A program made the position numbers and the translations under genes. From Spartobacteria bacterium (GTDB lineage: Bacteria; Verrucomicrobiota; Verrucomicrobiia; Chthoniobacterales; UBA6821): 63,845 nucleotides of DNA. Shown in pieces: positions 1 through 63,845 of the stretch (position 1 is the stretch's first letter; each line of letters starts with the position of its first letter). The notes beneath the pieces were generated by a model that saw only the letters and a program-made list of their open reading frames with translations, did no database searches and was not told the DNA's origin. The stretch lies in assembly GCA_947487385.1 (NCBI GenBank), contig CANKWU010000001.1, forward strand, positions 139,576-203,420, read 5' to 3'.

Positions 1-131
1 ATATCTCTTTAGGAGAGCTTGCCCGAGTGCCCTTTTCATGGAAAAAATGATAGATCGCACGCCATCGCTATAGCTGGGAGGAAAAGAGTGAACGTCGCAG
101 GAAACCATGGTTTCTGCGGCTTTGGTTTCTA

Positions 132-2579
132 GTGCCGTTAATGCTTGTGATGCTCGTCTGCTTTGGGGCTCTGATCGTCTATGGGTGGCTGGTTTCCGAG
201 TTCAAGGCAAAGGCTGATGCTTTTGATCTGGCCAAGATTCCGAAAATGGAGTCGGCGAGCATTATTCTGGACCGCAACGGACAACAGATGGGTAAGATCT
301 TCATCCAAAATCGCCTCCCCATTCCCTATGACCAGATCTCGAAGGAAATGGTCAACGCCATCGTGGCAGAGGAGGACAACCGGTTCTTCGAGCATCACGG
401 CGTCGATTATTTCGGCGTTCTGCGAGCAGCGATTAGCAACTGGCACCAGGGGAAGACAAAGCAGGGGGCCAGCACGGTGACTCAGCAGTTGGCGCGGAAC
501 TCTTTCGATCTCCATGAGAAGAGCTACCGACGCAAGCTCCTGGAGATGTTCCTTGCCGAACGCATTGAGGATCATCTCACCAAGGAGCAGATCATGGAGT
601 ATTACTTGAACCGTGTTTACTTCGGAAGCGGTTTCTATGGTGTCGAGGCTGCTGCTAGGGGTTACTTCGGAAAGGCCGCGAAGAATTTATCTGTGGGAGA
701 GTGCGCGATGCTCGCGGGGTTGCTCAAGAATCCTAATCACTACTCCCCATGGAATAAGCCGGCTGAAGCTAAGAAGGTCCGTGACTTCGTTTTGGGGCGC
801 ATGCGGGAGATGCACCTTATCACGCGCCAAGAATATGAGGGGGCCGTGGAGCTGAATCTCTCCGTGCGTAAAAAAACGAATCCCAACAGGGTCTCCTATG
901 CCATCGACCTTGTCCGCCAGCAGGCTATCGCGGCCCTAGGATATGATACGGCGATGAACGAGGGGGTAAAAATCCAGACGACCTTTGATTCCAAGCTTCA
1001 GATGACGGCGGAGCGGGCCTTAAAAAGCCACCTGACAAAGATTGAGAGCCAACCAGGTTTCGCTCATATAACCTACCAGCAGTACCACCAGATCAATGCA
1101 AAGATGGAAGAGTTGGCCCTGCGAGGTGAGCCTGTCACCATGCCCCCTACCGGCTATCTCCAGGGTGCTGTCTTGGCAGTAGATAACGCCACCGGTGGCA
1201 TCCTCGCTGTTGACGGAGGTCGGGAATTTCTTCACAGCGAATACAATCGTGCTCTTCAGGGGCGCCGTCCGCCCGGCACTCTCTTTACCCCGATGGTGGC
1301 CGCCGCTGCCTATTCAAACGGGCTTTTTCCGGGTGATCCGGTTGACGATGACTGCATTGACAACCATTTTGTGATGATCGGCGGAGTCGATGGCATCCTG
1401 GGGGAATGGGGCGTAGAACGCGCTGACAATGAGTATGAGGGGCCAATGCCCTCGCATGAAGCGGTTGCGCGGGGAAAGAACGCCGCTGTTATCCGTCTCG
1501 GATATATGACAGGTCTTAATCAACTCAAGGAATTTTGCAAGCGTGCCGGTATTCGCTCTCCGCTTCGCGATGTGGCCAATGCCTATCTAGGCTCCAGCGA
1601 GATGTCCCTTGATGAACTGACCCTTGCCTACACGTCATTTCCCGGTGCGGGAACGCGACCTGCCAAGCTCTTCACGATCACGCGAATCACCGATCAGGAG
1701 GGTAATCTTCTTTTTGAAAATCCAGTGACCCGAGTCCAGGTGCTCCCTGCTGAGGCGGCCTATCAGGTGCATACTGTCTTGCAGGATGCACTCTTCAAGG
1801 CATGTGTTCAGGAAGCGGTTGCCTCGGGAATCTCTACGAATGCACCTCTTGCTGGGAAATCCGGGACGGCTTACGACTTCACCGATGCTTGGTTTGTGGG
1901 TTACTCAAGCGCCGTGACCTGCGGTATCTGGGTCGGATTTGACAAACCGCAGAAAATTTACCGTGGCGCCTTCGGCAAGGATCTCGCCCTGCCGATTTGG
2001 GCACAGGTGATGAACGCTTCGCTCGCGGTATTTCCTTCCCGAGAACTTCCGATTCCCTCTGGGTTAAAACAGGTTGGAATCTGCAGAAGTTCGGGCCTTC
2101 TTCCCGCGGAGGGATGCCGCAAGATACCGGGAATGCTTGCCACCGAGTATGCCACGGAGGCCGAGATGCCGACCGGTGTCTGCGATGTCCACGGGGGAGG
2201 GGTGCGGAGTTACAATCGCGATATTGATCAGGCTGAGTGGCCAAGAGCCGCGGCTGCTGTGGATCTGACACGTATCCGACCCATTCCCGTGAATGCCCCG
2301 ACGCTTCTGGCTCAGAGTGATCTTTATCGTGCGGTGAATCCGACCCTGAGCATCGGACCCGAGGATGTGAACATCAAGGTGGCCCGTGCCATATCACCAG
2401 ACGGAAAAGATCCCGGAGCTGACGTTAAAGGCCCCGGGTCGGCTGGTGCAACGAATGTCGCAGTCGCGTTGCCGGTCGCTGAGAAAGAGGTAAGGAAAGC
2501 GGAAGCCGTTCGCCCGATGGATTTGCCGAGTGTTGCACCAGTGATAACGATTCCTGCCCCGAAACCGGCAGAGTTTTAG
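132..2579 (+). CDS. Class A penicillin-binding protein (GT51 transglycosylase plus degenerate transpeptidase)
   Basis: An 815-residue bifunctional-type PBP that would polymerise peptidoglycan glycan strands at the inner membrane. A membrane segment at the N-terminus is followed by a GT51 domain, seen from EEDNRFFEHHGVD (E80/E81 at the catalytic position) and GASTVTQQLARN. The transpeptidase domain is recognisable from residue ~340 to 620 and keeps KSGT at K576. However, the SxxK serine motif reads T383-L-F-T386 after RRPPG, and the SxN motif reads G448-K-N450. By family knowledge this half is therefore probably unable to cross-link. The chosen start is GTG at 132, but in-frame upstream codons (54-131) encode a basic stretch RRRKPWFLRLW typical of PBP N-termini, so the true start may lie upstream (see findings). 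The extreme C-terminus (~690-815) is Pro/Ala-rich and unassigned. It converges on opcA, with 11 bp between the stop codons. Confidence 0.9.
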   Translation: MPLMLVMLVCFGALIVYGWLVSEFKAKADAFDLAKIPKMESASIILDRNGQQMGKIFIQNRLPIPYDQISKEMVNAIVAEEDNRFFEHHGVDYFGVLRAAISNWHQGKTKQGASTVTQQLARNSFDLHEKSYRRKLLEMFLAERIEDHLTKEQIMEYYLNRVYFGSGFYGVEAAARGYFGKAAKNLSVGECAMLAGLLKNPNHYSPWNKPAEAKKVRDFVLGRMREMHLITRQEYEGAVELNLSVRKKTNPNRVSYAIDLVRQQAIAALGYDTAMNEGVKIQTTFDSKLQMTAERALKSHLTKIESQPGFAHITYQQYHQINAKMEELALRGEPVTMPPTGYLQGAVLAVDNATGGILAVDGGREFLHSEYNRALQGRRPPGTLFTPMVAAAAYSNGLFPGDPVDDDCIDNHFVMIGGVDGILGEWGVERADNEYEGPMPSHEAVARGKNAAVIRLGYMTGLNQLKEFCKRAGIRSPLRDVANAYLGSSEMSLDELTLAYTSFPGAGTRPAKLFTITRITDQEGNLLFENPVTRVQVLPAEAAYQVHTVLQDALFKACVQEAVASGISTNAPLAGKSGTAYDFTDAWFVGYSSAVTCGIWVGFDKPQKIYRGAFGKDLALPIWAQVMNASLAVFPSRELPIPSGLKQVGICRSSGLLPAEGCRKIPGMLATEYATEAEMPTGVCDVHGGGVRSYNRDIDQAEWPRAAAAVDLTRIRPIPVNAPTLLAQSDLYRAVNPTLSIGPEDVNIKVARAISPDGKDPGADVKGPGSAGATNVAVALPVAEKEVRKAEAVRPMDLPSVAPVITIPAPKPAEF

Positions 2580-2590
2580 GAGCGCTTTCC

Positions 2591-3631
2591 CTAAGTCCAG
2601 AGTCCCTCGACTGCTTTCAGGGCTTTGGTGTAGAGCGGATGGCGACCTCCGCGGGAGAGTTCTGCCAGGAGAATCTCGCGGGTCTCTTCACGAGGGGCTC
2701 GAACCATCCTGCTGGTGGGTGCGATGTTTGTTCCCTGCGCCGTGGTGACGTAAAGATCGGAACCCGATTCTCTCAGGAGGTTGAATTCCGCGTTCTCGGA
2801 GACAAGGTGCATGCGTGAAATACTGGCTCCCTCACTCTCTTTCAACTCCACACGAATGATGTTACCCAGTGCATCTATGAACTCCGGATTGGCTGAGGGA
2901 TTGCAAAGGATCCATCCCAGACGATCCGCTAACCATCCTATCAGGAGCAGGGCTGTGGTGCGTGATCCGTTGGCATGATCGAGATGGAGTGTTTGCAGGA
3001 GTTGCAGCTCGGACAGGGTGCCGGGAATGTCAAAGATGGATGCCAGAGCCTGTCGTACCGGAAGAGAACGCGCCCAGTTAAGATCGCAGAGTACGGTACG
3101 GGCTTCGGCGAGTTCGGCAATCTGACCGATCAAAGCGAATTGTTCCTTGGGATTTTTCCAATGGCTGCTGTCAAAGAGAAGGCGGTCAACCCAGCGCCAG
3201 AGTTTGCCATCAATCGGCGGTCGAAAATCAGCCTGCCACCAGAGCACCAGCGGAAGGTCAGAGTCGAGATGCGAGAAAACCACGTTTTGAAGCGATCGTG
3301 CCGCCAAGCCGGCTAGCTGAAAGCAAATCTGCTCACTGCACACGGAGCCTCCCTTGGAGCCTCGCAGGTAGCAGTGCATGCTGATCCACGCTTCGGCGCT
3401 ACTCCCCTCGGCTTTGGGATCTGCCTCAATAAGGATCGCCCGCATCGCGTGCTCACCTGCAATGCTCCGGGTGATCTCAGTATTACGCTCAAGGGAAGCG
3501 GGTTTCTCGTTATAGATGGCTAGGTTGATTAGCGATGCGCGGGTTTTGCTCTCGCCGCTCTCTTCCCAGAGTTTTCCAAGTGCTTTTTCAATGCCGCCGA
3601 TCGGCACTGGGATGCCGGGAATGAAGCTCAC
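2591..3631 (-). CDS. opcA: Glucose-6-phosphate dehydrogenase assembly protein OpcA-like
   Basis: A 346-residue protein resembling OpcA, the factor that helps assemble or activate glucose-6-phosphate dehydrogenase in cyanobacteria and actinobacteria. It has no classical catalytic motif. The assignment rests on overall sequence character (for example DSDLPLVLWWQADF, a typical OpcA segment) and on its place directly after zwf. Its GTG start overlaps the zwf stop as GTGA, so the two are very likely translationally coupled. Both would work at the entry of the oxidative pentose phosphate pathway in the cytoplasm. Confidence 0.85.
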   Translation of the reverse strand: MSFIPGIPVPIGGIEKALGKLWEESGESKTRASLINLAIYNEKPASLERNTEITRSIAGEHAMRAILIEADPKAEGSSAEAWISMHCYLRGSKGGSVCSEQICFQLAGLAARSLQNVVFSHLDSDLPLVLWWQADFRPPIDGKLWRWVDRLLFDSSHWKNPKEQFALIGQIAELAEARTVLCDLNWARSLPVRQALASIFDIPGTLSELQLLQTLHLDHANGSRTTALLLIGWLADRLGWILCNPSANPEFIDALGNIIRVELKESEGASISRMHLVSENAEFNLLRESGSDLYVTTAQGTNIAPTSRMVRAPREETREILLAELSRGGRHPLYTKALKAVEGLWT

Positions 3632-5157
3632 ATTCTCCTCCAGGTTACACCATGACGCGCGGCCAGGTCGGCGGCCTCTGCAGGCCCCCAGGAGCCGGCT
3701 GTGTAAAAGGTGAGATCATCGGAACGAGTCTTCCAGGCCTCTTCGATCCCGTCCACGAAGGTCCAGGCCTCCTCCACTTCATCGCGTCTTGCAAAGAGCG
3801 TGGCATCGCCCGACATGGCATCGAGCAGGAGGCGCTCATACGCCTCGGGAGTTGCTTTTCCGAAGGAGGTTCCGTAATGGAAATCCATCTTTACCGGCTC
3901 GATGCGCAGGCTGGATCCGGGCATCTTAGCACTCATGCGGAGGGAGACTCCCTCGTCGGGCTGGATGCGGATCACGAGGACGTTCTCATCGAGGCCCTCA
4001 CCGCTCCGGTTGAAGAGGACGGGAGGGACGCTTTTGAAGGTAATGGCGATCTCGGATCCACCTTTAGGCATCCGCTTGGCGGTTCGGATGAAGAAGGGGA
4101 CGCCCGCCCAACGCCAGTTGTCAATGTTCACCTGAAGGGCCACGAAGGTTTCGGTTGTTGAATCCTTGGGCACCCCCTCGGCCTCGCGGTATCCGGGAAC
4201 GGGTTGTCCATCGATCAATCCAGCGGTGTATTGGGCCCGGACGACATGCTTGAAGACATCATCACCACTTAGGGGGCGAAGGGAACGCAATACCTTCACC
4301 TTCTCGTCGCGTATCGCGTCGGCGCTCAGGTTGGTGGGTGGCTCCATCGCCGTGAGAGTAAGAAGCTGAAGCAAATGGTTCTGGATCATATCTCGCATGG
4401 CCCCGGAGGTATCATAGTAGCCGGCACGTCCCTCGACGCCGAGCGGCTCTACTGCGGTGATCTGAACGTGGCTTATATGATTGGAATCCCAGAGCGATTC
4501 GAAGATCGAATTGGCGAAACGCATCACCATGATGTTCTGGGCGGTTTCCTTGCCCAAATAATGGTCGATACGATAGGTGTCGCATTCTGGGAAGACCTCG
4601 CTGACAAGAGTGTTGAGAAGCTGTGCGCTCTTGAGATCCTTGCCGAAGGGCTTCTCCACGATCACGCGTGCCCAGCTTCCCTGGCTGGCGGTGCTCAGTC
4701 CGCTCTCCCGCAGGTGACTCAAAATGACCGGAAACTGGTCAGGGGCGACTGCGAGGTAGTAGAGGCGATTTCCACCGGATCCGCGGCTGCGATCTGCCTC
4801 CTCCATCTGCCTGGCGAGAGCTTTATAACCCTCGGCCTGATCAAAAGGGCTCTGGTGGTAGATAATCGAGGAGGCGAACTGTGACCAGAGGTCGTCGTTG
4901 AGAGGGGTACGAGAAAACTTACGGGTCGATTCCTCTAGCTCTTTGCGAAACTGCTCGGAGGTTTTTTCTCTTCTTGCAAACCCGATGATCGTGAGAGCCG
5001 GAGGCAGAGCCCCCTCGGCCGCCAGGTTATAGAGTGCGGGGATGAGTTTGCGGTGGGTGAGGTCACCAGTCGCACCGAAGATGACAAGCGTGCAGGGTTC
5101 CGGCGAAAGGCGGTTGGAAATCCCTTCACGGAGGGGATTCAGGGATTGCGATAACAT
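3628..5157 (-). CDS. zwf: Glucose-6-phosphate 1-dehydrogenase
   Basis: Oxidises glucose 6-phosphate to 6-phosphogluconolactone with reduction of NADP(+). At 509 residues it is the normal family length. An N-terminal Rossmann fold is seen at IFGATGDLTHRKLIPALYNL, and the active-site signature RIDHYLGKE carries the substrate-binding His and Lys. It starts at ATG 5157 with no clear Shine-Dalgarno sequence; the leader is a pyrimidine-rich tract on the coding strand. It is the first gene of a zwf-opcA pair. No 6-phosphogluconolactonase or gnd gene is in the window. Confidence 0.97.
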   Translation of the reverse strand: MLSQSLNPLREGISNRLSPEPCTLVIFGATGDLTHRKLIPALYNLAAEGALPPALTIIGFARREKTSEQFRKELEESTRKFSRTPLNDDLWSQFASSIIYHQSPFDQAEGYKALARQMEEADRSRGSGGNRLYYLAVAPDQFPVILSHLRESGLSTASQGSWARVIVEKPFGKDLKSAQLLNTLVSEVFPECDTYRIDHYLGKETAQNIMVMRFANSIFESLWDSNHISHVQITAVEPLGVEGRAGYYDTSGAMRDMIQNHLLQLLTLTAMEPPTNLSADAIRDEKVKVLRSLRPLSGDDVFKHVVRAQYTAGLIDGQPVPGYREAEGVPKDSTTETFVALQVNIDNWRWAGVPFFIRTAKRMPKGGSEIAITFKSVPPVLFNRSGEGLDENVLVIRIQPDEGVSLRMSAKMPGSSLRIEPVKMDFHYGTSFGKATPEAYERLLLDAMSGDATLFARRDEVEEAWTFVDGIEEAWKTRSDDLTFYTAGSWGPAEAADLAARHGVTWRRM

Positions 5158-5301
5158 GGGTGCAAATTGGAAAAGTGAAAAAGGGAAAAAGGGGAAAAAA
5201 TTAAAGGATGAAGCGGTTAAAACAGAAAAGCGAGTTTAGTGTCTTCTTACTCAAGTGTTTGCTTGTTTAACCTTTAACTCTTCAACGGTTCCTTCTCACC
5301 G

Positions 5302-7026
5302 TCAGGGAAGGGGGAACCTTGCCGTGAAGGCCGTAACTTCCTGACGGAGTTTTTCAAGGGCAGCTTCATCATTGCGGGCCTTGAGCCCCGTATCGATGAA
5401 GTCTGCAACCTGCATCATCTCCTCTTCCTTGAGTCCACGCGTGGTCATGGCCGGTGTGCCGAGACGGATCCCTCCGGTCTTACTGATTGGTTCGGTATCA
5501 AATGGAATGGCGTTCTTGTTGACGGTGATGGCGGCCTTGTCGAGAGCCTCCTGAGCTTCGAGTCCGTTGATCCCCTTTGATCGTAGATCGACGAGAACGA
5601 CATGGTTGTCCGTGCCTCCCGAACTGATCGTATAGCCCAGCACAGCGAGGCGTGCAGCGAGTGCCTTGGCATTGAGGACGACCTGCTTGGCGTACTCCTT
5701 GAATGAAGGCAGGAGTGCCTCTTGAAAGCAGACGGCTTTAGCCGCAATGACCTGCATGAGAGGACCTCCCTGAACACCTGGAAATACCTGTCCGTCGATC
5801 TTCTTGGCATATTGCTCTTTGCAAAGGATGAGTCCGGAGCGGGGACCTCGGAGACTTTTGTGCGTTGTTGTGGTCACGAAGTCGGCGTAAGGCACGGGGT
5901 TCGGATGGACGCCTCCAGCAACAAGTCCGGCGATATGTGCCATATCGACGAAGAGGTAGGCACCAACGGAATCAGCAATCTTGCGAAGTCGTGGAAAGTC
6001 GATCTCCCGAGGATAGGCGGAGGCACCAGCGGTGATCATCTTGGGGCGTACCTCCTCGGCTTGCTTCGCAAGCGCATCGTAGTCGATGCGACCGTCGGCT
6101 TGGGATACTCCATAGTGAGTTACCTGGTAGAGCTTGCCGGAGAAGTTGGCCTTGTGTCCGTGAGTCAGGTGACCGCCATGAGCCAGATCCATGGTGAGGA
6201 TTTTGTCGCCCGGTAAAAGCACACTGAAATAGACGGCCATATTGGCCTGACTGCCACTATGAGGCTGGACGTTGGCATGGTCGGCGCCAAAGAGTTTCTT
6301 AGCGCGTTCGATGGCGAGAGTTTCAACGACATCGACATGCTCGCATCCTCCATACCAGCGGCGACCGGGATAGCCCTCGGCGTATTTGTTGGTAAGGCAG
6401 GAGCCCTGGGCTTCCATAACGGCTTGGCTGGTGAAATTCTCCGAGGCAATGAGTTCGATGTGCTCTAGTTGACGGTGATGTTCGGCCGCAATGGCTTCGG
6501 CGATCTCGGGGTCGGTCTTCGCGAGGGCGCTGTTGATTTCTAGTGAAGGGTGGGAGTCGGTTGCTTGTGACATAGTGATTGAAGATTGATCCACAAAATC
6601 GCGGATTTGTACCAGCGCGCTTTTTATGACATCGCGACAGCGCTTGTAGGTAGTGAGTCCCTGACCGATCGGATCCGGAACGTCGCCGCCGTTCCTGGTG
6701 AATTCACCGAGCAGTCGGACCTTTCCGGTTTGCTCCGGGAAAAGGAGGTCAATGAGATGATAATGATCCCTAGTCATTGTAAAAACATGGGAGCAGCGTT
6801 CCAGCAACTCCTCAGTTACCGGTTGGCTGCGAAAGGTGCGCAGATCGATTCCAATTTCCCAGAGGGCAGTGACGGCCGATTGACTCGCTTGAGCTCCCCT
6901 CGGGGCATTCATGCCTGCTGAGAGGACATCGATATCCTTCCGGTCCCGAAGAAGATCCTTCATAAGACCCTCTGCCATCGGGCTTCGGCAGACATTTCCA
7001 GTACAGACGAATAAAATAGTTTTCAT
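5302..7026 (-). CDS. glyA: Fusion: low-molecular-weight protein phosphatase + serine hydroxymethyltransferase
   Basis: One uninterrupted frame of 574 residues. Residues 1-150 are a LMW-PTP/YwlE-type phosphatase: the P-loop C8-TGNVC-R14-S and the general-acid motif D118-P are intact. Residues ~152-574 are a complete GlyA: ASENF, the PLP-lysine region [14 protein letters not shown] with K390, and C-terminal SHMT sequence. GlyA interconverts serine and glycine with tetrahydrofolate. YwlE-family enzymes remove phosphate from Arg or Tyr; the residue that is Thr in arginine phosphatases is Val12 here, which does not settle specificity. The start at ATG 7026 gives MKTILFVC; an in-frame TTG at 7074 would add 16 residues. 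An internal ATG at 6573 (M152) could start a free GlyA, but no ribosome-binding site is visible there. Confidence 0.93.
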
Positions 7027-7237
7027 GAAGGACGGTTTGCCTGTTGGAAAAGGAAAACCATTGCGATGATTCAACGTTATTAATCTAAAAATTCGAAGTC
7101 AATACGGGTATGGATGAAATTTTTCCGTATAAATAACATTTTCATCTTTTACCTCTATAGAGTTACCGGTTAAACAGTGAAGTCTTTTTTAGTGACAATC
7201 AGCGAGAACAAGTGATACGTTTCTCAACTTAAATATT

Positions 7238-7801
7238 ATGCAACGCAAAAGTGCCTTCTCCCGCAGACTCCCCGATCTGGTAACTGAGGAACTGGTAGCA
7301 GTTCTTTCCAAAAAAGGGGCTTCCTTTGAGTTTAAGCAACTCTTCGATGTCGTTCACGACCGTCTGAAGAAGCGAAATGCAGCAAGCGGGGGAGAGGAAA
7401 TGCTCCGTCTCCGTGCTTACGAGAAGCTACAGCACCTTGTTTCCCGCAACATGGTTAAAAAAAGCGGAAAGAAGTACAAGGGCCTGGTCTCCCTTGCCAA
7501 TGCTATCGCACCGGAGGAGCCACTCCCGGCCCCTCAGATTCCTGCTGTCGTCTCTATCAAGCCTGTGGCTGCTCTTGCCCAATTACTCAAGAAGCCTACT
7601 CCTGCTAAAGCTTCGAAGTTGGCTGCCAAACCAGTCGTCAAGAAAGTGGCTAACAAAGAGGCGGCTAACAAAGTTCCGGTAAAGAAACCCACCCCCAAGG
7701 CACCAGCGAAGATCGCTAGGACTGCAACCAGTAAATCCGTATCTGTGAAAAAGCCGGTTCAGAAAGCTTCGGCAAAGAAGACCACGGTTAAGCGCAAATA
7801 A
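7238..7801 (+). CDS. Histone H1-like protein with Lys/Ala/Pro-rich tail
   Basis: A 187-residue basic protein. Residues ~1-95 form a compact, mostly helical region (QRKSAFSRRLPDLVTEEL start) with a possible winged-helix character. Residues ~105-187 are low complexity, with repeated Lys, Ala, Pro, Val and Thr (AKK, KKP and AKP motifs). Such tails bind DNA in bacterial H1-like proteins, including Hc1/Hc2 of Chlamydia, so a nucleoid role is a reasonable inference. No catalytic motif is seen. It starts at ATG 7238 behind an A/T-rich leader with no Shine-Dalgarno sequence. It lies 12 bp upstream of nuoA. Confidence 0.75.
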   Translation: MQRKSAFSRRLPDLVTEELVAVLSKKGASFEFKQLFDVVHDRLKKRNAASGGEEMLRLRAYEKLQHLVSRNMVKKSGKKYKGLVSLANAIAPEEPLPAPQIPAVVSIKPVAALAQLLKKPTPAKASKLAAKPVVKKVANKEAANKVPVKKPTPKAPAKIARTATSKSVSVKKPVQKASAKKTTVKRK

Positions 7802-7813
7802 TATCATCCAATT

Positions 7814-8206
7814 ATGGACGGATCTCTAGGATATTTAGGAGGCTACGGCTCCCTTCTCATTCACATTGTGGTTTGTATTGGTCTTGCTTTGACCATGTGG
7901 ATAGCCAATGTTGTGCTCGGACGGATCGGTACTCGTACAGGCGTTAAAGATGTTGCCTATGAGTGTGGTATGCTACCCGAGCCAGGCCCTCAACCACGCT
8001 TTAGTGTTAAGTTCTATCTGGTGGCGATGCTGTTCATCTTGTTTGATATTGAAATCGTCTTCCTTTACCCTTGGTCGGTGGTTTATCGAGAATATCTGAT
8101 GCAGTATGGTATTGGTATTCTTTGGACGCTTGTAACCTTTTCCGTCATTCTTTTTGTTGGCTATATTTACGCCATCAAGAAGGGTGCCTTGGATTGGTCC
8201 AAATAA
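7814..8206 (+). CDS. nuoA: NADH-quinone oxidoreductase subunit A
   Basis: A small membrane subunit of complex I, 130 residues with three predicted transmembrane helices. The family signature VAYECGM is followed by a segment ending RFSVKFY, then the acidic helix LFDIEIVFLYPW. These place it in the NuoA/NdhC family. No nuoB or other complex I gene follows; a tRNA gene comes next. It sits 12 bp after the histone-like gene and may be co-transcribed with it. Confidence 0.95.
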   Translation: MDGSLGYLGGYGSLLIHIVVCIGLALTMWIANVVLGRIGTRTGVKDVAYECGMLPEPGPQPRFSVKFYLVAMLFILFDIEIVFLYPWSVVYREYLMQYGIGILWTLVTFSVILFVGYIYAIKKGALDWSK

Positions 8207-8268
8207 TCATCTGTAGGAGGGTCTTGACCTCTTCTGTTATCGAGGTATGGTTTCATTCCCAGTTTTTA

Positions 8269-8360
8269 GGAAGGGTGGCTGAGTCCGGTTTAAGGCACTC
8301 GACTCGAAATCGAACGTGGGGTTATTCCCACCGAGGGTTCGAATCCCTCCCCTTCCGCCA
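8269..8360 (+). tRNA. tRNA-Ser (anticodon CGA)
   Basis: A 92-nt class II tRNA. The acceptor stem is GGAAGGG/CCCTTCC followed by G and an encoded CCA. The anticodon loop is CT-CGA-AA, the long variable arm has a GTGGG/CCCAC stem, and the T arm is GAGGG-TTCGAAT-CCCTC. The anticodon stem has one outer mismatch. It reads UCG codons. Confidence 0.95.
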
Positions 8361-8361
8361 A

Positions 8362-8388
8362 ACTGCCCTAAAGTTTTTCTAGGGCAGT
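8362..8388 (+). terminator. Hairpin directly after tRNA-Ser
   Basis: A perfect 9-bp stem, ACTGCCCTA/TAGGGCAGT, whose loop contains a run of five T. It begins one base after the tRNA CCA. It lacks a T-run 3' of the stem, so it may be a weak terminator or a processing signal. Confidence 0.45.
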
Positions 8389-8592
8389 GACTTGAATAGT
8401 GAGGGATGAAGAAACTTGGTTCGACTGCCATGCCGCGATAAGCGGCATAGTATCAATACGAAGAATCGTTAGCACCTTGTCAAAAGACAAGGAAGCTCCG
8501 GGATCTTCTCCATTTAAGGATTTATACTCAGGTTGGCCTGGCTTGCAGGCACCTTTGCGTCCGGTATGGAAGATTTCAATTCAGGGGTTCCT

Positions 8593-9369
8593 TTACTCCG
8601 CTGGCACAGCAGCAGCTACTATCTCGGCAAAGCTGCGTGGATCGAGGCTGGCCCCGCCAACTAGAGCCCCATCGATATCGGGTTGGGAGAGGAGTTCGCG
8701 GGCAGTGACTGCGGTGACACTTCCTCCATAGAGGATGCGGGTTTTGTCGGCAATATCATCTCCTGAGGAAGTCTTGATATAATCGCGAATGAACTGATGG
8801 GCTTCCTGGGCCTGTGCGGGGCTGGCTGTGAGTCCTGTGCCGATCGCCCATACTGGCTCGTAAGCGATGACGATCTCCTCGAGTTGTTCTGAGGAAAGTC
8901 CATTCAGCGCCCCTTGGAGTTGGGCTTCAAGAATGGTTTTTTCCTGACCGGCCTGGCGCTCCTCCAGTGTCTCGCCGACGCAGAGGATAGGACGGAGTTC
9001 TGAAGCGAGAGCCGTTACAACCTTGCGGTTCACGAGTTCATCCGTCTCACCGAAGAGTCGGCGCCTCTCGCTGTGGCCTACCAAGACATAGCGTACGAAG
9101 AGATCACGCAGCATGGTTGCCGAGATCTCCCCGGTATAGGCACCCTTGGTCTCGGGGGACATATTTTGCGCTCCAAGACGGATCTTCTGCGTTCCTCCAA
9201 GAATTTCGGAGGCCTTGGCAAGGGCCGTGAAGGGGGGGAGGATGGCGATATCAACGTTGTTAACCGTTTCTGTCTCCTGACGGAAGACCTCCAAGTAGGG
9301 GGCGACCTCCGAGGAGGTCATGTTCATCTTCCAGTTACCTGCAACAAATTTCTTGCGTGGGAATGCCAT
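8593..9369 (-). CDS. tpiA: Triosephosphate isomerase
   Basis: Interconverts dihydroxyacetone phosphate and glyceraldehyde 3-phosphate. It has 258 residues, the normal length. Visible motifs are FVAGNWKMN at the N-terminus (catalytic Lys), GHSERR (electrophilic His), AYEPVWAIGTG (catalytic Glu), and the phosphate-binding GGSV and GALVGGASL. Its ATG lies 14 bp after the pgk stop, so pgk and tpiA form an operon. The 203 bp between tRNA-Ser and this gene contain two small hairpins (8430-8448 and 8475-8492) but no gene. Confidence 0.97.
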   Translation of the reverse strand: MAFPRKKFVAGNWKMNMTSSEVAPYLEVFRQETETVNNVDIAILPPFTALAKASEILGGTQKIRLGAQNMSPETKGAYTGEISATMLRDLFVRYVLVGHSERRRLFGETDELVNRKVVTALASELRPILCVGETLEERQAGQEKTILEAQLQGALNGLSSEQLEEIVIAYEPVWAIGTGLTASPAQAQEAHQFIRDYIKTSSGDDIADKTRILYGGSVTAVTARELLSQPDIDGALVGGASLDPRSFAEIVAAAVPAE

Positions 9370-9383
9370 ATTGAATTTTAAGA

Positions 9384-10631
9384 TTAGACCTTCTCGTCGA
9401 GTGAGGCAACTCCTGGAAGAATCTTCCCTTCGAGGAGTTCGAGGGAGGCTCCTCCGCCTGTGGATGCATGAGTGACTTTGTCGATGACGCCGAACTTTTT
9501 GGCTGCTGTCGCGGTGTCACCACCACCGACGATGGTGATGGCTCCTGCTGCCGTAGCAGCAGCGACGGCAGAGGCCATGGACTCGGTACCCTTGGCGAAG
9601 ATGTCGAATTCGAAGACGCCGCAGGGGCCGTTCCAGACGATCGTCTTCGCGGAGGCAATCACCTTGGCAAAGAGTTCGCGGGTCTTTGGGCCGCAATCAA
9701 ATCCCTCCCATCCATCGGGAATACCGCTCTCCACAGTGGCAGCGCCGGTATTGGCTGTTGGAGAGAAGGCATCGCCGGTGATGAAGTCGACGGGGAGGTG
9801 GATACGGACGCCCTTCTCCTTCGCCTTGGCGACAAGTTCCTCCACGATCTCGGCACCGGCAGGATCATAAAGGCTGTTACCGATCTGCATGCCATTGAGC
9901 ACTTTAAGGAAGGTGTAGGCCATGCCGCCGCCGATGATGATGTCATCTGCCTTCTCCACGAGGTTGCGAATAAGGGGTATCTTGTCAGCGATCTTGGCGC
10001 CGCCAAGGATTGCGAGAAGGGGACGCTTCGGGTTCTCAAGGACAGCTGCGAATGCTGCCAGCTCCTTCTCGACCAGAAATCCACACACCTTATTCGGGAG
10101 ATCAACGCCGGTGACGCTGGAGTGAGCGCGATGGGATGTGCCAAAGGCGTCGTTCACATAGACATCCGCGAGCTTAGTGAGGCTGGCGCGAAAGGCTGTA
10201 ATCTTCGCAGGATCAGCCTTCACGGTGTTCCCCTCCGCATCCTTGGCTTTGCCCTCCTCCTCGATGTGGAAACGGACGTTCTCAAGCAGAATGACTTCTC
10301 CCGGCTTAAGTGCGGCACAGGAGGCCTCGACCTCAGAGCCGACGCAGTCCTTGAGGAAGATCACGGGGTGCCCCAAGAGTTCCTGGAGTTTTTCGGCAAC
10401 GGGCTTGAGGGTGAACTTGGCGATGCGCTCACCATTCGGGCGTCCAAGATGGCTGGCCAGAACGACAGATGCCCCCTGATCGAGGGCATGTTGAATCGTG
10501 GGGAGGGCGGCGGTGATACGCTGGGTGTTGGTGATCTCGCCGGTCTGCTTGTCCTGCGGGACATTAAAGTCGACGCGGATAAAGACGCGTTTGCCAGCAA
10601 GGGAGAGGTCCTTGATTGTTTTTTTAGCCAT
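9384..10631 (-). CDS. pgk: Phosphoglycerate kinase
   Basis: Transfers phosphate from 1,3-bisphosphoglycerate to ADP. The substrate-binding N-domain is seen at RVDFNVPQD and ASHLGRPNG, and the nucleotide-binding C-domain at GGAKIADK and near the end at [10 protein letters not shown]. With the ATG at 10631 ([11 protein letters not shown]) the protein has 415 residues, close to the family norm. A start at 10679 would add 16 residues without family support. It is the upstream partner of tpiA and is separated from gap by a terminator-like hairpin. Confidence 0.97.
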
Positions 10632-10686
10632 GGTAATAGTTAAGTTCGTGTGCTGTGAGAAAGGGTTAAAAAGAGTCAAAACCCAT

Positions 10687-10735
10687 AAAAAAATAGAGGG
10701 CAGGAAAGCCAGGAATGCACCTGATTTTACTGCCC
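10687..10735 (-). terminator. Terminator-like hairpin between gap and pgk
   Basis: On the minus strand a GGGCAG/CTGCCC stem (10698-10735) encloses an inner CAGG/CCTG stem and is followed by TCTA and seven T (complement of 10687-10693). It lies after the gap stop and before the pgk start, so it could end the gap transcript or reduce read-through into pgk-tpiA. Confidence 0.6.
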
Positions 10736-10754
10736 ACGAGTGTGATCTTAGGTT

Positions 10755-11840
<1,086 letters not shown>

Positions 11841-11895
11841 TTAATTATTAAAAGATGAAGCTTCCTCGTCAATTTTAAACGAAGGTTATGGAAGT

Positions 11896-12441
11896 CTATG
11901 AAGCTTTGGGGGCGGCTTTTGGAATACCACCAATGGCGAGTACCCGAACAATTTCATCCACAGTCTGCTCCTGTGGCAGCCCTGTGGCATCGATTTGAAT
12001 GTCGGCTGTGGCCTTGTAAATGGGGATGCGCGATTCAAGTAGTGCGTTGAAGGTGCTTCGCGGATTTTCCACATTCAGCAGTGGGCGCTTGCGATTGCGG
12101 CTTGCGCGCTCAAAGAGGGTCTCCGGATCGGCATGAAGCCAGACAATCTTTCCGATACGATGTAGAAGACTCCTGTTCTCTTCACGCAGGATGGAGCCTC
12201 CGCCTGTTGCGAGGACGATGTTCCGGGCTTCGAGAAGCTTTCGAAGCTCCGCAGACTCACGCTCACGGAAGCGTTCTTCCCCCTCGGTGGCAAAGAGATC
12301 ACTGATGCTTGTGCCTTGTGCCCTGGCAATAATCAGATCGTCGCTGTCGAGAAACTCATGAGCGAGGCGTTTCGATAGACGACGCCCGATGCTGCTCTTC
12401 CCGCAGCCCATGAAGCCGATGAGGACAATATTTGAATTCAT
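11896..12441 (-). CDS. aroK: Shikimate kinase
   Basis: Phosphorylates shikimate in aromatic amino acid synthesis. It has about 181 residues from ATG 12441 (MNSNIVLIGF); a TTG at 12447 adds two residues. The Walker A sequence is GFMGCGKSSIGRRL, followed by DSDD (shikimate and Mg binding) and a glycine-rich ATGGGS segment. It lies about 100 bp upstream of gap on the same strand. Confidence 0.95.
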   Translation of the reverse strand: MNSNIVLIGFMGCGKSSIGRRLSKRLAHEFLDSDDLIIARAQGTSISDLFATEGEERFRERESAELRKLLEARNIVLATGGGSILREENRSLLHRIGKIVWLHADPETLFERASRNRKRPLLNVENPRSTFNALLESRIPIYKATADIQIDATGLPQEQTVDEIVRVLAIGGIPKAAPKAS

Positions 12442-12542
12442 GGACAAAGCCTACGCGTGGTCGGAAAAAAGAACATCCTCGAACATGCAGTTGGCTGCCG
12501 AAGCGGATTGATTGAATCGGGTGTGGTGAATAGAGTTGGTCG

Positions 12543-13109
12543 ATGAGTTCAAAAAAAACGAAGTCATCCAAATCCTTGCCCACATGTAAGACAGCAATCG
12601 CCGCGCCATTGGTAGGGGTTGTCATGGGTAGCAGGAGCGATTGGGAGACAATGAGGCATGCCGTGGCGCTGTTGGAGGAGTTCGGCGTTCCATGCGAATA
12701 TCGCGTTGTGTCGGCCCACAGGATGCCGGATGCCATGGCCACTTATGCCAAAGAGGCCGAGGAGAGGGGGCTTCATGCCATCATCGCGGGTGCCGGGGGT
12801 GCCGCTCACTTGCCTGGAATGATTGCTGCTCAAACGACGGTGCCTGTCCTTGGGGTCCCAGTAAAGAGTGGCACCATGGAGGGATTTGATTCCCTGCTTT
12901 CGATTGTTCAGATGCCTGCCGGTATTCCGGTTGCATCCTTTGCCATCGGCGAGGCCGGCGCCAAGAACGCTGCTCTGTTTGCAATTGCTCAACTGGCTCT
13001 TCTCCATGAAGGACTGGCTGCAAAGCTCGCCTCTTTCCGGAAAAGCCAGACGAAGGCGGCCAGCGAAAGTATTCTGGAGCCTCCTCGTAAACTTCGCGGA
13101 AAGCGCTGA
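12543..13109 (+). CDS. purE: N5-carboxyaminoimidazole ribonucleotide mutase
   Basis: Purine synthesis: converts N5-CAIR to CAIR. It has 188 residues, slightly longer than the usual ~165 because of extra residues at both ends. The substrate loop [10 protein letters not shown], the active-site segment SAHRMPD and the glycine-rich [11 protein letters not shown] are all present. It starts at ATG 12543. No purK lies next to it. The sua5-like gene follows after 26 bp on the same strand. Confidence 0.96.
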
Positions 13110-13135
13110 GCGGCTAATATTTTAGTTTTTTCAAT

Positions 13136-14152
13136 GTGAGTGTACGGATTGTTTATGGGGAGGAGGGGGTCTGTGATGCCGTTGAACTCTTGCGGCACGG
13201 TGGGGTAGTGGGGCTTCCTACGGAGACCGTCTATGGACTTGCCGGGAATGCCTTTGATCCACTAGCGATTGCACGCATCTTCGAGGCCAAAGGGCGCCCG
13301 CTGACTGATCCCTTAATCGTTCATCTGCCGGAGGTGAGTTGGATTGAACGAATTGTCCAGTTCTCTTCTTTAGAGCAGCAAGCGATTGTGGTAAAGTTGG
13401 CCGAAGCTTTCTGGCCAGGTCCCTTGACCCTGCTGCTGCCAAAGCATCCCGAGTTGCCTGAACTGGTAACGGCTGGGTCAGACCAGGTTGCCGTGAGAGT
13501 GACAGCTCATCCTCTTTTTCAAGCGATCCTGCACCGACTTGGCTCACCATTGGCCGCTCCAAGCGCAAATCGCTTCGGTCGGATCAGCCCAACGAGCGCC
13601 AGTGATGTCCGTATTGAACTTGGTGAATCGATAAGCCTCATTCTGGATGGTGGCCCCTGTGAGCACGGAGTGGAATCAACCATTATTTCGATTCAAGGAG
13701 ATCACCTAGGAATTCTAAGGCCTGGCCCCATCACGATAGATCAACTTAAAGAATATGGACATGTTTCCAGCCTTGCTGGCAATATGAATACTCCGGGAAG
13801 TTTGCCCGGGCATTATGCGCCGAAAAAGAGACTTCAAATCATTGATTCGGACATCCTATCGCTTCCTCCCGGGGGTCGTGTGGGTTTGATGGCATTCAAT
13901 ACTTCTTTTAAGGAAATACATGAGCAATATGCTGCTGTTGAGGTTCTTAGCCTATCAGGTAATCTAAAGGAAGCAGCTGCGAATTTCTACGGAGCTCTTC
14001 GCCGACTTGATCAAAGCAATGTGGACTGGATTTTGGCTCAGCCTGTGCCCGAGAAGGGGATTGGTGTGGCCATCATGGATCGCCTGAGGCGTGCTTCTCA
14101 TGGATCCAGTCATGGAACAGGACATCAAGACTCTAATTCTCTTCTCAGATGA
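13136..14152 (+). CDS. L-threonylcarbamoyladenylate synthase (Sua5 type)
   Basis: Makes threonylcarbamoyl-AMP for the t6A modification of tRNA. It has 338 residues: a YrdC domain (~1-200; GLPTETVYGLAGNAFDP, PSANRFGRISPTS) followed by a Sua5 C-terminal domain (~215-338; GSLPGHYAPKK). The long form is therefore Sua5 rather than TsaC. The start is GTG 13136, next to an out-of-frame ATG-TGA. Its end overlaps murJ as ATGA. Confidence 0.93.
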   Translation: MSVRIVYGEEGVCDAVELLRHGGVVGLPTETVYGLAGNAFDPLAIARIFEAKGRPLTDPLIVHLPEVSWIERIVQFSSLEQQAIVVKLAEAFWPGPLTLLLPKHPELPELVTAGSDQVAVRVTAHPLFQAILHRLGSPLAAPSANRFGRISPTSASDVRIELGESISLILDGGPCEHGVESTIISIQGDHLGILRPGPITIDQLKEYGHVSSLAGNMNTPGSLPGHYAPKKRLQIIDSDILSLPPGGRVGLMAFNTSFKEIHEQYAAVEVLSLSGNLKEAAANFYGALRRLDQSNVDWILAQPVPEKGIGVAIMDRLRRASHGSSHGTGHQDSNSLLR

Positions 14153-15747
14153 GCGCGAATCCTCCGAGTAAAGAAGGGTTGAATACTAAGGCAGCCGGCA
14201 TTGTGGCCGGTGCGGTGATGCTCAGTCGCGTTCTAGGCCTTGCCCGTGAGTTGATCTTTGCCGGGCTCTTCGGAGCGGGACGAGGCATGGATGCTTTTTT
14301 AACTGCATTCCGCGTTCCTAACTTACTACGCGATCTCTTTGCCGAAGGTGCACTTTCAACAGCATTTATCACGGTATTTTCGCAGCGTATCGCGACCGAT
14401 GGGGAGGCCTCGGCTTGGAAGTTGGCCTCTAAGATGGCAAGTCTTACGACGGTTTTCATGAGTCTTGTCTCATTGATCGGCGTTGTTTTTGCGGCGCAGT
14501 TGATCAGTTTCCTAGCTCCAGGTTTCCCTGCGGAGAAGGCGGCCCTGACCATCCATCTCACGCAGATCATGTATCCTTTCATCCTGATGGTCTCCTTAGC
14601 CGCCTTGGTGATGGGGATGCTCAATGCGGTGAACCGCTTCACCGCCGCTGCTCTTGCTTCTAGTTTTTTCAATATCGGATCAATTGCCGGAGGAGTGCTT
14701 TTCGGATGGTGGATGGATCCACATTTCGGCGAGCGATCTCTGGTAGGATTGGCAATTGGCACCTTGATTGGGGGCCTGCTTCAGCTCGGTGTTCAACTGC
14801 CAAACCTTTACAAGGCGGGATTCCGATTTGTCTTGGATTTCAACTGGCGTGATCCCGGTGTCCGTCAGGTGCTTCTGTTAATGCTGCCGGCTGTGATCGC
14901 GGCAAGTGCGGTCCAGATCAACGTGATGGTAAACACAATCTTCGCCTCGAAGCTCGGGGATGGACCTATCAGCTGGCTCTCCTATGCCTTCCGCCTGATG
15001 CAACTACCTCTCGGGGTCTTCGGCGTTGCTGTGGCCACCGTGACTCTGCCTGTTGTCTCTAGGGCCTCGGCGCTCGGGGACATGGGGCGATTCCGGTCGA
15101 CCCTTGCCAAGGCAATGCGGTTGGCTGTCTTTCTGACGCTCCCTTCCGCAGTCGGACTCGTTGTCCTAGCTCAACCGATCATTGCCCTAATCTACCAACG
15201 AGGAAAGTTCCTGGATGCCGATACGCTTCATACATCCGAAGCGCTTCAATACTACGCGATCGGTCTGGTGGGATACTCCTGCATCAAGGTGCTCTCGCCG
15301 GCCTTTTACGCGATCAACCGCAAGTGGACCCCGATGATGGTAAGCTTTCTCTCGATCGGGATGAATCTCCTGCTCAACTGGCTCTTTATTTTCAGACTTG
15401 GCATGGGCCATCGCGGCCTTGCCCTCTCGACAGCTCTCTCCGCTACGGTAAATTTTTCATTGCTTTACATCCTTATGACTCGGGTTTCCGGTTCTCTGGA
15501 AACGAAGGCCATGGTTAACACTTTCGCTAAATGCCTGATTGCTGCCCTTCCGATCGGCTTTGTTGGTTGGTTTGGTCAACACTGGCTGGCAGGTCTGAGT
15601 CAAGAACACGTTCTGATCCGTGCAGCCTCTCTCCTTCTTGTGATCGGAGGTGCGACCCTCAGCTTCCTGGTTTCCAGTTGGGCTCTGAAGATTGAGGGAT
15701 TTCAGGAGTTCCTGGGAATTGTTTCCGGGAAGTTGAAGCGAAGATAA
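14149..15747 (+). CDS. murJ: Lipid II flippase MurJ
   Basis: A 532-residue multi-spanning membrane protein of the MVIN/MOP superfamily that moves lipid II across the inner membrane. Its N-terminus (MLSRVLGLARE...FAGLFGAGRGMDAFLTAFRVPN) and LRDLFAEGALSTAFI are hallmark MurJ sequences. About 14 hydrophobic segments follow. The ATG overlaps the Sua5 stop by 4 bp. It converges on the DoxX gene. Confidence 0.95.
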   Translation: MSANPPSKEGLNTKAAGIVAGAVMLSRVLGLARELIFAGLFGAGRGMDAFLTAFRVPNLLRDLFAEGALSTAFITVFSQRIATDGEASAWKLASKMASLTTVFMSLVSLIGVVFAAQLISFLAPGFPAEKAALTIHLTQIMYPFILMVSLAALVMGMLNAVNRFTAAALASSFFNIGSIAGGVLFGWWMDPHFGERSLVGLAIGTLIGGLLQLGVQLPNLYKAGFRFVLDFNWRDPGVRQVLLLMLPAVIAASAVQINVMVNTIFASKLGDGPISWLSYAFRLMQLPLGVFGVAVATVTLPVVSRASALGDMGRFRSTLAKAMRLAVFLTLPSAVGLVVLAQPIIALIYQRGKFLDADTLHTSEALQYYAIGLVGYSCIKVLSPAFYAINRKWTPMMVSFLSIGMNLLLNWLFIFRLGMGHRGLALSTALSATVNFSLLYILMTRVSGSLETKAMVNTFAKCLIAALPIGFVGWFGQHWLAGLSQEHVLIRAASLLLVIGGATLSFLVSSWALKIEGFQEFLGIVSGKLKRR

Positions 15748-15761
15748 CCAGCCTGTTGCTA

Positions 15762-16181
15762 TTAGTCCCGGTCCACGCTGAACTTTCCGGGGCCGATTAG
15801 CAGGAGGGAGAGAAAAACCGAACCGAGTTCGATGGCGTGCGAGGCAACGAACCACTTCTCTGCGAAGCTACCAGGTGTCGTATTGAAATGCATGATTGTG
15901 GCCACAGTCATGTTGATAACCAGGAAGAGACAGGCTGGTCGGAAGCAGAAACCGATTAATAGGAGAAATCCGCCGACGGATTCGGAAAGCGTGGACATCA
16001 GTCCCCAGAAGATCGGATAGGCCGTCACGCCGACGAATTGCATGGACTTGCCTAGCTTGATCCAGTGATCGGGGCCCCCTTCGATCTTAGGAAGGCCATG
16101 GGCAAGAAAGGAGAGTCCGATCAGGATGCGGAGGAGAAGGAGGCCCGTATCCCGATATTTGCTTAGTGAGCTAAAAATCAT
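15762..16181 (-). CDS. DoxX family membrane protein
   Basis: A 139-residue protein with four hydrophobic segments. The pattern GLLLLRILIGLSFLAHGLPK at the N-terminus is typical of DoxX/DUF417-like proteins, often linked to redox or quinone metabolism. The exact role is unknown. It starts at ATG 16181 and its 3' end faces murJ. The 174 bp upstream of it, up to the next gene, hold no convincing gene. Confidence 0.8.
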   Translation of the reverse strand: MIFSSLSKYRDTGLLLLRILIGLSFLAHGLPKIEGGPDHWIKLGKSMQFVGVTAYPIFWGLMSTLSESVGGFLLLIGFCFRPACLFLVINMTVATIMHFNTTPGSFAEKWFVASHAIELGSVFLSLLLIGPGKFSVDRD

Positions 16182-16355
16182 TCCTTGAAATGCCTTCCAT
16201 CATAGAGACTCACAAGAAAAAAATGATTTTCTCGCTATTGCGTGGATCAGTCAATGGATTCATCAAATCGCTCCCCTCCCTTGGAAACTATTCCCCTTTA
16301 TCCTTTTGGGAATCTGATTGATGTCGTTGAGGCAACACGATAAGTAGCAGAACGC

Positions 16356-16880
16356 ATGAACATTTTCTCCAGTATGCCCCCCATCACCGCTGCACTCGGT
16401 CTTCTCCTTCTTGCAGGTTGCTCCAACGGACCGCAGGTTGATCCGCAGATCACTTCAGCTGTTGCTTCTGCTAATGTTAACAAGGGGACTTATAATAAAA
16501 TCTTCAATGCTCAGGCGCTGAACTACTCTGATATCTCGAACCTGGTGAAAGGTCATGTGCCCTCCCATATCACGATCGGTTATCTCCGAAGCACTCAAAA
16601 AGTCTATAACTTCAGCTATTCCCAGCTTGCCGCACTCAAGGCTAACGGAGCCAAGCCTCATCTGCTGAATTATCTGACAGAGACCCAGGGCTTTTACGGT
16701 AACAATGTTCCGCCGAAGCCGGGCTCCAAGGTCCCTGGTGACGTGAAATATAACACCAAGTTGAACCAAGATCAGCAACCCTTCTACTATAACGCCCCCC
16801 TGATCGATGATTGGTACGACTCGGCTTATACCGAATCCTGCTATAGCCCCTTCTCCTTCGATACAGGAGGCGGAGGTTAG
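16356..16880 (+). CDS. Putative lipoprotein, function unknown
   Basis: A 174-residue protein with a lipoprotein signal peptide: a hydrophobic stretch ending in LLLLAGC gives a clear lipobox. The mature part is polar, with many Tyr, Asn and Pro, and ends in a glycine-rich tail. No known domain is recognised. It starts at ATG 16356. Confidence 0.65.
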   Translation: MNIFSSMPPITAALGLLLLAGCSNGPQVDPQITSAVASANVNKGTYNKIFNAQALNYSDISNLVKGHVPSHITIGYLRSTQKVYNFSYSQLAALKANGAKPHLLNYLTETQGFYGNNVPPKPGSKVPGDVKYNTKLNQDQQPFYYNAPLIDDWYDSAYTESCYSPFSFDTGGGG

Positions 16881-16966
16881 GATTCGTCGAATCTCCTTTT
16901 GGGCGATATGGCGGGGGCTTTCGATGAGATGATAAGCCCTGACTTTTTCCAGTTTTTCCCAGGCCG

Positions 16967-19228
16967 GTGAAGGCCGCGTCTTTTTTCAGCCAGCGATACC
17001 CATTTCTTGGGATTCTTCTGGCAGCTATTTCCGGGATTCTTTTGAGTTCCTTTTTTGGCGCCGGATTATCGCTGCTTGCGGTGGTCTGTAGTGTATGCCT
17101 GCTCCTGTTTTCGTTCCGCCGGCAGGGGGGGATATGTTGGGCTGCGACACTTGTGGTTTTCTCTCTTCTCCATCTCTGGAACTGGGATTTGGCACCGTCT
17201 CGCTATTTTGGGGCCTTCTTGGAAGCCAAGGGAGAGGGAGTCATCGTAAAGGGGATCATCAATGGAGAGCCGAGAGTGAGCCGCTCCGGAACTGCGATGT
17301 TTCCCCTGCTACTAGAGGAGTTGAGGGATATCCAGGATGAGAGGCTTCTGACTAAGGCTCCGCTGTCAGTACAGGTCAGGTGGGCTGGAGTTCTGCCCTC
17401 TTACGGAGACAGGGTGGTCTTTCAAGGAATGCCTGTGAGACCCACTCCCCCTCGTAATCCAGGTGAGATGGATTACCGCCGATGGCTGGAGCGTCACGGG
17501 ATCACTATCCGGCTCGAGGTGGATCCCTCAATCCCAGGAACGATCGAATCTGGTGGGCATGGGAATCCCTTGATGGTCTTTGCGATCCGAGCCCGTCATC
17601 GCATGGAGGAAATCCTCTCGATCGATCTGGAGAGCGTCTCGGAGGTGAGGGGAGCCATTGAGGGAATCTGTCTCGGTGTCACGGAGCATGCACCCGAGGG
17701 ATTCACGGATGATTTCCGGTTTACCGGGACAATGCATCTTTTTGCTGTCTCTGGCCTGCATGTCGGCATGCTGGCGGTGATTCTCTGGTTCGTGCTCAAG
17801 GCCCTTCGGATCCCGAGGACTTCGGCTGTGATCCTTACCGTTCCCATGCTCTTTTTCTATGTGCTGGTGACGGGGATGAAAATGGGGAGTATCCGAAGCG
17901 CCACCATGGCCTCGATCCTATTGATAGGGATTTCCCTTTTCCGACGCTCCCCCTTGCTGAACACCCTTGCTGCAGCGGCTTTTTTCCAGCTCGCTCTGGA
18001 TACCAACGATCTTTTTTCCGCAGGCTGGCAATTCTCCTACTCGGTGGTCTTTGCGATCATCGTGGCTGCGCCGAGCATTGAGGTCCGGCTACGCCGATTC
18101 CACGAGCCAGATCCTTTCTTGCCAGCCAAGCTGATCGGATCGGGTGAGAGGTGGGGATTCTGGGCATGGCATCATGTGTCCGGTCTGGCAGCTGTCTCGG
18201 CCTCTGCCTGGATCGGAGCGATCATTCCGACTCTCGCCTATTTCCACCTTATCTCTTTCTCTGCTTTCGGGGCCAATCTTTTGGCTGTCCCGCTTGCTTT
18301 CCTTGTTATCTCCCTGGGAGCCTTGTCGCTGGTTACCGGAACGTTTTCCAGTTGGATTGCGGGCGCGTTCAATAATTCCAACTGGCTTGTCACCAAACTC
18401 CTACTCTTTGTTGTTCAAACCACCGCCCTGATGCCTGGAGGTCACTGGTTTGTCGGCCCCATTGCTCCAGCCTCCCTTATGATGATCATCCTCGATCTCC
18501 GCGGAGACTCCTGTACGGTGATCCAAGACGGCAGCACGTTTGTACTGATCAATGCGGGGAAGAAGAGGGACGCCGGTGCAATAATTCTTCCGTGTCTGGA
18601 ATCGATGGGTGCGAATTCCATTCGATCCTGCCTGATTACCAAGGTGGATGCCTCCCATCTGGGCGGATTGCCGATTCTGAGCAAGGAGATCCACGTCTCG
18701 GAAACCCTTGTTACATCGCAGGGTTACGAGTCACCGATGGGTAAGAGTCTGCTCTCTTCGCTAAACTCCCACCGAGTTTTTTCAGGCAAGTCGATTTATC
18801 TCTCAAAGCGAGTGAGCGGCGAGGTGCTGATGACGCGTGGTGACGCGCCTCCTGTTACTAGGATCACGCTGGGTGAGTCGCGAATCCTGTTTCTCCCTTC
18901 GGCTGATCAGGAAATCATCTCCTCCCTCTCAGGAGTCCCCGATGATTCCCTGCATGCTGAGTTGCTCGTTCTGCCGCTGGGTGGTGCTGACATGGTCTCC
19001 ACGCTTGCCCTTGTCACAAGGATCGCCCCGAAGGCCGTGATCACACCAGTTCATCCCTTCAAGCGAAACGGAGTCCCAAGCGGCGAGTGGGAGCATCTCT
19101 TGATCGAGAAAGGCATTAAGCTTTTCCGTCAGGACAAAAGCGGCGCACTCTTCATCAAAAGCGGTGCGCAAGGAACCGTGGTCACACCATTTTTAAACGG
19201 TTTGACATCCGAATCGCTAAGAGAATGA
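16967..19228 (+). CDS. ComEC/Rec2-family membrane protein with degenerate hydrolase domain
   Basis: A 753-residue protein. It has the ComEC layout: N-terminal helices and a DUF4131-like region (~1-200), the Competence core with FTGTMHLFAVSGLHVGML (~250) and several helices, then a C-terminal metallo-beta-lactamase-like domain from ~505. ComEC forms the inner-membrane channel for DNA uptake. In the C-domain the usual THxDxDHxGG metal site reads T558-K-V-D-A-S-H564-LGG, so at least two metal ligands are gone and nuclease activity is unlikely. The start is GTG 16967. The gene end overlaps the HAD gene on the other strand by 12 bp. Confidence 0.85.
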   Translation: MKAASFFSQRYPFLGILLAAISGILLSSFFGAGLSLLAVVCSVCLLLFSFRRQGGICWAATLVVFSLLHLWNWDLAPSRYFGAFLEAKGEGVIVKGIINGEPRVSRSGTAMFPLLLEELRDIQDERLLTKAPLSVQVRWAGVLPSYGDRVVFQGMPVRPTPPRNPGEMDYRRWLERHGITIRLEVDPSIPGTIESGGHGNPLMVFAIRARHRMEEILSIDLESVSEVRGAIEGICLGVTEHAPEGFTDDFRFTGTMHLFAVSGLHVGMLAVILWFVLKALRIPRTSAVILTVPMLFFYVLVTGMKMGSIRSATMASILLIGISLFRRSPLLNTLAAAAFFQLALDTNDLFSAGWQFSYSVVFAIIVAAPSIEVRLRRFHEPDPFLPAKLIGSGERWGFWAWHHVSGLAAVSASAWIGAIIPTLAYFHLISFSAFGANLLAVPLAFLVISLGALSLVTGTFSSWIAGAFNNSNWLVTKLLLFVVQTTALMPGGHWFVGPIAPASLMMIILDLRGDSCTVIQDGSTFVLINAGKKRDAGAIILPCLESMGANSIRSCLITKVDASHLGGLPILSKEIHVSETLVTSQGYESPMGKSLLSSLNSHRVFSGKSIYLSKRVSGEVLMTRGDAPPVTRITLGESRILFLPSADQEIISSLSGVPDDSLHAELLVLPLGGADMVSTLALVTRIAPKAVITPVHPFKRNGVPSGEWEHLLIEKGIKLFRQDKSGALFIKSGAQGTVVTPFLNGLTSESLRE

Positions 19229-19822
19229 GAGCGAGGAGATCCTCTGCTTGAAGAGATCGTGGCGAGTGGTGTCGTAGTGATGAACGATAAAGCCAGACGA
19301 CTCGGCCCCTCTTGCATTCTCCTCCAGATCATCGATGTAGAGTGTTGTCGCGGGATTCACGCCGAACTGGGTTGTAGCCAGTTCGAAAATCCGTGGGTCC
19401 GGTTTCATCACTCCTGCTTTATAGGAGTAGATGCCATCGGCGAAGAGCGTACCGAAGAAGTCATACTCCTCGAAGATATGGTCGTGATGAATGCATCCGA
19501 TATTGGAAAGAAGATAGAGAGGCGTCTTCCCGTGGAGGGATCTAGCCCACTCAAGCATCGGGGTATTGACATGAAAGATTCTGGTCCAAATCTCCATAAA
19601 GTGATCTTCAGGACCATCATGGGCAAATGCCTCCCGGACGATACGGATGAATTCCTTCCTGCTGATTGTGCCCGTCTCGTGCGCCATCCGGTGCGGATGA
19701 AGTTCCTCAATCGAGGGGGCCGTTTCCATGCCTGTATGGGAAAGCAATGCTCTTTCCGCAATGAAGTAATCGAAGTTTAAGAGAACGTTTCCAATGTCGA
19801 AGATGACGGCCTGTATGTTCAT
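19217..19822 (-). CDS. HAD-superfamily hydrolase, YihX-like
   Basis: A 201-residue phosphatase-type protein. FDIGNVLLNFD near the N-terminus contains the nucleophile D9 and the FDxGNV form seen in YihX-like sugar-phosphate phosphatases. The later motifs LLSNIG (motif II), KPDPRIF (motif III lysine) and YIDDLEEN (motif IV aspartates) are complete. The substrate is not determinable. It starts at ATG 19822 and is separated from the next upstream gene by an inverted-repeat element. Confidence 0.85.
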   Translation of the reverse strand: MNIQAVIFDIGNVLLNFDYFIAERALLSHTGMETAPSIEELHPHRMAHETGTISRKEFIRIVREAFAHDGPEDHFMEIWTRIFHVNTPMLEWARSLHGKTPLYLLSNIGCIHHDHIFEEYDFFGTLFADGIYSYKAGVMKPDPRIFELATTQFGVNPATTLYIDDLEENARGAESSGFIVHHYDTTRHDLFKQRISSLSFS

Positions 19823-19848
19823 AGAAGCAATGAGGGAGAAATAAATAT

Positions 19849-19974
19849 GGAACTCAGGAACTCAGGAAGGATTCTGGGAAAAACAAAAACCGAATGGAGA
19901 GCTAAATAACGCAAGGTTTTAGGAGGGATGTTGATGGAGGTGTCTGTATCTCTTTTCCTGATTTCCTGAGTTCC
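19849..19974. repeat. 126-bp inverted-repeat-ended element, copy 1
   Basis: The ends are perfect 12-bp inverted repeats, GGAACTCAGGAA (19849-19860) and TTCCTGAGTTCC (19963-19974). The left end contains a direct duplication of GAACTCAG. The element fills most of the gap between the HAD gene and the glycosyltransferase gene and has no open frame. A second copy of almost the same length lies at 58651-58777. Confidence 0.7.
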
Positions 19975-19993
19975 AAATAAAATTCTGAATTTT

Positions 19994-21106
19994 TCAGGCT
20001 TCTAAATCAGCTTCCCGGAGAACTTCGAGAGCAGAATTTTTGGCCCCTTCCGGAGTTCCTATCTTCGAAGCATTGGCCTCCCAGGTTTTCCAGACTTGCG
20101 CTCCGTGGGAGAAGGCGTGCCTCACTGCTGCACCCACAGCATGGGGAGATGTTGCGGTGCATCCACAGTTTTCGGATGTCAGGAGTTCTGCGTTTCCCTC
20201 TTCCTGTCCCGGAATAACTTGGCTCATAATGAGAGGAGTGGCTGCCGCTAAGCATTCCTGGACGGTTGCCCCCCCTGCCTTGGCCACGACGAGATGGCTT
20301 GAGGCCATGCGCTCTGGCAGATTTACCATCCATCCCTCGATCTTGATCGGGCGATCGAACGTCGAGGCAATCTTCTGTAGTTCTCGGCGGAGCTCCTCAT
20401 CCCGGCCGCAGGCGGCGGAGAGTTCTATGCCCTCAACCTCACCGAGGTGTTTTAGGATTTTTGCTGCATTCTTCTGACCAGGATTCACAAGGAAGAGCAC
20501 CTTGGGAGCTCTGGAGGGGTCGGGACCCACTCTCTCCCCACGAAGGGTTGCAAAGACTGCCGGGACGGGGAATCCCGTCACCCTGAGGATATCACGGCAA
20601 ACACCCGCTTTCTCCATGACTTGAGCAGTAATTTCATTTGGAACAAGGAAGAGATCCGAGTGACCGCTGTACCAGAGCGAATTGATGGAGATCGAGTCCG
20701 TAACAACTGTGACGGTACGAAAGGGACGATTCACCTTGCCATGCAGATGATCAAGCAGGTGGTTGTAGCCTGGATAAGTGGAGGCAATAACCACCGGGTT
20801 CATCTCGGAGATTTTCTTGTCTAGAAGTCGAGCTCCCCTCTTGTAGATAGAGACTCTGCCCGGGGCAGCCTTATCCTTATCGAGAAACTTGTAGAATCCG
20901 CCCCAGATGCCCGGGAAACGGTTAATCAAGAAAAAGTATCCTTTCTGGGCTATTGTATAGAGTGGTCCGTAGGCCTCGGCGAAGAGATCCCTCACTTCGA
21001 CCTCCCGCGTTGGATCGAGAGAGCGCAGGGCAAGGGCGAGATTCCTTGCGGCGGCGTTGTGTCCCTCCCCGAAGGCAGAGGTAAGGATCAGGATCGGGCG
21101 TTTCAT
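19994..21106 (-). CDS. Glycosyltransferase, MGDG synthase/UgtP-like (GT28)
   Basis: A 370-residue protein from ATG 21106 (MKRPILILTS). The N-domain has SAFGEGHNAAARNLALAL, the MGDG-synthase form of the glycine-rich acceptor loop. The C-domain has the GT28 donor motif VVAKAGGATVQECLAA followed by PGQEEGNAELL. Such enzymes transfer a sugar from a nucleotide sugar to diacylglycerol and build glycolipids at the membrane. A reading from 21223 would add 39 residues and overlap corA, so it is rejected. It is the last gene of the sppA-thiL-corA run, 26 bp after corA. Confidence 0.85.
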   Translation of the reverse strand: MKRPILILTSAFGEGHNAAARNLALALRSLDPTREVEVRDLFAEAYGPLYTIAQKGYFFLINRFPGIWGGFYKFLDKDKAAPGRVSIYKRGARLLDKKISEMNPVVIASTYPGYNHLLDHLHGKVNRPFRTVTVVTDSISINSLWYSGHSDLFLVPNEITAQVMEKAGVCRDILRVTGFPVPAVFATLRGERVGPDPSRAPKVLFLVNPGQKNAAKILKHLGEVEGIELSAACGRDEELRRELQKIASTFDRPIKIEGWMVNLPERMASSHLVVAKAGGATVQECLAAATPLIMSQVIPGQEEGNAELLTSENCGCTATSPHAVGAAVRHAFSHGAQVWKTWEANASKIGTPEGAKNSALEVLREADLEA

Positions 21107-21132
21107 GGATGATTTGGAAAAAGGGTCCCGGC

Positions 21133-22203
21133 TCAAAGCCATTTCTTGCCGCGGAAATAGAGGAACATCGACAGGGAGATCGAAATCATGACGATCCAGC
21201 AGGCAGGATAACCATAGCGCCATTCTAGCTCCGGCATGTTGAACGGGCCACCATGGAAATTCATTCCGTAGACTCCTGCGAGAAAGGTCAGGGGCATGAA
21301 GATTGTGGCAAAAAGCGTCAACACGCGCATGATCTCATTGGCGCGGTAACTCAGGCTGGAATGATAGACATCCATCAGTCCGGAGGTGAGATCGCGATAG
21401 TTTTCGATAATGTCGATGATCTGAGTGATATGTTCGTAGCAGTCTCGCAGAAAGATCCGGGTCGATTCGGTCACAAGCCCGCTGTCATCATGAATCAGGT
21501 GGCTGAAGACCTCTCTCTGAGGCCAGGCACCCCGTCTCATCTCGAGAAGGACTCTCTTATAGTATAGGAGATCTTTCAGGATCTCACGGCTTGGCCGTTC
21601 TACCAGAACCTCTTCGATCACCCCTGTCTCGTCTCCGATCATTTCAAGAACCGGGAAGTAGTGGTCAACGACCGTATCGAGTAATGTGTAGGTAAGAAAG
21701 TCTGCACCATTCTTCCGGACAAGTGATTCCGGCAGATGCAGGCGACGGCGGATCTCGTGAAAGGAATCTCGCTTGTCATTATGCTGGAAGGTAATGACGG
21801 TGTTCTTGGTGAAAAAGAGACTCAGTTGTTCCACTTCGACCACTCCCTCCTCACCCTTGGGAGAATAGGCCATGGTGGTGACCAGAAAAATCCCATTATC
21901 CAGACGCTCCATCTTCGGGCGCTGCGAGGTGAGGATGTCTTCGATGACCAGGGTTCCCAGTTCGAAATGAGCTCCTAGTGCCTTCACGGATTCGATATCC
22001 CCGAGTCCGTTGATATCGATCCAATGATTCTTTTTCGGGTCGACTCGGAGGATTGCATCGGCCACGTCGGCGCAGACGCATTCCTCAACGGAATCGAAAT
22101 CATAAGTGCAAAGAGTGATGATCGGATTAATTACCTGACCACGCCCCTGAAGATCTAGGGCAAGAGGCGACGTGCCGGGTTTCAGGTAGACCAGTTTGAG
22201 CAT
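21133..22203 (-). CDS. corA: Magnesium/cobalt transporter CorA
   Basis: A 356-residue divalent cation channel. It has a large cytoplasmic N-domain and two C-terminal transmembrane helices. The signature GMN occurs as YGMNFHGG at the end of the first helix. The C-terminus ends in basic residues. It starts at ATG 22203, 4 bp after the thiL stop, so it is in the same operon. Confidence 0.95.
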   Translation of the reverse strand: MLKLVYLKPGTSPLALDLQGRGQVINPIITLCTYDFDSVEECVCADVADAILRVDPKKNHWIDINGLGDIESVKALGAHFELGTLVIEDILTSQRPKMERLDNGIFLVTTMAYSPKGEEGVVEVEQLSLFFTKNTVITFQHNDKRDSFHEIRRRLHLPESLVRKNGADFLTYTLLDTVVDHYFPVLEMIGDETGVIEEVLVERPSREILKDLLYYKRVLLEMRRGAWPQREVFSHLIHDDSGLVTESTRIFLRDCYEHITQIIDIIENYRDLTSGLMDVYHSSLSYRANEIMRVLTLFATIFMPLTFLAGVYGMNFHGGPFNMPELEWRYGYPACWIVMISISLSMFLYFRGKKWL

Positions 22204-22207
22204 GGTT

Positions 22208-23131
22208 TCAGGAAGCGATTGGATTCATGTGGTCAAATCCAATGGGAAGAAGAGACGACTTCTCGCCTGGAGGCAAGACGACACCGATCGGGGTGAGGGG
22301 CACCTCCGGTGAGGCGATATTCCAGCGGCGTTGAAGGCTTGGCCAGCTTTTGGCGGCTACAGTCAGGAGCAGTTCGTAGTCCTCTCCATCGGAGACCCCC
22401 TGATGGAAGGAGCACCCCTGATTCAGCGGAAGTCCATCGGGAGCGATTCTAAACGAACAGTCGCTTTCCTTCGCCAGTTTTGGGAGATCGCTTCCGAGGC
22501 CATCGCTGATATCCATCATTGCTGTGACACCATGTTCTCCGCCGAGCCATCGCCCCTCCGCTACGCGGGGTTGGAAGGTGAGATGTCGTCCGCTCTTGAA
22601 GGATCCTCCCAGTTTCCCGGTGACACAGATTAAGTCCCCGGGGGTTGCTCCGGAACGGAGCTTCAGATTTTTTTTAGGCACGTTTCCGGTCAGGGTGACC
22701 GATAGAAATAGGGGGCCTGGTGACCGCACTGTCTCGCCCCCCACGACAGAGACACCGAACTCACGTGCAGCCTTCCCGATGCCGCGATAGAGCGCACTCC
22801 ACTCGGAGGATCTCCAGAGCGGGGAAGATGCCACGGTGATCAAGGCATGAAGGGGGGCCCCCCCCATGGCTGCGATGTCGCTGATGGGACGGCAGAGAGC
22901 CTTCCATCCGACCTTGCTCCATGGTGTGCCTTTGGCGAAATGAACTCCTTCCACAAGTGCGTCTGTCTTCAGAAGTTCCAATGATCCTTTTGAAAACGAG
23001 GGACGGATGACCGCGCAGTCATCACCGATGGCTGTCAGGACGTCGAAAGAGGGCTTTGGAAGCTGGAGTGAGATCATCTCAAGCAACTCGGTCTCCGATT
23101 TCGGGGAGGGCCTCTTTCTTGCCTTCTTCAT
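22208..23131 (-). CDS. thiL: Thiamine-monophosphate kinase
   Basis: Phosphorylates thiamine monophosphate to the diphosphate cofactor. It has 307 residues from ATG 23131 (MKKARKRP). Key motifs are IGDDCAVI near the N-terminus, MGGAPLHALI, VVGGETVRSPG and MDISDGLGSDL, the metal-binding aspartate region. A longer frame from 23212 would overlap the upstream gene. It lies 19 bp after the CPBP protease gene. Confidence 0.95.
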   Translation of the reverse strand: MKKARKRPSPKSETELLEMISLQLPKPSFDVLTAIGDDCAVIRPSFSKGSLELLKTDALVEGVHFAKGTPWSKVGWKALCRPISDIAAMGGAPLHALITVASSPLWRSSEWSALYRGIGKAAREFGVSVVGGETVRSPGPLFLSVTLTGNVPKKNLKLRSGATPGDLICVTGKLGGSFKSGRHLTFQPRVAEGRWLGGEHGVTAMMDISDGLGSDLPKLAKESDCSFRIAPDGLPLNQGCSFHQGVSDGEDYELLLTVAAKSWPSLQRRWNIASPEVPLTPIGVVLPPGEKSSLLPIGFDHMNPIAS

Positions 23132-23150
23132 TGTTACCGTTTCTTGGGCG

Positions 23151-23981
23151 TCAACCAATGGCGTCCGGCCAGAGAATAAGAACCACAATGGTCGAGGCGT
23201 TGAAGGCGGCATGCATTGTCATCGATGCCCAGAGCGATCCGGTTCGCTCGTAGACTAGGCAGAGGATGATCGCCAGAATCCCAAGGCCCAAGAGTGAGGG
23301 AAGATGGACATGGATTGCCGCGAAGAGGAGGGAGGAAGTCAGCAGGGCGGGCAGTCGCCCACCATAACTTCTGATCACCCCGTAGAAGTATCCCCGGAAG
23401 ATGACTTCCTCCGCCACGGGGGCCATGATAACCGCCATGAAAATAACGGCTGCGCGATGCTTGAAATCGGGATGGTCTAGGAAATATTTTACGATCATTT
23501 GGGAGTCATCCGCGCTCCCGAAGATCTTCTGGACCAATCCCTGGGCCGCCAGAATCAAGGGATAGGTGATCAGGAGCCAGAGAAGGCCTGTGCCGGCTGC
23601 TTTTGGCAGGCGCGAGGGCTCCAGTCCAAAGATGTCGATCGCTGACTTTCCCTGGAATCCGATCACACCGAAAATCGCCAGAATCAAGGAGCTATAGACG
23701 ATCGAATTTGCAATGATGGCACTAAGGGTGATCACTTGGGAGGCACCGAAGGACTGCCAGATGACATTGATCATCCAGATAGCGAGAATGCCCGCGCAAA
23801 TTGCATCGGGCAGTCCGAAAGGCTTTGTGGTCAACTGCGCATGAGGAGAGCTTACGTAAGCGAGCCAACCGTAGAATGCCAAGAGGAGAAGAAACCCAAT
23901 TAGGGGAAGTAGGATTCCAGAAATGGGCTCCGTAATGTAAAAGGGAACCGCGGCTCCCAGCATGGAGGGATTAAGTAGCAT
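23151..23981 (-). CDS. CPBP family intramembrane metalloprotease
   Basis: A 276-residue membrane protein with about eight helices. The Abi/CPBP motif EEVIFRGYFYG gives the paired glutamates and arginine. A downstream His-containing helix (FAAIHVHLPS) and a later MHAAFN complete the metal site. The family cleaves membrane proteins or protects against bacteriocins; the substrate here is unknown. The start ATG overlaps the sppA stop by one base (TAATG). Confidence 0.88.
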   Translation of the reverse strand: MLLNPSMLGAAVPFYITEPISGILLPLIGFLLLLAFYGWLAYVSSPHAQLTTKPFGLPDAICAGILAIWMINVIWQSFGASQVITLSAIIANSIVYSSLILAIFGVIGFQGKSAIDIFGLEPSRLPKAAGTGLLWLLITYPLILAAQGLVQKIFGSADDSQMIVKYFLDHPDFKHRAAVIFMAVIMAPVAEEVIFRGYFYGVIRSYGGRLPALLTSSLLFAAIHVHLPSLLGLGILAIILCLVYERTGSLWASMTMHAAFNASTIVVLILWPDAIG

Positions 23982-25033
23982 TAGAACGCGTAGAATGAGG
24001 GTAGCAAGTAGAGTCGGCCGCTTTCGAGCTTCATGCCTGCGGAGGGACCGACATTCAAGTCGAGGTGGATATCACTTTTTTCCGAGTCCTCGAAGATGCG
24101 GAGGAAGTGAACAAGTCCTCGCTTCTTCTCGTAGCGCACAATTTCCGCTCCGGGAACATTGCCGAGAATCCGGGCTTTCTCATAAGCCTCCTCGATATAG
24201 CCGAGCTGATCGACGAGCTTGGCAGCGTAGGCATCTTTGCCACTGAGCACGCGCCCGTCGGCTATCCCTTTCCGCAACGTGGCCGCGTCGAGGTGGCGTG
24301 AGGAGGCGACGATGTTCAGGAAGCGTTCATAGGTCTGCATCACGAGTTCCTGGAAGTAGCTCTTCTCCTCCTCGGTGAGGGCGCGAGCGCCGTTGAGGGC
24401 ATCCTTGAACTGTCCGCTTTTGAAGATCACCGACTGGAGGCCTATCTTACCGAAAAGTTCCTTGTAGTTCAGCGTCGAGATGATGACGCCGATGCTTCCC
24501 GTGAAGGTGGTGTCGCTGCACATGATCCATGAACCGGCACAGGCGATGTAGTACGCCGCAGAGGTTCCGATTGAGTTCATGAAGATCACGACCGGCTTCT
24601 TGGCACTCAATTTGCCAAGTGCGTGATAGATGGTATCTCCGGCGGTGACCTCGCCGCCGGGAGAATCGACGGAAATCACGACGGCCCTCACTTTTGGATC
24701 ATTGGCAGCCTGCTGGAAGGCATCCTTCAGATCATCGACCATAGAGTCTCCAGTGGAGCTGACTCCATGCTTGTAGGAGATGAGTCCATCCAAGCGGATC
24801 ACGGCGATTTTGTCGGAGCTATCATGTCCCTGAACAAGCGTCGTCTCTGCGAATTTCTTTTCGGCCATGGCTTTCGCAGGTCCTGATCCCTTCGATCCAA
24901 GCGCGATAACCAGAATTAAAATCACAAACAGGCATAGCCCGAGCGCAATCAACAGAAACAAAGGAAGGCATCCGGACTTCTTCATGAGGAAGAGAGCGTG
25001 TCGGATCCCTCCAAACTTCTCAAGATAACTCAC
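23981..25033 (-). CDS. sppA: Signal peptide peptidase SppA
   Basis: A 350-residue serine protease of family S49 (short form). A transmembrane anchor occupies about residues 18-45. The Ser/Lys dyad regions are visible: NSIGTSAAYYIACAG holds the serine, and FKSGQFKDALNGARALTEEE holds the lysine. SPGGEVTAG is also typical. It degrades cleaved signal peptides in the membrane. It starts at GTG 25033 without a Shine-Dalgarno sequence, and it is the first gene of the five-gene minus-strand operon. Confidence 0.93.
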   Translation of the reverse strand: MSYLEKFGGIRHALFLMKKSGCLPLFLLIALGLCLFVILILVIALGSKGSGPAKAMAEKKFAETTLVQGHDSSDKIAVIRLDGLISYKHGVSSTGDSMVDDLKDAFQQAANDPKVRAVVISVDSPGGEVTAGDTIYHALGKLSAKKPVVIFMNSIGTSAAYYIACAGSWIMCSDTTFTGSIGVIISTLNYKELFGKIGLQSVIFKSGQFKDALNGARALTEEEKSYFQELVMQTYERFLNIVASSRHLDAATLRKGIADGRVLSGKDAYAAKLVDQLGYIEEAYEKARILGNVPGAEIVRYEKKRGLVHFLRIFEDSEKSDIHLDLNVGPSAGMKLESGRLYLLPSFYAF

Positions 25034-25195
25034 AGGGAGAGGGGAGTGAACTCATAGGAGTAAATAATTCACGATCCCGGTCATCACCTTCATCTCTGTG
25101 AAACTTTGTGTCTCTTTTCGCTATGTGAATAACTTGCGAACAATGGCGAAAAAGATGTTCCATATCACGACTGGCATAGGGAGGGGCAAGGAGTT

Positions 25196-26575
25196 ATGAC
25201 TGCTTCCATGTCCAAAGCCGAACTCCGTGCCCGTCTCGACGAGATTGGGGTGCGTCCGAGCAAGATGCTCGGTCAGAATTTCCTCCTCGATACGAATCTT
25301 GCACGCGCGATTGTTGCCGATTTGGAACCATCCGAGGGGGATCATCTTGTGGAGGTTGGGCCTGGCATGGGTGCGCTTACCGTACACATTCTGGAGTCGC
25401 CAGCGCGCCGTATTACCTTGATAGAACGGGATCATCGGTTAGCTGCTGAGCTGAGAGAGCGTTATACTGGCGAGATCGCCTCCGGTCGGCTTGAGATCCG
25501 GCAGGGTGACGGGGCGAAAGCAGACATCCACTCGCTCTTCGGTTATGGTCCTGTGAAGATGGTCGGAAATCTCCCCTACAGCGCTTCCACGGCTATCATT
25601 GGTCGCTTTACGGAAGCTGCTTCACCCGCTTCCAGACTGGTTCTGATGGTGCAGAGAGAAGTAGCTGATCGTTTGGCGGCGACCCCGGGTCACAAGGATT
25701 ACGCCGCCCTTACTGTGCAGCTGGGCAGGCGCTGGTCGGTGAAGAAGCTCCGCATTGTTCCGCCCGATGTTTTCTGGCCTAGACCATCTGTCGAGTCTGC
25801 TGTCATTGCAGTGAATCCCCGTCCTATTGACGGGCTGCCAAATTGTGATCCGGAGGTCTTTTCCTCGCTTGTCCGGAAGGGTTTTTCCTCTCGTCGAAAG
25901 CAGCTCCGATCCTTGCTGGATCTCCCCTCCGGGGTCTGGGAGGAATGGGCCACTGCAAAGGGTCGCCCGCTCACTGCTAGGGCCGAGGATCTCACCGTGG
26001 ATGACTGGGCTGAGCTAGCCCTTCTCATGACACATCCGGGGCATGATCACCCCGAAGAGATGTGCGATGTCGTCGATTCGGATGACCGGATACTCGAGTC
26101 CCGACTCCGTAGTGATGTCCATGTGAATAACCTCACGCACAGGGCTGTTCATCTTTGGATCTTTAATACTCAGGGAGAGCTCTTTCTGCAAAAACGTTCC
26201 CCTTGGAAGATCAATCACCCCAACCTCTGGTGCTCGAGCGCGGCAGGTCATGTTGACACTGGAGAGACCTATGAGGAGGCAGGTCACCGGGAGATGAGGG
26301 AAGAGATCGGGGATGATTGCCCTCTGGTGAAGTTCTGGAAGGCGGCTGCCACCGAGGAGAGCGGCAATGAGTTTGTTGAGTTTTTAGTGGGCATTTCTGA
26401 CGGCCCCTTTCGCTTCGCTCCCGGCGAGGTGGAGACGGGCGCCTTTTTCCCCGTGGATCAGATTGCTCGCTGGGTGGATCGGACTCCGGAGGAATTTACC
26501 CCCCTCTTCAAGATGGCTGCGTCCAAGTTTCTCAAAGAGACAGAGAGTCTCATAAAGCTCGCTGCTGGCACATAG
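25196..26575 (+). CDS. rsmA: Fusion: 16S rRNA dimethyladenosine transferase RsmA + NUDIX hydrolase
   Basis: A single 459-residue frame. Residues 1-~278 are a full RsmA/KsgA: GQNFLLD, the SAM motif VEVGPGMG (~52-59), the catalytic N125-LPY128 and the C-terminal helical part. It dimethylates two adenines near the 3' end of 16S rRNA. Residues ~285-459 are a NUDIX domain with a complete box from G351 (GHVDTGE) to REMREEIG (~365-372); the flanking RAVHLWIFN and LQKRSPWKINHP resemble the isopentenyl-diphosphate isomerase/YfcD type. There is no stop or new start codon context between the domains. The ATG at 25196 has a good Shine-Dalgarno sequence (AAGGAG). Confidence 0.92.
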   Translation: MTASMSKAELRARLDEIGVRPSKMLGQNFLLDTNLARAIVADLEPSEGDHLVEVGPGMGALTVHILESPARRITLIERDHRLAAELRERYTGEIASGRLEIRQGDGAKADIHSLFGYGPVKMVGNLPYSASTAIIGRFTEAASPASRLVLMVQREVADRLAATPGHKDYAALTVQLGRRWSVKKLRIVPPDVFWPRPSVESAVIAVNPRPIDGLPNCDPEVFSSLVRKGFSSRRKQLRSLLDLPSGVWEEWATAKGRPLTARAEDLTVDDWAELALLMTHPGHDHPEEMCDVVDSDDRILESRLRSDVHVNNLTHRAVHLWIFNTQGELFLQKRSPWKINHPNLWCSSAAGHVDTGETYEEAGHREMREEIGDDCPLVKFWKAAATEESGNEFVEFLVGISDGPFRFAPGEVETGAFFPVDQIARWVDRTPEEFTPLFKMAASKFLKETESLIKLAAGT

Positions 26576-26645
26576 TTGAGACATTATGACTCCCTTTAAG
26601 TCAGTTGCCGCAAGGAATTATATTTTGTATCTTCCTATTCTATAG

Positions 26646-28652
<2,007 letters not shown>

Positions 28653-28737
28653 GATTGAGGAGTCGGATTCCATGATTCCACACTTTTTAAATTTCTAACC
28701 TTTTAACGTTTCACTTCATTCACATTTTAGCAACAAG

Positions 28738-28760
28738 CCCTCCCGCAGGTGCGGGGAGGG
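28738..28760 (+). promoter_or_regulatory. GC-rich hairpin in the groES leader
   Basis: CCCTCCCGC, a loop of about four bases, then GCGGGGAGGG form a strong stem with one bulge, 40 bp before the groES ATG. No T-run follows, so it is not a classic terminator. It may be an RNA processing or stability element between dnaK and groES. Its function is inferred only from position. Confidence 0.4.
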
Positions 28761-28799
28761 GCGTTCGTTAGAAAACCACAAACAAAGGAAAAACACACC

Positions 28800-29093
28800 A
28801 TGGCAGTAAAAATCCAACCTCTCGGTGATCGTGTGCTCGTGCAGACGATCGATGAGAAGGAAGTCAAGAAGGGCGGGATCATCATCCCTGACACCGCCAA
28901 GGAAAAGCCGACAGAGGCTCAGGTCATTGCACTCGGCACCGGCAAGCTCGACGACGAGGGCAAGAAGATCGCCTTCACCGTCAAGAAGGGCGACACCGTC
29001 CTTATCTCCAAGTACGGTGGAACCGAGGTCAAGGTCGACGGCGAATCCTACCTGATCATGCGCGAGGATGATATCCTCGGCATCATCGGCTAA
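28800..29093 (+). CDS. groES: Co-chaperonin GroES
   Basis: A 97-residue Hsp10. It starts [15 protein letters not shown]; the mobile loop region ([19 protein letters not shown]) and the C-terminal segment with [10 protein letters not shown] are standard. The frame stays open back to 28749, but the family start is ATG 28800. It lies 36 bp upstream of groEL and forms the heptameric lid of the chaperonin. Confidence 0.98.
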
Positions 29094-29123
29094 TTAACCA
29101 ATCTAACCCACAAACACATTTAA

Positions 29124-30773
<1,650 letters not shown>

Positions 30774-30809
30774 GTCCGACTCCCACGCTTCTCAAAGAAG
30801 TTACAGCAG

Positions 30810-30839
30810 CAGCCGGGTCAGAAATGACCCGGCTGTTTT
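30810..30839 (+). terminator. Rho-independent terminator after groEL
   Basis: A perfect 11-bp stem CAGCCGGGTCA/TGACCCGGCTG with a GAAA loop and a TTTT tail, 37 bp after the groEL stop. Confidence 0.9.
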
Positions 30840-30879
30840 GCGTTCAGAGTGGGAGGCTTGGGATTTGACGCTATCGCTC

Positions 30880-31035
30880 CCGCGAGTAGCGCCCCAATTT
30901 TGAAATGGGGCTACGCTTCGCGTAGTCTATCCCGGCCGTTCCCACGGCCCGGTATTTGGCGCAGGGCGTTGTTGCTGCTCGGTCAGCGTAGGTTCACTAC
31001 GCTTTCCCTGGCGACGCCTAGCCCTGCATCCAAAC
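30880..31035. repeat. Intergenic stretch with dense consecutive hairpins
   Basis: The stretch holds five inverted repeats in a row: 30886-30914 (GTAGC-G-CCCCA with TGGGGCTAC), 30911-30925 (CTACGC-TTC-GCGTAG, overlapping the first as an alternative fold), 30932-30952 (CCGGCCGT with ACGGCCCGG), and 30961-31027 (GCAGGGC with GCCCTGC) enclosing 30985-31003 (AGCGTAG-GTTCA-CTACGCT). No plausible gene is seen. It could be a structured RNA or a dispersed palindromic repeat. The rest of the 30840-31227 gap is A/T-rich and featureless. Confidence 0.55.
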
Positions 31036-31227
31036 TTCCAAGCCTTATTAGATAAGGAACGAGGCTGGGTAATTCGTGAGAATTTATGGCAAAGATTACG
31101 GATAGTCTCCTTTTCGAAATTAAGATCGAGGAATCCTTGGTTTGAGAGCGGCGTGCTTTCGAAATTGCGTGGTAAGGTTAACAAACTGCTATAGAAATAC
31201 GCTTTTCTGAATTTTTAAGTTCATCAA

Positions 31228-31839
31228 ATGCTCCTCAACCCAATCACGCTCGGCTGGTTAAGCATCGCACTCGTGATCATTGGGATTATCCCGTATTTCT
31301 ACCTGATTTTCCGGGGAAAGGTGAAACCTCATGCCTTTTCATGGCTTGTATGGACAATGGTCTGTGCCGTCAGTTTTTCGGCGGAATACATCGACAAAGC
31401 CGGCCCAGGTGCATGGTCTACGGGAGTTGCCTGTTTCAACTGCCTTGCAGTCACGGTGATCGCTTTTTTTAAGAGCGAGCACAGCATTTCCCGAGGTGAT
31501 GTCATCAGCCTGATTTGTGCCCTGCTCGCGGTGCCTATCTGGTATTTTACCCATGATCCACTCGCCTCTGTCATCATCGTCACAGCCATTGATACCGTTG
31601 GGTTTTATCCCACAATCCGCAAGTGCTATAACAAGCCGTATGAGGAGGGTATGTTCATGTACTTTGCGTTTGGATTGAACTACCTGATCGCTTTATTTGC
31701 CATCCAACATTGGACGATGGTTACGTGGTTATTTCCTGCCTGCACAGCATTTACCTGTTTCTTGATGGTGATTCTGCTCGTAGTAAGGCGTCAATTGGTC
31801 GGACTGGAATTGAGTAGTCGTCTGCACGTAGTTGACTAA
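31228..31839 (+). CDS. Hypothetical multi-pass membrane protein
   Basis: A 203-residue protein with about six hydrophobic segments. Two similar segments, IPYFYLIFRGKVKPHAFSW and GFYPTIRKCYNKPYEEG, faintly resemble the PQ-loop repeats of small transporters, but the match is weak. Charged residues are few. The function is unknown. It starts at ATG 31228. Confidence 0.65.
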   Translation: MLLNPITLGWLSIALVIIGIIPYFYLIFRGKVKPHAFSWLVWTMVCAVSFSAEYIDKAGPGAWSTGVACFNCLAVTVIAFFKSEHSISRGDVISLICALLAVPIWYFTHDPLASVIIVTAIDTVGFYPTIRKCYNKPYEEGMFMYFAFGLNYLIALFAIQHWTMVTWLFPACTAFTCFLMVILLVVRRQLVGLELSSRLHVVD

Positions 31840-31905
31840 CGACTTGCCGGCTCCCATTTTTTATCTTGCTGATTCAGGCTTTTTTTCTGTGCCTATGATT
31901 TTGGC

Positions 31906-32013
31906 TTGATTCATGAGTTCCATCCTCTCGCCATCGCCATGGTGTTTTTTCCGATGATGCTGTACTTCTTCGCCGATCGGATCTTCCCCGAGAAAAAACT
32001 ACTATCCGCCTGA
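31906..32013 (+). CDS. Possible small membrane protein (35 aa)
   Basis: A short frame starting at TTG 31906 encodes one hydrophobic helix (MVFFPMMLYFFADRIF) and a KK-rich end, stopping 18 bp before the next frame. No ribosome-binding site is visible. It may be a real small protein or the remnant of a longer one. Confidence 0.2.
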   Translation: MIHEFHPLAIAMVFFPMMLYFFADRIFPEKKLLSA

Positions 32014-32037
32014 GCTCTATCGCCTCATATCTTGTTC

Positions 32038-32592
32038 ATGCGTTTCTTGCTACTCAACCTCATAGGATTGGTGCTTACGGGTCTTGGATCGCATGCTCTT
32101 GCCGAGCCATTGAATGAGATTCCTTTCAGCACCATGGATGGTAAGACAGCTTCACTTAGGGATTATGCAGGGAAGGTGGTGATGGTAGTGAATGTCGCCT
32201 CGCAATGCGGAAACACACCCCAGTATTCAGCTCTTGAGAAGCTCTATCGTGATTTCGCCTCACGTGGATTTGTGATCCTTGGATTTCCCTGCAACGACTT
32301 CGGGGGACAGGAACCCGGAAGCAACGCTCAGATTATCAACTTCTGCACATCCAAATACGATGTGACTTTCCCTCTTATGGACAAGCTTCATGTGAAGGGT
32401 TCCGAACAGGCACCTCTCTATGCTGCATTAACCGGACCTTCATCCAAATTTCCCGGAGACGTGAAGTGGAATTTTGGTAAGTTCCTGATCGGTCGCAATG
32501 GCCAGGTCTTGGCGCGTTTTGAACCGAGTGAGAAACCCGACTCGCCTCACATGCTTTCCGAGATCAATGCTGCCCTGAAGATGTCACAGTAG
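32038..32592 (+). CDS. Glutathione peroxidase family protein, exported
   Basis: A 184-residue thioredoxin-fold peroxidase from ATG 32038. An N-terminal signal peptide ends near SHALAEP. The catalytic tetrad positions are visible: C57 in VASQCGNTPQ, Q91 in FGGQEPG, and W144-N145 in VKWNFGKF. Cys-type members generally use thioredoxin rather than glutathione. The signal peptide suggests it detoxifies peroxides in the periplasm. It is followed after 12 bp by the HTH-hydrolase gene. Confidence 0.88.
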   Translation: MRFLLLNLIGLVLTGLGSHALAEPLNEIPFSTMDGKTASLRDYAGKVVMVVNVASQCGNTPQYSALEKLYRDFASRGFVILGFPCNDFGGQEPGSNAQIINFCTSKYDVTFPLMDKLHVKGSEQAPLYAALTGPSSKFPGDVKWNFGKFLIGRNGQVLARFEPSEKPDSPHMLSEINAALKMSQ

Positions 32593-32604
32593 TTGATTAA
32601 CCGA

Positions 32605-33438
32605 ATGATCGATCCTTCCTTCGCATCACTTCCCCTTGAAGACTCAGCCACTGATATCATCGGCAAAGCCCAACGGGGACTCTCGCTTTCCAATGAGGCG
32701 CTTGCCTTGCGTGCAGGGATCTCTGTGGAAGATCTTCTCAAGCTCAAAAGTGGAGGAAAGGATGCTGAGCTCCTTCACAGGGTGTCAAGAGTCCTCAGTC
32801 TGGGAGCAAGCTCACTGAACGATCTGGCGAACGGCCGGTATGTCCCTGCAGTAGTAGATCCTCCCGAGGGACTCTTCTGCTCGAGCACTCCCTTCCATGA
32901 CATGATGGTGAATTCCTACGTTGTCTGGGATCCCGACACTCTCGATGCCGCATTCTTCGATACCGGGAGTGATGCCGAAGCGATGTTTGATTTTGCTTCA
33001 GCGTACGATCTGCAGGTCAGACAGATCTTTATCACCCACATCCACAGCGATCACATTCTGGATCTCGACCGGATGATCATCAAGACAGGTGCCCAGGCGC
33101 TGGTCTCCTCGCTGGAACCTCTCGAGGGGGCAGAGCCCTTCCAACCGGGTGCTGTTTTTTCTATCGGCCGCCTTAGGGTCTCAACCCGCAGGACCAGCGG
33201 CCATGCCACTGGGGGGATTACCTACGTGGTGGAGGGGCTCTCGAAGAGCCTTGCGATTGTTGGAGACGCTATGTTTGCAGGCTCCATGGGGGGTGGCATG
33301 GTAAGTTATGACGAGGCGCTCCGGACCAACCGTCAGGAGATCCTCACACTGCCTGATGAGACGATTATCTGCCCAGGACATGGTCCCCTGACGACCGTCG
33401 GGGAACAAAAGAGGGCTAATCCTTTCTTTGCTGATTAG
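32605..33438 (+). CDS. Fusion: Cro/C1-type HTH + metallo-beta-lactamase-fold hydrolase
   Basis: A 277-residue protein from ATG 32605; a TTG at 32593 would add four residues. Residues ~20-75 look like an XRE helix-turn-helix (LSNEALALRAGISVEDLLKL). Residues ~95-277 form a glyoxalase II/persulfide-dioxygenase-like hydrolase with H145-I-H147-S-D149-H150, then SGHATGG, VGDAMFAG and CPGHGP for the remaining metal ligands. Whether the HTH binds DNA is unknown. The gene lies next to the peroxidase gene, which hints at a stress role by inference. Confidence 0.8.
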   Translation: MIDPSFASLPLEDSATDIIGKAQRGLSLSNEALALRAGISVEDLLKLKSGGKDAELLHRVSRVLSLGASSLNDLANGRYVPAVVDPPEGLFCSSTPFHDMMVNSYVVWDPDTLDAAFFDTGSDAEAMFDFASAYDLQVRQIFITHIHSDHILDLDRMIIKTGAQALVSSLEPLEGAEPFQPGAVFSIGRLRVSTRRTSGHATGGITYVVEGLSKSLAIVGDAMFAGSMGGGMVSYDEALRTNRQEILTLPDETIICPGHGPLTTVGEQKRANPFFAD

Positions 33439-34441
33439 TCACAAATCAGCATTCCCAGGGCTGCGGCTCCCATGATGCCCGTGGCGATCCATCCAAGAAT
33501 GATAATAGGACGGCTGGCCGTGTAGTCACCCATCACGGACTTCCTGGATGCCAGGATGATGATCACGGCTATCAGCGGGATGGCCACCACACCATTGATC
33601 ACAGCACTCCAGACAAGGGCCTTCATGGGACTGATTGGCTAATATTGGATGATGAGAGTGCAGAGGATGCTGAGGATGATCACAGCGTAGAAGCCCCGTG
33701 CATCGCGCACCTTTCTTTCCAGCCCCCATTTCCATACCATGACCTCGGAGAGGGCGTATCCTGCCGATCCTGCAAGAACAGGAACTCCGATCAGGCCCAC
33801 ACCGAGGATGCCGATCGCAAAGAGAAGGAAAGCCGAATCTCCAGCAAGAGGGCGAAGGGCGGTGGCCGCCTGAGCGGCGGTCTGGATGTCGGTGATGCCG
33901 GGACATGGAGTGTCACCGCAGTTGCCAGGATGATGAAGTAGGCAGTTCTATTCGAGTAGAACATCCCGCTCCAGGTATCCCATCGGATCCGACGCAGTTC
34001 CGAAGCTGCCGATGAGGGGTCGATAAGGAGGGGGCCGTTTGAGTGATTACGATTCATCCCCGTGACCAATTCTCCCACCTCGCCCATGGCGGCCAGATCG
34101 GCGGCGATATTGAGTGTGTTCGCCACCAAGAGAAGAATGACCACGCCCTTGAGAATAAAGGGAGGGAAAGCATCCTTGATGTTGGCTGCAAGGCCCCGTC
34201 CGGTGACCCTGCCAATAAGTCCACAGATGAACTGGATGGTAGCCATCAGTGGAAAAGCCAGAGGCATGGTCCAGAGCATGTTCAGGCCGAACTCTGCCCC
34301 TGCCTGCGAATAGGTCACAACGCCGCTCGGATCGTCATCAGCTACGCCTGTGATCAGACCCGGGCTGAACTCTGAGACGGGGTGATCCTTGAGTTGTTTC
34401 CACGCCCTCTGCCATCCATTCCTGCCTAGGGATTCACTCAT
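33435..34441 (-). pseudogene. NRAMP-family metal transporter, broken
   Basis: Three stretches match an NRAMP (MntH-like) transporter in order. The first runs from ATG 34441 and contains PGLITGVADDDPSG and the first helices. A second, in a shifted frame (~33898 down to ~33640), reads GITDIQTAAQAATALRPLAG. The third is the C-terminal helices at 33435-33626. The defects are a single-base shift near 33898-33905, an in-frame TAG near 33638 (after TLIIQY), and an apparent loss of about 100 residues after MGEVGELVTG, where MNRNHSNGPLLI stands instead of several helices. It should be non-functional. Confidence 0.85.
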
Positions 34442-34649
34442 GGTGGAAGGGCTTCTCGGCTGCCAACGCCTCAATAACTCAGTTGGCGTCGGTTCTTGCT
34501 CGTCATGCAGTCAGCATAAAATCAAGTCATCTGGTGGAGGCCCTTCAACAAACAAGCAAAGTGCTTATTTCTCATTTAAGTTCAAAGGCTTCTTTTCAAG
34601 CATTCCCCATGAAGAATCGCTGAAACGTGGGCAGAGAGGGACCCCTCAT

Positions 34650-34681
34650 AAAAAAAACCGCTAAGTACAGAGCACTAGCGG
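34650..34681 (-). terminator. Minus-strand hairpin with T8 tail
   Basis: CCGCTA/TAGCGG stem (34658-34681) followed on the minus strand by eight T. It lies upstream of the NRAMP pseudogene and downstream of a second such hairpin. Confidence 0.6.
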
Positions 34682-34698
34682 CTACGAGAAGCTTTAGG

Positions 34699-34773
34699 AA
34701 AAAACCTCCCTAGGATAACGCAGCCTCGAGAATACCCCCCGATACCTCGCGGCTGCGTTATTTCTCCTAGGAG
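34699..34773 (-). terminator. Minus-strand long hairpin with T6 tail
   Basis: On the minus strand a long stem (34751-34773 with 34706-34725; core GGCTGCGTTA/TAACGCAGCC plus an outer CCTAGG region) is followed by G and six T. It has no protein gene upstream on that strand, so it ends either an unseen small RNA or the leader of the broken NRAMP gene. The remainder of the 34442-34920 gap holds only a weak GCCAAC/GTTGGC hairpin near 34462-34487. Confidence 0.6.
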
Positions 34774-34920
34774 ATGGGCACACCATACGCCGATCTTATC
34801 TTGATGCACGGCATTCTTTGTTACGATTTTGACAGATTCCAGAGACACGAGAAAACGGAACTTATGAATTCACTTAAAAAATCCACGGGTAATGCTTTTA
34901 AGGACTGCTAGGCTAGCGCG

Positions 34921-35802
34921 ATGAGCCTTCAGAGTAGCGATGCAGCCTTCGAACTTGTCACTCTCAGGGGTGGTGGTCGCAGTATCCGCTCAAAGGCCCA
35001 TGGGGAGACGATGCACATCGGTACCGACCCACGCACGGAAGCTCATGAGCTTCATGTCGCCCAGCAGCGTCTGGCTGAGAGATTAAGGGATTGGCACCAG
35101 GCGGAACCTTTTGTTATCTGGGATGTAGGTCTCGGTCCTGCGGGAAATGCCATCACCGCAATCGAGGTCATCTGCGAGATGATCCATAACAAAACTCGTG
35201 AGAGTTCCACGTCCGTTGAGCTCCACAGTTATGAGATTTCGACCGAGGTCTTGGAGTTTGCCCTCAGACACGCCGGGGAGCTGGAATACTTGAACGGTTG
35301 GGAGGCCATTCTCCGTGAGTTGCTGGAGACAGGGAAAGCATCACCTGCTCCATCAATTGAGTGGCGACTCCATCGGGGAGATTTCTCCAGGCAGCCTCAT
35401 GATGCGCCAGCCCCTTCAGTCATTTTCTTCGATCCCTACTCACCGGCCCAGAACTCCGAGATGTGGAATCTCGAGACGTTCCGATCGATGTGGAAGGTCG
35501 TGAATACTCCAGGGGCTCCCGATTGCACGATGACAAACTATACCCGATCGACTTCCGTCCGCGTGACGATGCTCCTGGCAGGATGGTTCGTCGGAACAGG
35601 AGTTTCGACAGGGGAGAAGGAAGTGACGACCATCGCCGCTAACCGGCTGGATCTGCTCATGAAGCCGCTCGACGACACCTGGCTGGCCCGTGTCCGTTCC
35701 TCTACGAATGCCGAGCCGATGCGTGGCCGCAATAATGAGCGGGGACCCATTTCACCTGAGGACTACGCCCGCCTCATCGCTCATCCGCAGTTTCTTGGCT
35801 AG
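34921..35802 (+). CDS. MnmC2-like SAM-dependent methyltransferase (DUF752)
   Basis: A 293-residue protein. The SAM motif is FVIWDVGLGPAGNAI, followed by an acidic residue in HSYEIS and the FFDPYSPAQNSEMWN segment, which parallels the DUF752 motif of the methyltransferase half of MnmC. In MnmC this domain methylates the wobble uridine of tRNA. The oxidase half is absent. It starts at ATG 34921 and its stop is 4 bp from the comM stop (convergent). Confidence 0.78.
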   Translation: MSLQSSDAAFELVTLRGGGRSIRSKAHGETMHIGTDPRTEAHELHVAQQRLAERLRDWHQAEPFVIWDVGLGPAGNAITAIEVICEMIHNKTRESSTSVELHSYEISTEVLEFALRHAGELEYLNGWEAILRELLETGKASPAPSIEWRLHRGDFSRQPHDAPAPSVIFFDPYSPAQNSEMWNLETFRSMWKVVNTPGAPDCTMTNYTRSTSVRVTMLLAGWFVGTGVSTGEKEVTTIAANRLDLLMKPLDDTWLARVRSSTNAEPMRGRNNERGPISPEDYARLIAHPQFLG

Positions 35803-35806
35803 AGAA

Positions 35807-37342
35807 TCACTGCCAGACATTCCGGTCAAGATTCCTGTAGCTAAGGGCCTCCAGGAGATGATCTGAGGCGATGGAGTCACTTCCGGCCAGATCAGCGATA
35901 GTTCGTGCGACCTTGAGGATGCGGTCATAGGCACGGGCGCTGAAGTTCAGATCGGTCATGGCGTTTTTTAGCAGCTCATTGCCCCTGTCATCCAGTCTGC
36001 AATGCTCCTTCAGCTGTGCATGGCTCATGCGGGCATTGCAGGTCGTTTTTCTCGATTTCGTAAAGCGATGTTTCTGAACCTCCCTGGCATTCATGATTCT
36101 AGACCTGATGGAGGAGGAAGATTCTGCCGGCACGGTGTCAGCAAGTTCCTTGTAGGCCACGGCAGGGGCCTCTACATGGAGATCGATGCGATCGAGAAGA
36201 GGACCCGAGATCTTCTGACGATAGCGCTCCACCTGCCCTGGTGAGCATCGGCATTCACGTTTGGGATCGCCGTAGAATCCACAGGGGCATGGGTTCATAG
36301 CGGCGACCAGCATGAAAGAACAAGGGAAGGTCATCGTTCCCGAAGCACGGGATATCGTGACTTTGCCTTCTTCTAGCGGCTGCCGAAGCACTTCTAATGT
36401 GGAGCGATGAAACTCCGGAAGCTCATCAAGGAAAAGCACGCCGTGATGGGCCAGACTGACTTCCCCTGGGGTTATGTTGCTTGTACCCCCGAGTAGGCCG
36501 ATATCTGATATAGTGTGATGGGGATCGCGGAAGGGACGGTTACGGATAATAGCCTCGCCCTGTGCGAGAAGCCCACAGACGGAGTGAATCTTGGTCGTGT
36601 CGATGGACTCCTCGATTGACATTGGCGGCATGACAGTGGGTATGCGCTTTGCGAGCATTGACTTGCCCGATCCGGGTGGACCGAGAAGCAGCAGATTGTG
36701 GCCCCCCGCCACAGCAACCTCGATCGCACGCTTCACTTGGTGCTGTCCCTTGACTTCGGAGAAATCGACCTCAAAGGACTGATCCTGTGGCCTCTGCTCC
36801 ATGACATCGTTGACGAACGGTTTGAGTTCCGAAGCTTTGCTCAAAAACTCGTAAGCCTCACGGAGGTTTTTCACTCCATAAACTTCGATTCCCTGAACAA
36901 CGGAAGCCTCCCTCACATTTGCAAGGGGAAGAATTACCGCTTTGCGCCCGCGTGCCCGGGCTTCCAGCGTTAGCGGAAGGGCTCCCTTGATAGGGCGCAC
37001 TTCACCGGTCAGTGCGAGTTCTCCGGCGACGGAGCAGCGGGAGAGTCTAACTAGATCCTCCTCTCGGTCCGTGGCTATCATGCCGATGGCGATTGGGAGG
37101 TCGAAGCTCGGTCCCTGCTTCTTGATGTCAGCTGGGGCGAGATTCACTGTCGTGCGTTTACGGGGCCACCGATAACCACTGTTTGTCAGTGCTGCGATTA
37201 CTCGGTCCTTGCTTTCCTTAACCGCCGCATCCGGGAGGCCTACCACAATGATCGATGGCTCGCCTGGCCCCGTATTGACTTCGATTTCGATTTCAGTTGC
37301 GTCGATGCCGACCACTGCTGCGGAAAAAACACGGGTGATCAT
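35807..37342 (-). CDS. comM: YifB/ComM family Mg-chelatase-like AAA ATPase
   Basis: A 511-residue protein. The N-terminal Lon-substrate-like domain ([14 protein letters not shown]) is followed by the ATPase with Walker [14 protein letters not shown] (~220), LFLDELPEF (Walker B) and the C-terminal Mg-chelatase part. ComM is a hexameric helicase that promotes branch migration during natural transformation. Together with the ComEC-like gene it would fit DNA uptake. It starts at ATG 37342, divergent from the sigma factor gene. Confidence 0.93.
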
Positions 37343-37476
37343 AATGGACTTAAAGAAAATAAATCACACATGACTGGCACCTTGTAAACAAGGGGATGCG
37401 AATTATGAAAAGATTTCGAACACACGTACTGCAGTGTTTGTCAAATAAGCATAAGAAAACACCCCAAAAATATATC

Positions 37477-38334
37477 ATGAACTACGAAGACTCAGATTCC
37501 GGATTCCAACTCTACCTGCGCCAGATTACCCAGTACCCCTTGCTAACGCCTGCACAGGAAATCACCCTTGCTGCAAAGATCAAGAAAGGAGACAAAGCTG
37601 CCGCTGAGGAAATGATCCGAGGCAATCTTCGTCTCGTGGTGAAGATCGCTCGAGACTACTCAAATCTTGGTCTGCCTCTTCTCGATCTGATCTCAGAGGG
37701 GAATATCGGGTTGATGAAAGCTGTCGAGCGCTTCGATCCCGCCAAGGGAGGCAAGCTCTCCACCTATGGATCCTGGTGGATCAAGCAGTCGATCAAGCGG
37801 GCCCTTGCGAATCAGGGCAAGACAATCCGTCTTCCCGTCCATCTGGTCGACAAGATCGCTAAGATCCGCCGCGTCGGTGCCGGACTCAGCGATGAGCTGG
37901 GACGTGAAGCCACGGACGAGGAGATTGCTGAGGAGGTTGGCATGGATGCCGGCAAAGTCACTCTGCTCAAGCAGGCGGCTATCCGTCCAGCGTCGCTCGA
38001 TGCACCGCTCGGTGATGAAGACTCCACGGAGTTTGGCGAGATGGTCGGCGATGTTGCTGCGATCAATCCCTTCGAGAACCTGAGCGATAAGAATATGCAG
38101 ATGGAGGTCGGGGATCTGATCACTCAGTTGGACGAACGCGAGCGCAAGATCATCAACGCCCGATTTGGCCTGGACGGAACCGATCCGATCACACTGGAGG
38201 AAGTCGGTGTGAAATTCGGGGTTACTCGTGAACGGATCCGCCAGCTCCAAAATATCGCTCTGAGCAAAATGCGTAAGGCCTTGGCAAAACGCGAACGGGT
38301 GACTCCTGAGCATTATCTGGCCCAAGCTGCCTAG
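37477..38334 (+). CDS. RNA polymerase sigma-70 factor, group 2 type
   Basis: A 286-residue sigma factor from ATG 37477 (MNYEDSDSGFQLYL). Region 1.2 (YLRQITQYPLLTPAQE), region 2 (GNLRLVVKIARDY, STYGSWWIKQSIKRAL), region 3, and region 4 with a helix-turn-helix (LEEVGVKFGVTRERIRQLQ) are all present. It lacks the long acidic region 1.1 of the housekeeping factor, so it is probably an alternative or stress sigma. The frame is open from 37396, but that part looks unlike protein. Confidence 0.92.
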   Translation: MNYEDSDSGFQLYLRQITQYPLLTPAQEITLAAKIKKGDKAAAEEMIRGNLRLVVKIARDYSNLGLPLLDLISEGNIGLMKAVERFDPAKGGKLSTYGSWWIKQSIKRALANQGKTIRLPVHLVDKIAKIRRVGAGLSDELGREATDEEIAEEVGMDAGKVTLLKQAAIRPASLDAPLGDEDSTEFGEMVGDVAAINPFENLSDKNMQMEVGDLITQLDERERKIINARFGLDGTDPITLEEVGVKFGVTRERIRQLQNIALSKMRKALAKRERVTPEHYLAQAA

Positions 38335-38356
38335 CCCTAAGCATTCCAAGGATACG

Positions 38357-40579
38357 TCAATTTCCCTCCCCCAAACGATGGAGCAACCCGCCATGACGAT
38401 GGCGGGTTGATTCGTTTCGGACAGCCATGCCGAGTGCTTTCTTCTGACCCACCAAGACGACCATCCTTTTTCCGCGGGTGACGCCTGTGTAGAGCAAGTT
38501 TCTTTGGAGCAGGAGGTACTGTTGCATCGCTAGGGGAATAACTACTACCGGAAATTCCGAACCCTGGCTCTTGTGGATGGTGATGGCATAAGCCAGCTCC
38601 AGTTCGTCGAGCTCATTGAACTCATAGGACACATCCCGTTTGCCAAAACGAACGAGCACCTGTTTTTCTTCCTTGTCCATGGAGCGGATGCGGCCGATGT
38701 CACCATTGAAGACTTCCTTATCATAGTTGTTGGAAGTCTGGATGACCTTGTCACCCACCCGGAAGAGATTGCCGTAAGCTTGGTATTCATCCCGATAGTC
38801 GCTTTTAGGATTCAGGGCGGACTGGAGGCGCAGGTTGAGCTCCTTGATCCCGAGGCTGCCGCGGTGCATCGGACTCAGGATCTGAATCCCCTCGATCGGA
38901 TCGACTCCGAGATGCTTCGGCAGGCGGTCGCGAACCATCGAGACCAGAGTCGCGGCGCATTCCTCGGAATCCTCCCGGTCGATGAAGACAAAGTCAGAAT
39001 CCTTCGGCGCCTCGATGATATCGGGGATCTCCCCGCGATTGATTGCATGGGCTCCGCTGATAATGCGGCTGTCGCCGGCCTGACGGAAAATCTCCTTAAG
39101 ATGAACGACCGGGATCATGCCGCTCCGGATGATGTCCCCCAGGACAAGTCCAGGACCGACACTCGGAAGTTGGTCGGCATCTCCGACGAGAATCAGGCGA
39201 GCTTTTCGAGGAAGAGCATCCAGGAGTCGGCTCATCAGGGGGACATCAACCATGGAGACCTCATCGATGACGACAACATCGCCTTCCAGGGGGTTGGCTG
39301 CATTCCTCTGAAAGCCGCCTCGTGCCGGCTGAAATTCCAGCAATCGATGGAGCGTTGATGCCTCCAGTCCTGTGGCTTCCGCCATCCGCTGAGCGGCCCG
39401 ACCTGTGGGAGCGGCAAGGATGCACTTGAGTTTCTTAGCGGTGAGAATCTTCAGGAGTGACTGCACCAGGGTGGTCTTGCCAACGCCCGGTCCCCCGGTG
39501 ATGACCACGGCTCGGCTTCGCAGGGCGATCTTGAGTGCCTCGTGCTGGCTGGGGGAGAGCTTGCGCCCGGTCTTTTCCTCCACCCATGGGATCGCTTTCT
39601 CCACATCGATCGGTGGCTCCGGCTCTTTGGCTCCAGCGAGACGCTTGAGTTGCCGGGAAATCCGTTCCTCAGCATCGCGAAGTAAGGGTAGGAAAATCAT
39701 CTCTTCACCTTGAATTCTCTCGGAGATGATCCGTTCGTCTTTGAGTTGGCGCTCGAAAGCCTGCGCGACAACCTGTTCATCGACCTCCAAAAGCCGGGTG
39801 GCCCCCTCCAGCAGTTCACGACGTGGTAGGGCGCAATGTCCCTCGGTCGTGGCCTGATCGAGCAGATGCTCCAGAGCAGCCCGCGCCCTAAGCAGAGAGT
39901 CGGCTTCCAGTCCCAGCTTCTCGGCTACGTTGTCGGCGGAGTGAAATCCGATCCCGTGAATGTCACGTGCAAGACGGTAGGGGTCGGAGCGGATCATCTC
40001 GATCGCCTCGACTCCATAGGATTTGTAGATGCGGACAGCTCTGTTCGTCCCAAGCCCATGGGCATGGAGAAAGAGCATGATCTCCCGGACAACCTTCTGC
40101 TCGGCCCATGCCTCCTTGATCCGCTGCCGACGTTCGGTGCCTATTCCCTCCACCTCTTGGAGACGCTTCGACTGGTTCTCGATGATGTCGAAGACTTTCT
40201 CTCCGAATTTCCTCACTAGCTTCGTGGCATAGACCGGACCGATTCCCTTGATCATGCCGCTCCCGAGGTATTTCTCTATTCCCTCGAGCGATGTGGGCGG
40301 TTGGTTCTTCAGGGTGTGAGCCTTCAGTTGGATGCCATGATCGTGGTCTTTCTCCCAGGTGCCTTGGGCTGTGATCCACTCCCCTGGTGCCACCGAGGGG
40401 AGGGAACCGAGAACAGCTACCGGTTCCTTGCGACCCTGCACCTTGACCTTGAGGATGCAGAACCCAGTCTCTTCATTGTGGAAGGTGACACGTTCCACCT
40501 GACCGCTCAGGGCATCGTCGGGTCCGCCGGGCACCGGTTCATTGTCCGGCTTCTTGCGGAAGGGGCGTCGTCGGTTCAT
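38357..40579 (-). CDS. recD2: RecD2-type ATP-dependent DNA helicase
   Basis: A 740-residue SF1B helicase without RecBC partners. The N-terminal region includes helix-hairpin-helix DNA-binding segments. The ATPase has Walker A TGGPGVGKTTL (~355), VIDEVSMVD (motif II) and a C-terminal motif VI region (AITIHKSQGSEF). It unwinds DNA 5' to 3'. It starts at ATG 40579, divergent from the next gene. Confidence 0.94.
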   Translation of the reverse strand: MNRRRPFRKKPDNEPVPGGPDDALSGQVERVTFHNEETGFCILKVKVQGRKEPVAVLGSLPSVAPGEWITAQGTWEKDHDHGIQLKAHTLKNQPPTSLEGIEKYLGSGMIKGIGPVYATKLVRKFGEKVFDIIENQSKRLQEVEGIGTERRQRIKEAWAEQKVVREIMLFLHAHGLGTNRAVRIYKSYGVEAIEMIRSDPYRLARDIHGIGFHSADNVAEKLGLEADSLLRARAALEHLLDQATTEGHCALPRRELLEGATRLLEVDEQVVAQAFERQLKDERIISERIQGEEMIFLPLLRDAEERISRQLKRLAGAKEPEPPIDVEKAIPWVEEKTGRKLSPSQHEALKIALRSRAVVITGGPGVGKTTLVQSLLKILTAKKLKCILAAPTGRAAQRMAEATGLEASTLHRLLEFQPARGGFQRNAANPLEGDVVVIDEVSMVDVPLMSRLLDALPRKARLILVGDADQLPSVGPGLVLGDIIRSGMIPVVHLKEIFRQAGDSRIISGAHAINRGEIPDIIEAPKDSDFVFIDREDSEECAATLVSMVRDRLPKHLGVDPIEGIQILSPMHRGSLGIKELNLRLQSALNPKSDYRDEYQAYGNLFRVGDKVIQTSNNYDKEVFNGDIGRIRSMDKEEKQVLVRFGKRDVSYEFNELDELELAYAITIHKSQGSEFPVVVIPLAMQQYLLLQRNLLYTGVTRGKRMVVLVGQKKALGMAVRNESTRHRHGGLLHRLGEGN

Positions 40580-40626
40580 CGAATCTTCTTGAAGGGATGG
40601 GGATTTGGGGGATTTTGGGAACTTCG

Positions 40627-41247
40627 ATGAACGTACTCAAAACAGTGCTTCTTATATCTCTAATTCTTCTGCCGGCATGGGGCTGCATTCAAGCAGTCGA
40701 TTCGCAGGTCGTCGAAAACGGCTACGGAATCGTCCGCGGCCCTGGTTACGCCTTCACCCTCAAGGCCCCCAGCGGATGGGTCATCGATGCGGTGAGCGGC
40801 GTGGAGCAGGGGCTTCCCGCGGTTTTCTACCCGAGAGGTGCTACCTGGTCCGAGAGTCCCGCAGTGGCTTATGCCCGGGCGCGTCCTAAGACGAAGGATG
40901 TGTCGACCATTGATGGGATGGTGCAGGCCGCAGTGGCTGCCCTCCGCGCTCAGGGCAATCCCGAGTACAACGCCACGTTCTTCAAAACGATCAAGACGGA
41001 GGATGGAAAGGGTGGAGTACTCTACAGGTCCAGTGGCTCCAAGACGGGAGACATCGAGGTCACGGCCTACTTCATGGAGAAGCGGACGATCGACTTCGTC
41101 ACCCTGAGTTGCCGTTCCGAAAAAGTCTTCGATGCGGCTCTACAGGCCTTCGAGCAACTCGTTGCCTCTTATGCCTTCCAGTCCGACATGGTCCCTGTCG
41201 ATCCCAATAAGAAAGGGTTTTTCCAGGAGGGAACACCCAAGGATTAG
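40627..41247 (+). CDS. Secreted hypothetical protein
   Basis: A 206-residue protein from ATG 40627. The hydrophobic N-terminal signal ends LILLPAWGC; the Cys suggests a lipoprotein, but the lipobox is imperfect. The mature part resembles small PsbP-like or DUF1795-like folds only loosely (GYAFTLKAPSGW). The function is unknown. Confidence 0.6.
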   Translation: MNVLKTVLLISLILLPAWGCIQAVDSQVVENGYGIVRGPGYAFTLKAPSGWVIDAVSGVEQGLPAVFYPRGATWSESPAVAYARARPKTKDVSTIDGMVQAAVAALRAQGNPEYNATFFKTIKTEDGKGGVLYRSSGSKTGDIEVTAYFMEKRTIDFVTLSCRSEKVFDAALQAFEQLVASYAFQSDMVPVDPNKKGFFQEGTPKD

Positions 41248-41254
41248 TTTTGGA

Positions 41255-41797
41255 CTAGGGAAGCGTCATCTCACGCCACTCCTGCGGGCGGTGAAAGTCT
41301 CTGACAGGGTGAGGGGAGGTGCTGGAAATCATGGGGAGACGACCTTCTTGAGCATCATAACGGCAGCAACTGACGCGGATCCGGTCACCAGGAGAGCCGC
41401 TGAGAGGAATGGAAAAATGAGCTCGCCATCCAGTCGGTGTCAGTTCGGCCCGAGTCTCAAAGGAGGTCTCGGAAAAGAAATCCTCGATCTTTTGCTCTCC
41501 CGAGCGCAACGCTGATACGCCCGAGAGATCCGGATATTCAAGAGCCAGAGTGAATCCGTTCGGAGAGAGTTGGTACTCCTGGTAGGCATCTTCTCCGACT
41601 CGCTGCACGAAGAGCTCCGCCACATCCCCGTACTCCCAGAGTCGTTGTCCATCAGAGCGCGCTCTCGTCATGACCTGCTTATCTAAGAGGTCGGCTGTGA
41701 GTGTAAGGAATCCATCACTCCAGAGAAAGGCGGTTTTCCCATGCTGAAATCCGGGTTCCAGTTCGGGAAGCCAGAATTGAACGAGGTCGAGTTTCAT
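41255..41797 (-). CDS. CBM9-like/DOMON-type sugar-binding domain protein
   Basis: A 180-residue protein without a signal peptide. The pattern WEYGDVAELFVQ...YQEYQLSPNG and the later THFSIPL-like GWRAHFSIPLS resemble CBM9-like domains (the EF...SP/N pattern). Ligand binding is not provable from sequence. It lies 3 bp after the DinB-like gene, so the two are an operon. Confidence 0.6.
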   Translation of the reverse strand: MKLDLVQFWLPELEPGFQHGKTAFLWSDGFLTLTADLLDKQVMTRARSDGQRLWEYGDVAELFVQRVGEDAYQEYQLSPNGFTLALEYPDLSGVSALRSGEQKIEDFFSETSFETRAELTPTGWRAHFSIPLSGSPGDRIRVSCCRYDAQEGRLPMISSTSPHPVRDFHRPQEWREMTLP

Positions 41798-41800
41798 AAG

Positions 41801-42340
41801 TCAGGCATTGAGCAGAGCGATCACCTTCTCCGCCTGCTTAAGATGAAGGCCAAGGTGAAATCCGAACATGCAGTGCCATTTGTGGGCATCAAAGTGACCG
41901 AAGACAGGATGTTGCGTCTTGGCAGTCCCACGCAGTGCAGGAAGAGTCGTTACCATAGAAAGGTAGCTGTCGATCGATTCTGAGAAGGCGGCGATCTGCT
42001 CCGTTCCGGAAGAATCACCAGGAAGGACATCGGTCTTGTGGTTGATCGCGCGTTCAGGGTTTGGATCCTCTCCACGGGCTAGTTTTTCAACGGTGTGTGC
42101 GATCATCCCGTTGACGATCACATTGTGCTCGAGGATCTGGAAGAAAGACCATGCTCGCATCTCGGGATCGACCCCGATCATAGGAGGGATGCTGATCGAC
42201 CGTTCTCCGGATTCGTTCCCTATGCGTTCTGCTAGCTTCAGGTAGGCATCCGCGATGCCCCGGATGATTTGTGAAGCTTTTTCACGGGAAGTCATAAGGA
42301 ACTTGGTGCGGATGACTGCTTGGACCAAGGGGTTGCTCAT
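41801..42340 (-). CDS. DinB-like four-helix protein
   Basis: A 179-residue helical protein. Conserved His residues (LEHNVIVNGMI, then FDAHKWHCMFGFHLGLH) match the metal-binding pattern of the DinB/DUF1569 superfamily. Members often act as thiol transferases or are stress-related; no function is assigned here. It is the first gene of a two-gene operon with the CBM9-like gene. Confidence 0.65.
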   Translation of the reverse strand: MSNPLVQAVIRTKFLMTSREKASQIIRGIADAYLKLAERIGNESGERSISIPPMIGVDPEMRAWSFFQILEHNVIVNGMIAHTVEKLARGEDPNPERAINHKTDVLPGDSSGTEQIAAFSESIDSYLSMVTTLPALRGTAKTQHPVFGHFDAHKWHCMFGFHLGLHLKQAEKVIALLNA

Positions 42341-42442
42341 CAGGAGAAATTAATCTGGAGCGCGGTATATCAAGAAGAGTAAATAATCTTTTGCTCCGAT
42401 CGGCTCTTGGCACGGGGTAAAACACTTTTTAGTCTCCGAAGC

Positions 42443-43576
42443 ATGAAGTTTTATAAGTTACCCAGTGCCTTCCTTCTCGCAACTCTTGCGCTGATGTCCT
42501 CCGGGTGCTCGAAAAAGCAGGAAATCGGGATTCCTGTCGGTCAGTTTGTCTCACTGACAGGGGGACAGGCGACGTTCGGTCAGAGCACCGACAAGGGTGT
42601 TCAGCTTGCTCTCGATGAAATCAACGGCTCAGGCGGTGTGCTTGGCCAGCCTATCAGGGTGATCACCAAGGACAATCAATCCAAGCCAGGCGAGACCTCG
42701 ACGGTTGTGCGAGAGTTGATCACCCGAGACAAGGTCGTTGCTCTGATCGGAGAAGTGGCTTCCGGTCGTTCTCTAGAGGCTGCCCCGATCGCCCAGCGCA
42801 GCGGCATCCCGATGATCTCACCCGCTTCAACCAATGAAAAAGTGACAGAGGCTGGCGACCATATCTTCAGGGTATGCTTCATCGATCCTTTCCAGGGAAC
42901 GGTCTGTGCAAAATTCGCCAGCAAGCTCGGCGCTAAGAAAGCGGCGATCATCACCGATGTTTCGAAGGATTACAGCCTCGGTCTGGCCAAGAGCTTCAAG
43001 CAGGAGTTCACGAAGGGAGGCGGAGTTATCAACGGGGAGCAGAGTTATAGCGGTGGTGACAAGGATTTCAGCGCCCAGTTGACCTCCATCAAGTCGGAGA
43101 ATCCGGATGTGATCTTTCTGCCCGCTTACTACACCGAGGCTCCCTTGATCATTCGTCAGGCTCGTCAGCTTGGAATCACGGTTCCCTTTATCGGAGGAGA
43201 TGGTTGGGATTCCTCGGAGCTTGTGGGTGTGGGTGGAGCTGCCGTTGAGGGATGTTATTTCTCAAATCACTTTTCCAACCAGAGTACCGATCCCAAGGTC
43301 GTGGCCTTCGTGGATGCCTGCCGCAAGAAATACAATCAAGATCCCGATGCCATGGTGGCTCTTGGTTATGATGCCCTGCGTCTTTTAGCGGATGCGATGA
43401 AGCGGGCCGGATCGACTGATCCCTCTAAGGTGAATGCCGCCATCACCGCGACAAAAGATTTCCCCGGTGTCACGGGCAAAATCACCCTCGACGAACACCG
43501 TAATCCGACCAAGCCTGCGGTGATTCTTCAAGTGAAGAACGGGAAGTTCGCCTATGTCGAGACGATCGCTCCGTGA
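42443..43576 (+). CDS. ABC transporter substrate-binding lipoprotein, LivJ type
   Basis: A 377-residue protein from ATG 42443. The lipobox is ALMSSGC, so it is membrane-anchored outside the cytoplasm. The Peripla_BP_6 fold is seen at VGQFVSLTGGQATFGQ and GVQLALDEINGSGGVLG, the hallmark of leucine/amide-type binding proteins. No permease or ATPase gene is adjacent. The ligand is unknown. It converges on the GT39 gene; the 33-bp gap contains an imperfect hairpin. Confidence 0.9.
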   Translation: MKFYKLPSAFLLATLALMSSGCSKKQEIGIPVGQFVSLTGGQATFGQSTDKGVQLALDEINGSGGVLGQPIRVITKDNQSKPGETSTVVRELITRDKVVALIGEVASGRSLEAAPIAQRSGIPMISPASTNEKVTEAGDHIFRVCFIDPFQGTVCAKFASKLGAKKAAIITDVSKDYSLGLAKSFKQEFTKGGGVINGEQSYSGGDKDFSAQLTSIKSENPDVIFLPAYYTEAPLIIRQARQLGITVPFIGGDGWDSSELVGVGGAAVEGCYFSNHFSNQSTDPKVVAFVDACRKKYNQDPDAMVALGYDALRLLADAMKRAGSTDPSKVNAAITATKDFPGVTGKITLDEHRNPTKPAVILQVKNGKFAYVETIAP

Positions 43577-43609
43577 GCTAATTCACTCCTGGGAATCCGT
43601 AAAGAATTC

Positions 43610-45193
43610 CTAGGGATGGGAATTTTCGGGTTTGTAGAATTTGCCAATCGAGAGAAAGACGGGGCTTCTTATGCTGGGGACCAAGACCGGATGAGTCATG
43701 GCAAATTCTGAGAAGAGATCCTGGGGGCAGGTGTAAATACGAGGCCACGATGCGAGCAGGGCTGTCTTTCCAGCCCAAGCCGTGTCGTTGATCCATGGAA
43801 ACCGTATGCGACCATGATCAGGAAGCCAGAGAAGCGGCTCCAGTGATGGTGCGTAGAATGACATAACGCCTGTTAACTGATAGGTGGAGAGGCAGATAAA
43901 ATCTGCTCCAGAGGTTCTGAAATTATCAGCAATCACTTGCGCAACAGCTTCCGGGCCGAGGAATTCCTCAATCCGCGTCAGAAAATCTGACACCCCCTTT
44001 TTTGCCGGAGCCTCCAGATAGGACAAGCCGGGAACCTTGCCTATGAAGGAGAGGTCGGGCGCGAAGTTCCGAATGGAGAGCGGTGAGTTTTTGGGAAGCA
44101 GCAGGTTGGAGACACCAATGACGGCTCCCACATCGGCGATCAGTAGGACGATGACAGCTGCCTTCCTCCATCCAGAACCATAGTTGTCCCAATCCCCTGC
44201 GACCATGATCAGGGCAGTGATAAATGCGACCATCGGCCAGTTTGCCTCGATGTGGGCCTTGGCCGCCGAGTATCCGAAGAAGACCACGACTGTCCAGAAA
44301 AAGACCCCCAGGAAGCGGAAGCGGGGATCATTCATGCGTGTCACGGCAGTCCGGAAGCAAAGCAGCCCCAAGATGGGTGAGACCAAGACAATAAGAAACG
44401 CACTATAGTCGCCGAGGTTCTGAAAATTGATCAGCGTCCGATGCTCGTTTCGTAATCCATGATGGAGCTGATGGGTGAAGGAGGCCCAATCGTGAGACGC
44501 GTTCCACCAGATTACAGGAGTGCAAAATACTAGGGAGACGAGTCCCGCGATCATCATGCCGGACAAGAGCTGTTGCCGTCTGCCGGGACTTAACACCCAG
44601 AGCATAAGGAGAGCGCCGAAGTACAGCACCATGGTGTATTTGGAGAGCATTCCGATACCTGCCGCGAGGCCGGAGGCCCCCCACCATCCGATGCTTCCCC
44701 CCTCCCGATATCCACGCCAGGCAAAGAGAACCGCGAAAGCCCAGGCTGGAACCAGGAAGGTGTCAGGGGTCATCAGCAGGGCATTTCCAGCGAAGATCGG
44801 AGCCAGAAGCAGGAGAATGCCCGCCCGGTTTCCTGCCGATGGACCGAAGAGTTCTCTTCCCAGTACGCGACCGGCAAGTGAAAGCAGGATGCCGGAAACG
44901 ATAGCCCAGAAACGGACGGCCAGCGTCGTGTGGCCAAGAAGTATCCGGCTCGAGGCAATCAGCCATGCGGTGAGGGGGGGGTGGTCGAAGTAGCAGGCTT
45001 GGGGATGAAGCGACCATTCCCAGTAGTAGCATTCATCAAAAATCAGGCCCAGCTTCCAGGCGACAAGGACTTTCCAGAAAGTAACGATTGCTAAGATCCC
45101 CCAGAACCATCGGGTCGAGTTGATCCAAGACATGGGTTGAGTGTGCAGGCTCGGAGGAGTCGGAGGAGTATCTAGGCGGGAGGATTTGGACAT
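43610..45193 (-). CDS. GT39/ArnT-like polyprenyl-linked glycosyltransferase
   Basis: A 527-residue multi-spanning protein from ATG 45193 (a later ATG at 45133 is also possible). The first loop has LIFDECYYWEWS and HPQACYFDHPPLTAWL, the dolichyl/undecaprenyl-phosphate mannosyltransferase pattern with acidic DE and the DHPP motif. About ten helices follow, then a periplasmic tail. It transfers a sugar from a lipid carrier to an unknown acceptor at the outer face of the inner membrane. Confidence 0.85.
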   Translation of the reverse strand: MSKSSRLDTPPTPPSLHTQPMSWINSTRWFWGILAIVTFWKVLVAWKLGLIFDECYYWEWSLHPQACYFDHPPLTAWLIASSRILLGHTTLAVRFWAIVSGILLSLAGRVLGRELFGPSAGNRAGILLLLAPIFAGNALLMTPDTFLVPAWAFAVLFAWRGYREGGSIGWWGASGLAAGIGMLSKYTMVLYFGALLMLWVLSPGRRQQLLSGMMIAGLVSLVFCTPVIWWNASHDWASFTHQLHHGLRNEHRTLINFQNLGDYSAFLIVLVSPILGLLCFRTAVTRMNDPRFRFLGVFFWTVVVFFGYSAAKAHIEANWPMVAFITALIMVAGDWDNYGSGWRKAAVIVLLIADVGAVIGVSNLLLPKNSPLSIRNFAPDLSFIGKVPGLSYLEAPAKKGVSDFLTRIEEFLGPEAVAQVIADNFRTSGADFICLSTYQLTGVMSFYAPSLEPLLWLPDHGRIRFPWINDTAWAGKTALLASWPRIYTCPQDLFSEFAMTHPVLVPSIRSPVFLSIGKFYKPENSHP

Positions 45194-45418
45194 AAAACCT
45201 CGTGATTTCGTGGCGGAGGATGGAGTCGGCAACCTGTCAGGTCAAAGAGAATGTTGAGAAAGTCTACGAAACCAAAAACTGTCAAGTTGTCAGGTCAGAT
45301 GAGGAGGAAAAGTGTTACAAGAACTAAGAAGCGATCGTCAATCGAAGGTCAATGTGGAGAAAGCAAGTCGCTGGTAGGTATTTAGGGCAGTACTTCCTGC
45401 GGAAGTAAATCGAGGCAG

Positions 45419-45640
45419 GTGAACCTCTTCTGGCGCTGGGTCGGCGAGTACGCGGTTCGTCAGGGAGATTGGAAATATATTTTCCTCGTCGGTGACAATC
45501 GCCAATACCTCTTTAATCTGGCAAGCGATCCGGAAGAACAACACAACCTTCTTACTCAGCAACCCGAGATGGCAAAGTCGCTCCATGCGAGGTTAGAACA
45601 CTGGAGTCAGGGGTTGATGCCCGCAGGACTAGTTGGTCCT
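45419..45640 (+). pseudogene. Sulfatase remnant (C-terminal fragment)
   Basis: The frame encodes EYAVRQGDWKYIFLVGD and YLFNLASDPEEQHNLL, which are the C-terminal signatures of sulfatases. The catalytic part, including CxPxR, is missing upstream, where only non-coding sequence is seen. The frame stays open to 45796 but the later part does not resemble sulfatases. The rest of the 45233-45806 gap contains two copies of TGTCAGGTCA (near 45235 and 45289) and nothing else recognised. Confidence 0.7.
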
Positions 45641-45806
45641 AACAATCCGAGAAAGAATGCTATGATGATGGGTTGCCTGAAGAAATTTGATTTTTATATC
45701 AAAGAAAAAACTGATTATCAGAGCCAACCTAAGCATGATTCTAATTCGACAAATATAACAATTGGTCATAAAGACAAGCTCCCAGTGATTCTCTAACAAT
45801 ACTGAT

Positions 45807-47300
45807 ATGAAAAAACCAACCACCATCCTGGCCTCGTTTTGTCTGCTGGCTGCCCTGCTGCTGACGCAGTTGGCCGCGCTGAGCGCCACTGAATCGAAGC
45901 TTCGCAATATCGTGTTGATCCTGGCGGATGACATGGGTAACGATATGAGTGGTCTGGGAACGCCTGGCCTTGCCACGCCGAACCTGGACCAACTTGCCCG
46001 TGACGGGGTCCTTTTTACACGCGCGTTTTCTGCGGCGGCGGTATGTTCTCCCAGCAGGGCGGCCATTCTGACTGGTATGTTTCCGCACAGCAATGGTCTC
46101 TGGAGCAATACCCAGAACGCGGGGTTGGACTATCCCCGCATTGCCGATAAACCTGAGCGCCCGAGCCCGGTGCGGAGCGCCATACGTGAGGATATCCCGA
46201 CGCTGGTCGAGCTTCTCAAGGAGCGCGGATTTTACAGCGCCATTACCCAGAAATCCCATATTCAGCCAGCCTGGCGTTTTCCGTTCGACAAAGGCTTTCC
46301 CTATCGCAATAAACCCGGAGAGTATCAGAGGCTCGTCGGGGAAGTCAAAAATGCAGCAGGGGAAAGACCGTTTTTTCTGATGGCGAATATTGCGTCGCCG
46401 CATCGTCCCTTCAAAGGACACCTTGCTGCCAACGGGCTGGGGTATGAACCTGCTACCATTGACCCTGAAAAGATCAGTGTTCCGTCCTGGCTGCCGGATA
46501 CGCCGCTGATGCGCAAGGACCTGGCGCAGTATTATGCCTGTGTGCAGATCACGGATGCCTGTGTGGGGGCGGTGCTTGCCGGTCTTAAGGAACAGGGCTT
46601 GCTGGAAAACACCCTGGTGATTTTCACGTCCGATAACGGGTTTGGCTACCCACGTGGTAAGACTAGCGGGTATGCTGCGGGTTTGCACATGCCCTTTCTC
46701 GTGGCGGGTCCAGGCGTCCGGCGCAATGAACGATGTGCGGTGCCGGTTTCCTTGGTCGACATCATGCCGACCATGCTAAGTGCGGTGGGGTTGCCTGTGC
46801 CTGAGACCGTACAGGGGTTGTCCTTATGGCCGTTGCTCAAGGGGCAGGCCAAAGACTTTCCGCGGAACGTGATGATGGCTTCGGAGTCCGAACATTATTT
46901 AGCGCGCGCAGTCTGCGACGGCCGGTATTACTACGTGCGCAATGTGGTGAAGCCGTCAGGCGGCTTCAAGCGCCCGCCGATGAATGCGGATCTGTATGAT
47001 GAGAAAGTGTGGGATAACCGCGCGTACCGTGCTACGCTTGAGGCGCAAAAAGAGCATCCGGTTAAATATGGGATGCTTGCGGATTTCGTCGACGGCCACA
47101 TACCGGATGAGGAACTGTTCGACCTCAACAGTGACCCGTATTGCATGAAGAACGTGCTGTCAGATCCCGCCTTGACGGCCACTCTGGAAACGCTGCGCGC
47201 AAGCCTGGTGGATTGGCGGAAGCGGACGGATGACCGAGATACGCAGGAAGCCCTGCGGCTGAAATTCCCGAAACCGCTAGGGACTGTGAGCAAGGAATGA
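45807..47300 (+). CDS. Secreted sulfatase, sulfamidase-like type
   Basis: A 497-residue family S1 sulfatase. A signal peptide of ~28 residues is followed by VLILADDMGND (calcium site). The formylglycine motif is C80-S-P-S-R. Further sites are QKSHIQPAW (Lys/His), FTSDNGFG and a C-terminal DLNSDPY. It resembles heparan N-sulfatase-type enzymes. Its signal peptide and flanks are unlike the six other sulfatases, so it was probably acquired separately. It needs a formylglycine maturase, which is not in the window. Confidence 0.9.
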   Translation: MKKPTTILASFCLLAALLLTQLAALSATESKLRNIVLILADDMGNDMSGLGTPGLATPNLDQLARDGVLFTRAFSAAAVCSPSRAAILTGMFPHSNGLWSNTQNAGLDYPRIADKPERPSPVRSAIREDIPTLVELLKERGFYSAITQKSHIQPAWRFPFDKGFPYRNKPGEYQRLVGEVKNAAGERPFFLMANIASPHRPFKGHLAANGLGYEPATIDPEKISVPSWLPDTPLMRKDLAQYYACVQITDACVGAVLAGLKEQGLLENTLVIFTSDNGFGYPRGKTSGYAAGLHMPFLVAGPGVRRNERCAVPVSLVDIMPTMLSAVGLPVPETVQGLSLWPLLKGQAKDFPRNVMMASESEHYLARAVCDGRYYYVRNVVKPSGGFKRPPMNADLYDEKVWDNRAYRATLEAQKEHPVKYGMLADFVDGHIPDEELFDLNSDPYCMKNVLSDPALTATLETLRASLVDWRKRTDDRDTQEALRLKFPKPLGTVSKE

Positions 47301-47560
47301 ACCCCGAGTTTCCCGTTTTTCTCGATAAATATCTTTATGCGTATAGGCAAATTCTGCCATCTGCAATATACCAGCAATAAATTTATTCCGTCTGTAGGCG
47401 GTATGGAAAGAGGAGACTCGTGTATAAAGACAAGCAGAAGGCTGAAAGAAATTATAATGCGTTCTATCCTCAGTTTGTTCGTGGTGCGGCCACAAGGGAC
47501 GCTTATGGTCGGCCTGAAGCCGCGTGCGGCATGGACTGTATGATTGCAAACCGGAAGAAT

Positions 47561-47640
47561 AAAGTGCAGCGAAGGATATCAGACAGGACCTGGAAAAGAA
47601 AAGTGACTCTCTTTAGGAAAAAAAATATTGTTCAGAATTT
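47561..47640 (+). pseudogene. Remnant of a sulfatase 3' end (junction copy)
   Basis: This stretch is highly similar to the last ~60 bp of the two sulfatase genes ending at 51059 and 52681 (GTGCAGCGAAGGA, then AAAAGTGACTCTCTTTAGG). No sulfatase body precedes it. It marks a deleted gene or a copied junction. The remaining 47301-47560 sequence is A/T-rich, with a short open frame of unknown meaning. Confidence 0.7.
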
Positions 47641-49449
47641 ATGAAACACCCCCTCATTACCCTCGCCGCCCTGCTGCTAACACCACTAGCATCCCACGCC
47701 GCGGATGCCGCCGCCAAACCCAACGTCATCATTGTCTTGGTCGATGACGCGGGTTACGGCGACCTGTCGTGCCACGGCAATCCCGTGCTCAAGACACCGC
47801 AACTCGACCGGCTGCACGCCGAGAGCGTGCGCTTCACCGATTTTCATGTCGCGTCGATGTGTACGCCGACGCGCGGCCAGCTCATGACCGGTGTTGACTG
47901 CCTTCGCAACGGCGCGATGAATGTCAGCAGCGGGCGGACTTTTTTACGCCGCGAATTTCCGACCATGGCGGATTTATTTGGCGCGGGAGGGTATCGCTGC
48001 GGCATCTTCGGCAAGTGGCACCTGGGTGACAACTATCCTTACCGGCCGCAGGATCGAGGGTTCCATGAAACCATTACCTTTCCCTCGTCGCACATAGGCA
48101 GCGCGCCCGATTTCTGGAACAATAACTACTTCGACGACACCTACACTCACAACGGCAAGCGCAAGCAGTTCAAGGGTTACACTACCGACGTCTTTTTCAA
48201 CGAGGCCATGAAATGGATGGGCCAACAGGCGGCGGCCCAAAAGCCGTTCTTTTGTTACCTGCCGACCGCAGCCGCGCATTCGCCGCTCAATGTGCCGCAG
48301 AAATACAGCGATCTCTACAAGGACCAGAATCCCAACGTCGCGAAGTTCTTCGGCATGATCGCCAACATCGATGAGAACATGGCTCGTCTGGAGACGTTCC
48401 TGGCGTCGAATGGCCTGCGCGAAAACACCATCGTCATCTTCATGACCGACAACGGCGGTACTCTCGGAGTGCCGGTTTTCAACGCCGGCATGCGCGGGAG
48501 AAAGACCGAACTCTGGGAGGGCGGGCATCGCGTGCCATGCTTCATTCGCTGGCCCGGCGGCAAATTCCGAACGCCCAGCGACGTGGCCGAGTTGACCGAG
48601 GTTCAGGACATCCTGCCGACATTGGCCGAGCTGTGTTCGTTGCCGAAGTCGAACGCGCGTTTCGATGGCATGAGCCTTGCTCCGCTGCTGCGAGGCCAGA
48701 GCAATGTCCTGCCAGAGCGCATGCTGGTGGTCAACTTCAGCCGCATGCAAGGTCCCGTGCCGACCAAAGATGGGGCTGCCGTGCTGTGGAAACGCTGGCG
48801 GCTTTTAAAAGACCGCGAATTGTATGATCTGACGACCGATCCGGGACAGAAAGAGAACGTCATCGGGAAGCATCCCGAAGTGGCGGCCAAGATGAGCGCC
48901 CATCTCGACGCTTGGTGGCGAACTGTAGAGCCTTCCATCAATGACTTTGGTGCCGCGATCATCGGCAGCGACGCCGAGAACCCCAGCCTGCTGTCACCAC
49001 CTGAATGGCAAGACGTGTTTTTCGACCAGGGCGCCCAAGTACGCCGTGGCCAGAAGAGCAACGGCGAGTGGAACGTCATCGTCGATCGTGCCGGTAGTTA
49101 CGAGTTCGAGTTGCGCCGCTGGCCGCGCGAGGCCGATGTGCCGATTGCCGCCGGTCTGCCTGTCCATAAGCACACCCTCGGGCAGTTCCCAGCCGGCGTG
49201 GCACTCCCTATTGCCAAGGCACGTGTGAAGATCGGCAGCGTCGATGTCAGCAGTGCGGTGTCGGCCGATGCCAAACAGGTGTCGTTCACGGCGGAACTGC
49301 CGGCCGGGCGGACGAAACTCCAAACCTGGTTCTACGACGGCGACGACAAGGAGATCTGCGGTGCCTATTATGTAAGCGTCCGCCGGCTTGATTGCGTGTC
49401 AGAAAAAAGTGACTCACTTTGGGAAAAAAATATTGTTCAGAATTTATGA
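47641..49449 (+). CDS. Secreted sulfatase, type A
   Basis: A 602-residue S1 sulfatase. Signal peptide MKHPLITLAALLLTPLASHA, then VDDAGYGDLSCHG. The formylglycine site is C74-T-P-T-R; FGKWHLGD (~120), HSPLNVP (catalytic His) and MTDNGG complete the site. A C-terminal beta-domain (~470-590) follows. The tail reads KSDSLWEKN and ends in a stop codon that overlaps the next ATG (ATGA). Its closest relative in the window is the gene at 52706. Confidence 0.93.
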   Translation: MKHPLITLAALLLTPLASHAADAAAKPNVIIVLVDDAGYGDLSCHGNPVLKTPQLDRLHAESVRFTDFHVASMCTPTRGQLMTGVDCLRNGAMNVSSGRTFLRREFPTMADLFGAGGYRCGIFGKWHLGDNYPYRPQDRGFHETITFPSSHIGSAPDFWNNNYFDDTYTHNGKRKQFKGYTTDVFFNEAMKWMGQQAAAQKPFFCYLPTAAAHSPLNVPQKYSDLYKDQNPNVAKFFGMIANIDENMARLETFLASNGLRENTIVIFMTDNGGTLGVPVFNAGMRGRKTELWEGGHRVPCFIRWPGGKFRTPSDVAELTEVQDILPTLAELCSLPKSNARFDGMSLAPLLRGQSNVLPERMLVVNFSRMQGPVPTKDGAAVLWKRWRLLKDRELYDLTTDPGQKENVIGKHPEVAAKMSAHLDAWWRTVEPSINDFGAAIIGSDAENPSLLSPPEWQDVFFDQGAQVRRGQKSNGEWNVIVDRAGSYEFELRRWPREADVPIAAGLPVHKHTLGQFPAGVALPIAKARVKIGSVDVSSAVSADAKQVSFTAELPAGRTKLQTWFYDGDDKEICGAYYVSVRRLDCVSEKSDSLWEKNIVQNL

Positions 49450-49515
49450 AACACCCCCTCATTACCCTCGCCGCCCTGCTGCTAACACCACTTCTCTCCC
49501 ATGACGCGGAGGCCC
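49395..49515 (+). repeat. Sulfatase junction module (representative copy)
   Basis: A recurring unit made of a gene-end tail (AAGTGACTCACTTTGGG, or CTCTCTTTAGG in other copies), an A-rich spacer, ATGAAACACCCC and the signal peptide codons. Other copies are at about 47561-47700, 51004-51150, 52624-52770 and 54481-54620; at 56029-56140 only the leader and linker part is present. Two leader subtypes occur: LITLAALLLTPL (47641, 49446, 56029) and LLLLAAVLLTPL (51083, 52706, 54535). Confidence 0.8.
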
Positions 49516-51059
49516 AAGCCGCGGATTCGACTAAGGTAGAGCCCGGAAGCAAGAAGCCCAACGTAGTCTTCATTCTTGCCGATGATCTGGGATGGAAAGA
49601 TACCAGCCTGTACGGCAGTTCGTTCTACGAGACGCCGAATATCGACCGGCTGGCGAAGCGAGGGATGCTGTTCACGCAGGCCTATGCAGCGAGTCCACTC
49701 TGCTCGCCCACGAGAGGGAGCATCCTGACTGGCCTCTATCCTGGGAGGATCGGGATTACTACGCCTTGCGGCCATGAACCGGCTGTGCGGCTTGAGGCCA
49801 CACTTGCGGCGAAGGCCCAGCCCTATCAGCGGGCGCTACAGCCAACCAGCGCATCGCGGCTGAAGACTGAGTATTACACGCTGGCCGAGGCCTTCCACGA
49901 TGACGGCTACGTGACCGGGCACTTCGGAAAATGGCATTTGGGACAGGAGCCCTACAGTCCGCTCCAGCAGGGCTTCGACGTGGATGTGCCGCACACTTCA
50001 GGACCTGGGCCGGCCGCAAGCTATCAGGGGCCATGGAAATTCCCTCCCCAACTGAACTTTATCGGTCAACCCGGCGAGAATATCGAAGACCGTATCGCAG
50101 AGGAGGCGATAAAATTCCTGAAAACGAACAAGGACAAGCCGTTCTACCTGAATTATTGGGCATTCTCGGTGCATGCGCCTTGGGACAGCAAACCGGAGGT
50201 GGTTGAAAAATATCGCGGCAAGGCAAAACCTGATAGTCCCCAGAGGAATCCTGTTTATGGGGCCATGGTGGAAACCCTCGACAAGAATGTCGGCAAACTG
50301 CTGGATACGCTGGACGAACTCAAGATCGCCGATAAGACGATCGTCGTTTTCTTCTCCGATAATGGAGGAGTGGACTGGGGAGGGGGAGACGCTTGCCTGA
50401 TTCCGGGCTACGGCGAGATCCCGGCCACGAGCAACGCCCCGTTGCGCGGTGGCAAGGCGACAATCTATGAGGGCGGCACGCGCGAGCCGTGTGTGGTGGT
50501 CTGGCCCGGAAAGGTGAAGCCCGGCTCGCAGAGCGACGCGCTTTTCTCGAGTGTCGACTGGTATCCCACGCTACTTGATATGACCGGGGTGACGCCCAAG
50601 CAGGTTGTGAATTTTGACGGAGTGAGTGAAGTGCCGGCATTGCTGGGAAAGGGTGCCCCTCGCGACACGGCATTCTGCTTTTTTCCGCATTACGTTAGAG
50701 GTACTTTTCCAGCCGTGTGGGTTCGACGAGGCGACTGGAAGCTCATCCGCTTCTTTTGTGATAGCCCGGAGCAGACCGACCGCTTTGAGCTCTATAACCT
50801 GAAGGAGGATCTGGGAGAGTCAAAGAACCTTGCGGCGGAGCATCCGGACAAGGTCAAGGAGCTTGACGCCCTGATCAGTGAGCACTTGAAGGAGATCAAT
50901 GCCGTGATTCCGGTGAAAAGCCCGACTTTTGATCCCTCTGCAAAGATGCCCCCAGTCCCCACGGTGGAGCTGAGAAAGAAGAAGCCTGCTGCCACGAACA
51001 ATGAAAGTGCAGCGAAGGACATCAGGCAGAACCTAGAAAAGAAAAGTGACTCTCTTTAG
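49446..51059 (+). CDS. Secreted sulfatase, type B, first copy
   Basis: A 537-residue S1 sulfatase. The signal peptide is followed by a short linker (TKVEPGSKKP) and FILADDLGWKD. The formylglycine motif is C86-S-P-T-R; GKWHLG (~161), SVHAPW (catalytic His ~243) and SDNGG (~304-308) are present. Its start ATG overlaps the preceding stop. It is nearly identical to the next gene except at clustered positions near these motifs. The C-terminus ends EKKSDSL. Confidence 0.94.
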   Translation: MKHPLITLAALLLTPLLSHDAEAQAADSTKVEPGSKKPNVVFILADDLGWKDTSLYGSSFYETPNIDRLAKRGMLFTQAYAASPLCSPTRGSILTGLYPGRIGITTPCGHEPAVRLEATLAAKAQPYQRALQPTSASRLKTEYYTLAEAFHDDGYVTGHFGKWHLGQEPYSPLQQGFDVDVPHTSGPGPAASYQGPWKFPPQLNFIGQPGENIEDRIAEEAIKFLKTNKDKPFYLNYWAFSVHAPWDSKPEVVEKYRGKAKPDSPQRNPVYGAMVETLDKNVGKLLDTLDELKIADKTIVVFFSDNGGVDWGGGDACLIPGYGEIPATSNAPLRGGKATIYEGGTREPCVVVWPGKVKPGSQSDALFSSVDWYPTLLDMTGVTPKQVVNFDGVSEVPALLGKGAPRDTAFCFFPHYVRGTFPAVWVRRGDWKLIRFFCDSPEQTDRFELYNLKEDLGESKNLAAEHPDKVKELDALISEHLKEINAVIPVKSPTFDPSAKMPPVPTVELRKKKPAATNNESAAKDIRQNLEKKSDSL

Positions 51060-51082
51060 GAAAATAATATATCCTAAAATTT

Positions 51083-52681
51083 ATGAAACACCCCCTTCTG
51101 CTCCTAGCGGCCGTATTGCTGACACCGCTGCTCTCCCATGCCGCGGATGCTACTAAGGTAGAGCCCGGAAGCAAGAAGCCCAACGTAGTCTTCATTCTTG
51201 CCGATGATCTGGGTTGGAAAGATACCAGCCTGTATGGCAGTTCGTTCTACGAGACGCCGAATATCGACCGGCTGGCGAAGCGAGGGATGCTGTTCACGCA
51301 GGCTTATGCAGCGAGTCCGCTCTGCTCGCCCACGCGAGGGAGCATCCTGACTGGCCTCTATCCCGGGAGGATCGGGATTACTTGGGCTTGTTGCCATGAA
51401 CCGGCTGTGCGGCTTGAAGCCACACTTGCGGCGAAGGCCCAGCCCTATCAGCGGGCGCGAGAAGTAGTCAGCGCATCGCGGCTGAAGACTGAGTATTACA
51501 CGCTGGCCGAGGCCTTCCACGATGACGGCTATGTGACCGGGCACTTCGGAAAATGGCATTTGGGACAGGAGCCCTACAGTCCGCTCCAGCAGGGCTTCGA
51601 CGTGGATGTGCCTCATTGGTGGGGAAGTACGCCGGGCGGGTGCTACCAGGGGCCATGGAAATTCCCTCCCGAACTGAACTTTATCGGTCAACCCGGCGAG
51701 AATATCGAAGACCGTATGGCCGATGAGGCGATAAAATTCCTGAGAACGAACAAGGACAAGCCGGTCTACCTGAATTACTGGGCGTTCTCCGTTCATGGGC
51801 AGTGGGACAGCAAACCGGAGTTGGTTGAAAAATATCGCGGCAAGGCAAAACCTGACAGTGCCCAGAGGAATCCTGTTTATGGGGCCATGGTGGAAACCCT
51901 CGACAAGAATGTCGGCAAACTGCTGGATACGCTGGACGAGCTCAAGATTGCCGATAACACGATCATCGTTTTCTTCTCTGATAATGGCGGGGTGGACGAT
52001 CCAGGAGGGAAACTTTGCCTGATTCCGGGCTACGGCGGTATTCCGGTCACGAGTAATGCCCCGTTGCGCGGTGGCAAGGCGACAATCTATGAGGGCGGCA
52101 CGCGCGAGCCTTGTGTGGTGGTCTGGCCCGGAAAGGTGAAGCCCGGTTCGCAGAGCGACGCGCTCTTTTCGAGTGTCGACTGGTATCCCACGCTACTTGA
52201 CATGACCGGGGTGACGCCCAAGCAGGCTGTGAAATTTGACGGAGTGAGTGAAGTGCCGGCATTGCTGGGAAAGGGTGACCCGCGCGACACGGCATTCTGC
52301 TTTTTTCCGCATTACGTTAGAGGTACTTTTCCAGCCGTGTGGGTTCGGCGAGGCGACTGGAAGCTCATCCGCTTCTTTTGTGATAGCCCGGAGCAGACCG
52401 ACCGATTTGAGCTCTATAACCTGAAGGAGGATCTGGGAGAGTCAAAGAACCTTGCGGCGGAGCATCCGGACAAGGTCAAGGAGCTCGACGCCCTGATCAG
52501 TGAGCACTTGAAAGAGATCAATGCCGTGATTCCGGTGAAAAACCCGACTTTTGATCCCTCTGCGAAGATGCCCCCAGTCCCCACGGTGGAGCTGAGAAAG
52601 AAGAAGCCTGCTGCCACGAACAATGAAAGTGCAGCAAAGGACATCAGGCAGAACCTAGAAAAGAAAAGTGACTCTCTTTAG
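51083..52681 (+). CDS. Secreted sulfatase, type B, second copy
   Basis: A 532-residue paralogue of the previous gene. The formylglycine motif is C81-S-P-T-R. The last ~200 residues differ by only about three substitutions, whereas the segments TWACC, REVV, WWGSTPGGC, HGQW and DDPGGKL replace different residues at the same places in the first copy. The signal peptide is of the second type (LLLLAAVLL). The start is ATG 51083, 23 bp after the previous stop. Confidence 0.94.
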   Translation: MKHPLLLLAAVLLTPLLSHAADATKVEPGSKKPNVVFILADDLGWKDTSLYGSSFYETPNIDRLAKRGMLFTQAYAASPLCSPTRGSILTGLYPGRIGITWACCHEPAVRLEATLAAKAQPYQRAREVVSASRLKTEYYTLAEAFHDDGYVTGHFGKWHLGQEPYSPLQQGFDVDVPHWWGSTPGGCYQGPWKFPPELNFIGQPGENIEDRMADEAIKFLRTNKDKPVYLNYWAFSVHGQWDSKPELVEKYRGKAKPDSAQRNPVYGAMVETLDKNVGKLLDTLDELKIADNTIIVFFSDNGGVDDPGGKLCLIPGYGGIPVTSNAPLRGGKATIYEGGTREPCVVVWPGKVKPGSQSDALFSSVDWYPTLLDMTGVTPKQAVKFDGVSEVPALLGKGDPRDTAFCFFPHYVRGTFPAVWVRRGDWKLIRFFCDSPEQTDRFELYNLKEDLGESKNLAAEHPDKVKELDALISEHLKEINAVIPVKNPTFDPSAKMPPVPTVELRKKKPAATNNESAAKDIRQNLEKKSDSL

Positions 52682-52705
52682 GAAAAAGAATACTTTCCAA
52701 AACTT

Positions 52706-54538
52706 ATGAAACACCCCCTGCTGCTCCTAGCGGCCGTATTACTGACACCGCTTGCCTCCCAGGCTGCGGATACCGCTGCCAAACCTAACGTTATCATTGT
52801 CATGGTCGATGACGCCGGTTATGGCGACTACTCATGCCACGGCAACCCAGTGGCGAAGACGCCGAATGTGGACAAGCTTCACGACGAAAGCGTGCGGTTT
52901 TCCGACTTTCACGTTGCTCCCATGTGCACTCCCACTCGCTCACAACTGTTGACCGGTGTGGATTGCCTGCGCAACGGTGCGAGCGTTGTCCACGGATCAC
53001 GGATGTTGCTTCGCCCCGACTTACCGACGGTGGCCGATATCTTCGCGGCTAACGGCTATCGCACCGGGGAGTTCGGCAAATGGCATCTGGGTGACAATTA
53101 CCCCTTCCGTCCGCAGGACCGCGGCTTCCAAGATGTCCTCTATTTCAACTCGGCATTTATCGGCGAGTCTGACGATGCATGGTGCAACGATTATTTAGAT
53201 CCGTGGCTCCGCCACGCCAACGGCAAGCCGGTCAAGTTCAAGGGCTACATAACCGACATTCTGTTCACGGAAGCCATGACGTGGATGGATCAGCAGCATA
53301 AAGGCGGCGAGCCCTTCTTCTGCTATTTGCCGTTAAACCTAATCCATACCCCGCTGATTGTGCCGGAAAAGTATTGCGAGCCCTACAAGGATCAGACACC
53401 GGACCACCAGAAAATCCTCGGGATGCTGGCCAATGTGGATGAGAATATGGGGCGACTGGATGCTTTCCTCCGCCAGTCAGGTCTGCGTGACAACACGATC
53501 GTGATTTTTCTCAATGATAACGGCAGCGCTCACATGTCAGACCTCTACAACGCCGGGATGCGCGGGAGCAAGGGGTCACCTTGGGAGGGCGGCCATCGCT
53601 CACCATTGTTCGTCCGCTGGCCAGCGGGTGGACTGCGGCCGTCGGGTGAAGTGCCGGGCCTAGCACAGGTTCAGGATCTGGTACCGACATTGATCGGTCT
53701 GTGTGGGCTGAAGCAAACGCTAGATGCCAAATTTGACGGCACTAACCTCGCACCGGTTCTGCTTAATGCAGGACAGGAGCCGCCTGACCGGATTCTGGTT
53801 ATTGCCCCAGGAGATCCCCCGAAACCTAGACCGGGCATCGATCTTGCGCAAAAACCGTTTACCGTCATGTGGGGCCGCTGGCGTCTTGTGGAAAAGGCAC
53901 TTTATGATCTGGCCACCGACCCGGGCCAGCAGAAGAATCTGATCGCCGAACAACCGGAGATCGCCGCGAAGCTTAGCGCAGCCTATGCCCAGTGGTGGAA
54001 AGGCGTGGAGCCCTGGACGACCAAACGCAGCGCCCTCATCGTCGGCGACGACCATGAGAATCCAACCACACTGTTGCCATCGACGCAATACGATACGAAG
54101 TGTCTCTCTCCCGAAATGTTGCGCAAAGGCACCTACACGATGGATCAATGGTTGATCCAAGTGGCGCGCGACGGTAACTACGAATTCACTCTCCGCCGAT
54201 GGCCGCAGGAGGCGAGTACCGCCATCAGTGGCACGGTGCCTGCCTGGAACTCCGCACTTGGCAACTGCCCACTTTCTGCCGGCAAGGCCTTCCCCATTGT
54301 GAAGGCGCGGCTGTCCGTTGGTGATTTCAAGGGGGAAAAAGACGTCGTTCCGTCCGATACGTTCGTCTCGTTCACCGTTCCCCTGAAGCAGGGGCAGACC
54401 ATGCTGCGAGGCACCTTCCTCGACGATCAAGGCAAGGAGATCTGCGGCGCCTATTACGTCAGCGTTCACCGGCTTGACCGCGTGCCAGAAAAAAAAGTGA
54501 CTCACTTTAGGAAAAAGAATCTATTCCAAAACCTTTGA
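52706..54538 (+). CDS. Secreted sulfatase, type A, second member
   Basis: A 610-residue S1 sulfatase related along its length to the gene at 47641. Formylglycine motif C74-T-P-T-R; FGKWHLGDN, IHTPLIVP and LNDNGS form the rest of the site. A C-terminal beta-domain follows. The tail is out of frame with that of its relative and reads VTHFRKKN, because of a longer A-run in the junction. The stop overlaps the next start as TTGA. Confidence 0.93.
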   Translation: MKHPLLLLAAVLLTPLASQAADTAAKPNVIIVMVDDAGYGDYSCHGNPVAKTPNVDKLHDESVRFSDFHVAPMCTPTRSQLLTGVDCLRNGASVVHGSRMLLRPDLPTVADIFAANGYRTGEFGKWHLGDNYPFRPQDRGFQDVLYFNSAFIGESDDAWCNDYLDPWLRHANGKPVKFKGYITDILFTEAMTWMDQQHKGGEPFFCYLPLNLIHTPLIVPEKYCEPYKDQTPDHQKILGMLANVDENMGRLDAFLRQSGLRDNTIVIFLNDNGSAHMSDLYNAGMRGSKGSPWEGGHRSPLFVRWPAGGLRPSGEVPGLAQVQDLVPTLIGLCGLKQTLDAKFDGTNLAPVLLNAGQEPPDRILVIAPGDPPKPRPGIDLAQKPFTVMWGRWRLVEKALYDLATDPGQQKNLIAEQPEIAAKLSAAYAQWWKGVEPWTTKRSALIVGDDHENPTTLLPSTQYDTKCLSPEMLRKGTYTMDQWLIQVARDGNYEFTLRRWPQEASTAISGTVPAWNSALGNCPLSAGKAFPIVKARLSVGDFKGEKDVVPSDTFVSFTVPLKQGQTMLRGTFLDDQGKEICGAYYVSVHRLDRVPEKKVTHFRKKNLFQNL

Positions 54539-55989
54539 AACACCCCCTTTTGCTCCTAGTGGCGGTATTGCTGACACCGCTGCTCTCCCACGCCGCGCAG
54601 GCCCACGCTGCGGATGCGACTAAGGTAGAGCCTGCAAGCAAGCCGCCCAACGTCATTGTCATTCTTGCCGATGACCTCGGCTACGACGACGTAGGGTGCT
54701 ATTGGACCACGGACAAGCACCCGGGCTTCGAGAAGATCCAGACACCGAACATCGACCGGCTCGCCGCCGAGGGCGTCCGGTTCACCGACTACTACGCACC
54801 ATCCTCCGTCTGCACCCCGTCCCGCGCGGCACTCATGACCGGCTGCTACCCGGAGCGGGTGGGCATGTCTAGATTCGGACCCGAAGGCATGGTCGTACTC
54901 ATGCCAAATCACATGGAGGGGCTGAACCCCGACGAGGTCACCCTGGCTGAGATCTTGAAGAAACGCGGCTACGCCACCGCCTGCGTTGGGAAGTGGCACC
55001 TCGGGCACCTGGCCCCATTCTCCCCACGTCAGCATGGCTTCGATTCGTTTTATGGGCTGTTGTTCCCCAACGACGTGACACCCTTAGTCCTCTACCGCGA
55101 TGAGACTGTTATCGAGCCGAAGGCCGACCAGAAGACGCTCACCGAGCAGTTCACGGAAGAGGCGGTGAAGTTCGTGCGGGCGAAGCGCGAGGAACCGTTC
55201 TTCCTCTATCTCGCCTACAGCGCGCCGCACATGCCGCTGCATCTCCCAGACCGCTTGCGTGGCAAATCAGCGCGGGGCTTGTATGGCGACGTCGTGGAGC
55301 ACTTGGACTCGGGCGTCGGCGAGGTTTTGAAGGCACTCGATGAAACTGGGCTCGCAGACCAAACACTCGTGGTCTTCACCTCGGACAATGGGCCGGACAC
55401 GCGCGGACCCTACGACAAGCGCGGACAGGCCTTCCCCCTGCGGGCGGCCAAGGCGACCACGCGGGAGGGAGGCGTGCGTGTTCCGTGCGTGATGCGCTGG
55501 CCGGGTCACATCCCTGCCGGCATGGTCAGTAGCGAAATCGCGTCCTCGATGGACCTCCTACCGACGGTGGCCGGGATCGCTGGAGCGCAGCCTCCGCAGG
55601 ACCGGATCATCGATGGAAAGGACATTCTCCCGCTGATGACCAAGCCCGGTGCGCCGAGCCCTCACGAGGCGTTCTTCTACTACTACCATGAGAATCTAGA
55701 GGCGGTCCGCAGCGCGAACTGGAAGCTCGTCTTCCCGCGCACTGCAATGGCCGACACCCCCTATGAGGGGAAGAAGGGAGCCGCGAAGCCTGCACTTCTG
55801 CCCGAGGCGCTCTACGATCTCGCGGCGGACGTGAGCGAGACGACGGACGTGATTGGAAAACACCCAGAGGTTGCGGCGCGCCTGCGCGCCCTGGCGGAGC
55901 GGATGCGCGAGGATCTGGGAGACTCCGCCACCAACCAGAAGGGCAAGAATCGCCGCTCCGTGGGCCGCGTGCCTGCTTCGGGCCAGTGA
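54535..55989 (+). CDS. Secreted sulfatase, type C (arylsulfatase A-like)
   Basis: A 484-residue S1 sulfatase. It begins with TTG at the position where its neighbours have ATG; the signal peptide then follows. LADDLGYDDVG, the formylglycine motif C93-T-P-S-R, GKWHLGH, APHMPLH (catalytic His) and FTSDNGPDTRG are present. It resembles arylsulfatase A/GALNS-like enzymes. The linker ATKVEPASKPP is the same as in the next gene, although the catalytic bodies differ. Confidence 0.92.
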   Translation: MKHPLLLLVAVLLTPLLSHAAQAHAADATKVEPASKPPNVIVILADDLGYDDVGCYWTTDKHPGFEKIQTPNIDRLAAEGVRFTDYYAPSSVCTPSRAALMTGCYPERVGMSRFGPEGMVVLMPNHMEGLNPDEVTLAEILKKRGYATACVGKWHLGHLAPFSPRQHGFDSFYGLLFPNDVTPLVLYRDETVIEPKADQKTLTEQFTEEAVKFVRAKREEPFFLYLAYSAPHMPLHLPDRLRGKSARGLYGDVVEHLDSGVGEVLKALDETGLADQTLVVFTSDNGPDTRGPYDKRGQAFPLRAAKATTREGGVRVPCVMRWPGHIPAGMVSSEIASSMDLLPTVAGIAGAQPPQDRIIDGKDILPLMTKPGAPSPHEAFFYYYHENLEAVRSANWKLVFPRTAMADTPYEGKKGAAKPALLPEALYDLAADVSETTDVIGKHPEVAARLRALAERMREDLGDSATNQKGKNRRSVGRVPASGQ

Positions 55990-56028
55990 TGCCGCTGGAG
56001 GAATAGACCTATCAGTAACACAAGACCT

Positions 56029-57528
56029 ATGAAACAAACGATTCCCCTCATAACCCTCGCCGCTCTGCTGCTGACACCGCTTCTCTCCCACGCTGCGGAT
56101 GCGACTAAGGTAGAGCCTGCAAGCAAGCCGCCCAACGTCATTGTGATCCTTGCAGATGATCAAGGCTATGCGGACTTATCGATCCAACATCAGGTCCCCG
56201 ACATCAAAACGCCGAACATCGATGCGCTCGCCGCACAGGGCGTGCGCATGACGGCCGGTTACGTCACCGCACCGCAGTGCAGTCCCTCGCGTGCAGGTCT
56301 GATCAGCGGTCGCTATCAACAGAAGTTCGGTCTCGACAGTATCGCCGATGATCCGATGCCGCTGGAAGAACGAACCATCCCGAAACGCCTCAAGGAGGCA
56401 GGCTATGTCAGCTGCCAAGTTGGCAAGTGGCATCTTGATCCGAATGCGACCTCCGTCAAATGGGCCCGCAAGAATTTCCCCGAACTCATCCCCGGCAAAG
56501 ATGGCCGGGTGGCGATTCCCGGACAATCTATCCGGCAGTTTTCCCCTCTGGCACAAGGTTTCGACGAATGTTTCGAAGGCGAGGAGCACAAGTACTTCGC
56601 CACGTACGATTGCGACGGTAAGACACTCGATCCGCACGGAACGATGATTAATCAACCCGGTTATCGGTTGGAGACGCAGACCGCCGCCGCCCTAGCCTTC
56701 CTCAAGCGCCATCACGACCAGCCATTCTTCCTCTATCTTGCGTATTACGGCCCGCATGTCCCGCTGGAGGCCACGGAGAAATATCTCTCCCGGTTCCCCG
56801 GACCGATGGCAGAACGCCGGCGCACTGCACTGGCGATGCTTTCTGCGATTGATGACGGGGTCGGTCAACTGACCGCCGCACTCAAGGAGTATGGTATCAG
56901 TGATAACACGCTCATCGTTTTCACTTCTGACAATGGAGCTCCGCTCGGTGCACACAACGGGCAACCCATGGCCGATGTCCTTCCTGTCAATAAGTCGGGA
57001 GCGATCTGGGACGGCTCGCTGAACACTCCCTGGGTTGGAGAGAAAGGGATGCTGGCCGAGGGGGGCATACGTATGCCGTTCATCATGAGCTGGCCGGGAC
57101 GGTTGCCTGCAGGCAAAGTGTACGATCAGCCGGTCAGCACCCTCGATATCGCCGCCACAGCCGTTGCCCTTGCCGGTATTCCTTCTGATGATCGTCTCGA
57201 CGGGGTGAATCTCATCCCGCACCTGACTGGAGAGGATCAAAAGCCGCCACACGAAAGCCTGTACTGGCGTTTCCAGGACCAAGCTGCCGTACGCAGTGGA
57301 AAATGGAAATATATTCAGGCCGGTAGCGAGGCAAATTACCTCTTCGATGTGACCAGCGACGAACATGAAAAACACAACCTTATCACCGAACATCCCGAGA
57401 TCGCCCGCGACCTGAAGGCGAAGCTTTCCGACTGGACCAGCCGTCTCGCCCCTCCGGGCGATCCTGATCACCTGCTCAATGCGCAGGAGAAGAAATGGTA
57501 TCAGTATTATTTTGGCCTGACTGACTAA
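56029..57528 (+). CDS. Secreted sulfatase, type D
   Basis: A 499-residue S1 sulfatase. The leader is of the LITLAALLLTPLLSHA type with a short different start (MKQTIP). LADDQGYADLS and the formylglycine motif C84-S-P-S-R follow; GKWHLDPN, YGPHVPLE (catalytic His) and FTSDNGAPLG are present. The preceding 40 bp lack the junction repeat seen before the other genes, so only the leader and linker are shared. It is the last gene of the island. Confidence 0.92.
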   Translation: MKQTIPLITLAALLLTPLLSHAADATKVEPASKPPNVIVILADDQGYADLSIQHQVPDIKTPNIDALAAQGVRMTAGYVTAPQCSPSRAGLISGRYQQKFGLDSIADDPMPLEERTIPKRLKEAGYVSCQVGKWHLDPNATSVKWARKNFPELIPGKDGRVAIPGQSIRQFSPLAQGFDECFEGEEHKYFATYDCDGKTLDPHGTMINQPGYRLETQTAAALAFLKRHHDQPFFLYLAYYGPHVPLEATEKYLSRFPGPMAERRRTALAMLSAIDDGVGQLTAALKEYGISDNTLIVFTSDNGAPLGAHNGQPMADVLPVNKSGAIWDGSLNTPWVGEKGMLAEGGIRMPFIMSWPGRLPAGKVYDQPVSTLDIAATAVALAGIPSDDRLDGVNLIPHLTGEDQKPPHESLYWRFQDQAAVRSGKWKYIQAGSEANYLFDVTSDEHEKHNLITEHPEIARDLKAKLSDWTSRLAPPGDPDHLLNAQEKKWYQYYFGLTD

Positions 57529-57672
57529 ATCTAACACAGGGTAGAAATCAAAAACTTTCAGGAGCGTTCTACTCGCTATCTATCTACCACGTCACACCGT
57601 TGTGACTTGGTTTCATGCTTTCCTAGCGTTCATCGGTGCAACAGCACTGCTATCCACTGATATCGAGTCTCT

Positions 57673-57722
57673 AAGCAGTTAAGCGGTATAGCAGTTAAGC
57701 AGTTAAGCAGTTAAGCAGTTAG
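57673..57722. repeat. 8-bp tandem repeat (AGCAGTTA)
   Basis: About five partly interrupted copies of AGCAGTTA run into the 3' end of folD, so the last folD codons and its stop are formed by repeat sequence. The remaining 57529-57672 gap has no recognisable feature. Confidence 0.75.
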
Positions 57723-58589
57723 GCGCTCGCAGGCGGTGACGGTATTCGCCATGAGCATCGCAATAGTCATCGGGCCGACGCCTCCGGGTACCGGGGTGAT
57801 CGCCTTACACTTGGGAGCCACAGCTTCGAAATCGACATCACCGACAAGGCGGTAGCCGGTCTTCGTCGAGGGATCCTCGACGCGGTTGATTCCGACATCG
57901 ATTACGACGGCTCCCTCACGGATGTGTTCCGCTCCCAGGGCTTTCGGACGCCCGATCGCGGCGATCACGATGTCGGCTCGGCGGGTGACGGCAGCCAGGT
58001 CCTTTGTCCGGGAATGAGCGATGGTGACGGTGGCGTCTCCGCCCGGTCCCTTCGCCATGAGTAGGAGGGCCATCGGCTTCCCGACGATCAGGCTGCGTCC
58101 GACGACAACGACCTCGGCACCCGAGGTCTCAATCCCCGCAGCAATCAGGAGTCTCTGGCAACCGAGTGGCGTGCAGGGAACGAAAGCAGTGGGATCCTCC
58201 ATGGCTAGCTTGGCCACGTTGATCGGGTGGAATCCGTCGACATCTTTGCGGGGATCAATCGCTAGGGTGACTTCATGCTCGTCAATGTGTTTCGGGGGTG
58301 GGGACTGTACGAGGATGCCATGGATAGCAGGGTCCCCGTTGAGCTCCGTGACCAACTTCATCACCTCTTCCTGGGTGGTGGAGGCGGGGAGCTCGTACTT
58401 GCGGGAATGCATGCCGAGCGCGGCACAGGTGCGGTCCTTACTGCGGACATAGGCCTGGGAGGCGGGATCCTCACCGATCAACACGACGGCGAGTCCGGGG
58501 GTGATGCCTCGGGCCTTGAGTGCCTCGATGCGGGCCTTGGTTTCGAGTTCTACCTCGGCGGCGACCGCCTTGCCATCAATGAGTTTCAT
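57711..58589 (-). CDS. folD: Methylenetetrahydrofolate dehydrogenase/cyclohydrolase
   Basis: A 292-residue bifunctional enzyme of one-carbon metabolism. The N-domain contains VGEDPAS-like [15 protein letters not shown] and the catalytic Lys region; QSPPPKHI follows. The C-domain has [17 protein letters not shown] and GDVDFEAV, then a [10 protein letters not shown] segment. It starts at ATG 58589. It works with GlyA (fused gene upstream in the window) in folate interconversion. Confidence 0.96.
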
Positions 58590-58650
58590 GGGATTTTGGG
58601 AGATAAGATTTTGGATGTGGAATTGCTTACCTGCTCAATGATTCGCATCA

Positions 58651-58777
58651 GGAACTCAGGAAAAATTCAGCGAAAGATAAACCATGAAGATCATGAAGGA
58701 AGGAGTAAGTGGAACTATTCTGTATCGAATGATTAAAACTTCTATTTCATTTCTCCTTTCTTGAGTTCTTGAGTTCC
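58651..58777. repeat. 127-bp inverted-repeat-ended element, copy 2
   Basis: The left end GGAACTCAGGAA (58651-58662) and right end TTCTTGAGTTCC (58766-58777) pair at 11 of 12 positions; the right end repeats TTCTTGAG, mirroring the duplication seen in the left end of copy 1. The interior is A/T-rich without a gene. It lies between folD and the acyltransferase gene. Confidence 0.65.
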
Positions 58778-58805
58778 ATATTAATTCTTTGTGACTGATA
58801 GTTCT

Positions 58806-59480
58806 CTAAGCGGGAAGATCGGTTTTTTCGGCTTCTTCACGCAGAAGAGTTTCGATCCTGAGACGCTCGGACTCCAGATCGGTGGCCTCTGGGTCGATCG
58901 TCATATAGGGATCGATGGTGATATCGACTCGGGAAAAGGGAAGTGGGATCGCGAAATTATCCCAGGTCTTCAGTCTGATCGCATTGTGATAGCGGGCATG
59001 CAGTAGCATGATCGGGATGCCGGTCTTCTGGGATAAGAAGACTGCGCCGGGACCTAGAGAGTACTTCGGCCCACGGGGACCGTCGGGAGTGATCGCCAGA
59101 TCGACACCAGATTCAAGCAGCGCTGTCAGTTCCCTGATCGCAGTCGATCCTCGGCGGGAGCTGGATCCTCGCACCGAGCCCATGCCGAGATTGGCCATGA
59201 CCCCTGCGAGGATGTCGCCATCCTTGCTGGGGCTTGTAAGAACGGAGACTCCTTTTCGTGTGGGATGCCTCCTCGGGTAATGGCGCAGGAATCCGATCGA
59301 GATTGCAGGGATTCGGTTGTGCCAGAAGACCAGGATCCGCGGACCCTCGGGGGGACTAGTCAGGAATCCGGAACGATCGTTCATCCGGAGCCGGATGGTA
59401 GAGAAAATCAATCGGGCGAGATTCGCCGCGATGGCTGCTAGAAACTCCTGCTTGTTAAACTGAATTTTATGGAGGGCCAT
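58806..59480 (-). CDS. DUF374 lysophospholipid acyltransferase-like protein
   Basis: A 224-residue protein. FWHNRIPAI carries the HxxxxP-like acyltransferase motif, followed by TSPSKDGDI, SSRRGSTAIREL and ITPDGPRGPKY, which together define DUF374. It probably acylates a lipid A precursor or phospholipid at the membrane. Its ATG directly abuts the ubiX stop, so the genes are an operon. Confidence 0.85.
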   Translation of the reverse strand: MALHKIQFNKQEFLAAIAANLARLIFSTIRLRMNDRSGFLTSPPEGPRILVFWHNRIPAISIGFLRHYPRRHPTRKGVSVLTSPSKDGDILAGVMANLGMGSVRGSSSRRGSTAIRELTALLESGVDLAITPDGPRGPKYSLGPGAVFLSQKTGIPIMLLHARYHNAIRLKTWDNFAIPLPFSRVDITIDPYMTIDPEATDLESERLRIETLLREEAEKTDLPA

Positions 59481-60044
59481 CTACTCGCTTGCCGGTGATT
59501 CCTCGCGCCAGCGGCAGGCATTAGGAGCATGGATGCCAAGCATGTCGAGGACACGCCAGACGACGGTATCGGCGAGTTCATCGAAGTTCTTCGGATGGCT
59601 GTAGAAGGAAGGTGATGCCGGGAGAATGATGCCGCCGGCCTCGGTCACTGTAACGATGTTCCGTGCATGGATCAGGTTCCAAGGGGTTTCCCGAGGCACA
59701 AGGATCAGCTTGCGTCGCTCCTTCAGGAAGACATCGGCGGCTCGGAGGATCAGGTTTTCGCTTGTGCCGGCGGCAATGCGGCCGACGGTCCCCATCGAGC
59801 AGGGCATCACCACCATGCCGTCGAAGAGTGCGCTACCGCTGGCGAAGGGAGCATTCATCGACTTCTCGCTGTGCTCGATTACGCCGGCAGGAAGTTTCAG
59901 CGCGCCGATCTCCTCATGGATCACCTGCTTGGCGTAGGGAGAGAGAACAAGATGGATCTCGTGATTGCCTTGCTCCAGATGATGGAGCAGTCGCTGGAGA
60001 TAGATCGATCCGCTGGCTCCGGTGGCGGTAAGGACGAGACGCAT
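59481..60044 (-). CDS. ubiX: Flavin prenyltransferase UbiX
   Basis: A 187-residue enzyme that makes prenylated FMN for UbiD decarboxylases. It starts MRLVLTATGASGS at ATG 60044; a TTG three bases earlier is less likely. Typical motifs are GASGSIYLQRLL, PCSMGTVGRIAAG and the FLKERRKLILVPRETP region. No ubiD is in the window. Confidence 0.94.
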   Translation of the reverse strand: MRLVLTATGASGSIYLQRLLHHLEQGNHEIHLVLSPYAKQVIHEEIGALKLPAGVIEHSEKSMNAPFASGSALFDGMVVMPCSMGTVGRIAAGTSENLILRAADVFLKERRKLILVPRETPWNLIHARNIVTVTEAGGIILPASPSFYSHPKNFDELADTVVWRVLDMLGIHAPNACRWREESPASE

Positions 60045-60364
60045 CAAAAAATGATGAAGGATGACGTATGAATTATGAAGGCTAAAAGGTTGCCGCTCAG
60101 GGGCTCACATTTCCCCTGCCAAGGCTCTTTCCACGATCCTTCTCTTTAGATCCATAAAAAGCCCCTTCTCTCCTAGCACTGCTTCAGAGCTCGAACCGTA
60201 CTTCTCCAAGAGCTTTTAATAAGCTCATCACCTTCATCACTTGCTTTCTTTTTGCTCATTTCCTTTGGGAAATAAGCCGCAGTTTCTCAAAGAAACAGCT
60301 GGCAAAAGAAATGGAACCGATTCGTGACACTTGCACCTTCGCTCGTCCGCATTATCGTGTTGGG

Positions 60365-60505
60365 ATGTTGAATCTGACACGGCAAGAGCAGACGGTGATG
60401 ATTTTCATTTTGGCGGCCTTGCTCGTGGGAGCAGGGATCAGACATCTCCGTATGAATGGCATGCTTCCCGATCAAACAGCTTCTCACTCCGGTTCCAACC
60501 ACTGA
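60365..60505 (+). CDS. Small membrane protein
   Basis: A 46-residue protein from ATG 60365. It has a short polar start (MLNLTRQEQ), one hydrophobic helix (TVMIFILAALLVGAGI) and a basic end. No known domain is recognised, but the codons and helix look genuine. It precedes the Minf_1886 gene by 17 bp. The 60048-60364 gap upstream shows only a weak GCTCATTTCC/GGAAATAAGC hairpin. Confidence 0.4.
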   Translation: MLNLTRQEQTVMIFILAALLVGAGIRHLRMNGMLPDQTASHSGSNH

Positions 60506-60522
60506 CCCCACCGAATCATTTC

Positions 60523-60963
60523 ATGAAATTTTCAGGATTTAATGAGGCCGTTGCTCTCGCTGTTGCCAAAAAGGAGACGTACCGCCCCGAAGGATACCAG
60601 TTCCTGCGCGAGTCGCTAGAAGCCACTCTTAAGAAACGCTCCAAGACGAAAAAGCAGCCCGTTTCCTCTCATGTCTCCGCGGAAGAGCTCCTTGAGGGTT
60701 TTAAGCGCATGGCTCTGAAGGAATTCGGTCCCATGGCCCCGACGGTTCTGCACTATTGGGGGATTGGATCCTGCCGTGACATCGGAGAGATGGTTTTCAG
60801 CCTTGTCGAGGCGGGAGCCTTTGGTCGCACTGAGAACGACCGAATCGATGATTTTGAGCATGGTTTTGATTTTCACGAGGCTTTCGTTGTCCCGTTTCTC
60901 TCTCCACCGGTTCCTGGTGTTGATTCGACTTCGGTTGATCAGCGGTCACTTTTTTCAAAATGA
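60523..60963 (+). CDS. Minf_1886 family protein
   Basis: A 146-residue protein from ATG 60523. The patterns FNEAVALAVAKKETYRPEGY, HVSAEELLEGFKRMALKEFG and WGIGSCRDIGEMVFSLVEAG match a family common in Verrucomicrobiota and Planctomycetota. Its function is not known. The stop overlaps the M16 protease start as ATGA, so the two are coupled. Confidence 0.8.
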   Translation: MKFSGFNEAVALAVAKKETYRPEGYQFLRESLEATLKKRSKTKKQPVSSHVSAEELLEGFKRMALKEFGPMAPTVLHYWGIGSCRDIGEMVFSLVEAGAFGRTENDRIDDFEHGFDFHEAFVVPFLSPPVPGVDSTSVDQRSLFSK

Positions 60964-63668
60964 AACCACTCCTTCTACTCATGACCATCCTTGCTCAACC
61001 ATTACTTACTGCCTCTCCTGAGAAATCCAATAACCATGGCTCTTCCAATCAAGGTGAGGGGAATGTTTCGCCGACCATCGAGACACTTGCTAAAGTCGAC
61101 CTTTCGTTTTCCGTCAAGCCGCAGGTCTTCACCTTCCCTAATGGTTTGACTTTGATCGTCGAGGAGAACAAAGGGGCTCCCGTTGCCAGCGTGCAGGCCT
61201 GGTGCAATACCGGCTCCATCCACGAAGGAAAGCTCTTGGGGGCCGGTCTCTCTCACATCCTGGAGCACATGCTTTTCAAGGGAACGACGTCCCGTGCGCC
61301 CGGTGTGATCGCGAGCCAGGTCCAGGACCAGGGTGGGTATATTAATGCCTACACATCCTACGACCGTACTGTTTATTGGATCGACGTCCCTGCGAAGGGG
61401 GCATCGAAGGCAGTTGACATCCTGGCCGATGCGATGATGAACGCCACGCTGCCCGAAGATGAGTACAATAAGGAACAGGAGGTCATCCGGCGTGAATTTG
61501 CAATGGGCTATGACAATCCGGATCGCACGGCCTCGCTTCTGCTCTTTCGCACAGCCTTCCACAGAAGCCCTTTTAAAGAGCCGGTGATCGGCCACCTCGA
61601 TATCTATAACAAGCTCAACCGACAGGATGTCCTTGATTACTACAAGCGACGCTACGTTCCGAACAATCTCTGCTTTGTCGTGGTCGGCAATGTGAATGCC
61701 TCCGAAATCCGCGATCAATTGGGAGCCTACTTCGAGAAGTACCCCCGTTTACCGCTCGATCCGGTGACGATTGCAGAGGAGCCGCCTCAACTCGGCAAAC
61801 AAGTGGCCCGCGACACCTTCCCCACGGATCTCAGCCGCATGAATATCGCCTGGCGGGCTCCCGGCGCCACGAGTCCCGATGCTCCTGCCGTCGAGGTCCT
61901 CTCGGCCGTGCTTGGAGCAGGGACCAGTTCCATTCTGAATACCGAGGTCCGCGAAAAAAAAGGTCTTGTTCACCAGGTCGTAGCCGGACTGTACACCCTG
62001 ACTCCGAAAGAAGGACTGATCTATGTTGGTGCGATTGCGGATCCTGACAAGCGAGATGCCGCCGAAAAGGAGATCCTTGCCCAGGTCGAGAAAGTCGCCC
62101 ACGATGGCATTACGCTCGAGAGTCTGGCCAAGGCCAAGAAAGGACTTCTTTCTGACCATTACCATGGGTTGACCACGATGAGAGGTCGCGCTTCCGACTA
62201 TGGCAGCGGATGGCTTATGACCGGCAATGCCGAGTACGGCAAGCGATACCTTGAGTCGATCGAGAAGGTCACATCCGAGGATGTCCGTCGTGTGGCTTCA
62301 CTATACCTCAAGACCGAGGGACTCACCGTCACTTCGCTCGATCCGATCAACCAAGCGAAATCAGGCGAGGGGATCACCGCCAAGCCTGCCGATTCTGAAA
62401 TAATCAAAGAAGTGCTTCCCAACGGTCTCCGTGTCTTGATCCATCAGGATAATCGAATCCCCTTGGTTTCCATCATTGCCGCTTTCCGTGGGGGTCTCTT
62501 GGCTGAGACTCCGGAGAAGAACGGCGTCTCCCAGCTTGTGGCCAGCACTATTGTGAAAGGGACCAAGACCCTTACCTCCCAGCAGATCGCAGAGTCTGTG
62601 GAACATGTCGGAGGATCGATCGGTGCCTCCTCGGGGAACAACAGCTTCTCGGTCGCCGTGGAGGTGATGAAGGATGATGTTCCGCTCGGGATGCAGATTC
62701 TTTCCGATGTCCTGCTCAATGCCATCTTCCCCGAGGGGGAGGTTGCTCGGGAGAAGGATTCCCAGCTTGCGGCGATCAAGGCAGAGGATGATCAGATCAC
62801 CACCACAGCTCGCAACCTTCTCAAGCCTTGTCTTTACGGAAACCATCCCTATGCCCTACGGACGACGGGTTCCCCGGAAACCCTCCCCAAGCTGACTTCT
62901 TCGGATCTGAAGGCTTATCGCGACAGACTCGTTGTGGGTAAGAATGGTGTCCTTACAATCTTCGGAGCGGTGAAGCCCGATGATGTGCTGGCTCTGGCGA
63001 AAAAGGATTTCGGCCCACTCCCTTCAGGTGAGATTGCTCTTACCAAACCTCCCGTTTCATCACCTCTAGCCGAGTCGATCGAAAGCTCTGCTGAGCGCCA
63101 GAAACAGCAGTCTGTGATCATGAAGGGTTTCCTCGGGACGACCGTCGATGCTGCGGATCGTACAGCACTCGAGTTGATTGAGGAGGCTTCCAGCGATCTT
63201 GGCTCCCGATTCTTTATTCGCATCCGCGAAAAGCTCGGACTCGCTTATTTCGTAGGAGCATCGAACTCCACCGGCCTGGCACCCGGAGCCTTTGTCTTTT
63301 ATCTCGGTACCGATCCTAAGAAGGTCGATCTCGCCAAGCATGAGTTCAACGATGAGATCGACAAACTCGCAAGTGAAGGCCTCACCCAGGTCGAGCTTGA
63401 CCGGGCCAAGGCCAAGCTTCTCGGGGCTGAGGCGATCCGGAACCAGTCAAGTGCCGCACTTGCAGGGATGTGCGCCACCAACGAACTCCTAGGTCTCGGC
63501 TACGATCATGACAAGGTTCGCAAGGCCGAGATCGAAAAAGTGACCCTTGAGGATACCAAACGCGTTGCCAATAAATACTTCCGTGATGCCAAGAGCGTCG
63601 AGGTTGTCGTCGGGCCTCCGGCATCTAAGTCAGTCGAATCTCTCCACAATCCCTCCAAGGCACCGTGA
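60960..63668 (+). CDS. M16 family metallopeptidase (pitrilysin type)
   Basis: A 902-residue secreted protease with an N-terminal signal peptide ending near LLTASP. Two M16 halves are fused: the first carries the inverted zinc motif H99-I-L-E-H103 with a later Glu in NKEQEVIRREF; the second half (~475-900, beginning LPNGLRVLIHQDN) lacks HxxEH and is the usual inactive partner. It probably degrades peptides in the periplasm. It starts at ATG 60960. Confidence 0.92.
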   Translation: MKPLLLLMTILAQPLLTASPEKSNNHGSSNQGEGNVSPTIETLAKVDLSFSVKPQVFTFPNGLTLIVEENKGAPVASVQAWCNTGSIHEGKLLGAGLSHILEHMLFKGTTSRAPGVIASQVQDQGGYINAYTSYDRTVYWIDVPAKGASKAVDILADAMMNATLPEDEYNKEQEVIRREFAMGYDNPDRTASLLLFRTAFHRSPFKEPVIGHLDIYNKLNRQDVLDYYKRRYVPNNLCFVVVGNVNASEIRDQLGAYFEKYPRLPLDPVTIAEEPPQLGKQVARDTFPTDLSRMNIAWRAPGATSPDAPAVEVLSAVLGAGTSSILNTEVREKKGLVHQVVAGLYTLTPKEGLIYVGAIADPDKRDAAEKEILAQVEKVAHDGITLESLAKAKKGLLSDHYHGLTTMRGRASDYGSGWLMTGNAEYGKRYLESIEKVTSEDVRRVASLYLKTEGLTVTSLDPINQAKSGEGITAKPADSEIIKEVLPNGLRVLIHQDNRIPLVSIIAAFRGGLLAETPEKNGVSQLVASTIVKGTKTLTSQQIAESVEHVGGSIGASSGNNSFSVAVEVMKDDVPLGMQILSDVLLNAIFPEGEVAREKDSQLAAIKAEDDQITTTARNLLKPCLYGNHPYALRTTGSPETLPKLTSSDLKAYRDRLVVGKNGVLTIFGAVKPDDVLALAKKDFGPLPSGEIALTKPPVSSPLAESIESSAERQKQQSVIMKGFLGTTVDAADRTALELIEEASSDLGSRFFIRIREKLGLAYFVGASNSTGLAPGAFVFYLGTDPKKVDLAKHEFNDEIDKLASEGLTQVELDRAKAKLLGAEAIRNQSSAALAGMCATNELLGLGYDHDKVRKAEIEKVTLEDTKRVANKYFRDAKSVEVVVGPPASKSVESLHNPSKAP

Positions 63669-63828
63669 TAATCTCCCTTACCCATTTGACATCACTTGCC
63701 TCCCGGCATGCAGTGTCGCCTTAAGGGTCACGCCTCGCAGGATCTACCGCGCCGCTTCCCGGCCTGCTTGGTTCCCAACTCCTCATCTCCAACCTTCCAT
63801 CTCCTAACCCCTAACTCCCTATAATCCC

Positions 63829-63845
63829 ATGGCCGAAATCCAACA
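63829..63845 (+). CDS. Start of a gene cut by the window end
   Basis: An ATG at 63829 opens MAEIQ and runs off the edge. The preceding 160 bp contain no gene. Five codons are too few to identify it. Confidence 0.35.

Follow-up and report, generated by a model that had tools for sequence, protein, structure and literature searches.

Two closely related sulfatase genes, here called A and B, lie in tandem within an array of seven sulfatase genes in the window, which is the whole 63,845-nucleotide stretch of Spartobacteria bacterium DNA that was analysed. Coordinates are window positions (genome coordinates minus 139575). The features of the array are as follows.

45807 to 47300, plus strand: neighbouring sulfatase g1, 25 to 37% identical to other members
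47563 to 47616, plus strand: 3'-terminal remnant of a third gene of the A/B type, adjoining g2 upstream; 16 of 17 residues equal the A/B tail, followed by a stop
47600 to 47614, no strand assigned: near-palindrome AAAGTGACTC[AT]CTTT in the module preceding g2
47641 to 49449, plus strand: neighbouring sulfatase g2, with an upstream/leader module that agrees with that of A at 85/88 nt
49446 to 51059, plus strand: sulfatase A, 537 aa, with a family-typical pocket (translation and codon alignment; PF00884, 9.4e-56)
51083 to 52681, plus strand: sulfatase B, 532 aa, with a derived pocket and catalytic residues as in A (codon alignment; PF00884, 2.8e-53)
52706 to 54538, plus strand: neighbouring sulfatase gC, with 54% amino acid identity to g2 and a leader resembling that of B
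54535 to 55989, plus strand: neighbouring sulfatase gD, with a TTG start
56029 to 57528, plus strand: neighbouring sulfatase gE

As judged from their sequences, A and B, which are 92 to 93% identical, are S1 formylglycine-dependent sulfatases. Both have the PF00884 domain and the maturation motif C/S-x-P/A-x-R (CSPTRGSILTG in each), and formylglycine-generating-enzyme (FGE) genes were found in the same genome. The catalytic and metal residues of A, assigned by alignment, are D46, D47, C86, R90, K162, H164, H243, D305, N306, and K337, of which D46, D47, D305, and N306 correspond to the D-D-D-N calcium ligands and H243 and K337 to the catalytic His and Lys of PDB entry 9FO1. The reading frame and these residues are intact in B. 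The AlphaFold2 models had a mean pLDDT of 89.7 (A) and 90.4 (B), and the best PDB match of the A model was 9fo1 (Foldseek TM-score 0.81/0.92, 43% identity), the κ-carrageenan sulfatase AMOR_S1_16A.

A and B are like this enzyme and the S1_16 enzymes BT3057/BT3796 (7OZ9/7OZA) in the S1 fold, the formylglycine motif, the calcium ligands, the catalytic His and Lys, and the placement of loops at equal alignment positions. However, both copies have extra residues after the first of the blocks described below and in the loop after DNGG, and both lack W79 and H149 of 9FO1 at the aligned positions. The residue aligned with W79, the S1_16 0-subsite Trp, is P107 in A and A107 in B, and P189 occupies the His149 position in both copies; H164 aligns with the S1_16 His125. 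According to PMC10154612, the 0-subsite Trp is indispensable to two S1_16 enzymes of Bacteroides, and only 37% of the sequences in this subfamily conserve it.

The earlier note had claimed that short stretches differ wholesale between the two copies, and the codon alignment located all five of them, listed here with A residue numbering.

Block 1, plus strand, A 49761 to 49772, B 51383 to 51394: residues 106-109, TPCG in A and WACC in B; aligns with the D78-W79 region of 9FO1
Block 2, plus strand, A 49836 to 49847, B 51458 to 51469: residues 131-134, LQPT in A and REVV in B; family-variable, matching no known pocket element
Block 3, plus strand, A 49995 to 50021, B 51617 to 51643: residues 184-192, TSGPGPAAS in A and WWGSTPGGC in B; lies at the H149 loop in the alignment to 9FO1
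Block 4, plus strand, A 50175 to 50180, B 51797 to 51802: residues 244-245 after H243, AP in A and GQ in B; aligns with the two residues after catalytic H201 of 9FO1
Block 5, plus strand, A 50376 to 50393, B 51998 to 52015: residues 311-316, WGGGDA in A and DPGGKL in B; corresponds in the alignment to 9FO1 residues 266-276, a variable loop that includes E270

Through these changes B gains Trp at 106, 184, and 185 and loses W311, G-P-G-P, and H-x-P. A frameshift-pair origin was ruled out for blocks 1 to 4, which align best by in-frame substitution without gaps. It is possible for part of block 5, for which an alternative alignment has a compensating +1/-1 base indel pair and in which two silent changes depend on the alignment.

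The differences are clustered, as had been proposed, rather than evenly spread. Replaced codons form 11 adjacent pairs, against a maximum of 9 across 20,000 random placements, and shuffling the replaced and silent labels among variable codons gave p = 0.011 for the clustering. Clustered differences as such also occur in other family pairs, with an adjacency z of 6.1 for A-B and values above 3.5 in 5 of the 20 closest family pairs (highest, 4.6). The 25 block codons contain 20 replaced and 3 silent codons, compared with 15 replaced and 37 silent in the rest of the body (Fisher p = 3e-6, a descriptive value and not a test because the blocks were picked from the differences). Accordingly, dN is 1.07 in the blocks; outside them dN is 0.014 and dS is 0.122. 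The proposal that the changes are mostly amino acid changing thus holds within the blocks but not gene-wide, where silent differences are slightly ahead (47 versus 39 replaced in 532 aligned codons). The N-terminal leaders differ by a 5-residue indel and have a pS of 0.47. The last ~200 residues, described earlier as almost identical, differ at only four positions (387, 389, 404, and 492).

Comparison with homologs indicated which copy had changed. These homologs, 64 in number, came from best-match lists (the best 80 of 477 loci in one, ≤30 loci per list in the others). Model alignments covered 33 sequences, with L049 omitted for a stop and L059, L062, L066, L072, L080, L088, and L093 dropped to keep the list short. 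The maximum-likelihood tip length for the scaffold was 0.0272 for A and 0.0087 for B; for the blocks it was 0.605 for A and 4.45 for B. At the 20 replaced block positions, outgroups favoured A at 11 and B at 4, with 5 undecided, and at the 15 replaced positions outside the blocks they favoured A at 3 and B at 10, with 2 undecided (Fisher p = 0.021 for blocks versus outside). B departs from near-invariant positions, namely F233 (64/64 homologs), P245 (63/64), P107 (63/64), and G188 (62/64), and has Asp at residue 311, which is aromatic in 58/64. A B-type pocket was absent among the aligned homologs from the best-match lists (44 in one alignment and 64 in a larger one). Thus, B has the more ancestral scaffold and radically derived blocks; the radical changes are concentrated in this copy.

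Departure from near-invariant positions would also be expected if constraint had been relaxed and the active site of B were decaying toward a pseudo-enzyme. This explanation is very unlikely, because the B scaffold has evolved more slowly than that of A, the catalytic and metal residues and the reading frame are intact, and decay is not expected to be confined to blocks. An assembly or consensus artefact might be suspected, given that tandem copies 93% identical are difficult to assemble and that the assembly has 48 contigs. However, chimeric joins rarely give several short in-frame blocks in one gene with catalytic residues intact, and we regard an artefact as extremely improbable.

Most of the blocks appear to line the active-site pocket. 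PMC11760155 names pocket elements of 9FO1, the closest solved enzyme, and four of the five blocks align with them: block 1 beside W79, block 3 with the H149 loop, block 4 with the residue pair following H201, and block 5 with loop 266-276; W106 of B aligns one residue off W79. In a pocket set taken from that paper, with windows chosen after the differences were known and without N369/Q370, 14/39 pocket positions differ versus 20/421 others (p = 4e-8). With all residues named in that paper ±2, which adds aligned residue 418, the counts are 15/63 versus 19/397 (p = 5e-6). The named pocket residues without windows gave no significant excess (4/22 versus 30/438, p = 0.07). Among control pairs with ≥85% identity elsewhere, the pocket was less conserved in 0/13 for both windowed sets and in 3/13 for the named residues alone; in pairs with lower scaffold identity it was less conserved in 7/72 (75 to 85%) and 12/164 (65 to 75%). 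Of the 2016 pairs of all distances, 1109 had a pocket identity no higher than that of A-B (0.64). These results support the suggestion that substrate-contacting loops diversified after duplication, with contact itself predicted from alignment to the solved relative.

Focal remodelling of the B pocket after tandem duplication is probably the best reading of these observations. A and B stem from one S1 sulfatase gene that was duplicated in tandem within the array, recently on this reading; the solved enzyme closest to it is an S1_16 κ-carrageenan sulfatase. A would have retained the family-typical pocket. In B, strong purifying selection would have preserved the scaffold and catalytic residues, whereas the loops lining the pocket would have been exchanged, most likely because positive selection favoured another sulfated sugar or another sulfate position. 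A and B differ mainly in short loops that for the most part seem to line the pocket, and therefore one copy probably kept the old substrate and the other was rebuilt for a different one. The duplication itself, the clustering and asymmetry of the differences, the conservation of the catalytic residues, and the alignment of four blocks with known pocket elements are shown by the data, whereas we infer that selection drove the change in B and that the substrate specificities of A and B differ. The pair has the mark of a neofunctionalised duplicate, a recent duplication with asymmetric change at sites that are functional by alignment.

One alternative, also raised in the earlier note, is gene conversion, with the B blocks imported as short tracts from at least one other sulfatase. 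Multi-nucleotide in-frame replacements of equal length, a richness in transversions (transitions/transversions 13/26 in the blocks and 33/20 elsewhere, p = 0.011), and raised silent divergence in the blocks would be consistent with import. However, the search for donor segments among the sulfatases of this genome and in the assembly found none. The blocks are not carried by six of the eight other sulfatases of this genome, which were compared in an eight-protein alignment (A, B, and these six) that kept only L133 of L130, L132, and L133 and lacked the C4 and C7 sulfatases. At the C4 and C7 loci, as in the window, DNA matches to the short blocks were no better than shuffles. Block 3 of B (27 nt) has no other match in the assembly at ≤3 mismatches, and identity of the B blocks to the 64 homologs is ≤0.28, although a rarer donor may be missed because these homologs come from best-match lists. 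Conversion from other sulfatases of this genome thus found no support, and import from any donor is decidedly unlikely.

A variant of the pocket-remodelling explanation on another time scale is that the duplication is older and that A-B gene conversion homogenised the scaffolds, with selection protecting the pocket loops so that these persisted as divergent islands. The flanks of the blocks, previously described as intact, are enriched in silent differences (15/40 within 8 codons of blocks versus 7.0 expected, p = 0.0016; p = 0.0006 to 0.03 with each block omitted in turn), and the flanks have therefore been partly altered at the DNA level. Codon-by-codon selection alone does not predict such a rise in silent changes in and near the blocks. 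Shielded conversion would also fit a pS that falls to 0.077 over the last 137 codons and reaches 0.375 in the blocks, as well as leaders and intergenic modules that are common to neighbouring array genes. However, without block 5 the enrichment fades at the wider distances of 10 and 15 codons (p = 0.11 and 0.47), two silent changes in block 5 depend on its alignment, and long identical runs gave no conversion signal (longest gap among non-block differences 114 nt, null mean 129, p = 0.65). We consider this variant possible but doubtful.

Theory for neofunctionalisation of tandem duplicates under gene conversion describes near-identical scaffolds with divergent islands at functional sites. A and B have this pattern of scaffold and islands, but they are a bacterial pair for which conversion is a rival reading. 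Focal remodelling of B is a process of a known kind, of which this pair is an unusually clean example. PMC6501874 describes the glucosinolate sulfatases of the eukaryote Plutella xylostella, arylsulfatases that differ in substrate spectrum and whose genes are clustered, duplicated, and under positive selection. Both copies changed concertedly there, in contrast to the bacterial pair, in which chiefly one pocket was remodelled. The literature searched, in which subscription journals were thinly covered, yielded no previous account of a bacterial sulfatase pair of this kind. How to predict the sulfate ester that a given sulfatase removes is still an open problem. A natural pair about 25 loop codons apart on a 97% identical scaffold would allow loop-by-loop tests of specificity, and it would add a bacterial case of neofunctionalisation in which the relative rates of scaffold and pocket evolution are reversed between the copies.

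Unequal crossing-over at a repeated intergenic-plus-leader module probably enlarged the array, because the leader of A matches that of g2 and the leader of B resembles that of gC. It is possible, but unlikely, that the array serves as a specificity workshop, in which duplication via this module and the swapping of pocket loops as discrete short cassettes on a near-identical scaffold would yield new desulfation specificities in few steps, with no gradual drift. The near-palindrome of the module has further exact copies at 49406-49420, 51043-51057, 52665-52679, and 54494-54508, each shortly before a sulfatase start. The assembly contains five exact matches, all in the array, and with ≤2 mismatches there are 14 forward and 12 reverse matches, compared with 10 and 7 for the reversed control.

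Seven sulfatase genes, all on the + strand and all with PF00884, occupy positions 45807 to 57528 on the single contig that holds the whole window (assembly of 2.05 Mb, 48 contigs). PF00884 matches in the assembly number 11, two of them pieces of the array gene g1, giving ten genes, and there are four formylglycine-generating-enzyme matches. The array has one close pair, A and B; its remaining pairs are 25 to 54% identical.

Close pair of sulfatase genes
49446-51059, + strand, sulfatase A, PF00884
51083-52681, + strand, sulfatase B, PF00884

A fragment of another sulfatase's C-terminal region lies at 45422-45628, flanked by genes at 43610-45232 and 45807-47300, and is 46% identical to the last array gene, gE (tblastn, 8e-19). 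An 8-nt unit, TAAGCAGT, is repeated in tandem (6.2 copies, 57672-57721) between gE and folD.

Codon alignment of A and B recovered every block of wholesale difference listed in an earlier note on this DNA (blocks 1 to 5: residues 106-109, 131-134, 184-192, 244-245, and 311-316 of A). The accompanying claim, that the changes are mostly replacing, held within the blocks but not for the whole body (the gene without its N-terminal leader), in which 35 of 509 codons are replaced and 40 are silently changed. The blocks contain 20 of the 35 replacements. Nei-Gojobori estimates were dN 1.07 and dS 0.52 in the blocks versus 0.014 and 0.122 in the rest of the body, and adjacent replaced codon pairs numbered 11 versus a maximum of 9 in 20,000 random draws, which is clustering beyond random placement; because the blocks were chosen from the differences, these figures are descriptive and not a test. 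Clustering by itself is not unique to this pair: the adjacency z was 6.1 for A-B, and among 20 family pairs, the closest ones listed, it exceeded 3.5 in five (highest, 4.6).

In both sequence and fold, the best match among solved structures is 9FO1, that of the kappa-carrageenan sulfatase AMOR_S1_16A. Excerpts of the 9FO1 paper name W79, H125, H149, H201, K287, N369, and Q370 around sugar or sulfate, as well as the loop 266-276 with E270 and R273 (PMC11760155). In pairwise alignment W79 falls at residue 107, H149 at 189, H201 at 243, and E270 at 312. Because named residues align there, blocks 1, 3, 4, and 5 would lie on pocket elements, whereas block 2 matched no named element in that alignment. 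Thus, the earlier proposal of loop diversification after duplication is supported by sequence comparison for four blocks but not for block 2. Among 39 pocket positions, taken from the excerpts and from our own windows drawn after the A-B differences were already known, 14 differ, versus 20 of 421 elsewhere (p=4e-8). The corresponding counts were 15/63 versus 19/397 for all residues named in the excerpts ±2 (p=5e-6) but only 4/22 versus 30/438 for those residues alone (p=0.07). Models of A and B were of good quality, with mean pLDDT values of 89.7 and 90.4.

The windowed pocket was less conserved than the rest in none of 13 family pairs with other positions at least 85% identical (3 of 13 for named residues alone), in 7 of 72 pairs at 75 to 85%, and in 12 of 164 at 65 to 75%. 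Therefore, a conserved pocket is the usual rule among close members, and A and B invert it. The case is real and well localized, and it is best read as neofunctionalization of a tandem duplicate through pocket remodeling. This is an already known kind of process, described for insect sulfatases among others (PMC6501874); a comparable bacterial sulfatase pair was not found in the literature searched, a result that counts only as weak evidence for absence.

Catalytic and metal residues are intact in both copies, and thus their chemistry is presumably the same, with the difference lying in the fit of the sugar. Relative to A, B has gained three tryptophans (106, 184, and 185) and lost one (311). 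In two Bacteroides S1_16 enzymes a 0 subsite tryptophan stacks against galactose, and replacing it with alanine abolishes activity (PMC10154612). A similar role for W106 of B is only a guess, because it is one residue off the aligned position.

Four outgroups (L046, L136, L137, and L163; 65 to 72% identity) agreed with A at 11 of the 20 replaced block positions and with B at 4 (5 undecided). At the 15 replaced positions outside the blocks they agreed with A at 3 and with B at 10 (2 undecided; Fisher p=0.021, decided positions only). This asymmetry is not a product of block choice, because block choice treats both copies equally. In a maximum-likelihood tree of 16 proteins, tip lengths were 0.0272 (A) and 0.0087 (B) outside the blocks and 0.605 (A) and 4.45 (B) inside them, the last a saturated estimate from 25 columns. 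In a nonredundant set of 64 homologs (identity at least 48%), F233 is present in all 64, P245 and P107 in 63 each, and G188 in 62; at these four positions B carries V, Q, A, and T, respectively. Tryptophan occurs at 184 in 21 of the 64 and at 106 or 185 in none, and residue 311 is aromatic in 58.

Codon-by-codon positive selection accounts for the replacements but not for raised silent divergence near the blocks: of the 40 silent codons, 15 are no more than 8 codons away from a block, where 7.0 would be expected (p=0.0016). Leaving out each block in turn gave p=0.0006 to 0.03 at this distance; without block 5, p was 0.11 at 10 codons and 0.47 at 15. Either of two processes, shielded conversion and the import of tracts, could account for these silent differences. 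A long-run signal of conversion between A and B was absent, and no donor was found for the blocks in the window or other sulfatase loci of this genome, nor for block 3 across the assembly. The suggestion that the blocks were converted from other sulfatases of the genome is thus not supported by these searches.

A near-palindrome, AAAGTGACTC[AT]CTTT, precedes five genes of the array, and these exact matches are all that the assembly contains.

Near-palindrome copies and relic
47600-47614, near-palindrome preceding g2
49406-49420, near-palindrome preceding A
51043-51057, near-palindrome preceding B
52665-52679, near-palindrome preceding gC
54494-54508, near-palindrome preceding gD
47563-47616, relic of an A/B-type C-terminal tail (third gene of A/B type, 3' end), immediately ahead of g2

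A further copy with 1 mismatch lies ahead of a sulfatase on contig 4. In A and B the motif doubles as code for the last residues of the protein, and it may act as a regulator site or as a module for recombination. The upstream-plus-leader region of A matches that of g2 at 85 of 88 nt, and the leader of B is similar to that of gC. These similarities and the relic fit an array shaped by repeated duplication and loss via the common upstream module.

Among 22 family genomes searched, only this one had a match to B at E≤1e-60. Among the matches listed, relatives reach 71% identity within the order and class but outside the family, and 63% in the remainder of the phylum sample; horizontal gain and repeated loss are both possible. 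At four homologous loci (L045, L047, L048, and L016) the A/B-like gene is only 49 to 70% identical, and gC-, gD-, or gE-like neighbors are 76 to 88% identical to those here, except for a gE-like gene in L048 (39%) and a g1-like gene in L047 (28%); more distant neighbors there are similar genes, putative orthologs only. A C-terminal tail, KD[IV]R...EK (A 521-537, B 516-532), follows a linker of low model confidence. It is recognizable in L045, L046, L047, and the relic and perhaps serves in docking.
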